From NCBI GenBank assembly GCA_027451445.1, contig DAIDJG010000600.1:1-39892 (forward strand): 39,892 nucleotides of DNA, given 5' to 3'. Origin of the DNA: Singulisphaera sp. GTDB lineage: Bacteria > Planctomycetota > Planctomycetia > Isosphaerales > Isosphaeraceae. The notes under the pieces were generated by a model. The model saw only the letters and a list, made by a program, of their open reading frames with translations. It was not told the DNA's origin and did no database searches. The translations under genes were made by a program, and so were the position numbers. Below, piece after piece: positions 1-39,892 of this stretch (positions within the stretch are counted from its first letter, which is position 1; each line of letters begins with the position of its first letter).

Positions 1-402
1 ATCTATCGGCGAGTCTTCGAGCCGATGGATCATCGCGTGCCGCCCGGGGAAACCGCGTCATCACACGCGATGTTCAGAGGACTCGAAGACTCGTCCTCCG
101 AACAAGGCTGGCTCGGACGGAGCCTCGCCCTCCCAAAAACATGCAGGTTCCAAACATAAATGATGTCGGGTGGTTCGGGCGTGCGCAACGCGAGAGAAAA
201 CCGCTCTAATGTCCAGGGTCGGTTGTGGTTCGCAATTAGACTGCAAAGAGGGGCATGATCCGCCGCGATGTCGGGGGAACTGGTGGGCTGTGCCCACCCT
301 ACAATGTCTCACCAGGACGTCACGGAGCGGCGGCCACAATAGACGAGCGCCTGATCGCCCGATAGATTGCTGCGAAGGGACGCACATTCTCCGAGGTTGA
401 CG
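1..402. other. Intergenic stretch with small inverted repeats
   Basis: No convincing gene is seen here; reading frames on both strands have no family features and overlap the next gene. It holds structure instead. CGAGTCTTCGAG (10-21) is the exact reverse complement of CTCGAAGACTCG (82-93). GGCTC (110-114) and GAGCC (120-124) form a small hairpin. GGTGGGC (282-288) and GCCCACC (292-298) form another, listed separately. The stretch is probably a mosaic of dispersed intergenic repeats; that is inference. Confidence 0.5.
282..303. repeat. Short GGTGGGC/GCCCACC hairpin repeat
   Basis: GGTGGGC (282-288), a TGT loop, then GCCCACC (292-298) followed by CTAC form a perfect 7-bp hairpin. On the reverse strand it reads GTAGGGTGGGC, which matches the start of the left arm of the larger repeat at 3295-3403 (GTAGGGTGGG). 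It is probably a short or decayed relative of that repeat. Confidence 0.5.
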
Positions 403-840
403 ATGCTTGAGGATCGCATGGGAGGCCAACACCGATTTCGGCCGCTCCTGAGGCGGCTGGCCCTGATTGTGGTCTGTGCGCTCATCGCGTTGACGATACT
501 GCTTGTGCCGAAGCCCTGGGCGGAGAAGATCAGTGTTGCCCAGCAGGTCCAGCAGCGATTCCAGCGGGGCGTTCCCCCGGGAACGACGCTCGACCGGGCC
601 GAGTCGTGGCTTGCCGCCGAGAATATCAAACACTTCACGTATCCCGACCCCCACGAGTGCTGGGACCTTCCCCAGAGTGGTTTCAACCCTGATGCTTTGG
701 GCACCGTAGTCGCGGCCATGGTCCCCGATCCCGACCACAAAGGGCCGATCGTTCGGGGCGCGTTGCGCGTCTTCCTCCTGTTCGACAAACAGGGCAGGGC
801 GATCCGATCCATCGTCAAGCAGGAGCTGACGGGACCGTGA
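403..840 (+). CDS. Small membrane-anchored hypothetical protein
   Basis: This 145-residue protein is not recognised as a known family. A basic N-terminus (residues about 10-18) is followed by one hydrophobic segment (about 18-36, Ala/Leu/Ile/Val-rich) and a soluble tail, so it is probably a single-pass protein with the C-terminus outside the cytoplasm. The tail has a predicted alpha/beta pattern and ends in a basic strand with Arg-Ala-Ile-Arg. The start used is the ATG at 403; a TTG at 367 is in frame but adds unconvincing sequence. It lies 87 bases upstream of nadD on the same strand and could be co-transcribed. The hydrophobic segment and uninterrupted frame support a real gene; the function is unknown. 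Confidence 0.65.
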   Translation: MLEDRMGGQHRFRPLLRRLALIVVCALIALTILLVPKPWAEKISVAQQVQQRFQRGVPPGTTLDRAESWLAAENIKHFTYPDPHECWDLPQSGFNPDALGTVVAAMVPDPDHKGPIVRGALRVFLLFDKQGRAIRSIVKQELTGP

Positions 841-912
841 ATCCTGCATGGATCACGGCGCGTCCGGCGGCTATCATCCAGGTCGTGAATGAATCGCTTG
901 CAAGGATGGAAT

Positions 913-920
913 GGGAGAGA
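913..920 (+). promoter_or_regulatory. Ribosome binding site that decides the nadD start
   Basis: GGGAGAGA sits 7 bases before the GTG at 928. It favours that GTG over the upstream in-frame ATG at 889, because translation from 928 begins directly at the conserved first strand of the nucleotidyltransferase fold. Confidence 0.55.
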
Positions 921-927
921 ACGCGCA

Positions 928-1527
928 GTGCGACTGGGACTTTTCGGCGGCACGTTCGACCCGATTCACCTAGGCCATCTGATCCTCGCGGAGGCGTGCC
1001 GCGAAGCGTGCGCCCTGGATCGCGTATGGTTCGTCGTGGCGGGCCAGCCGCCGCACAAGCAGGGCGAGCGGACCGCCGTAGCGCATCGGGTGGAGATGGT
1101 CCGCATCGCGATCGCGGGTCACCCGGCATTCGAGGTTTCGGAGCTCGAAGCCAAACGGCCGGGTCCCCACTACAGCTTCGAGACACTCGAAGCAATTCAC
1201 CGTGAACGACCCCACGACGAGCTCTTCTTCCTGATCGGGGCCGACAGCCTGACCGATCTCCCCACCTGGCGACGACCCGAGCGAGTCGCCCAGCTCGCGA
1301 CGATCGTGGTCGTCAACCGGCCCGGCCTGGACAAGACGGCCGGCGTGACGGACGTGCTGCCTGACTTCGGGCCGGGATCCCACCCGCTCCGCGCTGTGAA
1401 CATACCGCCGATCGGGATTGCATCGCATGACCTTCGCAAGCGCCTGATCGAGGGGCGGAGCGTTCGTTACCAGATTCCGCGTGGAGTCGAAGCCTACATC
1501 GATGCTCAGGGGCTGTATCGAGGGTAG
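928..1527 (+). CDS. nadD: Nicotinate-nucleotide adenylyltransferase
   Basis: NadD joins nicotinate mononucleotide and ATP to make deamido-NAD in cytosolic NAD biosynthesis. From the GTG start at 928 the protein is 199 residues, normal for the family. The nucleotide-binding motif GGTFDPIHLGH lies at residues 7-17 and holds the two His of the (H/T)xGH signature. The substrate region FFLIGADSLTDLPTWRRP (about residues 104-121) is typical of NadD. The C-terminal motif reads IASHDLRKRL, followed by the usual VPRGVEAYI-like ending (here IPRGVEAYIDAQGLY). The common C-terminal Ser-Ser-Thr of the family is Ala-Ser-His here, a mild variant. Upstream is a small membrane protein; the next gene is separated by about 160 bases and is unrelated. 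The identification is firm. Confidence 0.93.
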   Translation: MRLGLFGGTFDPIHLGHLILAEACREACALDRVWFVVAGQPPHKQGERTAVAHRVEMVRIAIAGHPAFEVSELEAKRPGPHYSFETLEAIHRERPHDELFFLIGADSLTDLPTWRRPERVAQLATIVVVNRPGLDKTAGVTDVLPDFGPGSHPLRAVNIPPIGIASHDLRKRLIEGRSVRYQIPRGVEAYIDAQGLYRG

Positions 1528-1685
1528 TTGGACGTGACAGGCACGACGGAAAGCCCCTTTGAACAGCCGTGATCTCACCACTGGACCCCGGCTGTGGGTC
1601 AGGGTCGAATACCTGTGAGTCGCGTCGAGACGATGCTCGGCGAACGGACCGAACCCCTTCAACTCACTCTCCGAGACTGAACGAC

Positions 1686-3230
1686 ATGGACCTCCTTCCA
1701 TATCGCATACCCCGCGCGGGCCTTTGCGTTTTCGCGGTGTGCCTCCTGATGCCCGCCGCGGCGTCCGCCGACGATCCGAAGCCGTTCGACGGGGCGAAGA
1801 GCACCTGGCACGACGACTTCACACGCTACGACTACCTGATGGACGAGGAGACTCTCGACCTGAAGCCGTTTGACCGCCCGCAGGACGAGCGCTTCGGGAT
1901 TAAGGATCCGCCGAAGGGGAAGCGTCGTTGCGTCGTCATTGCTCCCAAGCACCCTGCGCCCGGCAACCCTTGGTCGTGGCGCGGCTGCTACTGGGACCAT
2001 CAGCCGCAAACCGAGGTCGAGCTGCTCCGTCGCGGGTTTCACATTGCCTACGTCTCGGCCAACGCAACGCTCCGGCCTGACAAGACGTGGGACGCCTGGT
2101 ACCGCTTCCTGACGGAGACGCATGGTCTATCGCCGAAGCCGGCGTTCATCGGGATGAGTCGAGGCGGGGAGTATGGTTACACCTGGGCGACGGCGAATCC
2201 GACGAAAGTCCTCTGCATCTACGCCGACAATCCCGGGACCAATCCCGAGGTGCTCCGACGGCTCGTTGACCTCGCCGCGGCCGACGTACCGATCTTGCAC
2301 GTTTGCGGCAGCATCGACCCGTTACTGGGCCGGGTTTCGAACACGCTGGAAACCTTCTATCAGCAGCACGGCGGCCGAATCTCGGTCATGATCAAGGAAG
2401 GCGCCGGGCACCATCCGCACAGCCTTCGTGACCCCAGCCCGATTGCCGACTTCATCGTGGCGCAGCTTCAGCCGGCGACCGCCACGCGGCCGCCCTATCT
2501 GGGTGGCCGGAGTTCGCGTTCGTCGTTCTTCGGCCGTGCAAACGATTTCCGCTTGTTCCCCAAGGAAGGGCTCTACGTCACCTGCCGAGGCCCGTGGTTC
2601 ACATCGAGTTTCGACCGCTATTCCTTCAGCGTTCCGAATGTGGAAGGGTCGATCACTGTGATCGTGCCGAAGACTGCGGCTTCGGGAACCCCCTGGGTCT
2701 TCCGCGCCGATTTTGTGGACCGCGACGCAGTCGTCGACCTCAGCTTGCTGGAGCACGGTTTCCACATCGTCACGGGTCCCGTTCCCTACAACGCGGACGG
2801 CCCATCGCTGAAGAGCTGGAACACGGTCTACGATCTGCTGATCAGCCACGGTTTCTCGAAGCAGCCTGTCCTTGCCGGCAAAGGTGGCGCGGCGGGTGAG
2901 GCCTACGCGTGGGCGATCGCGAACCCCACCAAAGTCTCCTGCATTTATACGGAGAACCCCTTGCTTCGTTGCACGATGACCATGGCCCAGCCGCTCGAGA
3001 ACCTCGCGCCCCTGGCCAAGGCGGGCGTCCCTTTGCTGCACCTCTGTGGAGGCGCCGACCTGCTGTTCGCGAGCCAGACGCAAGAGGCGGAGAAACGCTA
3101 CAAGGAACTGGGCGGTTCCATGACGGTCCTGGTGCGGGACGGCGAGGGGCACGAGTTGCTGTCGCCGAGGGAGCCAAAACCGGTCGTCGATTGGATCCGC
3201 GGGCGAGTCGGGCCGAAGGACGTGCGCTAA
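1686..3230 (+). CDS. Secreted tandem alpha/beta hydrolase-fold protein, second half lacking the nucleophile
   Basis: The protein has 514 residues and begins with a signal peptide (hydrophobic residues about 10-24, cleavage likely after Ala-Ser-Ala near 27). It holds two homologous halves. Both contain the block W-A-x-A-NPTK-V-x-CIY followed by x-NP, and both have a C-terminal VPxLHxCG strand. In the first half the elbow is GMSRGG with Ser158, an acid Asp211 in CGSIDPLLG and His242 in GAGHH, a complete catalytic triad. In the second half the elbow reads AGKGGAAGEAY, with Gly400 in place of the serine, although the Asp (CGGADLLF) and His (GEGHELLS) equivalents remain. The start ATG at 1686 is chosen because the signal peptide follows directly; an upstream in-frame start at 1569 adds only unrelated sequence. 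The substrate is unknown. Confidence 0.82.
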   Translation: MDLLPYRIPRAGLCVFAVCLLMPAAASADDPKPFDGAKSTWHDDFTRYDYLMDEETLDLKPFDRPQDERFGIKDPPKGKRRCVVIAPKHPAPGNPWSWRGCYWDHQPQTEVELLRRGFHIAYVSANATLRPDKTWDAWYRFLTETHGLSPKPAFIGMSRGGEYGYTWATANPTKVLCIYADNPGTNPEVLRRLVDLAAADVPILHVCGSIDPLLGRVSNTLETFYQQHGGRISVMIKEGAGHHPHSLRDPSPIADFIVAQLQPATATRPPYLGGRSSRSSFFGRANDFRLFPKEGLYVTCRGPWFTSSFDRYSFSVPNVEGSITVIVPKTAASGTPWVFRADFVDRDAVVDLSLLEHGFHIVTGPVPYNADGPSLKSWNTVYDLLISHGFSKQPVLAGKGGAAGEAYAWAIANPTKVSCIYTENPLLRCTMTMAQPLENLAPLAKAGVPLLHLCGGADLLFASQTQEAEKRYKELGGSMTVLVRDGEGHELLSPREPKPVVDWIRGRVGPKDVR

Positions 3231-3294
3231 GTTGCGAGCGTCTGAGGTTAGGGTTGCGCATAGCGTAGAGAGCTCGCGCACGATCGATCCGATT

Positions 3295-3403
3295 GGTAGG
3301 GTGGGTCGGAACGCCGCGCAGCGGCGCGAGGCCCACCGTCGCGAACGATCGCTTCACCCCGGTGGGCCTCCCCGCCCTGACGGGCGAGTCCGACCCACCG
3401 TAC
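3295..3403. repeat. Cloverleaf-like intergenic inverted repeat
   Basis: Outer arms GTAGGGTGGGTCGGA (3296-3310) and TCCGACCCACCGTAC (3389-3403) pair with one mismatch in 15. Inner arms GAGGCCCACC (3328-3337) and GGTGGGCCTC (3361-3370) pair perfectly. Between outer and inner arms sit two small hairpins: GCCGC/GCGGC (3313-3325) on the left and GCCC/GGGC on the right (about 3374-3385). The whole could fold as a four-way junction. It fills the convergent gap 3231-3601, which otherwise holds no gene. Confidence 0.7.
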
Positions 3404-3601
3404 TTTAAACTCCCGATGGTACGCAGCGCGACGGTGAAGCGTTCCACGGCGCGCGGAGGTGAGGCTGGCCCGATCGCGAATTCTCGAGTGGGTGCAGACC
3501 ACCAATCGCGGACGCAAATTGATGAGCAGCGGCTCACCGTTACATTGAAAATCGTCATGATTGCGCATCAGTCGCAGGAACCGCGGCGGTCGGACCCGGC
3601 G

Positions 3602-5056
3602 TCACGCACCGGCACCAACGGCCCCCGATTCGCTCGCCGGCGGTGCGACGAGCGAGTCGAGGAAGCTTTGGATCTTCCGTCGGTCGTCGGCACTGAGGTT
3701 CTGGTAGCGCGTGCACGATTCCTCCGCCTGGCCTTTGTGGAAGCGAACGGCGCTGTCCAGGTCTTCCGCGCGACCGTCGTGGAGGTACGGGCCGGATTCG
3801 TGGAACCCCCACAGAGGCGGGGTCCGCCATTCGGTCGGCTTGAGCGGTTTCGGGTCGGAGGACGCTGCAATCGTGCCGTAGGACACGCCGCTGCTTGCCA
3901 GTTCGGGGCCCATGTCATGAATCAGCAGATCGCTGTAGAGACCGTGGACTGATCCTACCGACGGTGTGTGACAAACGGCACATCCCACCTCTTGAAACAG
4001 CCGCTCGCCCTCGGTCACGTCGGGGTCGTGTTTCCACCCTGGGGCTCGCGAGGGAACGGGGAGGCTTGCCACATAAGCAACGAGTGCCTCGCACTCGTCA
4101 TGGTTGAGGTCCAGCCCGCGGGGTATGACGGGCCCATCCGGCGTGCCTGCCTGGTGATGTCCCGGAACTTCCAGACCCAACTCGTTGGCACAGGCCGTGT
4201 AGACGAACTCTCGGAGCGAGCTCACCTGCCCCTTCCAACCGAACCGCCCGGTCGTCCGACCGGTGAGCCAATGCAACCTCCCTCGGACCTTCGGGTCTTG
4301 CCGCGCGGCCACCGCCGTGAGCAGCCCCGACGGAATCGCGTCGATAACCCCTGCGCCGAAGAGCGCCGGGGTATTCCGCTCGCTGCCGGTCAGCGAATGG
4401 GTTTCGAGTTGGCGAACCTCGGACGAAAGCTGAGCGACTTCCGTGGACGCATCGAACAACGCAGCAGCGAGCCTCAAACTCTGCACCGTTGGGTTTCCCA
4501 GCAGAAGGTCACGATCCAGGGGGAATTTCAGGCCGCTCGTAGGTCTCAAGTCATGGACAATCGTTGCCCGACGATCGGCGTAGCCCTCCATCGTTCCATA
4601 GCGGTGCAGTACTACCGTGGAGGTATCACGAAATCCCGCGTGATACTGAATCAACCTGTCATTGATGTTCGGTCCGGAGGCATGGTGCGCGCCTCCTGAC
4701 GTCGTTCGGTGTTGATGGCTGGCCCCGGTTCGTGGGTGAGCACGCCCCCGCGTGTTGGGCGTCGCGGTGACGAGCAACACGTTCTTATCGCGCGGACCCG
4801 CGCCGCCCGTTCCGCCGAGCGAGTGACAGGCGACGCACGACATCTCGTTGTACATTGGCCCGAGCCCGTCGCCGCCATGGCTCTTCGGGTCGTTTGGGAT
4901 CCACTTCCTCAAGAACAGGTCGCGGCCGAGTGCGACGTTTCCCGGCTCGGCGGTCTTCCGTGAACTCGGCGCGGCCCCCGTTGCGACGCCGACTGCGATC
5001 CAAACCGCCACCCAACCGAATCTCGGTGCGTGCGCAAGACTTGCGATCGACATCAT
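3602..5056 (-). CDS. Di-heme DUF1111 family oxidoreductase, exported
   Basis: This 484-residue protein is a periplasmic c-type cytochrome of the DUF1111 di-heme oxidoreductase group, distantly related to di-heme peroxidases. It has an N-terminal hydrophobic segment (about residues 13-27) for export. The first heme site, SCVACH, is at residues 73-78 after the family hallmark DGLGPMYNE; the second, CAVCH, is at 359-363. WRTPPLWGFHESGPYLHDGRA-type sequence near residue 420-440 is also typical. Start ATG at 5056 is preceded by GGAGAG at 10 bases; the longer frame from 5113 is less likely. A His-rich stretch at about 106-126 (HPRTGASHQHR, then GGAHHASGP) looks like a metal-binding insertion. It is convergent with the tandem hydrolase. 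Its electron donor and substrate are unknown. Confidence 0.85.
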   Translation of the reverse strand: MMSIASLAHAPRFGWVAVWIAVGVATGAAPSSRKTAEPGNVALGRDLFLRKWIPNDPKSHGGDGLGPMYNEMSCVACHSLGGTGGAGPRDKNVLLVTATPNTRGRAHPRTGASHQHRTTSGGAHHASGPNINDRLIQYHAGFRDTSTVVLHRYGTMEGYADRRATIVHDLRPTSGLKFPLDRDLLLGNPTVQSLRLAAALFDASTEVAQLSSEVRQLETHSLTGSERNTPALFGAGVIDAIPSGLLTAVAARQDPKVRGRLHWLTGRTTGRFGWKGQVSSLREFVYTACANELGLEVPGHHQAGTPDGPVIPRGLDLNHDECEALVAYVASLPVPSRAPGWKHDPDVTEGERLFQEVGCAVCHTPSVGSVHGLYSDLLIHDMGPELASSGVSYGTIAASSDPKPLKPTEWRTPPLWGFHESGPYLHDGRAEDLDSAVRFHKGQAEESCTRYQNLSADDRRKIQSFLDSLVAPPASESGAVGAGA

Positions 5057-5278
5057 CGGTCTCTCCGATCCGACCAAGAATGCAGCCCACGGCTGGGGTG
5101 TTCTACGCCGCACGTACCACGAGGGTTCACGACATTGCCTCCGACGTGGTGCCGCTTCTCATTCGGCCCCGAAGGCGCTCGTCCGAAGGAGACCGCAGGG
5201 TTTGGAGTGCTTGAGACTTGCTCCAGCTTTCGTAACACCCTCACGGTTCATCAATGTTTCATATTTATCGATCAACGA

Positions 5279-5704
5279 TTAGAGGACGCTGCTCAGCCGC
5301 GTGATCAGGGGGAACGCCGACCCGAGATTATTGATAAGTTTCTGATCCGCCGTGACTAGCGGGCATCCTTCGCGCTCGGCGAGAGCGATATAAAGGCAAT
5401 CATACACGTTGTGGCGACCTTGGACCGAGATCTCGAGCGCTCGAGGTAGGAGCGCTGCATGGGGGTGAAAGTCCGGAGCCGAGGCAATCAGGTCATCGAT
5501 AAAGATCCGGACTTCGCGTGGCAGCACTCGGCCTTGTCTCTGGGCTCTCGTGATCGCATGGGCTGCTTCGACCATGAAAATGTCGGGGGCGAGCAATTCG
5601 TGTAGGCCAAGTAGGAACTCGTCGCGGAGGAGCCTCGCCTTGTCAGACTGGTCCTCCGCGAGCAGCCACTTGATCCCGACGTTGGAATCGAGCACATACC
5701 TCAT
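5279..5704 (-). CDS. PIN-domain ribonuclease toxin, VapC-type
   Basis: PIN toxins are metal-dependent endoribonucleases that cut RNA when their antitoxin is lost. The 141-residue protein has all four acidic residues expected for the active site: Asp6 (YVLDSNV), Glu46 (MVEAAHA), Asp102 (NVYDCLYIALA) and Asp120 (VTADQKL). Length is usual for the family. Its start codon overlaps the stop of the upstream antitoxin by four bases (5701-5704, ATGA), so the two are translationally coupled. This is the only complete toxin in the toxin-antitoxin patch. Confidence 0.88.
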   Translation of the reverse strand: MRYVLDSNVGIKWLLAEDQSDKARLLRDEFLLGLHELLAPDIFMVEAAHAITRAQRQGRVLPREVRIFIDDLIASAPDFHPHAALLPRALEISVQGRHNVYDCLYIALAEREGCPLVTADQKLINNLGSAFPLITRLSSVL

Positions 5705-5916
5705 TCGTCGTCGCCGTCGCGCAGGGCTCGGATGTGTGGCACGGCAATGTCGAGCAGGCCGTTCCGCTCGAAGACGGCCTGCCGAGCCGCCTCGGAGCGC
5801 TCCCGAATGCGCCGGATCAGTTCGCGGTCTGTGACTCGCTTCCCAATTGCGAAGAGTCGGCGAATTTCTTGAGAGTCCGCTTCCTCTTGGGTGAGATGTT
5901 TTTCGACAGTAGCCAT
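5701..5916 (-). CDS. Antitoxin partner of the PIN toxin
   Basis: A 71-residue charged, mostly helical protein rich in Arg and Glu (for example RELIRRIRERSEAARQAVFE at about 31-50). Its position directly before a PIN toxin with a four-base overlap marks it as the antitoxin, which should bind the toxin and the operon promoter. The start ATG at 5916 has a strong AGGAGG ribosome site (complement of 5924-5929) at 8 bases. A TACAAT-like minus-10 box is on the minus strand at 5936-5941. The N-terminus does not look like a clear ribbon-helix-helix or AbrB domain, so its DNA-binding class is unassigned. Confidence 0.75.
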   Translation of the reverse strand: MATVEKHLTQEEADSQEIRRLFAIGKRVTDRELIRRIRERSEAARQAVFERNGLLDIAVPHIRALRDGDDE

Positions 5917-6241
5917 GTGGTGACCTCCTGAGTGAATTGTAGCGGGTACGCCGCGTTGTGACGAGGTGCGTGGTTTGACCGCATCGATCTCCGATGTCGA
6001 TGGAGTTGAAGGGACGGAACCAATACCGACGACTCCTCGGCGTTGGGTGTGGCCTGTCTGCGCGTGCAAAGGGCTTCGATTTGGCGGATCCGTTCCATCC
6101 CCAGAGGCTGATTTCGAGTACAATTCACAGTGTAGAGAGTAGTTCTGGGATCGGATCGAGGAGAATCGTTTATCGGCTCTCGCCGACAAACGTTTCGCCC
6201 TTTCGGTTCAATCGCTGCTCTAACGCTGGGAGACAGCCAAG
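5917..6241. other. Divergent intergenic region between two toxin-antitoxin loci
   Basis: No gene is supported here. It separates the minus-strand antitoxin/PIN pair from the plus-strand orphan antitoxin. A TACAAT hexamer on the minus strand (5936-5941) may serve the pair, and another on the plus strand (6119-6124) could serve the orphan; neither has a good minus-35 partner. Confidence 0.35.
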
Positions 6242-6472
6242 ATGTCCGTCGCTCCGTTACCGGTCTGTGCGTCAATGGTTGAAACTGCCTCGGGGCGACT
6301 TCAGCCGCTCACCGATGAAGAGCGCCGGGCTCGCGCGGAGGCACTCAATCGAGCCCTCGACGAAATCGACGGTCTCACTGACAAGACCGATACTGACGAG
6401 CGCTGGCGTGATGTGATGCCCGGGATCGACGAAAGTCGGCCGCATCGCTCGCTCTTTGAAGGGTCCTATTGA
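6242..6472 (+). CDS. Orphan antitoxin-like small protein
   Basis: The 76-residue protein is acidic and helical in the middle (LTDEERRARAEALNRALDEI at about 23-42) and ends with RPHRSLFEGSY. Such small proteins commonly precede PIN toxins. A GGGAGA site at 6228-6233 lies 8 bases before the ATG. Directly after its stop, at 6476, a short frame reads like the first strand of a PIN domain and then stops (see the pseudogene entry), so this is probably the surviving antitoxin of a broken pair. The assignment depends on context, not on a recognised domain. Confidence 0.55.
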   Translation: MSVAPLPVCASMVETASGRLQPLTDEERRARAEALNRALDEIDGLTDKTDTDERWRDVMPGIDESRPHRSLFEGSY

Positions 6473-6475
6473 GCC

Positions 6476-6532
6476 GTGGCCCGGATTATTACACTTGATT
6501 CGGGCCTTCTTGTTCGCGCGGTCGTCCCTTAG
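6476..6532 (+). pseudogene. PIN-toxin remnant, 18 codons
   Basis: A GTG at 6476, three bases after the orphan antitoxin stop, opens a frame reading VARIITLDSGLLVRAVVP and ends at TAG 6530-6532. This matches the first beta strand of a PIN toxin with its catalytic Asp (I-T-L-D-S-G). Nothing PIN-like follows in any frame before the next antitoxin at 6615, so the rest of the gene has been deleted. It is short, so chance resemblance cannot be excluded, but the position is exactly where a toxin is expected. Confidence 0.45.
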
Positions 6533-6585
6533 ACTCATCCCGTCATATCGTGGTCTCAAACTGACGCGTCAGGATGACACTCGGG

Positions 6586-6591
6586 TATAAT
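6586..6591 (+). promoter_or_regulatory. Minus-10 promoter box TATAAT
   Basis: A perfect TATAAT lies 23 bases before the ATG of the antitoxin at 6615, with an AAGGAG ribosome site (6601-6606) between them. Upstream CTGACG (6561-6566) is a weak minus-35 candidate at 19 bases. It would start a short-leader transcript for the antitoxin/PIN pair. Confidence 0.4.
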
Positions 6592-6614
6592 GCGTTTCAC
6601 AAGGAGACTGGCAA

Positions 6615-6845
6615 ATGATGACGACCGTCGATATTCGGGAGTTATGGACCCGACTCGAAGAGGTGTTGGCGGTGATCGGCTCGGGCGGTGAAGTGACTCT
6701 GACAGACGGGACCGTCCTCCGCGCACGGATCGTCCCTTGCGGACGAGCGAACCGACGGGTCGCGGGACTCCATCCGGGTGCGATCCAAGCCGCTCCCGAT
6801 TTCGACGCGCCACTGTCGGAGGATTTCTGGACCAGCCAGTCGTGA
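6615..6845 (+). CDS. Antitoxin-like protein upstream of a broken PIN toxin
   Basis: A 76-residue protein of the kind found before PIN toxins. The first 45 residues have helix-then-two-strand pattern with EEVLAVIGSGGEVTLTDG and a VLRARIVP strand, which resembles Phd/YefM-type antitoxin N-termini; the tail ends with PLSEDFW, typical of a toxin-wrapping region. AAGGAG at 6601-6606 gives a good ribosome site 8 bases before the ATG. The stop overlaps the GTG of the following PIN frame (6842-6845), so the original pair was coupled. The antitoxin is intact although its toxin is not. Confidence 0.72.
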   Translation: MMTTVDIRELWTRLEEVLAVIGSGGEVTLTDGTVLRARIVPCGRANRRVAGLHPGAIQAAPDFDAPLSEDFWTSQS

Positions 6846-7170
6846 AGTTGCTGCTCGATACCCACACGCTGATCTGGTGGGACAGCGACCCCGGGAAACT
6901 CTCGTCCGTCGCGTTGTCGGCCCTCTGCGACCCGGCCAACACCGTGTGGCTCAGTGTGGTCAGCGTATGGGAGATCGTGATCAAGGCACAACTTGGCAAG
7001 CTAACTACGCGCCTTCCCTTGCCCGATATCATCGCCCAGCAACGGGCGAACGGCCTTCAGGTCCTACCCGTTACGCTGGGTCATTCCCTTGAGCTGCAGC
7101 GGCTGCCGCTGGTCATAGAGACCCGTTCGATCGGTTGCTGATCGCCCAGGCTACCGTGGAAGGGGCGTAA
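6842..7170 (+). pseudogene. Frameshifted and truncated PIN toxin
   Basis: From the GTG at 6842 the frame reads KLLLDTHTLIWW, a classic PIN start with Asp6, then VSVWEIVIKAQLGK with Glu44, up to QRLPL near residue 90. It then goes out of register and stops at 7141. In the next frame, starting with CAT at 7114, the expected continuation HRDPFDRLLIAQA appears, followed by TVEGA and a stop at 7168-7170. A one-base deletion (or two-base insertion) just before 7114 explains this. The last strand with the C-terminal conserved Asp (T-x-D) is also missing, so there are at least two lesions. The toxin is probably inactive, unless sequencing error accounts for the shift. Confidence 0.75.
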
Positions 7171-7216
7171 TGGATTCCACTGTTTCGATTGGTGTGGTGG
7201 CTGCTGGGGACATCTG

Positions 7217-7843
7217 TCAGGTTGTAGCTCTCAGGGCTTCCGCAACGGCTGCCCTCACCTCGGGGTGCGTACTCCGCTCGCCTACGGTCCGGATCACCGC
7301 AGCCGCTCCACGTGCCGCCGGTCCCATCGATCCAAGGGCACGACAGAGGTTGACCTTGTCGTCGTCGTCCGACTCTTCCTTGGTCAACTCCTGTAGCATC
7401 TCCGTAAAGAGCGGGGCGAGGAACGCTGTCTGCGGGCCGACGCCCCAGTCGACGACGTACCACGGAAGGCCGAAGAACGCCATCGCGACAGAACTTCCAC
7501 GAAGCAGCGACAGGGTGATCGACTCGACCTCGTCCGTCCAACTCTCGAGCCGCCTCTTCTCCTCAGGCGGGACGAACTGGCGGCCGTGGAACATCGGCTC
7601 ATGCGGCCCACGGGTCCACGCCCGCACAGTCCGGCACAATTCCCAGATTGCATGGACCAGGACACGATCGACTTCAGTTGGTCCATTCAGTTGGGGAGCA
7701 GCCGTCAGAAGGGCGTGGAGTACTTCGACGAGATGGTCGTCCTTCACCCCCCGGTACGGCCGCAACGCACTGAGGATGGTGTCGTCCTCCGGCCCGCACT
7801 CCAGATGCCGAAGTAACACCGCCTTCGCTCCGGATGAATCCAT
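7217..7843 (-). CDS. HEAT-repeat-like hypothetical protein
   Basis: The 208-residue protein is helical throughout. The C-terminal 50 residues have HEAT/PBS-lyase-like repeat form (VNLCRALGSMGPAARGAAAV, then a second unit HPEVRAAVAEALRA), which suggests a protein-binding scaffold. The start ATG at 7843 has AAGGAAG about 8 bases before it; the longer frame reaching 8071 adds low-complexity sequence without features. It is cytosolic, with no signal or membrane segment. Its partner and role are unknown. Confidence 0.6.
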   Translation of the reverse strand: MDSSGAKAVLLRHLECGPEDDTILSALRPYRGVKDDHLVEVLHALLTAAPQLNGPTEVDRVLVHAIWELCRTVRAWTRGPHEPMFHGRQFVPPEEKRRLESWTDEVESITLSLLRGSSVAMAFFGLPWYVVDWGVGPQTAFLAPLFTEMLQELTKEESDDDDKVNLCRALGSMGPAARGAAAVIRTVGERSTHPEVRAAVAEALRATT

Positions 7844-8080
7844 CGGCGACTTCCTTGCGTCCGGCACCGAACCACCCCGACGCGGGTACGATATCCTCGT
7901 CAGGGTAACACAGCCCGGCCCGAGCGCTACAGAAAACCCGCCAGTGCACGCTGTCAAACCTCTCACCTTGGCACCAGCCGGGTCCCACTTTTGCACAGCC
8001 GCCGAGGGGACGAGAATAAAAACGGGGACGCAGGAATCGTCGGCAGACGTCGCTGCCCGTTGCGCCCCCAACTGATCCCT

Positions 8081-9364
8081 TTACACCGTGATCTCCCGCT
8101 CCCACCCCTTCGCATACTCCCTCGCCCACTGCTTCATCGCCTCCTTGTCATCGACGATTCGGCCATCCTTCACATCGCACCGCAGCGTTCGCCCCGTGCG
8201 ATGGGCGATGTTCCCGAGGTGGCAGAGCAGGGTGCTCTTGTGGCCTTCACCGATTTCGCTGTTGGCCTTGGCCGAGCCGCGGATGGCGGCGAGGAAGTTG
8301 GACTGGTGTTCGGTGTCGCCGCCGGAGCCGGTGACTTTTTCGACCTGTTTGCCGGCCTTGTCGAAGATCGTGTAGCCACCGCCGGTGATGGCGAGGGCGC
8401 CGGTCTCGCCGTAGAAGACGATCTCCGCGCCAGGTCCGCCGGGGCGGTAGGGGCTGCAGCTCAGGCCTTCCCAGGTGATCTGCTTGCCACCGGGGAATTC
8501 GTACGAGACGACGTGCGTGTCGGGTGTCTCCTGGTCGTCGTCGAAGCGGTAGCGGCCGCCGGAGGAGGTGACGCGGGTCGGGAACTCGCAATCAAGGCCC
8601 CAGCGGCAGACGTCGATCGTATGGATACCGTTGTTGCCGAGTTCGCCGTTGCCCCAGTGCCAGAACCAGTGCCAGTTGTAGTGCAGGATGTTGTCGCGGT
8701 AGGGACGCCTCGGCGCAGGGCCTTGCCAGAGGTCATAGTCGAGCCATTCGGGGACGGGTGCCTCGTGGCCTCGGCCAATGGAGGGACGGTCGTTGCCGTA
8801 CGCGCAACGCGCAAAATAAGCGCGGCCGATGTCCCCCTTCTTCACCCGCTCGATCGCCTCGATGATCTTCGGCCAGCTCCGCCGCTGGTTGCCCATCTGG
8901 ACGACCCGGTCGTACTTCCGCGCGGCGGCGACCAGCAGCTCGCCCTCGCGCGCATTGTGGCTGCACGGCTTTTCGACGTACACGTGCTTCCCCGCCGCGC
9001 ACGCGACAATCGCCGCCGGCGCGTGCCAGTGGTTGCAGGTGGCGATCACCAGGGCGTCGACCCCCTTGTCGTCGAGGATGCGGCGGAAGTCGCCCACGGC
9101 CTTCGGCTCTTTGCCGGCGGCCTTCTTGACCGCGTCGACCGACTCGCCCGAGCGCCTGCGATCGACGTCGCAGACGTACGCGACCTCGACGCCCGGCAAG
9201 CGCGCAAACTCATCGGCGTGGGCGCGACCGCGTCCGCCCATGCCCATGATGCCGACAACCACCGTCTCGTTCGCGCCCCTCGCCGCGCTGCCCGGCAATG
9301 CGGCCGCGAGGCCCAACGCACCCGCGGCGCCCAGAAATTGCCGCCGCTGGATCGACTCGCTCAT
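8081..9364 (-). CDS. Tat-exported Gfo/Idh/MocA family oxidoreductase
   Basis: This 427-residue protein has a twin-arginine signal (QRRQFLG at residues 6-12 followed by an Ala/Leu-rich segment), so the folded protein should be exported with its cofactor. The Rossmann motif VGIMGMGGRGRAH (37-49) and the Gfo/Idh signature EKP (131-133, in HVYVEKPCSHN) with the catalytic Lys are present, followed by the usual substrate domain (HTIDVCRWGL). The family oxidises or isomerises sugars and polyols using NAD(P). Planctomycetes carry many exported copies with unknown substrates. A GGGAGG ribosome site lies before the ATG at 9364. The neighbours do not define a pathway. Confidence 0.9.
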   Translation of the reverse strand: MSESIQRRQFLGAAGALGLAAALPGSAARGANETVVVGIMGMGGRGRAHADEFARLPGVEVAYVCDVDRRRSGESVDAVKKAAGKEPKAVGDFRRILDDKGVDALVIATCNHWHAPAAIVACAAGKHVYVEKPCSHNAREGELLVAAARKYDRVVQMGNQRRSWPKIIEAIERVKKGDIGRAYFARCAYGNDRPSIGRGHEAPVPEWLDYDLWQGPAPRRPYRDNILHYNWHWFWHWGNGELGNNGIHTIDVCRWGLDCEFPTRVTSSGGRYRFDDDQETPDTHVVSYEFPGGKQITWEGLSCSPYRPGGPGAEIVFYGETGALAITGGGYTIFDKAGKQVEKVTGSGGDTEHQSNFLAAIRGSAKANSEIGEGHKSTLLCHLGNIAHRTGRTLRCDVKDGRIVDDKEAMKQWAREYAKGWEREITV

Positions 9365-9515
9365 GATCGTGCCTCCCGAACCGAAGCCCCCAAGCTGCTT
9401 TGTCCTGCGGTCACGCGCAACGCGCGGCCCCTCGGGAGTCCAAGGCTACCGCGTGTACAACAAAGGATCAACCGGCGAACCGACTGACGGCGCTGTGGAA
9501 CTTACGTTCCTGGGA

Positions 9516-9669
9516 AGTTTTGAAGTTGCGCGTATTCCGTCGCCTTCTGCGCCGGGGCTGAGCGTTCGAGGAGAATAGACGATTGCCGGCGTACGGGCAG
9601 CGAAAGTCGACTCTCGCTCCCTCATCGCGTTTTTCGTACGGGTCGATCAAGATACGCAACTTCAAAACT
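9516..9669. repeat. Inverted-repeat element with internal near-palindrome
   Basis: AGTTTTGAAGTTGCG (9516-9530) is the exact reverse complement of CGCAACTTCAAAACT (9655-9669). Inside, GCGAAAGTCGACTCTCGC (9600-9617) is a near-palindrome (16 of 18). The element fills most of the 343-base gap between the minus-strand Gfo/Idh gene and the next minus-strand gene. No coding frame is credible within it. Confidence 0.6.
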
Positions 9670-9707
9670 GGGAAGTGGAGGCCGTCGTCGCGCGAGGGCC
9701 GTGTTTT

Positions 9708-10172
9708 TCAAATCGCTTCTGCCGCTCGTGTGCGGGCGACCGTTTCCAATTGCTTGATCTCGCGCGCGTAGACCGGGCTCAGGATCCGCGTGACGACGTA
9801 CCGCTCGAATCGCCCGAGCAGCCCGCCGCGGACCGCCATGTCCGTGGCGACCGTAACTCGGGCCTTGTTCGGTCCGACGCGCTCGACCGTATACGTGGTC
9901 ACAAAGTTTCCGGCCTCGTCCGACTCAACGAGCGTTCGGCCGGGTTCGGGTTCTGTGATGGAGGCGCGGAACGTCCGGAGGCTGCCGAGAGTGCGCATCT
10001 GAAATCGGATGATCGTGCCGGCACCGATTCCCCCCTGTTCGACTTCCAACGAGGCGAACGGAGGCCTGGGCAAGATCTGGGGATGTCCGTCTCGGTAGTC
10101 GGCAATGATCGCGTAGGCCAGTTCCGCCGACGCGTCGATCGTGCCGTTGGCCTCAATCCGATGGCAGGGCAT
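9708..10172 (-). CDS. SRPBCC (START-like) family protein
   Basis: The 154-residue protein starts with an AGGAGG site four bases before the ATG at 10172. Early residues IEANGTIDASAELAYAIIAD give the first strand and helix of the SRPBCC/polyketide-cyclase-dehydrase fold; the later strands include TIIRFQMRTLG and a long C-terminal helix (GLLGRFERYVVTRILSPVYA). This fold binds hydrophobic ligands in a deep pocket. It has no signal peptide. The substrate cannot be told. It is transcribed away from the DinB-like gene, sharing the 10173-10432 region. Confidence 0.75.
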   Translation of the reverse strand: MPCHRIEANGTIDASAELAYAIIADYRDGHPQILPRPPFASLEVEQGGIGAGTIIRFQMRTLGSLRTFRASITEPEPGRTLVESDEAGNFVTTYTVERVGPNKARVTVATDMAVRGGLLGRFERYVVTRILSPVYAREIKQLETVARTRAAEAI

Positions 10173-10348
10173 TAGACCTCCTTCTGCGAGGAGAAAGACC
10201 CCCCGTGAATGCAATATAGCCTCCTGTCCGCACGGCGTAACCGGTGGTCCAGGGCCGTTCCATTCTGGACCACGCATCGCTGTCGGAGTCCGGACGAACG
10301 GCTTGGGCTGCGAGCAGAACACGGTCCCAGAAAATCAGTGTACAGGTG

Positions 10349-10377
10349 TTGACACAACGGTCGAAACACGTTTCAAT
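10349..10377 (+). promoter_or_regulatory. Putative sigma-70-type promoter of the DinB-like gene
   Basis: TTGACA (10349-10354), a perfect minus-35 match, is followed after 17 bases by TTCAAT (10372-10377, four of six). The ATG lies at 10433. Planctomycete promoters are poorly characterised, so this is only suggestive. Confidence 0.3.
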
Positions 10378-10432
10378 TCCGTGCGAGTGGGGAATGATGG
10401 ACGGAAGTCACCTCAATCTTCAGGAGAACGGT

Positions 10433-10933
10433 ATGTCGTACGCCGCAATCTTACTGTCTGACTTCGAGCACGAGATGGCGAACACGCGCAAGGTGCTGGA
10501 ACGCATTCCGGACGACAAGTTCGAGTGGCGAGCCCATCCGAAGTCGCAGACGATCGGCTGGAACGCCAATCACGTGGCGGATCTTGTCAATTGGCTCGTG
10601 TGTGGGCTGACGAAGCCGTCGCTCGATATTGCTCCGGTCGGCGGCGAGCCCTACGTGTTTCCGAAGTTCACGAGCGGTCGGGAGATCCTCGATTTATTCG
10701 ACCGGAATGTCGCGGCGGCCCGGAGCGCGATCGCCGAGGCGAAAGACGAGGACATGAACATTCCATGGACGGTGTCCCGGGCTGGTACGCCTTTCTTCAC
10801 GCTGCCGCGCTCGGCGGTCGCGCGGAGCGCGCTGAACCACGTGATGCACCATCGCGCGCACCTCTGCGTTTACCTCCGCCTCAACGATATCCCGGTCCCC
10901 GGGATGTACGGGCCGTCCGGAGACGAGTCTTGA
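10433..10933 (+). CDS. DinB family (four-helix) protein
   Basis: The 166-residue protein has the DinB/YfiT four-helix pattern: an N-terminal helix (SDFEHEMANTRKVLERIP), a helix with a metal-type His (His47 in WNANHVADLVNW), and a C-terminal helix with clustered His (His136, His139, His140, His143 in NHVMHHRAHL). In this family three His bind a divalent metal, and some members are thiol-dependent transferases. AGGAG at 10422-10426 precedes the ATG at 10433. The role here is unknown; it stands alone, divergent from the SRPBCC gene. Confidence 0.82.
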   Translation: MSYAAILLSDFEHEMANTRKVLERIPDDKFEWRAHPKSQTIGWNANHVADLVNWLVCGLTKPSLDIAPVGGEPYVFPKFTSGREILDLFDRNVAAARSAIAEAKDEDMNIPWTVSRAGTPFFTLPRSAVARSALNHVMHHRAHLCVYLRLNDIPVPGMYGPSGDES

Positions 10934-11302
10934 GAGGAACGGAGCTTGGCGAGCCCTGGGACGTGTGCCCAGGGCCGCCCTGCCTTGATGAACGTTGGCA
11001 ATGCGGATCGAACGCGGCTCAGCCGAGTGCGCAGCGCGACATCACGACGGCATCATGGCGCCCGCGAAGGGGCGCCCTTCCGACGGTGCCCGTTCACGGG
11101 CGAGGATCGGATGTGAGGATGTCTTCGAACGAATCGGACAAGGGGAAACCCGGCGACCCACCAGCAGCTTCCGATTGCGTTGCGCACGACGCGCGTTGAG
11201 TGTGCACGTAGCTGACCGAACGGAAAGGAACGCGCGAGCGCGCGCTGCGGTGACGCCGCGGTCGGGTCGAGGCGCATTCCCCTCTGTTCGTGCGGCCGCC
11301 GC
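10934..11302. other. Intergenic region, no gene supported
   Basis: Frames here have no family features and depend on high GC. A perfect hairpin at 10953-10975 is listed separately. Nothing else was recognised. Confidence 0.4.
10953..10975 (+). terminator. Hairpin after the DinB-like gene
   Basis: GCCCTGGG (10953-10960) and CCCAGGGC (10968-10975) form a perfect 8-bp stem with a 7-base loop, 20 bases after the stop at 10933. No T-tract follows, so it would be a non-canonical terminator or a transcript-end stabiliser. Confidence 0.35.
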
Positions 11303-11812
11303 TCAAGCCTTGTACTTGACGACGACGTCGAGGGTGACCGTGTTATTGGTGAAATCTCCGACGCCGGTGCCAGTCAGGTGGCCGGTGGCGCCTGAGAGAG
11401 GGCCGGTGGCGCCTGTGAGTTTACCGGTCTCGTGGAACTTGAAGGTCGTCGCCGAGGTCAACGGCCCTCTGCCGGAATACGAAAAAGTGAGCTCGTCCCC
11501 CAGGGCATCCATGACAGTCCCGGTTCCGTGTGTGAACGCGACCATCCCGCGCTTGCCGTGATGCGTGACCGTCGTCGTGTTGTGGGCGGTCAGCATGATC
11601 GGCCCCAGGGTTGAGGTCGTCCCCTGTTGCTGGATCGTGGTCGCGTAGACCTGCTCCCTCGAGTTGGACGAGCCGAGGACGTTGTCGAACATCCCTGTAA
11701 ACTGTCCATGGAACGTCTGCAGCTTCGCGCCTCCGCTCAACAAGTTGCGGTCCTCAAGTGATTCCCACTGGAGCGTCCGGTGGCGTTTCGTACGGGATTC
11801 TGCACAAAGCAT
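11303..11812 (-). CDS. Small exported protein with LEPR-like N-terminal motif
   Basis: The 169-residue protein begins with basic residues and then WESLEDRNLLSGG (about 16-28), which resembles the LEPR-XLL motif found at the N-terminus of planctomycete surface and secreted proteins. The rest is a Thr/Gly/Ser-rich beta protein. Near the C-terminus a short repeat occurs (LTGATGPLSGATGHLTGTG). A GAGG site lies 8 bases before the ATG at 11812. The function is unknown; a cell-surface or extracellular location is inferred from the motif. A comparable motif starts the giant protein at 16648. Confidence 0.7.
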   Translation of the reverse strand: MLCAESRTKRHRTLQWESLEDRNLLSGGAKLQTFHGQFTGMFDNVLGSSNSREQVYATTIQQQGTTSTLGPIMLTAHNTTTVTHHGKRGMVAFTHGTGTVMDALGDELTFSYSGRGPLTSATTFKFHETGKLTGATGPLSGATGHLTGTGVGDFTNNTVTLDVVVKYKA

Positions 11813-12130
11813 GGAAAAACCTCGCAGGATTCTCTATTCCTGAAAAACGGCTAGATCCCAACAGGTTTACTAGTTTACCAGGTTCCGCGGTTCTTGTGAC
11901 TCCTTCACTGCCGATTTTCGCGACGGTGGCAATCGGCGTCGAACGATGTTCAGTTTATGGGAGGTCGCAGGGGGGTGAACCGGGCTGGAGGCCTGGGTGC
12001 GGTTGCCGTGTATGCTCGTTGCAGAACGGGCGCGCCGGGCTTAGGATAGATTGAATTTGACACCTGAGCGCCCAAGTGGCTCTGTCGTATTGTGGTGCGC
12101 CAGCCCTCGCCTGAAGAAGGTGCGGCCTTG
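11813..12130. other. Divergent intergenic region before the sigma factor
   Basis: No gene is supported. A TTGACA hexamer occurs at 12057-12062, but no good minus-10 box follows at normal spacing. The GTG at 12092 is an alternative start for the sigma factor. Confidence 0.35.
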
Positions 12131-12694
12131 ATGGATTCGACTCCGGCCAGTCTGCTCGAGCGCCTCCAAGGGTCCGCAGGCGCCGAGGATTGGGCGCGGT
12201 TCACGGAACTGTACACGCCTGTGCTCCTCGGCTGGGCTCGCGCCGAGGGGCTGCGCGACGAAGACGCGGCTGATCTGGTCCAAGACGTCTTCGTGACGAT
12301 CGTGCGCAAGCTGCCCGAATTCCGCTACGATGCCCAGCGCAGCTTTCGGGCGTGGCTGCGGACCGTGCTGCGAAACCGTCGGCGCGAAACCATACGCCGG
12401 GCCACCGTCCCGGCCACGCACGGTCTCGAGGACGTTGTTCAACCGGATGAGCCCGCCGGCCTCTTCGATCTCGAGCGGCGTGAGCACCAGGAGTGGCTCG
12501 CGGCCCGCGCCCTCGAATTGATGCAGAGCGAGTTTGAGGCGACGACCTGGCGCGCCTGCTGGGAGCAGGTCGTCGAAGGCCGCTCTGTCACCGACGTCGC
12601 GGCCGAGCTCGGCATCACCACGAACGCCGCGTACGTTGCCAAGTCGCGCGTCCTCCGCAGGCTCCGGCACGAACTCCGAGGACTGCTCGACTAA
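12131..12694 (+). CDS. ECF-type RNA polymerase sigma factor
   Basis: The 187-residue protein has the two domains of extracytoplasmic-function sigma factors. Region 2 (about residues 22-90) includes DEDAADLVQDVFVTIV and FRAWLRTVLRN; region 4 (about 128-180) has the helix-turn-helix SVTDVAAELGITTNAAYVAK. The start ATG at 12131 has GAAGAAGG about 10 bases upstream. The linker between domains (RRATVPATHGLEDVV) is of normal length. The next gene encodes an anti-sigma-like motif fused to a kinase, so this sigma factor is probably controlled by it and directs RNA polymerase to promoters that may include its own. Confidence 0.92.
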   Translation: MDSTPASLLERLQGSAGAEDWARFTELYTPVLLGWARAEGLRDEDAADLVQDVFVTIVRKLPEFRYDAQRSFRAWLRTVLRNRRRETIRRATVPATHGLEDVVQPDEPAGLFDLERREHQEWLAARALELMQSEFEATTWRACWEQVVEGRSVTDVAAELGITTNAAYVAKSRVLRRLRHELRGLLD

Positions 12695-12714
12695 ACCCAA
12701 TCCTGGCGCACCAA

Positions 12715-12804
12715 ACCGGCGTTTCTTGCCGGTCGCGCCGAATACTCCGCGTGTTGCGCGCAGGCAACACAGACCGTGCGTTTACCCACGGTTGAAGACT
12801 TTTT
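12715..12804 (+). promoter_or_regulatory. Three tandem hairpins between sigma factor and kinase, last one followed by T-tract
   Basis: Hairpin 1: ACCGGC (12715-12720) with GCCGGT (12728-12733). Hairpin 2: GTGTTGC (12751-12757) with GCAACAC (12764-12770). Hairpin 3: ACCGTG (12773-12778) with CACGGT (12787-12792). All stems are perfect. TTTTT at 12800-12804 follows the third at 7 bases. This could be an attenuator or partial terminator that sets the ratio of sigma factor to kinase. Confidence 0.45.
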
Positions 12805-12907
12805 CTTAAAATGCTGACAAAGACTGTCCTCAGAGCGCATATCAGTCTGCGAGTGCGACGAGCTCGTTGGCCCGTCGCGCGTACTGCTCGTGCTCAGTGA
12901 GCCGCTT

Positions 12908-15900
12908 ATGCCCGCCCTCATGCCGTGTCCTGATGCTCACGAGCTGGAACGTTACCTGCTTGGGCTGACACCTGATCCCGACGCGTCGCGCCTGGACGAC
13001 CACGTTGGTGCCTGCGCACAGTGCGCGAGGGCCGCAGGGACTCTGTCAGGCTCGGACGAGCTCATCGACGCGGTCCGAAATGCGCCGGAGCGGCTTCGGC
13101 AACTGCCCCGTGACGAGGCGGTGCAACAACTGATCGCGAGGCTCAAGCGGTTGGCCTGTGTTGTCGATGACGCCACCGTGCCCTCCTTCTCGTCAGCCGA
13201 GGATATGGAGGCGACGCAGGAATTCTTCGATCTTCTGAGCCCTCAGCAGGCGCCGGGAGAGCTTGGCAGGCTCGGTCCCTACCGAATTCTAAAGATGATC
13301 GGCGCGGGGGGCATGGGCGTAGTCTTCGAGGCCGAGGATCCGCACCTGGAGCGGCGGGTGGCCGTCAAGGCGATGCGGCGGTCGCTCGCGACGAATGCGT
13401 CGGCCCGCGCACGGTTCCTGCGCGAGGCACGCACCGTTGCGGCGCTTGAGCATGATCATATCGTTACCGTGCTCCAGGCCGGAGAGGACCAGGGTGTCCT
13501 TTACCTGGCGATGCCGCTCTTGAAGGGGGAATCACTTGATGATCGTCTGAAGCGCGAGGAACGTCTGGCGCCGGCCGAGGCGCTGCGGATCGCCCGCGAA
13601 GCGGCCGAGGGTCTGGCGGCGGCGCACGAGCGGGGGCTGGTGCACCGCGACATCAAGCCCGGGAACATCTGGCTGGAATCTGTCGGCGGCCGGGTCAAGC
13701 TGCTTGACTTCGGGCTGGCCAAAGCGATGGACGAGGCGGCTGACCTGACGCACCAGGGAACGATCACCGGAACGCCGCAGTACATGAGCCCCGAACAGAC
13801 TCGCGGTGGCGCGGTCATGCCGAGGAGCGACCTGTTCAGCCTGGGCTGCGTGCTCTACCAGATGCTGACGGGCGTCGCGCCGTTCCGGGGACCCGACCCG
13901 ATCGCCACGCTTTTAGCCGTTGCGGCCGAGCGTCCCGTGTCTCCAGAGAAAGTCGTGCCGGGCGTGCCGCGGGCCATCTCGGAGCTGGTGCTGCGGCTCC
14001 TGGCCAAGGCGCCGGAGGATCGGCCCGAATCAGCCCGTGCGGTCGTGGAGGCGATTCGGGTGATCGAGCGCGCTTCGCTGGCCCCCGCTGCGCCCCGACG
14101 GCCTGGCCGCGCCGCGCTTGTTTTCGCCGGGGCGGTGGTGCTCGCTGCGCTCGCCGGCCCGGTGATCTATGTCAACACGGGTAAGGGTAAGATCGTCGTG
14201 CGAGTCGACCCGTCCGACGTGCGCATCACCGTCGACGGCGAGCCGCGCGAGGGTGTCACGATCACCGTCCGGTCGGGAACGCACACGGTGAGGGTCGAGA
14301 AGGAGGGTTTTGCACCCTTCCGCACAGACGTGCGGATCTGGCGCGGATCGCAGACCGAGGTGCCCGCAGTACTGAAGCCGGAAGCACGCCCGCGCGGTGA
14401 CACGGTCGCCGGGCTGCCGAACGCGCCGGCGGGTCAGTACGACGAGCAGTTCCCCGGTTTCGTGCCGGCCCCGGCGCCCATTCCCGGCATCCACCGCTGG
14501 CAGATCGCCGGCCGATTCCCGTGTGGGTGGTTCACCGACCTGGCGTGGAGCCCCGATGGCACCAGGCTCGTCGTTTGCGCGAGCGATCAGGTCGTTCGCG
14601 TTTATGACGGCGAGACCTTGCGGTTGCTCCGCGCGTGGCCGTTTCCCTGGGTGAAGTCGGTGGCCTGGAGTGGTGACGGTCGCTGGATCGCCGCGGGCTC
14701 GTTTACCGGCGCCGTGGGGTTGTGGAGCGCCGACGACGGCTCGCCGCAGCCGGCGCCCGAGGCGCTTCCCGCGGGGGCATTCGTGATGGCGCTGGCGTTC
14801 AGCCCTGACAGTCGCACGCTCGCCGTGGCGTCGCGCTTCCGGAAAGAGCTGCGCCTCTGGGACGTTGTACGCCGGGCGCCGGCACCCGCGCTCGAGCACC
14901 CCGACGTCCTTCAGGATGTGTGCTGGTCTCCGGACGGCAAGTCGCTGGCGACCGCCAGTCTGGATAAGCTCGTCCGCGTCTGGGACGTCGGCAAGGCGGA
15001 AGTCATTCGGACGTTCGAAGGGCACATCGGCCCGGTCCACAGCGTGGCGTTTACCAGCGACGGCCAGCGGGTCGTCTCGGCGGCCGACGATCGCCGCGTC
15101 CGCGTTTGGAACCTGGCGCGCGGCGAAGAGGAGCGGGCCTGGCAGTCCAGTCCGAACTCGGCGACGATCGGAAGTTCTGTCGCCACGAGCAAGGACGGTC
15201 TCACCGCCTATGTCGCGCTGGGCGATCCGGACATCTACGTGCGTTCTCTTGACGACGGCGGCCCGCGCACCGTGCTCGGCGGTCGCACGGGCCACCAGTA
15301 TCAGTTCCCTTTTCCCCATGCGATCCGCTTTCGATTCGACGGCGCGCGACTGGCCTCGATCAACCAGGATGCATCGCTCCGCGTCTGGGACGTGAAGTCC
15401 GGTGCGCTCGTGGGCGCGGTCGAGTCGCACAGCCCTTCCATAAGGGGGTTGGCGAGCGATCCGGCCGGCACGATGCTCGCCGCGGGCACTGTCCGGGGTG
15501 ATGCGGCTCGCGTCTGGAATGCGTCCAACGGCCGTTTACGGATAACGCTGAGCGGGCGGCCGAGCCGTGCCGTGCAAGGAGTCGCGTTCAGCCCCGACGG
15601 GCGCACGATCGCGATCGGGTGTGGCGCGAACCCAATCTACCTGCGCGGCGAGCCAGAACCCAATTCGGTACGGCTGTTCGCCGCCGACGGCACCCCGGGG
15701 CGGACCTTTTCGGACCTGAGCGGTGCGATCACCGCCCTGGCCTTTCTGTCCGACGGGCGGCGACTTGCCACTGGGGGCCAGGGCAGTCCGCTTCAGATCT
15801 GGGATCGGGACACCGGTTCCTTGCTGCGCACAATCCCCACCGATGGGTGGGCCGAGCTCATCGCGTTTGCGCCAGACGGCCGCCGGTTCGCAAAACTGAT

Positions 15901-16582
15901 CTGGCCCAACGGACTTCAGTTCTGGGACGTGGAGTCGGGTGCGGCTGGCCCGGAGCGCCAGGCCGGAGACGGTGAGATCATTGAGGCGGTGGCGTGGCAC
16001 CCGGCCGGCAAGACGATCGCCACAGCGGAGCACGGCAGTGCGGGCGCAGGCATTCGCATTCGCGACGCCGCCCACGGCGCAGTGCTCTTCACCCTGCTAC
16101 TCCGCGAGACCGGGGCGGTCACTTTCGACGGCGACGGCCGCCTCGTGGCTGGCGGCAACGGACACGGAGACGTGCGGGTCTGGGACGCCGCCAACGGAAC
16201 ACCGCTGCTGGGCCTATCGGCCGGCCGTGCAGGCGTGCGCGGCGTCTGCTTCCTCTCCAACCCGCTCCGCATTGCCGCCGGCACCGAGGACGGCGCCGTA
16301 CGTATCTGGGACGCGAAGACCGGCGCGCCCCTCTTCGTATTGCTGGCCCTCTCCGGCGAGCACGCCGCCACTATCGAGCCCGACGGCCGGCTACGGGTCA
16401 CGGACCCGAAGGCCGAGGACGAGCTCATCTATCTCGTGCGCGAGAAGGAGGACGGCCCGGTTCGCATGCTGACACCGGCCGAGTTCCGCGCCGCGGCCGA
16501 ACACGCAAAAACCAGGCGCCCGGCGACGACTCCGCCGGGTGCAGAATCGAACCGTTCCGACCCCGGAAGACCACCGCAGTAA
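12908..16582 (+). CDS. Transmembrane Ser/Thr protein kinase with anti-sigma-like N-terminus, PEGA and WD40 repeats
   Basis: A 1224-residue signalling protein. Residues about 10-45 contain HELERYLLG and DHVGACAQC, the H-x3-C-x2-C zinc motif of anti-sigma factors. The kinase domain (about 121-385) has a glycine loop GAGGMGVV, the VAVKAMR lysine, catalytic HRDIKPGNIW, DFGLAKA and GTPQYMSPEQ, so it should be active. One hydrophobic segment (about 401-422) crosses the membrane. A PEGA-like strand pair (about 428-478) follows, then WD40 repeats (about 528-1175, many ending WDV or WDA) outside the cytoplasm. A GTG at 12890 is in frame, but the ATG at 12908 is preferred. Its position right after the ECF sigma factor makes sigma control by phosphorylation or sequestration likely; this is inferred. 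Confidence 0.93.
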   Translation: MPALMPCPDAHELERYLLGLTPDPDASRLDDHVGACAQCARAAGTLSGSDELIDAVRNAPERLRQLPRDEAVQQLIARLKRLACVVDDATVPSFSSAEDMEATQEFFDLLSPQQAPGELGRLGPYRILKMIGAGGMGVVFEAEDPHLERRVAVKAMRRSLATNASARARFLREARTVAALEHDHIVTVLQAGEDQGVLYLAMPLLKGESLDDRLKREERLAPAEALRIAREAAEGLAAAHERGLVHRDIKPGNIWLESVGGRVKLLDFGLAKAMDEAADLTHQGTITGTPQYMSPEQTRGGAVMPRSDLFSLGCVLYQMLTGVAPFRGPDPIATLLAVAAERPVSPEKVVPGVPRAISELVLRLLAKAPEDRPESARAVVEAIRVIERASLAPAAPRRPGRAALVFAGAVVLAALAGPVIYVNTGKGKIVVRVDPSDVRITVDGEPREGVTITVRSGTHTVRVEKEGFAPFRTDVRIWRGSQTEVPAVLKPEARPRGDTVAGLPNAPAGQYDEQFPGFVPAPAPIPGIHRWQIAGRFPCGWFTDLAWSPDGTRLVVCASDQVVRVYDGETLRLLRAWPFPWVKSVAWSGDGRWIAAGSFTGAVGLWSADDGSPQPAPEALPAGAFVMALAFSPDSRTLAVASRFRKELRLWDVVRRAPAPALEHPDVLQDVCWSPDGKSLATASLDKLVRVWDVGKAEVIRTFEGHIGPVHSVAFTSDGQRVVSAADDRRVRVWNLARGEEERAWQSSPNSATIGSSVATSKDGLTAYVALGDPDIYVRSLDDGGPRTVLGGRTGHQYQFPFPHAIRFRFDGARLASINQDASLRVWDVKSGALVGAVESHSPSIRGLASDPAGTMLAAGTVRGDAARVWNASNGRLRITLSGRPSRAVQGVAFSPDGRTIAIGCGANPIYLRGEPEPNSVRLFAADGTPGRTFSDLSGAITALAFLSDGRRLATGGQGSPLQIWDRDTGSLLRTIPTDGWAELIAFAPDGRRFAKLIWPNGLQFWDVESGAAGPERQAGDGEIIEAVAWHPAGKTIATAEHGSAGAGIRIRDAAHGAVLFTLLLRETGAVTFDGDGRLVAGGNGHGDVRVWDAANGTPLLGLSAGRAGVRGVCFLSNPLRIAAGTEDGAVRIWDAKTGAPLFVLLALSGEHAATIEPDGRLRVTDPKAEDELIYLVREKEDGPVRMLTPAEFRAAAEHAKTRRPATTPPGAESNRSDPGRPPQ

Positions 16583-16647
16583 CGCTCGAAGCACCGAACC
16601 GCTCTCGCTCATCCCTGATCGCCCACGACTCACCGGAGACGACCTCG

Positions 16648-19600
16648 ATGTCGCCACTGTTCGCCGTCCGTAATCGTGCTGTGTCCAGGTCCCGCCGCCG
16701 CGCGCTCGTACTGGAGGCGCTCGAGGTCCGGTGTGTGCCGACAACTTACACCTGGGCGGCCGACGTCGGCGGCGACATCAACAACGCCAGTAACTGGGTC
16801 GACCCCAACGGCAATCACGCCGTACCGAGCGGCGGCGACGCCGCCGTCATCCCTTTCGCTGATATAACAGTCACCGACAGCACGAGCGGCACCATCGGAT
16901 TCGACAACCTCGATTGCGCGGCGACGATCGCCATGGAGCCCAACGCCGAGTACTTCCAGGTTGGCGGCACCTCGACCGTCGCCGGGGTCAACGTCGGACG
17001 CGGCAACCACTTTGAGGTCGTCAGCGGGACGACCACTCTGACCGGACAGTCGATTATCGGCTCCAACGGGTTCCTCCTCCTGGACTCCGGAGCGGTCGTC
17101 GACAACACGGGTACGATCAACTTCTCGGGGGACAGCCCGTCCGGGCAGCTTGGGCTCCAGGGTCCCGCCACGAGCCCCGCAACACTCAACAACACCGGCA
17201 CGCTCATGAAGTCAGGTCTCGGCACGACTGAGGCAAACGCCGTCATCGTCAACGACCTGGGGGGCAAGATGGTCGTCACGGGCGGAGAGCTCGACCTCAA
17301 CGCCGGTGGCACGAGCGAGGGGGGCAACTACACGGTTAGCGCGGGTGCTGACCTGGAAATCTCCGGCGGTCTCGATCGCACGATCAGCGGCACCTTCACC
17401 GGTAGCGGCGGCGGCACGGTCAGCATCCAGACGAACAATCACCATATTCTCGTCGCCGACACCGGCGCGACGTTTGACTTCCCGCCGGGCATGCTTCAGT
17501 TCAAGAATGTGCTTGTCTTCCCGGCGACACCAGGTGCCGTGCCGACGCTCACCAACCTCGGCGACGTGACGATACCGAACCTCCACAACGAAACGTTCCA
17601 GTCGGTCGTGTTCCAGAACGACGGCACATTCACCGCCAATTCGGCCAGTCTCACCGTCGCCGTGAACGCCGTCGTCCACAACACGGGCACGTTCACGTTA
17701 AACGGGTCGTCCACCGTCGGCGGAGATCCTACCGCGATCTTGACCAACACGGGCGCAATCGTCGTCGCAGCCGGCGCGGGCACCTCGATCAACGCCTCCG
17801 ATCCGCTGACGAACTCCGGCTCGCTCGAGGTCCAGTCGGGCACCTTGATGCTGATCACCTCCAACTACGACCCGCTCACCAAGACCCTGAAGGGCGGAAC
17901 CTGGAGGGTCGATAACGGCGCCACGCTCGACTTCAGCAGAACCCCGGTCATCACGGCCAACACGGGGACGATCACGCTCAACGGCCCGAACGCGTCGTTC
18001 GGCGACCTGAGCGCGCTGGCCTCCAACAGCGGCAGCTTGACCCTGAACGCCGGCGCGACCCTCACCACGCCCGGCGGCCTGGCCAACACAGGGACGATCA
18101 CCGTCGGGCCGGGCAGCACGCTGACCGTGAAGGGACAATACAGTCAGACCGCCGGCGCCAACCTGATCGCCCAGATTGGCGGCGACCCCGCCTCCGGTCA
18201 GTTCGGAACGCTCGCCAGCCAGGGGGCTGCGACCCTCGCGGGCGACTTCACCGTCGGCTTCGCCAACGGCTACCTGCCGAGCGCCGGTAACAGCTACACG
18301 ATGATGACCTACCCCAGCGCCACCGGCGCGTTCGACAAGATCGTTCGCACCAGCGCCGGGAGCGGCCAACTCGTCGGCGTCGCGCTCAACCCGACCGACG
18401 TGGTTGTCACCACCAACCTGAACGCGTCCGACCTCGCGATTGCCAGCGCCGACATCAACGCCCCGTCGTCCGCCACGCCCGGGCAGCCGTTCACGATCAG
18501 TTACACGGTCAACAACCTGGCCGCCGCCGCGACCGGCATTTCAAGCTGGGTCGATTCCATTTACGTTTCCCAATCGAGCCAGTTCGATGGCTCGGCGGTC
18601 CTGGTCGGACGCGTACCCCACGACGGTGCCGTCGCGGGTGGGGCGAATTACACCGGCTCGCTGAGCAACGTGGCCTTCCCGGGGGTCTTGCCGGGTACGT
18701 ATCACGTCTTCGTCGAGGTGGACAGCCGCGAGCAGGTCGCCGACCCGTACCGGACGAACAACGTGGCCGCCGCGCCGGGGACGCTCGACGTGACGGTCCC
18801 CGGCCTGACACCCGGCACCCCGGCCTCGGGCACGCTCGCGAGCGGCGGCGATGCGTACTACCAGCTCAACGCCACGGCCGGCGAGACCGTCAGCCTTAGC
18901 GCGACGGGCCCCGTGACCCTCGAGGTCAGCTACGCCGCGATCCCGACCGATGCGGTCCGTGACTTCGCGTCCAGCGGGGTAAGCCCGTCGATCACCATCC
19001 CAGCAACGCTGAACGGCGCTTACTACATCCACGTCCACGCAACGCAAAGCGGCGCGTACACGTTGTCGGCCCAGGCGCTCGGGTTCCAGGCGCTCGGGTT
19101 CACTCCAACGAGCGCGACGACCGCCGCCCCGTTCGTCGCGACGATCAATGGCGCCGGCTTCGCGCCCGGCGCTACGGCCAGCCTGGTCGACTCCGGCGGC
19201 GCAACCCACGCCGCGAGCAGCGTCGAATTCCAAAGCCCGACGACGCTCTTCGCCACCTTCGACCCGTCGACGCTGACCGCCGGTTCCTACCAATTGCAGG
19301 TGACGAATCCGGATGCGAGCAAGTCGACCGCGCCGGGGTCACTCACCCTCGCATCGGGCGCAGGTGCGAAGGCGGGGCAGGTGGCGGTCACCGTGAACGT
19401 TCCCGCCGTCATCCGTCCGGAGCAGGAGGGGCTCGCGACCATCGACTACACGAATACGGGCACGACCGACGTACCCGCCCCCTTGATCGTCCTGAGCAGC
19501 CAGGACGTCCAGTTCCGCATGCCGGGCGAAACCAACTACCAGGGATCGACGCTCATGGTGCTTGGCATCAACCCCGCGGGACCGCTGGGTGTGCTGCCGC

Positions 19601-22600
19601 CCGGCTTCCACGGTGAGTTCTCGGTCCCGTTCCTGCCCTTGACGGCGGGTCTGCACTTGCCCTACACGGTGACCGTTCAGTTGGCCGATCCGACTCAGGC
19701 ATTTCCGTGGTCGCAGTTCGCAAACCTGGGCCAGTCGGGTGGCACGCCGTCGTCGACGTCGTGGTCTTCGATCGTCTCGGCCGCCAGCACCAAGCTGGGG
19801 AGCACCTGGGGCCAGGTGATCAACTCGGTCGACCAGGCGCTGCCGCAGCCCCAGAACTCCGGCGGCCCCGCACCGAGCGGTGCGGCGCTTGATGGCGACT
19901 ACGACTTCCTTCGATTGCTGCGCTACACCACATTTGCGGCAGGCAGCCCGGCGTCGGGACCCGCGGGGGCAGGACCTGCCGTTTCGCCGGCCTCTCTTCC
20001 GGCGGGCGTTTCGGTGGTAGCGACGGTGCCCAAGGTGCTCACCCTCTACCAGGTTGGCGGGGGTAGCGGCCTTGTCGCCGGCGCACCAACCTATCTCGTC
20101 ACTCCCGGCCTCGGCGGCCAGGCCTTCGGCGGTGGCGCGGGGACACGCTACCTCGACCTGGCCAACGCAATCGCCGCGGCCGAGCCCAACGCGAACGTCC
20201 TCTTGCTCGACTGGAGCCCGGAGGCACCTCAGACCTTCTTCGTCGGCGCAGCCGGCCCGTCGGCGAACACCCTCGTGAAAACCGACGGCATCAACCCGAC
20301 GGCCGACGCACTTTACGGCGTCCTCGCCGGACTTCAGGCCCAGGGGCTATTCAACCCGGCCAGCGCCACGTTCATGGGCGAGACCTTCGGCAACGCCGTC
20401 AACGACCGGGTCGCCGCCGAGTTTCGGGGCGCCGGGCTCGGGGTTGTCGATGACGCCATGGTCTTCGATCCCCCGAACGAGATCTCCGGCTACGACCTCC
20501 GCGACCTGGGGGCCAACTTCCAGTATACGTACACGTTCGAGACGTGCCTGATCCTCGATTCGCACCTCAAGCTCGGCCTGGCGCATGCCCAGATCATCTC
20601 GACCTCGGCCACACATGGCCCTCCCGCCCTGAACGACGCGCCCCCGCCCAACTTCACGATCTATGAGGATTTCAGCAGCGAAAAAGACGCCGAGCAGGGC
20701 GTGCTCTGGCTTGCCTCGCGGCTGACGGCGGGGGACGCGAGCTGGCTGACACCTCAGTCGAGTCTCGTCAACCAGCTCGCCCAGGCCGATAACAGCCACT
20801 GGGACGGCTCGGTCGCCTTCGGCACGAACTATGACCCGACGCCGGTCCAGATCCACACGTGCTTCGCGATCGATGGCGGCGGTGACGATCAGGCGCCCGA
20901 TAATGGCGACGACAACGGTGGCGGTGGCGGCAACAGTGCGGGGGGCGGCGGAACCGGCGGCGGCGATAGCGGTGGTGGCGGAAACGTCAACGGTGGTGGT
21001 GGCAACAACGGTCCCTCGCCGGGCACCCCACCGGGCCTCGGAGGATCGGGCGGCTCGTCAGGCGGCGAGCAGAAGTCGCCCAACGACCCCAACGACATCA
21101 CCGGCCCCGCGGGTTTCGGCGCCGCCGGCTTTATCCCACAAGGACAAACCCTCCCATATTCGATCAGCTTCCAGAACGAGCCCACTGCCGATCTCGCGGC
21201 TCAGGTCGTCACCATCACCGAGCAACTCGACCCCAACCTCGACTGGTCGACGTTTCAGCTCGGCGACTTCGGCTTCGGTTCCTACCGTGTCGACGTTCCC
21301 GCTGGTGTGACGAACTATTCAACGCGCATCGATGCGCGTGCCACGGTCGGCCTGTACGTTGACGTCCAGGCCAGCTTCGATTCGGTCACCGGTAGGGCGA
21401 GCTGGACCTTCACTTCGATCGACCCGACCACCGGCGACCAGACCACCGACGTGCTCGCTGGATTCCTCCCGCCCGACACGAGCCCTCCCGCGGGCGAAGG
21501 CTTCGTCAGCTACACGGTTCAACCCAAGGCGTCTGACGCCACCGGCACAACCATCGGCGCCTCGGCCTCGGTGGTCTTCGACACCAACGCCCCCGTGGTC
21601 ACCTCGCCGATCACCAACACGATCGACACCGGCGCGCCGACCAGCAGCGTCGCCACGCTGGCGAGCACCGTCGGCGCCAGCTTCCCCGTGACGTGGTCGG
21701 GCACCGATGACACGGGCGGCTCCGGCGTCGCGTCGTATGACGTGTACGCCTCTGACAACAACGGCCCGTTCACGCTCTGGCAGTCGGCCACCACGCAAAC
21801 CTCGGCAACCTTCAACGGCGCATACGGCCACTCGTATGCGTTTTACTCCGTCGCAACCGACAACGTGGGACACGTCCAGCCCACGCCTGGTGCCCCGCAG
21901 GCCACCACCCAGGTGATCGCAACGCCGTTGCGCGTGACGAGCATCAGCCCGTCGGCCAACTTCCTCACCAGCCTGCCGAACAACCAGGTCGTGGTCACGT
22001 TCAACCGTGCCCTGGCCGGACTTGTACCCAACAAGCCGGACGGGAGCGGAATGACGAGCGCTCCGTTCGCAGTCATGCTGATCCCTTCGGGGCCCGACGG
22101 TCAGGCGACCCAGAAGGCAACCGGCGTCTTCTGGTCGGCACCGACAGGCCAGGACGACGGCGACCTCCCCATTCCCGCCACGGCCGTCTACGCGGTCAAC
22201 GCCGATGGTACGTCGACGATTACGATGACGCCCCACCAGCCTCTCGCGACCGACATCTACCTGATCAGCATTGGAGGCGTTAGCGACCTTTTTGGCGATC
22301 CGCTCTCCACCGATGCCGCGGGCGACCCGGGCCGGGTCTATTCCTCTTTCGACTACCGCCCGTCGACCAATTCGAGCGCACCGAGCGTGACCGGCGTCAC
22401 GGCCGACAACGGAACCGTCCCCATCAACAACAATGCGATTCCCCAGCCCGACACCATTGCCATCCGCTTCAGCAAGCCGATGGACACGTACACCATCAAC
22501 ACCGAAACGGTTCAGCTCTTCGAGAACGGAGTCAACGGCCCGCTTGCGGCCGCCGTCACCTACAGCCCGACCACTCAGTCGGCCTACCTCACGCCGGAAA

Positions 22601-23352
22601 CCGCGCTCAGCCCGGGACACACCTTCTACGTTGCGGTCAACACCGGCGTTACCGACGACCAGAATTTTTCCTCCAACGGTACCCCGCTCGCGGCGCCGTA
22701 TTACACCTCGTTCTCCGTGACGGGCACCGGCGCTGCCGGCAGCGCGGGGACATCGCCGCTGAGGGTGCTGGGAACGACCCCGACCAACGGCATGGTCTGG
22801 CCCAACGCCTTTGGCTACGCGGCCGTCACCTTCAGCGAGGCGATCAACCTCAGCTCGCTGGGCCGGTTTTCGGCGATGCTCATTCCGCACACCGGCGGCG
22901 TGACGACGGGGACCTCGGGCTACGCGGACGTGCCGGTGAACGCCAAGCTCGCGTTCAACCCGAACACGAACCAACTCATCCTCGTGCCCACCGGAATCCT
23001 GCCCAACGGCACAATCTACGCGATCGCGCTGTCGGGCATCGCCGCGGCGAAGAACGCCGACACGCTCTCGGGCACAGCGTACTCGACGTTCCTCTGGAAC
23101 GCCCCTGTGGCGGCGCCGCAGGTCGCGAGCCGGACGAGCGTGGCTGCTGCCGACGTCGTCGTGCCAACGGGGGGAGCGACGCCAGTCGCACCGTCGGGGG
23201 CAGTGAACGCAGTCGTACAGCCGGTTGCGCCGGCGACCCGGACGTTGCTTCGTCCAAAGCAAGCCGTTAGCGCTAGCCGGTTAAACGGCCCTGATGGTCC
23301 GCTTCCGTTGATCGCGCGACGCGCACACAGGGCGAATTTACGTGCGAACTGA
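16648..23352 (+). CDS. Giant multidomain surface protein with lipase-like domain and Ig-like repeats
   Basis: The 2234-residue protein begins with basic residues and VLEALEVRCVPT (about 20-31), a planctomycete LEPR-like export motif. Residues about 33-590 are N/G/T-rich strands of beta-helix type (NTGTITLNG, TNSGSLEVQSG). Then come a CARDB-like domain (about 594-715), a PPC-like domain (about 720-810), an IPT/TIG-like segment (about 818-900), a pancreatic-lipase-like domain (about 1145-1395; NVLLLDWSPEA and MGETFGNAV), a Gly-rich hinge (about 1409-1475), a beta domain (about 1485-1660), an FN3-like unit (about 1660-1750) and three Ig-like Big_5-type units (about 1760-2150). It begins 65 bases after the kinase, so may be co-transcribed. 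No sorting signal is recognised at the C-terminus. The ATG at 16648 is chosen because the motif follows. Confidence 0.85.
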   Translation: MSPLFAVRNRAVSRSRRRALVLEALEVRCVPTTYTWAADVGGDINNASNWVDPNGNHAVPSGGDAAVIPFADITVTDSTSGTIGFDNLDCAATIAMEPNAEYFQVGGTSTVAGVNVGRGNHFEVVSGTTTLTGQSIIGSNGFLLLDSGAVVDNTGTINFSGDSPSGQLGLQGPATSPATLNNTGTLMKSGLGTTEANAVIVNDLGGKMVVTGGELDLNAGGTSEGGNYTVSAGADLEISGGLDRTISGTFTGSGGGTVSIQTNNHHILVADTGATFDFPPGMLQFKNVLVFPATPGAVPTLTNLGDVTIPNLHNETFQSVVFQNDGTFTANSASLTVAVNAVVHNTGTFTLNGSSTVGGDPTAILTNTGAIVVAAGAGTSINASDPLTNSGSLEVQSGTLMLITSNYDPLTKTLKGGTWRVDNGATLDFSRTPVITANTGTITLNGPNASFGDLSALASNSGSLTLNAGATLTTPGGLANTGTITVGPGSTLTVKGQYSQTAGANLIAQIGGDPASGQFGTLASQGAATLAGDFTVGFANGYLPSAGNSYTMMTYPSATGAFDKIVRTSAGSGQLVGVALNPTDVVVTTNLNASDLAIASADINAPSSATPGQPFTISYTVNNLAAAATGISSWVDSIYVSQSSQFDGSAVLVGRVPHDGAVAGGANYTGSLSNVAFPGVLPGTYHVFVEVDSREQVADPYRTNNVAAAPGTLDVTVPGLTPGTPASGTLASGGDAYYQLNATAGETVSLSATGPVTLEVSYAAIPTDAVRDFASSGVSPSITIPATLNGAYYIHVHATQSGAYTLSAQALGFQALGFTPTSATTAAPFVATINGAGFAPGATASLVDSGGATHAASSVEFQSPTTLFATFDPSTLTAGSYQLQVTNPDASKSTAPGSLTLASGAGAKAGQVAVTVNVPAVIRPEQEGLATIDYTNTGTTDVPAPLIVLSSQDVQFRMPGETNYQGSTLMVLGINPAGPLGVLPPGFHGEFSVPFLPLTAGLHLPYTVTVQLADPTQAFPWSQFANLGQSGGTPSSTSWSSIVSAASTKLGSTWGQVINSVDQALPQPQNSGGPAPSGAALDGDYDFLRLLRYTTFAAGSPASGPAGAGPAVSPASLPAGVSVVATVPKVLTLYQVGGGSGLVAGAPTYLVTPGLGGQAFGGGAGTRYLDLANAIAAAEPNANVLLLDWSPEAPQTFFVGAAGPSANTLVKTDGINPTADALYGVLAGLQAQGLFNPASATFMGETFGNAVNDRVAAEFRGAGLGVVDDAMVFDPPNEISGYDLRDLGANFQYTYTFETCLILDSHLKLGLAHAQIISTSATHGPPALNDAPPPNFTIYEDFSSEKDAEQGVLWLASRLTAGDASWLTPQSSLVNQLAQADNSHWDGSVAFGTNYDPTPVQIHTCFAIDGGGDDQAPDNGDDNGGGGGNSAGGGGTGGGDSGGGGNVNGGGGNNGPSPGTPPGLGGSGGSSGGEQKSPNDPNDITGPAGFGAAGFIPQGQTLPYSISFQNEPTADLAAQVVTITEQLDPNLDWSTFQLGDFGFGSYRVDVPAGVTNYSTRIDARATVGLYVDVQASFDSVTGRASWTFTSIDPTTGDQTTDVLAGFLPPDTSPPAGEGFVSYTVQPKASDATGTTIGASASVVFDTNAPVVTSPITNTIDTGAPTSSVATLASTVGASFPVTWSGTDDTGGSGVASYDVYASDNNGPFTLWQSATTQTSATFNGAYGHSYAFYSVATDNVGHVQPTPGAPQATTQVIATPLRVTSISPSANFLTSLPNNQVVVTFNRALAGLVPNKPDGSGMTSAPFAVMLIPSGPDGQATQKATGVFWSAPTGQDDGDLPIPATAVYAVNADGTSTITMTPHQPLATDIYLISIGGVSDLFGDPLSTDAAGDPGRVYSSFDYRPSTNSSAPSVTGVTADNGTVPINNNAIPQPDTIAIRFSKPMDTYTINTETVQLFENGVNGPLAAAVTYSPTTQSAYLTPETALSPGHTFYVAVNTGVTDDQNFSSNGTPLAAPYYTSFSVTGTGAAGSAGTSPLRVLGTTPTNGMVWPNAFGYAAVTFSEAINLSSLGRFSAMLIPHTGGVTTGTSGYADVPVNAKLAFNPNTNQLILVPTGILPNGTIYAIALSGIAAAKNADTLSGTAYSTFLWNAPVAAPQVASRTSVAAADVVVPTGGATPVAPSGAVNAVVQPVAPATRTLLRPKQAVSASRLNGPDGPLPLIARRAHRANLRAN

Positions 23353-23372
23353 GTGAGGTTGGTCTCGCCCGT

Positions 23373-23831
23373 TCAGCTTTTGTCCTCAGTATTCGACTCC
23401 GAGCGATCTGAGGGCGTCTGCCCTGGCGCCGGCGCGACGACCGCGCGGACCGCGGGTGAGAGTAACAACACGAGAACCGCGACGGAGTAGGTGACCGCGA
23501 GGACGACCGACGTGACGCGCCTCTCCACGAGGAATGCGCGTTGAGATTGCGGCGCGACGAGCGCCGCGCGTGCGATGTCGAGGGCGGCTGTTCCATGGCC
23601 GTAGATCAGGAATATGAACCATCCTGCCAGCCACCAACGTGCCCAGGACCGACCCTGGAACGCGAGCAGCCACAGCCCACCCGGAATCACGAGCGCGAAG
23701 AGCGCTCGCAGAGCTAACTGGGCTGTATCCAGTTTGTCCGGGAACCGTACGAAAAGCCAAAGACTCGCGGCCAAATGAACCGCCAAGATCGCGAGCATCA
23801 GCTTCCGACCCGTACGCTCATCGTTCGCCAT
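23373..23831 (-). CDS. Four-helix integral membrane protein, unknown function
   Basis: A 152-residue protein with four hydrophobic segments (about 11-29, 38-57, 65-82 and 104-126) and a polar Ser/Asp/Glu tail (PSDRSESNTEDKS). The start ATG at 23831 has GGAGAGGA about 6 bases upstream; the longer frame to 24005 adds an Arg-rich lead without features. No family was recognised. It is convergent with the giant surface protein (20 bases between stops). Confidence 0.68.
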   Translation of the reverse strand: MANDERTGRKLMLAILAVHLAASLWLFVRFPDKLDTAQLALRALFALVIPGGLWLLAFQGRSWARWWLAGWFIFLIYGHGTAALDIARAALVAPQSQRAFLVERRVTSVVLAVTYSVAVLVLLLSPAVRAVVAPAPGQTPSDRSESNTEDKS

Positions 23832-24026
23832 GGGGGTCCTCTCCGAGGAAACAAGGAGGTCCAGACGGTAATATCCAGGGCCGATGGCCGGCCGTCTACC
23901 CCGACTTGACCCCACCCCAGGCCGCTCGGCGCGAAGCCGGTCGACGCTCACGACGCCGAGCACCTCCAAAACACGCCGCGTCGCATCGCCCCCGACCCTG
24001 GTCACTCGGCGCGACCGATCCGCGAC

Positions 24027-25070
24027 TCAGTACGAATCCTGTGTGACGACTTCGCTGCCCGCGATCGTGCCGAGCGCCCACCAGACCGTGGTGCTGACGG
24101 AGGACTTGATCGCCTTGACCGAACCGTCGCAAAACAGGACGTTCACGATCCCCGAATGCCGGCTGCTCGCCGTGTGTGCTCCTCGGATTCCAGCGCCGCC
24201 GGCGCCGTAGTCGCAGCTTGCGGTGTTGGGCGTCATCACGTGAGTATAGCGAGTCTGAGTTGGGTAGCCGCAGTGCCAGTCGCCGCCGATTCCGGTGGGT
24301 GCCGAATCAAAACCCTGACCCGTTTCGAGCGTTGCGGTGAGCGGGTTTACGGCGGCGCATGCGGTGTAATACTGGCTCGGAATGCTCGGGTTGGCTGGTT
24401 GCGCAACGGCAAATACGGTCGAGTTGGGCTTGCGCAGATCGAGCTTGTTGCTCGGTAACCCGATGACTTTTTCGCTAAAGCAGGCTGTCTGGCTGAGACC
24501 ATCGATGATGCTTGCGAACGTGTACACCTGCGCGTTTCGAGACGAATTGTTGTTCGGGTCGGGTCCGATGAACGGGCCGTTGAACGGACCCTTCTGCGCA
24601 CAGGAATCCGGTGACGAACCGCTGCACGCGACATAGTTGTTATGCCCCTCCGAAGTCGTTTGCATGTCTGCGTCGGAAGGACAAAGGAACCCGGCGATCT
24701 TACTGTAGGTTGCGGTCGTGTTTCCGGCATAGCCCGGCAACGCGGGGTTGACGTTGGGAAGCCCGTACCCGATGAAATTCAACGAGTTGAAGAGCGGGCC
24801 CTGTTCAAGGTACGGCAACATCATCGCGTGGGCCGACCAATCCGCCCAATCGTTCCCCTCGAGCTGGCCCGGCGGGAACGAGCCGACGGTGCTCGAGTAA
24901 TTGTGCACCGCGAGACCGATTTGCTTCAGGTTGTTGACACACTGTGCCCGGCGTGCTGCCTCGCGTGCCGCTTGCACCGCCGGCAAGAGCAGCGCGATCA
25001 GCACCGCAATGATCGCGATGACGACGAGCAGCTCGATCAACGTGAATCCGCTCTGATAGCGCGAACGCAT
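24027..25070 (-). CDS. DUF1559 pseudopilin-like protein
   Basis: The 347-residue protein starts with a type IV prepilin-like signal, [20 protein letters not shown] (8-27), with Glu at the fifth position of the mature form. A helix with [20 protein letters not shown] follows, the hallmark of planctomycete DUF1559 proteins. Near the C-terminus is the H-x9-DG motif ([12 protein letters not shown]). These proteins are probably cell-surface pseudopilins with an unknown ligand and occur in dozens per planctomycete genome. The ATG at 25070 directly precedes the basic start MRSRYQSG. The lipoprotein gene upstream is on the same strand, a common pairing. Confidence 0.92.
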
Positions 25071-25429
25071 GTATGAGACTCCAAAATAGCGACCATCCCG
25101 CCCCGGATACGGGACCAGCGATCCGGGCCTTCGAAGCGAGAACCGCGCGATGCGACGGTCCCTACCCACGCTCGGGAAAAGCGATTCGATGATGAGAACC
25201 CCGAGAATCGGTCAAGAACCCGCACGTTCCGTGGTTCGGCAACCCGCTCGCGTCGCGGTGCCGCGCTTCGCTCTGCCTATTGGCTCTAAAACATGACGGG
25301 AAAGCAATAGAATTCTAAAATTAACTATCTGGAATTTCAAAACGTGGTGTACCGACATGCCGGTTTGCACGAACGCGACATGCGCGCACCGGGGCCTGCG
25401 TGTGGCAACCACCGTTGTTACGGTCGCGG

Positions 25430-25831
25430 TTATTGCTTTCCGGGCGCAGAGGCTGCGGCGTTAAACGGCAGGTCGAGGTCGAGGGTACTTGAACCGGCCG
25501 GGACGTCGAAGTTCTTCGTGTTATACGCGCCGGCAGCCGGGTCTTTGGTGCCGTCGACGCTGACGGCGTTGCCACCGACCAAGGTGGTGATCTCGTAGGT
25601 ACCGTCCTTGATGGGAGCCGTTCGCGACCCCACCTTCCGGTTCACGTTTGCGGGGTTGAAGGTCACGTTTCCTTGTTTCGCAGGCTGACCCTTGATGGTA
25701 ACCTTCCCACTCACTTTCGCCTCGGTGAGCGAGGAACTCACTCCGGGTACGTCTCCACCACAGCCCCACGACGAGATTAGCATGAGGCCGATCCCGATCG
25801 GCATCCCCCATGACCGTAGCAGTTGTCTCAT
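25430..25831 (-). CDS. Small lipoprotein with carboxypeptidase-regulatory-like fold
   Basis: A 133-residue protein with a lipoprotein signal (hydrophobic residues 10-20, lipobox SWGC with Cys24). The rest is a compact beta sandwich with VSGKVTIKGQPAKQGNVTFNP-like strands, typical of the carboxypeptidase regulatory-like domain proteins that accompany DUF1559 genes in planctomycetes. It should sit at a membrane with the beta domain in the periplasm. It lies upstream of the DUF1559 gene on the same strand with a gap of about 360 bases. Confidence 0.82.
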   Translation of the reverse strand: MRQLLRSWGMPIGIGLMLISSWGCGGDVPGVSSSLTEAKVSGKVTIKGQPAKQGNVTFNPANVNRKVGSRTAPIKDGTYEITTLVGGNAVSVDGTKDPAAGAYNTKNFDVPAGSSTLDLDLPFNAAASAPGKQ

Positions 25832-25872
25832 GTGAACGTCTCGCGATATGGGAAAAGGAGGACTTGAGGCAT

Positions 25873-25878
25873 ATTATA
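25873..25878 (-). promoter_or_regulatory. Minus-10 box of the lipoprotein gene
   Basis: The minus strand reads TATAAT here, 41 bases upstream of the ATG at 25831. No clear minus-35 box at 17 bases. It would make a short leader for the lipoprotein transcript. Confidence 0.35.
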
Positions 25879-25981
25879 CCATAACTCCCCGCGCCGGGAG
25901 GATGGCAGAAAAAAGGAGGTCTGTGGTGGAATGTGAGGTCACAGACATTCGGAGCCGACCATTTGGAGACCGCACGCGAGC

Positions 25982-26196
25982 GTTAACCCCAATGCCGTTC
26001 AAATAGTCGTAAACTTCACGAACTCAGGAACATAAATACTCCCTCCCCCCTTGTGGGGGAGGGCCGGGGTGGGGGGTGTCGCACTACCCGTGACCGTTCG
26101 CCCCCCCCCACCCCAACCCTCCCCCACAAAGGGGGGAGGGAGTTAAGTCGTTCGTCCGCTTCGGCTTAGGGTTAACCGAACGGTATTGGCGTTAAC
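25982..26196. mobile_element. 215-bp nested inverted-repeat element, MITE-like
   Basis: Outer ends GTTAACCCCAATGCCGTTC (25982-26000) and GAACGGTATTGGCGTTAAC (26178-26196) pair at 17 of 19 positions. Inner arms of about 40 bases, at 26038-26076 and 26104-26143, are C/G-rich (CTCCCTCCCCCC, then GTGGGGGAGGG) and pair with two mismatches and one gap. The 11-base sequence GCGTTAACCCC also occurs directly at both ends (25980-25990 and 26189-26199). No transposase frame lies inside. It fills the gap between the lipoprotein and acetyltransferase genes. A non-autonomous element is inferred. Confidence 0.6.
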
Positions 26197-26249
26197 CCCC
26201 CCGCCGTCGCTCGTAGGTCGTGGCCTTACTCGAGGAAGGAGCAAGTCCG

Positions 26250-26705
26250 GTGTCGAACCTCATTATCAGGGCGGTTCGGCCATCGGACCACGCTGCGTGG
26301 TTCCAAATGCGAAAAGCTCTCTGGGACGACTGTTCCGATGCGCAGCTCGCGCAGGAGATCGAGGACATCTGTGCTTCGATGTCTGACGAAGCGTTCGTCG
26401 CCGAGCAATCGGGTGGCGATCTCTGCGGCTTCGTCGAGGTCGCGATCCGCTCGAGGGCCGATGGCTGCGATTCGGGGCCGGTCGGTTATATCGAGGGCTG
26501 GTACGTGAACGAAGATGTGCGGCGCCTGGGAGTCGGCCGAAAACTCATTGAGGCCGCCGAGGCATGGGCGCGGTCGAACGGTTGTCGCCAGATGGCGTCC
26601 GACGCGGAACTCTGGAATGACGTCAGCCACGAGGCGCACCAGGCGCTCGGCTACGAGGAAACGGCTCGCCTCGTCCACTTCCGGAAGGATCTGTATCCGC
26701 TTTGA
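26250..26705 (+). CDS. GNAT N-acetyltransferase, AAC(6')-like
   Basis: A 151-residue acetyltransferase that should transfer acetyl from acetyl-CoA to an amine. The acetyl-CoA loop is RRLGVGRKL (91-99, the R/Q-x2-G-x-G/A pattern), preceded by GYIEGWYVNEDV and followed by AEAWARSNGCRQMASDAE. The overall pattern (MRKALWDDC, FVEVAIRSRADGC, PVGYIEGWYV, FRKDLYPL) resembles aminoglycoside 6'-N-acetyltransferases. The GTG at 26250 is chosen because GAGGAAGGAG lies 8 bases upstream. Resemblance to resistance enzymes does not prove that aminoglycosides are its substrate. Confidence 0.85.
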   Translation: MSNLIIRAVRPSDHAAWFQMRKALWDDCSDAQLAQEIEDICASMSDEAFVAEQSGGDLCGFVEVAIRSRADGCDSGPVGYIEGWYVNEDVRRLGVGRKLIEAAEAWARSNGCRQMASDAELWNDVSHEAHQALGYEETARLVHFRKDLYPL

Positions 26706-26733
26706 GAGCGTCGGCGGGCGTGCTGCGGTACCC

Positions 26734-27189
26734 TCAGCGCTTGACCGCAAAGACGTACTGCGGCGAGTCGTATCCGATCCGAACCACGATCGGGGCTGTC
26801 TTGTAGACGCTCAGACCGACCTCTTTTCGCCCTTCCCGTTTTCCAGCCTTGATCTGCGTCAAAACCAACATTCCGTTCTTCAGGGCCCATTTCCCCTCGA
26901 TTTCGTTGGCCGAGGCTCCCTCGGGAAGCAACTTCGCGGCCAGGTCGGACGGGATGCTCGCTTTCCCCTTCTTCAAGGCGAAGCCGTCCTTCGTGAAGGA
27001 CCACGAAAAATCGGCCTCGTGCGAGGTCTTGTCCGCGGTGAAGTAATGGTTCAACGTCATCGCGGTGATGTCCGCCTCGGTCACGGGGAAGTCCCCCTGT
27101 GCGACGGTGGGAATGGGTATCGCGAGCAGCCAACATACAGCCGCGAAAGACGCTCCTAGCCCGACGCTCCAAAGGCTCTCCGTACCCAT
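26734..27189 (-). CDS. Secreted protein of unknown function
   Basis: The 151-residue protein has a signal peptide (hydrophobic about 8-25, cleavage near Thr-Val-Ala-Gln-Gly). The mature part is a basic mixed alpha/beta domain with lysine-rich patches (DGFALKKGKA and QIKAGKREGRKEVGL). No family was recognised. A GGAG site is about 12 bases before the ATG at 27189. It is convergent with the acetyltransferase and is followed, on the same strand upstream, by the sialidase. Confidence 0.65.
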   Translation of the reverse strand: MGTESLWSVGLGASFAAVCWLLAIPIPTVAQGDFPVTEADITAMTLNHYFTADKTSHEADFSWSFTKDGFALKKGKASIPSDLAAKLLPEGASANEIEGKWALKNGMLVLTQIKAGKREGRKEVGLSVYKTAPIVVRIGYDSPQYVFAVKR

Positions 27190-27256
27190 TGACGTTCGGC
27201 TCCAGTGAAGTCCTCAATCGGGGAGTAACACCCGAAGCGGAGGAGTCGGCGAACGA

Positions 27257-28549
27257 TCAATCGCTCAGCCACTCCAGGTTGAAACGGGCGAGCGTCAGGG
27301 CGTTTCCCGCGAACCCGGGTTTGGTGCCACGACCATAGAAGCAGAGAATCGTTCCCGCGGGGGTCACGGCGATGTCCGAATACATGCTCGGGCCAGCCTC
27401 GATCGTTTTGCCGCTGTCCCAGGTCCGCCCGTCGTCACGGCTGATTTTTACACTCAGGTTCTTGCGGTCGCGAAACTGGCCAGGCGCGGCCTTTCCGTTC
27501 TCGCGGTTCAGGTTGTGGGGGTTGGAGAAAAGGATCAGGTCCTTGTCGCCATGGCGGTAGCGCACGATACCCGCCATGCAGATCGGTTCGAGGAGGGCGT
27601 CATCGAATCGCGGCGTGCTCCAGCGTGTTGTACCGTCCGGGCTCGTGGTAACGAGGCGCCGGTGAGCCTTCGACTCGCTGCGGACGTTCAACATCACCCG
27701 TCCGTCGGCAAGCTCGATGGCGACGGTTTCGTTCGGGTTGATCCATTCCTCGGTACAGGGCACGGCGATGTCGCCCGCCTTCCATGTCGTCCCCTCGTTG
27801 TCGCTGTAGATCGTGGCGGTCACGCTCGGATGGTGCGCGTTGTTGCCCGTGCCGGTGGAGAGCCACACGGGAACGATGAGGCGTCCCGTCTTGAGCTGGA
27901 TGCTGTGATTCGGGCCGGTGGCGAGCACCGCCCAGGGATACTCCTTCTTGAAGGCCTCAAAGGTCTGTGTGATCTCCTTCGGTGCGCTCCAGGTCACGCC
28001 GTCGTCCTCACTGCGCTGATAAAAACAGCGCATGTATTCGAGGCAGAAGAGCATGTGGACCGTACCATCGCGATCGGCGATGAGCACCGGATTGTTGTAG
28101 GTGACCGCATCGCGATCAATTCCCTTCAATCGCAGCGCGACGGGGTTCTTCGTTTTCGGTCCCGGCACGAGCGCGATGCTCTTGGGCGGACTCCAGGTTT
28201 TGCCGTCGTCCGTGCTGCGGCGGAGGAGGATGCGGACGTCATCCCAGTCGCTCACGCCCGCGGGCCGCTTGCGGGCCTCGCACCATGCCAGCACAGTCCC
28301 CCTGGCCGTGACGACAATGCCGGGGATGTGGTAGATGCTGTAGGCCGGATCGTCGCCCGTCTGGAAAAGCTCCTGTTTCTCGAAGAACGGTCCGGCCGTT
28401 TTAGCGGATGGTGTCTGTCCCTCGACCGGCCGGCCTCCCTGGGCCGCGATGACGACGCAAGCCACGAGCGCAAGTTTCACGCACGCTCGTACTCCGGGCG
28501 AACGCCCGTCACAGTGCGCAGAGGCGTTCAGCACGGGGAATCGGCGCAT
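27257..28549 (-). CDS. Exo-alpha-sialidase (BNR/Asp-box family), secreted
   Basis: This 430-residue enzyme should release terminal sialic acid or a related sugar from glycans. It has an N-terminal signal segment (about residues 20-38) and a YHIPGIVV motif (73-80), the equivalent of the sialidase (F/Y)RIP. Four Asp boxes mark the six-bladed propeller: STDDGKTW, SEDDGVTW, SDNEGTTW and SRDDGRTW. RIP has His for the Arg, so the first arginine of the catalytic triad is altered; the true substrate may not be sialic acid. The start ATG at 28549 has GAGGAG upstream. It lies 85 bases downstream of the aldo/keto reductase gene on the same strand. Confidence 0.88.
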   Translation of the reverse strand: MRRFPVLNASAHCDGRSPGVRACVKLALVACVVIAAQGGRPVEGQTPSAKTAGPFFEKQELFQTGDDPAYSIYHIPGIVVTARGTVLAWCEARKRPAGVSDWDDVRILLRRSTDDGKTWSPPKSIALVPGPKTKNPVALRLKGIDRDAVTYNNPVLIADRDGTVHMLFCLEYMRCFYQRSEDDGVTWSAPKEITQTFEAFKKEYPWAVLATGPNHSIQLKTGRLIVPVWLSTGTGNNAHHPSVTATIYSDNEGTTWKAGDIAVPCTEEWINPNETVAIELADGRVMLNVRSESKAHRRLVTTSPDGTTRWSTPRFDDALLEPICMAGIVRYRHGDKDLILFSNPHNLNRENGKAAPGQFRDRKNLSVKISRDDGRTWDSGKTIEAGPSMYSDIAVTPAGTILCFYGRGTKPGFAGNALTLARFNLEWLSD

Positions 28550-28634
28550 TCGAGACTCCTCGACGACTTTCCCCGCTGCGGATTGTCCACACAATCCGCA
28601 GCGGGGGATACAGATTTGTCACAACTTTGGTCGC

Positions 28635-29846
28635 TTATCCCAGCAGCCGGTGCACATCTTTCAACTTGGTGGGAATATCGATCTCCTGCACACAGGCTGG
28701 GAGGCAGTCGCCGCAGCCGACGCAGGACGTGCCGTTCCGCGTCAAGGCGGCGTATTCGCTCCGCGCCCGGTCGAGATCAAGATAATCCCGGCCGTACCGC
28801 TCGTAACGGAAGATGTCGGCGATCGAGATGTGTTCGGGACAATGGGAAACGCACTCGGCGCACAACAGGCAGGTGAGGCCCTTGTTGTAACCGGACAGCA
28901 GGGCGAGCGTCGCGTGGTCTTGCGGGCCCATGGCCAGGCTGGTGGCCGCGCCCATGTTTTCGTGGAGTTGATCGAAGTTCTTGGTCGCGATCACCGCCGC
29001 GGTGAGGTTCTCGTTGGACTGCAGCCATTTGATCATGGCCGCGGCGGGGGTGCTGCCCTGATATTTCGGATCGGCCAGCAGCTTCTGGAACTTTTGATCC
29101 TGCGCCGCGCGTCCAACTCCGCCCATCGTCTTCATGGCGATGGTGCCAATATCCTTCTTCTTCGCGACCTCGATCCATTCCTCGACTTCCTTGCGGTCGC
29201 CGAACGTGTGGAAGAACTGGGTCGCCTCGTAGGGCCGGTTGTCGGCGAGGTAGTGCATGATCTCCCAGGCCATGTCTCCCTTGATGTTGTTGTAGTGGTG
29301 CTGGGAGATCGCGAGATGTTTGACCAGCCCCTCCTTCTTGAGCCGTTCGAACGCCCGGACCATGCCTGGGTTCTGCTTGGCCTCCTCGACGGAGTGATAG
29401 CCGAAGTGGAACTTGAAGACGTCGTAGTAGCCGACTCCCGATGCCTTCACGCGGCTCTTGACGAACTGGTAGTGCTGCTCCTCATCGATCTGTCCACGCT
29501 CGTGGCCGCCGTTCACGCGGTCGACGACGCACTCGAGATAGTACGACTCCCTCGGCTGATTCTTGAGGGCCGCCGGCAGCGAGTTGGCGTTCCAGGCCTG
29601 GGCCTTGTGCCAGTAATTGACCCCGGCGCTCACCGCCTTGGGAATGAGCTCCTTCGTCCAGTCGGACGCGCCCACGAGCCAACCGATCTCGAGCCCGGTG
29701 CGGCCGTAGCGCCGCTTCGGCAGTTTGCCGGCCTCGGCCTTCTCATCCGCCCGCACCGGCAGGTTGGCGACGCTTGCGGCGGCCACACCCGTCGCCCCGA
29801 GCCGCATCATGTCCCGTCGAGAAAGGTTGTTCGAGCCATCACACAT
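28635..29846 (-). CDS. Tat-exported aldo/keto reductase-fold protein with two ferredoxin-type [4Fe-4S] sites
   Basis: The 403-residue protein has a twin-arginine signal (SRRDMMRLG, Arg10-Arg11) followed by an Ala/Val-rich stretch. The body follows the aldo/keto reductase barrel (RRYGRTGLEIGWL, LAISQHHYNN, AVIATKNFDQL). The C-terminus carries two Cys clusters: CLLCAECVSHCP (326-337) and CVGCGDCLPAC (375-385). The canonical tetrad looks lost: the Asp/Tyr segment (usually like DTAxxYG) reads HKAQAWN, and the catalytic Lys segment reads LECVVD. The protein may thus act as an electron-transfer or structural relative. GGAGAGG lies 8 bases before the ATG at 29846. It is on the same strand as the sialidase and divergent from the first sulfatase. 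Confidence 0.88.
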   Translation of the reverse strand: MCDGSNNLSRRDMMRLGATGVAAASVANLPVRADEKAEAGKLPKRRYGRTGLEIGWLVGASDWTKELIPKAVSAGVNYWHKAQAWNANSLPAALKNQPRESYYLECVVDRVNGGHERGQIDEEQHYQFVKSRVKASGVGYYDVFKFHFGYHSVEEAKQNPGMVRAFERLKKEGLVKHLAISQHHYNNIKGDMAWEIMHYLADNRPYEATQFFHTFGDRKEVEEWIEVAKKKDIGTIAMKTMGGVGRAAQDQKFQKLLADPKYQGSTPAAAMIKWLQSNENLTAAVIATKNFDQLHENMGAATSLAMGPQDHATLALLSGYNKGLTCLLCAECVSHCPEHISIADIFRYERYGRDYLDLDRARSEYAALTRNGTSCVGCGDCLPACVQEIDIPTKLKDVHRLLG

Positions 29847-30135
29847 AGCGATATTCCTCTCCTTCTGGTGATCCAACAGGGAAAGCGGCCCGGTTGCCTC
29901 AACGAGTTCAGTCTACAATGCAACCGGCGGCGGTCAACAGCCGAGTCAGCGGCCGGGGACGAGGCGAAGATGCCCGCGGTGCGTGAACCGGGAGGGTCCG
30001 AGGCCCGCCTCGACGAATCCGTCGGCCACGATCGGCCTGTCGCCAGGGACTTCGTTGGGAAACCGATTCCGTGTAACATCACGAATCGCAATGAGTGGCG
30101 GTTCCCGGAAGTCTTGCGCTGTTGGAGAAAACGTG

Positions 30136-31611
30136 ATGCGTGTCGTCTTTTCGCTCGGACTGCTCATCGTGGTGGTCCCCGGCTCGGCGCTCGCCGTGGC
30201 CGATCGTCCCAACATCGTGATGATCGTCGCCGACGACATGGGCTACGCCGACGCCGGTTGCCAGGGCGCGAAAGATATCCGCACCCCGAACCTGGACCGA
30301 CTCGCAAAGGAAGGGACGCGGTTCACGAGTTTCTGCGTCGCGCAACCGGTATGCACAGCCTCTCGGGCCGCGATCATGTCAGGCTGCTATCCGAATCGAA
30401 TCGGGATGTCGGGAGCGCTCAACCACACGAGCACCATCGGAATTCACCCAGATGAGACGCTGCTGACGGAACTGCTCCGCGACATCGGCTACACCTCGGC
30501 GCATTACGGCAAGTGGCACCTTGGCACGCGCCCGGTCTTCTTCCCCACGCGAAACGGTTTCGACGAGTGGGTCGGGTTGCCCTACTCGAACGATAACGGT
30601 CCGCTCCACCCGACCGTCCGCGGGATCCCTGCACTCCCGCTTTACGCCGGCGACAAGGTGATCGCGACGGACCCGGACCAATCGCAGTTCACAAAGCTTT
30701 TCACCGAAAAAGCGGTCGGATTCATCAGGGCCAACCATTCGAAGCCGTTTTTCCTCTATGTTCCGCACGTCATGCCCCACGTGCCGATCTTCGCCTCCGA
30801 GCGGTTCAATGGGAAATCCGGTCGTGGGCTCTACGGCGACGTGATCGAGGAGCTCGACTGGGGCGTGGGCGAAATCCTGACGGCGCTGAAGGATGCCGGA
30901 ATCGAGAACAACACGCTCGTCCTGTTCCTCTCCGACAACGGGCCGTTCCTGAGCTACGGCTCCCATGCCGGCAGTGCCGGCCCCTTGCGCGAAGGGAAAC
31001 TCACCACGTTCGAGGGCGGAGTGCGGGTTCCGTTTCTGGTGCGCATGCCCGGCGTGGTCCCGGCGAATCGCGTGTGCGACGAGCTCTTCACAAGCCTGGA
31101 TCTGCTGCCCACGATCGCGCACCTCACGGGCGCCTCGTTGCCGAAAGCGAAGATCGACGGGGTGAACCTGGGCCCCTTGCTGCTCGGCGAGAAGAACGCC
31201 AGGGGCCGCGCTTCGTTCGCCTACTACTCCGGCTCGGAACTGCAGGCGGTGCGGAGCGGGAAGTGGAAGCTTCACCTTCCTCACGAATACCTGGTCGTAA
31301 ACGGGACGCCGGGCAAAGACGGCAAACCCGCCAACTTTGAAAACATGAAACCAATCGCAATCCAGGAGTCCGGCATTCGTGGCATCGCCAGCCGGCACGG
31401 TTACAAGGTTCGGAAGATGGAACAGTCGCTCTTCGATCTCTCGGCAGACCCCGGCGAAACGAAGGATCTCTCGGCCGAGCACCCGGACGTCGTGAGCCAG
31501 TTGTCCGCGCTGGCCGACGAATTCAAGCTCGACCTGGGCGACTCGCTCACGAACGCCAAGGGAAACGGATTACGCGCCGTCGGCCGTGCGGAGACCACCG
31601 CGAATCCTTGA
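30136..31611 (+). CDS. Secreted sulfatase (arylsulfatase A-type)
   Basis: A 491-residue sulfatase with a signal peptide (hydrophobic 5-20). Metal ligands are in VADDMGYADA (Asp33, Asp34). Cys73 in CTASR is the residue converted to formylglycine (C-x-A-x-R form), and GKWHLGT plus LSDNGP complete the site. It should remove sulfate esters from a carbohydrate or aromatic substrate in the periplasm or outside. GGAGA at 30124-30128 precedes the ATG; the longer frame to 29983 has no features. It is the first of three plus-strand sulfatases. Confidence 0.93.
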   Translation: MRVVFSLGLLIVVVPGSALAVADRPNIVMIVADDMGYADAGCQGAKDIRTPNLDRLAKEGTRFTSFCVAQPVCTASRAAIMSGCYPNRIGMSGALNHTSTIGIHPDETLLTELLRDIGYTSAHYGKWHLGTRPVFFPTRNGFDEWVGLPYSNDNGPLHPTVRGIPALPLYAGDKVIATDPDQSQFTKLFTEKAVGFIRANHSKPFFLYVPHVMPHVPIFASERFNGKSGRGLYGDVIEELDWGVGEILTALKDAGIENNTLVLFLSDNGPFLSYGSHAGSAGPLREGKLTTFEGGVRVPFLVRMPGVVPANRVCDELFTSLDLLPTIAHLTGASLPKAKIDGVNLGPLLLGEKNARGRASFAYYSGSELQAVRSGKWKLHLPHEYLVVNGTPGKDGKPANFENMKPIAIQESGIRGIASRHGYKVRKMEQSLFDLSADPGETKDLSAEHPDVVSQLSALADEFKLDLGDSLTNAKGNGLRAVGRAETTANP

Positions 31612-31695
31612 CGGGGCCGCACTCTGTTCGAGACCCTAACACGCTGCGTACAAACAACCTTTACAAATTCAGGTTGATAACGAATCCGAATCCGG

Positions 31696-31785
31696 ATCTT
31701 CGTTTCCTTTGTTTCCTTCTGTTCAACTTTGGTTGCCGCCGAGTGGGATAGGCCCTGAACAGAAGGAAACGAAGGGAACGAAGAT
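31696..31785. repeat. 30-bp inverted repeat between sulfatase genes
   Basis: The left arm at 31696-31725 (starting ATCTTCGTTTCCTTTG) and right arm at 31756-31785 (ending GGGAACGAAGAT) pair at 28 of 30 positions with a 30-base spacer. A transcript would form a long hairpin. It lies between the first and second sulfatases and may end the first transcript or be a dispersed repeat. The gap 31612-31872 holds no gene. Confidence 0.65.
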
Positions 31786-31795
31786 GATAATAGTT

Positions 31796-31830
31796 GTTAT
31801 AAGCGCGTTATACGGTTTACTTGCGTTATA
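31796..31830 (+). promoter_or_regulatory. Three GTTATA hexamers before the second sulfatase
   Basis: GTTATA occurs at 31796-31801, 31807-31812 and 31825-31830, about 45-75 bases before the second sulfatase start. Two are GCGTTATA. They could be operator half-sites or minus-10 boxes. The spacing of 11 and 18 bases is close to one and two helical turns. Confidence 0.25.
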
Positions 31831-31859
31831 GAGGTTGTCTTTGCGCACGCCTTAAACTC

Positions 31860-31864
31860 GGAGG
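31860..31864 (+). promoter_or_regulatory. Ribosome binding site supporting a TTG start
   Basis: GGAGG lies 8 bases before the TTG at 31873. The nearby ATG at 31865 is in another frame. This supports TTG as the initiation codon of the second sulfatase. Confidence 0.5.
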
Positions 31865-31872
31865 ATGCCCCT

Positions 31873-33345
31873 TTGCTCCGCCTTGTGCTCTCCTCGGCAT
31901 TGCTCTCGTTTGCAACTGCCGCAATCGCCTCCGGTGCCGAGAAGCCCAACGTTCTGCTCGTCGTCGCGGACGACCTGCGCGTGGAGCTCGGGTGCTACGG
32001 CTCGGCGGCAAAAACCCCGAACCTCGACATGCTCGCGAAGCGCGGGCTGCGTTTCGACCGGGCGTACTGTCAGCAGGCCGTGTGCAACCCGTCGCGGTCG
32101 TCATTCCTCACCGGCAAGCGGCCCGACACGCTTCATCTTTGGGTCAACGGCACGCATTTCCGCGAGCAGAACCCGGACGTGATGACGCTCCCACTGTGGT
32201 TCAAGGAGAATGGTTACGAAACGCGCGGAATCGGCAAGATTTTCCACAACTGGCACACCAAGGAAAAGGGGGATCGGCGGTCCTGGAGCACGGACGAGTT
32301 CCTGCACTACGCCAACCATGGCGACGACACACCGGAGGTCAAAGGCGACCTGCCGCCCAACCTCGCCCTCAACATCGGCCGCGCCTACGGGAAGGTGCCG
32401 CTGTGCGAGCGCCGGGATGTGCCCGACGAGGCATACTACGACGGTCGCGTCGCTGCTGAGGCCGTCAGGGTTCTCGGCGAGGTGAAGGACAGGCCGTTCT
32501 TCCTTGCCGTTGGTTTCTGGAAGCCCCACGCTCCGTTCAACGCGCCGAAGAAGTACTGGGATCTGTACGATCCGAAGTCGATCCCGCCCCTCAACGGATC
32601 GCGTCCGCAGGACGCCCCCGAGATCGCGTTCCATGACAGCCGCGAAATTCTGGGCATTCCGCCCCGGCAGATCTCGCCGAACGCGGCGCAGATCGCCGAA
32701 ATGCGGCACGGCTACCTCGCCAACGTCAGCTACATGGACGCCCAGGTCGCGAAGGTGCTGAAGGCGCTCGACGATCACCAACTCAGGGAGCGCACGATCG
32801 TTGTGTTCGTGGCCGACCACGGTTACCACCTCGGCGAACATACCCTTTGGGGGAAGACCTCCTGCTTCGAGTACGACGCGCGCGTGCCGCTCATCATCGC
32901 GCCTCCCGAAATGCGGTCAGCCGGGAAGGCCACGAAATCGCTTGTCGAGCTCGTCGATCTCTTTCCCACACTGTGCGAATTGGCGGGGCTGAAAGCGCCG
33001 GCGGGATTGGAAGGCGTCAGCCTCGTCCCCGTCTTGAACGATCCTTCGGCGACCGTCAAACAAGCAGCCTTCACCCAGCATCCACGCCCCGCGTACAGCG
33101 ACCGCTCGGCCTCGGGCCTCCCCGACGCGATGGGGTATAGCGCTCGCACCGCTGCCGGACGCTACTCCGAATGGCGCGACTGGACGACGGGAAAGGTACT
33201 CGGCGCCGAATACTACGACACCGAACGCGTCCCGGCGGAGTTGACCAATCGTGTCGATGACGCGAAGGCGGCCGAGCCGATCCGGGCGGCTCGTGCCGCG
33301 TTGCACGCGATGTTCCCACCCGACATTCCACCCTCGAAACGTTGA
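31873..33345 (+). CDS. Secreted sulfatase, iduronate-2-sulfatase-like
   Basis: A 490-residue sulfatase that starts at TTG and has a signal peptide (residues 1-20). VADDLRVELGCYG gives the metal-binding Asp pair. Cys71 in CNPSR is the formylglycine site (C-x-P-S-R). Later it has GKIFHNWH, KPHAPFNAPKKYWDLY and ADHGYHLGEHTLWGK, the pattern of iduronate-2-sulfatase-like enzymes. It ends 16 bases before the third sulfatase. Its likely substrate is a sulfated uronic acid or related sugar, which is inferred from family likeness. Confidence 0.93.
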   Translation: MLRLVLSSALLSFATAAIASGAEKPNVLLVVADDLRVELGCYGSAAKTPNLDMLAKRGLRFDRAYCQQAVCNPSRSSFLTGKRPDTLHLWVNGTHFREQNPDVMTLPLWFKENGYETRGIGKIFHNWHTKEKGDRRSWSTDEFLHYANHGDDTPEVKGDLPPNLALNIGRAYGKVPLCERRDVPDEAYYDGRVAAEAVRVLGEVKDRPFFLAVGFWKPHAPFNAPKKYWDLYDPKSIPPLNGSRPQDAPEIAFHDSREILGIPPRQISPNAAQIAEMRHGYLANVSYMDAQVAKVLKALDDHQLRERTIVVFVADHGYHLGEHTLWGKTSCFEYDARVPLIIAPPEMRSAGKATKSLVELVDLFPTLCELAGLKAPAGLEGVSLVPVLNDPSATVKQAAFTQHPRPAYSDRSASGLPDAMGYSARTAAGRYSEWRDWTTGKVLGAEYYDTERVPAELTNRVDDAKAAEPIRAARAALHAMFPPDIPPSKR

Positions 33346-33361
33346 ATCGTCCGAGGCTCTC

Positions 33362-34891
33362 ATGCATCGATTGACAGTGCTATTCCTCGCCGCGTGCGCC
33401 TGGCCGGCACCCTTCGCCGAATCGGCGGAGCGGCCGAACATCCTGCTCATTTATGCGGACGATCAGTCGTACAGGACAGTCGGCTGTTACCCCGAATCAT
33501 GGCCCTGGGTCAAGACGCCGAACATCGATGCGCTCGCGACCTCGGGCGTGCGGTTCCGCGGGGCATACCTGGGCGCATGGTGCATGCCGTCGCGCGCCTC
33601 ACTCCTGACCGGCCGGCATCCTCATGGCATCCAGTCGATGCGCATGGAGGGGCCATACCCCGGCAGTGTCTACGACCCGAAGCAGTGCCCGTTCTGGCCG
33701 GCGCTGTTTCGCGCGAACGGCTACCAAACCGCGCAGATCGGCAAGTGGCACACCGGCACCGACGCCGGCTTCGGCCGCGACTGGGACTATCAGATCGTCT
33801 GGAACCGACCCAAGCACCCCGAGAATGCTGGGGCTTACTACAAAAAACAGGTGCTTGCCTTCAACGGCGTGGAGACGCTTCAGGACGGCTATCCGGCGGA
33901 CAATTACACGAAGTGGGCGGTCGATTACGTCAAGGGAGCGAATCGCGACGCAAGCAAGCCCTGGTTCCTGTGGCTGTGTTACGGAAGTGTTCACGGCCCG
34001 TCAAAGCCCTCTGCGCGGCACAAGGGCAAGTATCAGCATGCGAAGGTGCCCGAGCCCGCCGATCTCCTCGGCCCGTGGCCCGGCAAGGCCGACTATCTGC
34101 GGAACACGCTCGCCTGGCGAAAAACGTCCGACGGCAGGGTGGTCGCCACCAGCAATGGTGAGAAGGTCGGCGACGAGGCCGGCGGCAAGGGCACCGAGTT
34201 CGCCGATTGGGTCAGGCAGGTCAACGAGTGCGTGCCGGCCATCGACGAGGGCGTGGGCGAGTTGATGACAGCGCTCAAGGAGAGCGGACAACTGGGGAAC
34301 ACACTCGTGATCTACACCGCGGACCAGGGGTTTGCGATGGGCGAGCACGGGATGAGGATGAAGATCGCACCTTACGAGGCGAGTTACCGCTCTCCGTTGA
34401 TTTTCTCGATGCCGGGGAAGGTCGCCGCAGGAACGGTGTGCAAACAAGTCGCGAACGCGCCCGATCTCGTCGCCACGTTCTTCGCGTTCGCCGGAGTGAA
34501 ACCGAACACGGAGCTTCACGGCCGCGACCTCTCGCCGCTGCTCAAGAATCCCGCCGCGGATTGGCCCTATCCGTGTCTTTATGAACACACCGGGGAAAAC
34601 TTCGGCGATAACGTGACCAGGGTGCTCACTGAGCAGCCGAACGAGGCCATCTATCAGAAGGTGCCCTGGTACACGGCCGTGGTTGATGATGGCTGGAAGC
34701 TCATCAGGTATTTGCAACCGGGCGTGCCGGAGGAACTTTACGACCTTGGTTCGGACCCGGACGAGCTGAAGAACCTGGTCGCCGAGCCGAGAGCCAGGGA
34801 ACGGCTGGCCCGTCTCCGTGCTACGCTCGACGCGGAGCTGAAACGCACGAGTGCGACCGCCCTGGTAAGGTCGCGCACGGCGGCGCCGTGA
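33362..34891 (+). CDS. Secreted sulfatase, third in cluster
   Basis: The 509-residue protein has a signal peptide (1-22). Metal-binding Asp residues are in YADDQSYRTVGCY, Cys74 in CMPSR is the formylglycine site, GKWHTGTDAGFGRDW carries the Lys/His pair, and TADQGFAMGEHGM completes the centre. It is 16 bases after the second sulfatase and is likely co-transcribed with it. A weak GAGG site is about 8 bases before the ATG at 33362; the frame from 33251 overlaps the second sulfatase and is rejected. In this gene the metal site reads DQG rather than the usual DNG or DHG. Confidence 0.92.
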   Translation: MHRLTVLFLAACAWPAPFAESAERPNILLIYADDQSYRTVGCYPESWPWVKTPNIDALATSGVRFRGAYLGAWCMPSRASLLTGRHPHGIQSMRMEGPYPGSVYDPKQCPFWPALFRANGYQTAQIGKWHTGTDAGFGRDWDYQIVWNRPKHPENAGAYYKKQVLAFNGVETLQDGYPADNYTKWAVDYVKGANRDASKPWFLWLCYGSVHGPSKPSARHKGKYQHAKVPEPADLLGPWPGKADYLRNTLAWRKTSDGRVVATSNGEKVGDEAGGKGTEFADWVRQVNECVPAIDEGVGELMTALKESGQLGNTLVIYTADQGFAMGEHGMRMKIAPYEASYRSPLIFSMPGKVAAGTVCKQVANAPDLVATFFAFAGVKPNTELHGRDLSPLLKNPAADWPYPCLYEHTGENFGDNVTRVLTEQPNEAIYQKVPWYTAVVDDGWKLIRYLQPGVPEELYDLGSDPDELKNLVAEPRARERLARLRATLDAELKRTSATALVRSRTAAP

Positions 34892-34937
34892 ACCGACGGT
34901 CGCAACGGCGAATCATATAACACCCCCCCTGGGAAGC

Positions 34938-35149
34938 ATTGGCATCTACACAATGGTTCTTGCCGCCCAACGAAGCGAATCTTCCTCGTTCCCACGGTCC
35001 TCCGTGGGAATGCAGTCCCCGACGCTCTGCGTCACTTCGAGCCGGGAAAATGCGCCCGCAGAGCGGGCAAGACGGCATTCCCACGCGGGAGCGTGGGAAC
35101 GAGGAATATCCTGCTGCTGCGCCTAAAGAAACATTGTGTAGATACCAAT
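34938..35149. mobile_element. 212-bp nested inverted-repeat element with four hairpins, MITE-like
   Basis: Outer ends ATTGGCATCTACACAATG (34938-34955) and CATTGTGTAGATACCAAT (35132-35149) pair with one mismatch, and the match extends to 22 of 24 positions inward. Inner arms TTCCTCGTTCCCACG (34982-34996) and CGTGGGAACGAGGAA (35092-35106) pair perfectly. Four internal hairpins follow: CCCACGG/CCGTGGG (34991-35008), GACGC/GCGTC (35021-35033), GCCCGC/GCGGGC (35054-35068) and CCCACGC/GCGTGGG (35080-35097). No protein is encoded, and no target-site duplication was clear. It fills most of the gap 34892-35329. Confidence 0.65.
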
Positions 35150-35329
35150 ATAAAACTGGTTTGATTTATATGTAGCTCCCGCGCACACGAAAAAACGACG
35201 CACGGCCGAACCGTGTGCCATCCAAACACAAGCGGCTCTTCACCGAGGAGTGTAGCCCCGCCCGGTTGAGGACCAGGCCCGTCACTGGCTAACATCTTGC
35301 GCAATGGCCTCCGCTGAAGGAGAAACGCG

Positions 35330-36280
35330 ATGAACTTGCAGTTCCATGCGACCGGCTTGGCCTTGATCGTCATTTCCACCTTCTGTACCCCCGCGCCGGC
35401 CCAGCAAGAGAAAGTCAAAGACACCGAGAGTCGCCCCGCGCAACCGCGCGTTCCCGGCAAGCTCAAGGTCGAGCGCGACATCGAGTATGCGCGGGTGGGC
35501 GATTTGAGCCTCAAACTCGACGTTTATGTGCCCGATGACGCCACGACGCCCTTGCCTCTGCTCATTTGGCTTCACGGCGGCGGCTGGAGTGAAGGGAGCA
35601 AGACCCTGTGTCCCGGTCTGTTTTTTTCCGGGCGCGGGTACGTCGTGGCGAGCATCGACTACCGATTGACCGGCGTCGCTCCGTTCCCGGCCCAGATCGA
35701 AGACTGCCGCGCGGCGCTCCGCTGGCTGCGTGCCCACGCGTCAAAGTATCACATTGATCCCCAGCGCATCGGCGTCTGGGGCGCTTCTTCAGGGGGACAC
35801 CTCGCCGCCCTCATGGGAACCGCCAACGATCAAAAAGAATGGGACGTTGTCGGCAAGCACACCGGTCAGCCGATCCGGGTGCAGGCCGTCTGTGATTTCT
35901 TCGGTCCGGCGGATTTCTCGCAGTTTGATCCCGGCCATCGCGAGACGCAGGTGGGTTCGGACCTCGGCCGGCTCCTGGGCGGTGCACTCGCCAATAAGCA
36001 GGCCGAAGCCCGCGCTGCCAGCCCCGTGACGTATGTGTCGGCCGACGATCCTCCGTTCCTGATTATCCACGGCGACCAGGATCAAGTCGTCCCGCCAGAG
36101 CAGTCCGAACGCCTGTACGACGCTTTGAAGAGAGCGGGCGTCTGTGTGACCATCATCCGCCTGAAGAACTGGGGCCACGGCTTTAACCCGCTGGGCGATC
36201 CCGGTCCGGGGGCGCTTTATCTCAAGGTCTGCGATTTCTTCGAAAAGCACTTGAAGACCGCCCCGAAGGCGGGTCCGTGA
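35330..36280 (+). CDS. Secreted alpha/beta hydrolase, BD-FAE/esterase-like
   Basis: The 316-residue protein has a signal peptide (hydrophobic 8-19, cleavage near PAPAQ). The oxyanion motif HGGGW is at 82-86. The nucleophile Ser153 is in GASSG (151-155), Asp251 in HGDQDQVVP and His283 in NWGHGF, so the triad is complete. The sequence (DIEYARVGDLSLKLDVYVP and VASIDYRL) is typical of bacterial esterases that act on acetyl or feruloyl groups on polysaccharides. GGAGAAA lies a few bases before the ATG. It sits next to sulfatases, which fits deacylation of a sulfated glycan. Confidence 0.9.
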   Translation: MNLQFHATGLALIVISTFCTPAPAQQEKVKDTESRPAQPRVPGKLKVERDIEYARVGDLSLKLDVYVPDDATTPLPLLIWLHGGGWSEGSKTLCPGLFFSGRGYVVASIDYRLTGVAPFPAQIEDCRAALRWLRAHASKYHIDPQRIGVWGASSGGHLAALMGTANDQKEWDVVGKHTGQPIRVQAVCDFFGPADFSQFDPGHRETQVGSDLGRLLGGALANKQAEARAASPVTYVSADDPPFLIIHGDQDQVVPPEQSERLYDALKRAGVCVTIIRLKNWGHGFNPLGDPGPGALYLKVCDFFEKHLKTAPKAGP

Positions 36281-36384
36281 GGCACCCGCGTGGTCCTGAA
36301 AGGAGAACTGCCGGCGAATTGGGAATGACCCGCGATCCAAGCCGGAAATACGGTTCATCCGGCTCGAAAGGTCCTGGCTGCGGA

Positions 36385-37800
36385 TTAAGCCACGAGAGGC
36401 TTGATCACCTTGGCCGGGTACACGTCCGTCAATCGCTCATCGCGGCCATTGTGGGGGAACGCGAGGAGGCGGAAGTCGAGACCGAGCTGGTGCAGGATGG
36501 TGGCGTGGAGGTCGGCGACGCTCGTACGGTCGACCGTGGCGCGATAGCCGAAGTCGTCGGTCGCGCCGAACACCTGGCCCCCCTGGATGCCGCCGCCGGC
36601 GAGCCAGACGCTGAAGCCATAGGGATGATGGTCGCGACCGTCCTTGCCCTGTGCGCCCGGGGTCCGGCCGAACTCGCCTCCCCAGAGCACCAGGGTTTGG
36701 TCGAGCAGCCCGCGCTGCTTCAAATCGGTCAGGAGCCCGGCAATCGGCGCATCGGTCTGTTCGCAGCAGGCACGGGTGCTCGCGGCGTTGTTCGCGTGGG
36801 TGTCCCACGGCTGGCCGGCCATGAAGAGCTGCACGAAGCGGACCCCGCGCTCGACGAGACGGCGGGCCATCAGGCAGCGGATTCCGTATGACCGCGTGAC
36901 GGGGTTATCCAGCCCGTAAAGCGTGCGCGTGTGGGGCGATTCGAGCTCCACGTTGAGTGCGTCGGTCGCTGAGAGTTGCATCCGCGCGGCAAGCTCGAAG
37001 CTGGCGATTCGCGCGTCGAGCTCCTGCTCGCCCGGATGGCGCCGCTTGTGGTCGGCGTTCAAGGCGCCGAGCAAGTCCAGCCGCGCCCGGTCGAGCTCCG
37101 CGGTACGAGGCGCGTTCGGCCGCAGATTCAGCACCGGCATCCCCTCGGATCGGAACGGCGTTCCCTGGTAGAGCGGCGGCAGCCAGCCGCTGGACCAGTT
37201 GCGGATGCCGTCGACCGGCAATCCCTTCGGATCGGGAAGCACCACGTAGGCGGGGAGATCCTGGTCCTCGGTTCCCAGCGCATACGTGACCCACGCTCCC
37301 AGTCCCGGCCGGCCGGAGACGAGCAGGCCGGTGTGCATCATCCAGATCGCCTGCTCGTGGTTGCGATGCTCGGTGTACATCGACCGAACGACGGCGATCT
37401 CATCCGCATGTCGCGCGATGTTCGGCAATGTCTCTGAGAACTCCAGTCCCGACTGCCCGTGCCTGCCAAACCGGTAAGGACTCTTGAGCAGGTTGCCGGT
37501 CCGCTTCTCATCGTCGGCCACTTCGCCGGGAGGCTCCTTGCCATCGTATTTCGCGAGCAAGGGCTTGGGGTCAAGCAGGTCGACGTGACTCGGGCCGCCG
37601 TGCATGAAGAGCTGAATCACCGCCTTCGCTTTTGCTGGGTGATGGGGCGCACGCGGCAGCGTGTCGAACCGCGCGGGGACGCTTGCCGACTCACCGCGTG
37701 CCTCTCCCAACAACGCAGCCAGGGCCAGGCCCCCGAAGCCTCCGCCTAGCCGCGCGAGCACCTGCCGACGTGTCGTCGCATGCGATCCGAGTATTGGCAT
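36385..37800 (-). CDS. DUF1501 family Tat-exported protein
   Basis: The 471-residue protein has a twin-arginine signal (ATTRRQVLARLGGGF, Arg about 11-12) with an Ala/Leu-rich core. Next come VIQLFMHGGPSHVDLLDPKP, SMYTEHRNHEQAIWMMHTG and the C-terminal LWGGEFGRTPG and DHHPYGFSVWLAGGG, all DUF1501 marks, resembling a phosphatase or sulfatase-like fold. The ATG at 37800 is used. A TTG at 37824 is in frame and overlaps the upstream stop by four bases, which would couple the genes and cannot be excluded. The substrate is unknown; the gene pairs with DUF1549/DUF1553 as is usual in planctomycetes. Confidence 0.88.
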   Translation of the reverse strand: MPILGSHATTRRQVLARLGGGFGGLALAALLGEARGESASVPARFDTLPRAPHHPAKAKAVIQLFMHGGPSHVDLLDPKPLLAKYDGKEPPGEVADDEKRTGNLLKSPYRFGRHGQSGLEFSETLPNIARHADEIAVVRSMYTEHRNHEQAIWMMHTGLLVSGRPGLGAWVTYALGTEDQDLPAYVVLPDPKGLPVDGIRNWSSGWLPPLYQGTPFRSEGMPVLNLRPNAPRTAELDRARLDLLGALNADHKRRHPGEQELDARIASFELAARMQLSATDALNVELESPHTRTLYGLDNPVTRSYGIRCLMARRLVERGVRFVQLFMAGQPWDTHANNAASTRACCEQTDAPIAGLLTDLKQRGLLDQTLVLWGGEFGRTPGAQGKDGRDHHPYGFSVWLAGGGIQGGQVFGATDDFGYRATVDRTSVADLHATILHQLGLDFRLLAFPHNGRDERLTDVYPAKVIKPLVA

Positions 37801-37820
37801 TGGTCCGGCCCCGTTCGGAA

Positions 37821-39892
37821 TCAATCGATGTACGCAAATTCGTTACTGCTGAGAAGCATCTGGCAGACGTCGGCGAGCGCGGCGGACGGACTGCGGCCAG
37901 CGCGTGTGGTTTGCTCGGCAACGAAATTGCGGAAGAGAGCCTGCTCCTCGACTGTTGCCGACCGCTGGAACGCCAAGCGGACCGCACGCGCCGCCGGGTC
38001 CTCGGGCGACTCACGAAGCACCCGCGCGGCGAACGCCTGGGCCTGGCGGATGAGGAACTCGCTATTAAGCAGATTGAGGGCCTGCGACGACACCGTCGAC
38101 GTCAGGCGCCTCGTGCAATTGGTTTCCATCACGGGCTGGTCGAACACTTGCAAAAGTGTCAACGGCTCGCTCCGTCGCACTCGCAAGTAGACCGACCGGC
38201 GGCGCCCTTCAGGGCCCTCGGCGACGATCACCTCGCCCTCCGGGAGCCGGACCGTCGGCACCGGCGCCCCTGACATCGCCGGATTGAGGGTCCCGGAGAC
38301 ATCGAGCACCGCGTCCCGGAGTCCCTCGGCCTCGAGTCTGCGGAGCCGCTGCCGCCAGAGCAGGCGGTTGTCGGGGTCGACGGTACGCGCGTGCGCGTGG
38401 GCCAAAGGGTCGTCTCGGCTCGACTGCCGGTACGCGGCCGAGTTCATCATCAGCCGATGGATCGACTTGATCGACCAGCCGCGCGTGACGAACTCGATGG
38501 CCAGCCAGTCGAGCAGTTCGGGATGGCTCGGGAATGCACCCTTCACGCCGAAGTTGTCCGGCGTGGCGACGATCCCCTCGCCGAAATGGTGCAGCCAGAG
38601 CCGGTTCACGAGGACCCTGGCCGTTAGCGGGTGCATCGGCTGCGTCAACCACTCGGCGAACGCGCGGCGCCGGCCGCTCGTGGGGGCATCCTTCGGAGGG
38701 GACGCCCAGCGGAACGGCTCCGGCGCAGCCAGCGCGGGCAAAGCGCCGGGAGCCACTTCCGGCCCGGGCCGCGTGTAATCCCCGCGCTGGAGGATCGGCG
38801 TCTTTGGCGTGCCGGGCAGGTCGTAGAAGGCGCGGATTTCGGGGAACGACTGCTTCCGTGCCTCGTCCGCCGCGTTGAGCGCTGAGAGCGTTTGCACCAG
38901 GTCGCGGTCGCGCGGCGACTCCTTGGCGAGCAATCCGGGAATCGCCTTCGTGTCCGGCCGGATCTCGGCCTCAAATTTCCCGGCGAGGTAGCGCTGGACT
39001 TCGTTCCGTTTATCCGCCGCCGTTGCCAGGGCCAGGCGGACGTCCTCGCGAATCGCCTGCGGCAGCGTTTCGAGCCGCTCGGCGGCCCGGCGCTCGGCGA
39101 AGGCCGCCGTGACGGTCTCGATCGTCTTGCGCCGACGGGCGATCGCCTCATCGAGCCTCACATTGTGGGCCTTCGCACGCGCCTCCTGCGCCTCCGTGGC
39201 CTCCAGTCGCTTGCGCTCAACCTGCGGGACCCACTGCGCGGGCCGATACCCGCTCATGAACACCGCCTGAACCCGGTAATACTCAGCCTGCGTGATCGGG
39301 TCGTACTTATGCGTGTGACATTTGGCGCACTGGAGCGTCAGCCCAAGCGTCGAGCTCGCGACGATCTTCAACGTATCATCAAGCGTCTGATAGTAATACC
39401 CCGGCGCATCCTTGATCGTCACGAAGTCGGGCCGACTCGTATCCGAGGCGCAGCGCAAGTAGCCCGTAGCCACCAGTGCATCGACGACCTTCGGTCCGAG
39501 CTCCTCCTGACTCTTGTAGACCGACCAGTAATCCACAAGCTCATCGCCGGCGATCTGCTCCTGGAGGAAGCGGTCGTACGGCATGTCCGCGTTGAACGCC
39601 CGGATCACCCAGTCGCGATAACGCCAGGCCGCCGAGCGGACGTAGTCCGCCGCGAGGATCCCCTCCGAATCGGCGTACCCCGCGAGGTCAAGCCAATGTC
39701 TTCCCCAGCGCTCGCCGTAATGAGGACTTTCGAGCAGCCGATCGATCAGTCGCTCGTAGGCATCGGGCGCGTTGTCATTGGCGAACGCCTCGACCTCATG
39801 CCAGCTTGGCGGAAGTCCCCAGAGGTCGAACGTCGCCCGCCGGATCAGCGTGCGACGGTCGGCCTCCGGCGCGAACGACAGCCCCGCCGCTT
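37821..39892 (-). CDS. DUF1549/DUF1553 protein with one heme-type motif, N-terminus beyond the window
   Basis: The gene runs off the right edge; about 690 C-terminal codons are present. Reading from the edge, [20 protein letters not shown] and [20 protein letters not shown] are DUF1549, [14 protein letters not shown] holds a CxxCH heme-type site, a charged coiled segment ([20 protein letters not shown]) follows, then DUF1553 ([20 protein letters not shown] and [20 protein letters not shown]). The C-terminus is FAYID. These large secreted proteins are common in planctomycetes and are always with DUF1501. The missing part probably holds a signal peptide and a cytochrome c domain. The function is unknown. 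Confidence 0.9.

Follow-up and report, generated by a model that had tools for sequence, protein, structure and literature searches.

Several described systems resemble parts of the locus considered here. Class I zinc anti-sigma factors (RsiW, RsrA, ChrR and RslA), which are encoded beside an ECF sigma factor, carry the signature H-x3-C-x2-C in a small bundle of helices, of which it spans the second and the third, RsiW being in addition linked to the membrane. In the ECF43 pairs EcfP/PknT and EcfK/PknS an ECF sigma factor is encoded next to a Ser/Thr kinase, and EcfP-type activation requires that the DAED motif be replaced by an uncharged, phosphorylatable stretch, which is STTA in EcfP. The ZAS anti-sigma factors of M. 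tuberculosis let go of their sigma factor once PknB has phosphorylated them (PMC8999054). Reviews consider planctomycete ECF sigma factors having a neighbouring kinase to be phospho-regulated, usually without an anti-sigma factor; ECF59, ECF61, ECF62 and ECF217 are listed as putatively phospho-regulated, differing mechanisms being expected (PMC8999054). Finally, WD40 receptor kinases of Planctomycetota consist of an inner kinase, a membrane segment and an outer WD40 array (PMC11032199).

The window, a stretch of 39,892 nucleotides corresponding to one entire contig of a 10.9 Mb genome of Singulisphaera sp., contains an ECF sigma factor gene followed by a receptor kinase gene. With the class I factors this kinase shares the H-x3-C-x2-C motif and the ECF neighbour, and with RsiW the link to the membrane; the position of the motif over two helices and a relation by sequence profile are putative further likenesses. 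It differs from them in that the domain, whose binding to the sigma factor is predicted here, forms one protein with an intact Ser/Thr kinase and an outer WD40 part. Like the ECF43 pairs, the locus combines an ECF sigma factor and an adjacent Ser/Thr kinase, but the sigma factor keeps D-A-A-D and the kinase carries an anti-sigma-like domain. The resemblance to ECF59, ECF61, ECF62 and ECF217 (a planctomycete ECF with a neighbouring kinase) is one of neighbourhood and not a group assignment. PknB and RshA/RseA (PMC8999054) are similar insofar as a kinase and a zinc anti-sigma factor control an ECF, but they are separate proteins whereas the window has one polypeptide. The WD40 receptor kinases, in turn, have the same inner kinase, membrane segment and outer array; unlike the case of the window kinase, the text of PMC11032199 mentions neither an anti-sigma nor a zinc domain. 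The pair is best seen as a variant of known ECF regulation, and the claim of the initial annotation, that sigma factor, kinase and a giant surface protein form a three-gene sensing unit, is partly supported.

Layout of the locus and architecture of the kinase

The open reading frames of the sigma factor, the kinase and the giant protein are present in the same direction, as had been claimed, and their coordinates were checked:

11303..11812, minus strand: small LExR-type protein, divergent from the sigma gene, with a weak PF07595 match (16.3 bits, cut-off 25.5)
12131..12694, plus strand: ECF sigma factor, 187 aa, region 2.2 being D-A-A-D-L-V-Q-D-V-F
12908..16582, plus strand: receptor kinase, 1224 aa, its start backed by alignment with homologues
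16648..23352, plus strand: giant protein, 2234 aa, with an N-terminal LEALEVR motif, putatively linked to the pair
21445..23037, plus strand: C-terminal block of the giant protein (with DUF7619 and Big_5), common to about 25 paralogues

A gap of 213 bases separates the sigma and kinase genes, and the giant open reading frame begins 65 bases after the kinase stop, which bears out the spacing given initially. No sigma-70-type promoter was found upstream of the sigma, kinase and giant genes, a by-eye comparison of these upstream regions yielded no convincing shared promoter motif, and no terminator-like site was found on the plus strand around the 65-base gap. The assignment of the sigma factor to the ECF type holds, TIGR02937 (ECF) scoring 63 bits, above its cut-off, and Sigma70_r2 46.7 bits.

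Within the kinase gene the following elements were recognised:

12908..13162, plus strand: zinc anti-sigma-like domain (ASD), ~residues 1-85
13001..13024, plus strand: H-x3-C-x2-C motif HVGACAQC, residues 32-39 (H32, C36, C39)
13280..14038, plus strand: protein kinase domain (Pkinase), residues 125-377, with intact catalytic motifs
14102..14179, plus strand: membrane segment by hydropathy, ~residues 399-424
14195..14392, plus strand: PEGA-like stretch, limits approximate, by homology with paralogues C340 and C514
14525..16357, plus strand: WD40 repeats, ~residues 540-1150, predicted to lie outside the cytoplasm from the single membrane segment

The motifs GAGGMG, VAVK, HRDIKPGN and DFG are all present, as in Hanks-type Ser/Thr kinases. 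Thus, of the fusion initially proposed, the zinc motif, the intact kinase motifs, the membrane segment and the WD40 part stand, and the PEGA domain is reduced to a PEGA-like stretch; PEGA scores above the Pfam cut-off only in C340 and C514 and does not appear in the family list of the window kinase. In the genomes of the family other than that of the window no full-length orthologue of the kinase was found at E<=1e-150. Among its relatives the outer part is exchanged (WD40, beta-helix, TPR, CsgG) and the core is constant, a pattern that fits an outer sensor. At loci L112 and L113 the kinase N-termini seem to contain as many as three copies of a Cys-rich zinc-finger unit ahead of the kinase domain.

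Conservation of the pair and nature of the zinc domain

About twelve further ECF/kinase pairs are present in the genome of the window, and related pairs occur in other genomes of the family, the closest being those of G009 and G043. A scan of public genomes with an alignment of the sigma factor yielded 67 loci, mostly planctomycete, from which, after removal of duplicates, 39 sigma/kinase pairs were read. The zinc motif is found in 35 of these 39 planctomycete pairs, those without it including L222 and L236 and, with a single changed residue, L252; it is also present in all 24 ECF-paired kinases compared within the window genome and the family, a set chosen by similarity to the window pair. 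Judging from these comparisons, a sigma factor followed by a zinc-motif kinase is a conserved unit throughout the phylum. A text search of the literature for zf-HC2, kinase and sigma factor returned no paper; the primary ECF-group papers (Jogler 2012, Wiegand 2020, Casas-Pastor 2021) lay outside its reach, so that the fusion may have been described earlier.

The association between motif and sigma factor was quantified on 82 kinases of the window genome, scored for an N-terminal H-x3-C-x2-C and for ECF neighbours. Of the 16 that bear the motif, 12 come directly after an ECF gene of the same orientation, as opposed to 8 of the 66 kinases without it (Fisher p=1.8e-6); among the remaining four motif-bearing kinases, three have an ECF nearby in another arrangement. 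Such a strong association argues against the alternative, which we regard as improbable, that the zinc domain serves structure or oligomerisation and does not bind the sigma factor, the kinase having other substrates and the sigma factor being controlled transcriptionally. In favour of this alternative are the fact that a zinc motif can have a structural role in anti-sigma factors bound to the membrane (PMC7406223) and the existence of C444, a motif-bearing kinase without an ECF nearby.

Several lines of evidence bear on the relation of the domain to anti-sigma factors. When a domain profile built from six N-termini was searched against the PDB, the best matches were all anti-sigma proteins, namely RsiW, DdvA, the 3hug protein (RslA), RsrA and ChrR; with E values of 0.004-0.08 each match is weak, but jointly they are telling for a putative anti-sigma relation. 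The class I signature, located at residues 32-39 beside an ECF gene, is kept in relatives, and zf-HC2, which scores 16.7 bits on the window kinase (below the cut-off of 22.2), exceeds the cut-off in relatives. The structure model (mean pLDDT 62, ~80 around the motif) has helices at residues 10-17, 23-35, 37-48, 50-58 and 68-88, the zinc motif lying at the junction between the second and the third; the best fold match given by Foldseek is RslA (E 1.7), all matches having E above 1 and none being significant. Furthermore, divergence of the sigma factor is correlated with that of the 73-aa domain, both over 49 pairs (r=0.56, 0/2000 permutations; partial r=0.44 with the kinase controlled for) and among eight paralogues of the window genome (3/5000 permutations), an effect that is partly contributed by the shared inheritance of linked genes and that also speaks against a purely structural zinc domain. 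Conservation, motif-ECF association, PDB profile matches and co-divergence together lend good support to the sigma/anti-sigma-kinase half of the original proposal.

Proposed release of the sigma factor versus direct phospho-activation

The window sigma factor keeps both outer acids in D-A-A-D and has no Ser/Thr in the motif; hence, the ECF43/EcfP-type uncharged, phosphorylatable replacement of DAED is absent, and the adjacent Ser/Thr kinase is present. An activation of the EcfP/PknT type, in which the sigma factor would be inactive until directly phosphorylated and the zinc domain would be merely a docking site, is disfavoured by this D-A-A-D, EcfP itself having STTA instead of the charged DAED, and under such a mechanism an anti-sigma-type domain would be unexpected. 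Even though the kinase adjoins the sigma gene, docking would account for the co-divergence as well and the review cited above places the four planctomycete groups among the putatively phospho-regulated ECFs, we consider direct phospho-activation unlikely.

The charge of this motif seems to vary with the kind of kinase. Of 52 sigma factors whose partner kinase bears the zinc motif, 34 have D-A-A-D or D-A-E-D, whereas Ser/Thr is found in the DAED stretch of all eight window-genome ECFs beside motif-less kinases (a small sample, with the motif placed by eye); by this split, two classes of sigma/kinase pairs seem to coexist side by side, one with zinc motif and charged motif, the other with Ser/Thr and no zinc motif. 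ECFs having Ser/Thr in this stretch beside kinases devoid of the zinc motif were seen in G000 at C290, C427, C227, C176, C451, C126 and elsewhere. At L261:9980-12787 a single open reading frame encodes region 2 of a sigma-70 protein together with an outer domain resembling Cache and a Ser/Thr kinase; region 4 is seemingly absent, and the frame could be either a real fusion or an artefact of draft-genome assembly.

The motif-ECF association, the PDB profile matches, the co-divergence and the charged D-A-A-D make release of a sequestered sigma factor the best model, and the pair is probably a membrane signalling module in which this release would be tuned by the fused kinase. Its premises, namely the architecture, the intact catalytic motifs, the phylum-wide pairing, the anti-sigma-like domain and the charged D-A-A-D, are drawn from sequence; sigma binding, zinc, topology, signal and direction of the phosphorylation effect are what we infer from them. 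The N-terminal zinc domain, presumably an anti-sigma domain of class I type, would keep its cognate ECF sigma factor bound at the membrane, and the outer WD40 part would sense either a ligand or partner protein or the state of the envelope. The signal would then alter the kinase; phosphorylation by the kinase, either of the anti-sigma domain or linker within the same protein or of the sigma factor held there, would set the sigma factor free. If an anti-sigma domain indeed sits inside the kinase, many such systems would work by regulated release and not by charging of the sigma factor, and the two mechanistic classes would be separable by sequence (zinc with charged motif, no zinc with Ser/Thr), a distinction that would aid the interpretation of the numerous expanded receptor kinases of planctomycetes.

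The giant protein and surface proteins near sigma/kinase pairs

The giant protein had been presented as exported and as the third member of the unit. Its export is suggested by the LExR-type N-terminal motif (LEALEVR), but the protein has no clear classical signal peptide and no PF07595 match. The only named families in it are DUF7619, Big_5, CARDB and a weak PPC. About 25 paralogues, whose common part consists mainly of the C-terminal 600 residues, are encoded in the window genome, 19 matches occur in the other member of the genus and few in the family; the C-terminal block is mostly confined to the genus and was rejected as a family-wide feature. By eye, residues ~1160-1260 (LLLDWS and GETFGN) are reminiscent of a lipase-like fold in which the usual serine is replaced, a likeness that has no Pfam match.

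A check of the three-gene order in other planctomycete genomes came out negative: no other pair in the window genome, the family or public genomes has a giant as third gene, and the three-gene unit was rejected as a conserved system. This result, the paralogues mostly having neither sigma nor kinase neighbours and the lineage-specific nature of the family suggest that the giant is likely to be an unrelated downstream neighbour, co-transcribed at most by read-through and devoid of a signalling role. Against this reading stand the lack of a terminator-like site around the 65-base gap, the enrichment of sorted surface proteins beside such pairs and the fact that ECF/kinase genes are commoner beside giants than farther off. 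Indeed, with the window excluded, they make up 8 of the 67 genes directly flanking giants as compared with 1 of the 117 at >=3 places away (p=0.0015), three of the eight (window genome) having been recognised via Pfam and the background via a local model; a manual check of the background positions of the window genome, G001 being left out, revealed no further ECF. These neighbours are convergent or divergent with respect to the giants, never arranged as in the window. At G000:C367:33657-34745 a sigma-70-like protein, in which an extra N-terminal HTH accompanies regions 2 and 4, is encoded convergently with a giant paralogue.

Proteins with LExR or PEP-CTERM signals account for 11 of 122 genes beside ECF/kinase pairs vs 5 of 310 at >=3 genes away (p=0.0007); the former value becomes 9/120 (p=0.004) without the window and 8/118 (p=0.01) without the window and a near duplicate, and LExR alone gives 6/117 (p=0.05). 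Since the regular expression was fixed after some loci had been viewed, this enrichment is a lead and not a proof. Surface-sorted proteins of various kinds thus seem modestly enriched beside such pairs, which makes it possible, if rather doubtful, that the giant is a local target of the pair and not a conserved component. The idea that exported genes in general are enriched downstream of the kinase found no support in a crude signal-peptide test (5/16 vs 67/189). Tentatively, one may envisage a planctomycete-wide receptor class whose members unite anti-sigma domain and Ser/Thr kinase in a single membrane protein, have outer sensors that can be exchanged and control an ECF whose nearby targets would often be sorted surface proteins, here the giant.

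Outside the genus, the two closest loci encode, between sigma factor and kinase, at least one apparently exported protein with a PEP-CTERM signal; PEP-CTERM proteins so placed before a zinc-motif kinase were seen at L109:2896-3630 and L110:10061-10273. L256 and L240 have a gene for an LExR-type protein after that of the kinase and co-oriented with it. Two genes downstream of another pair, L207:14215-17352 encodes a WD40 protein in which caspase-like Peptidase_C14 and CHAT match over the same stretch.
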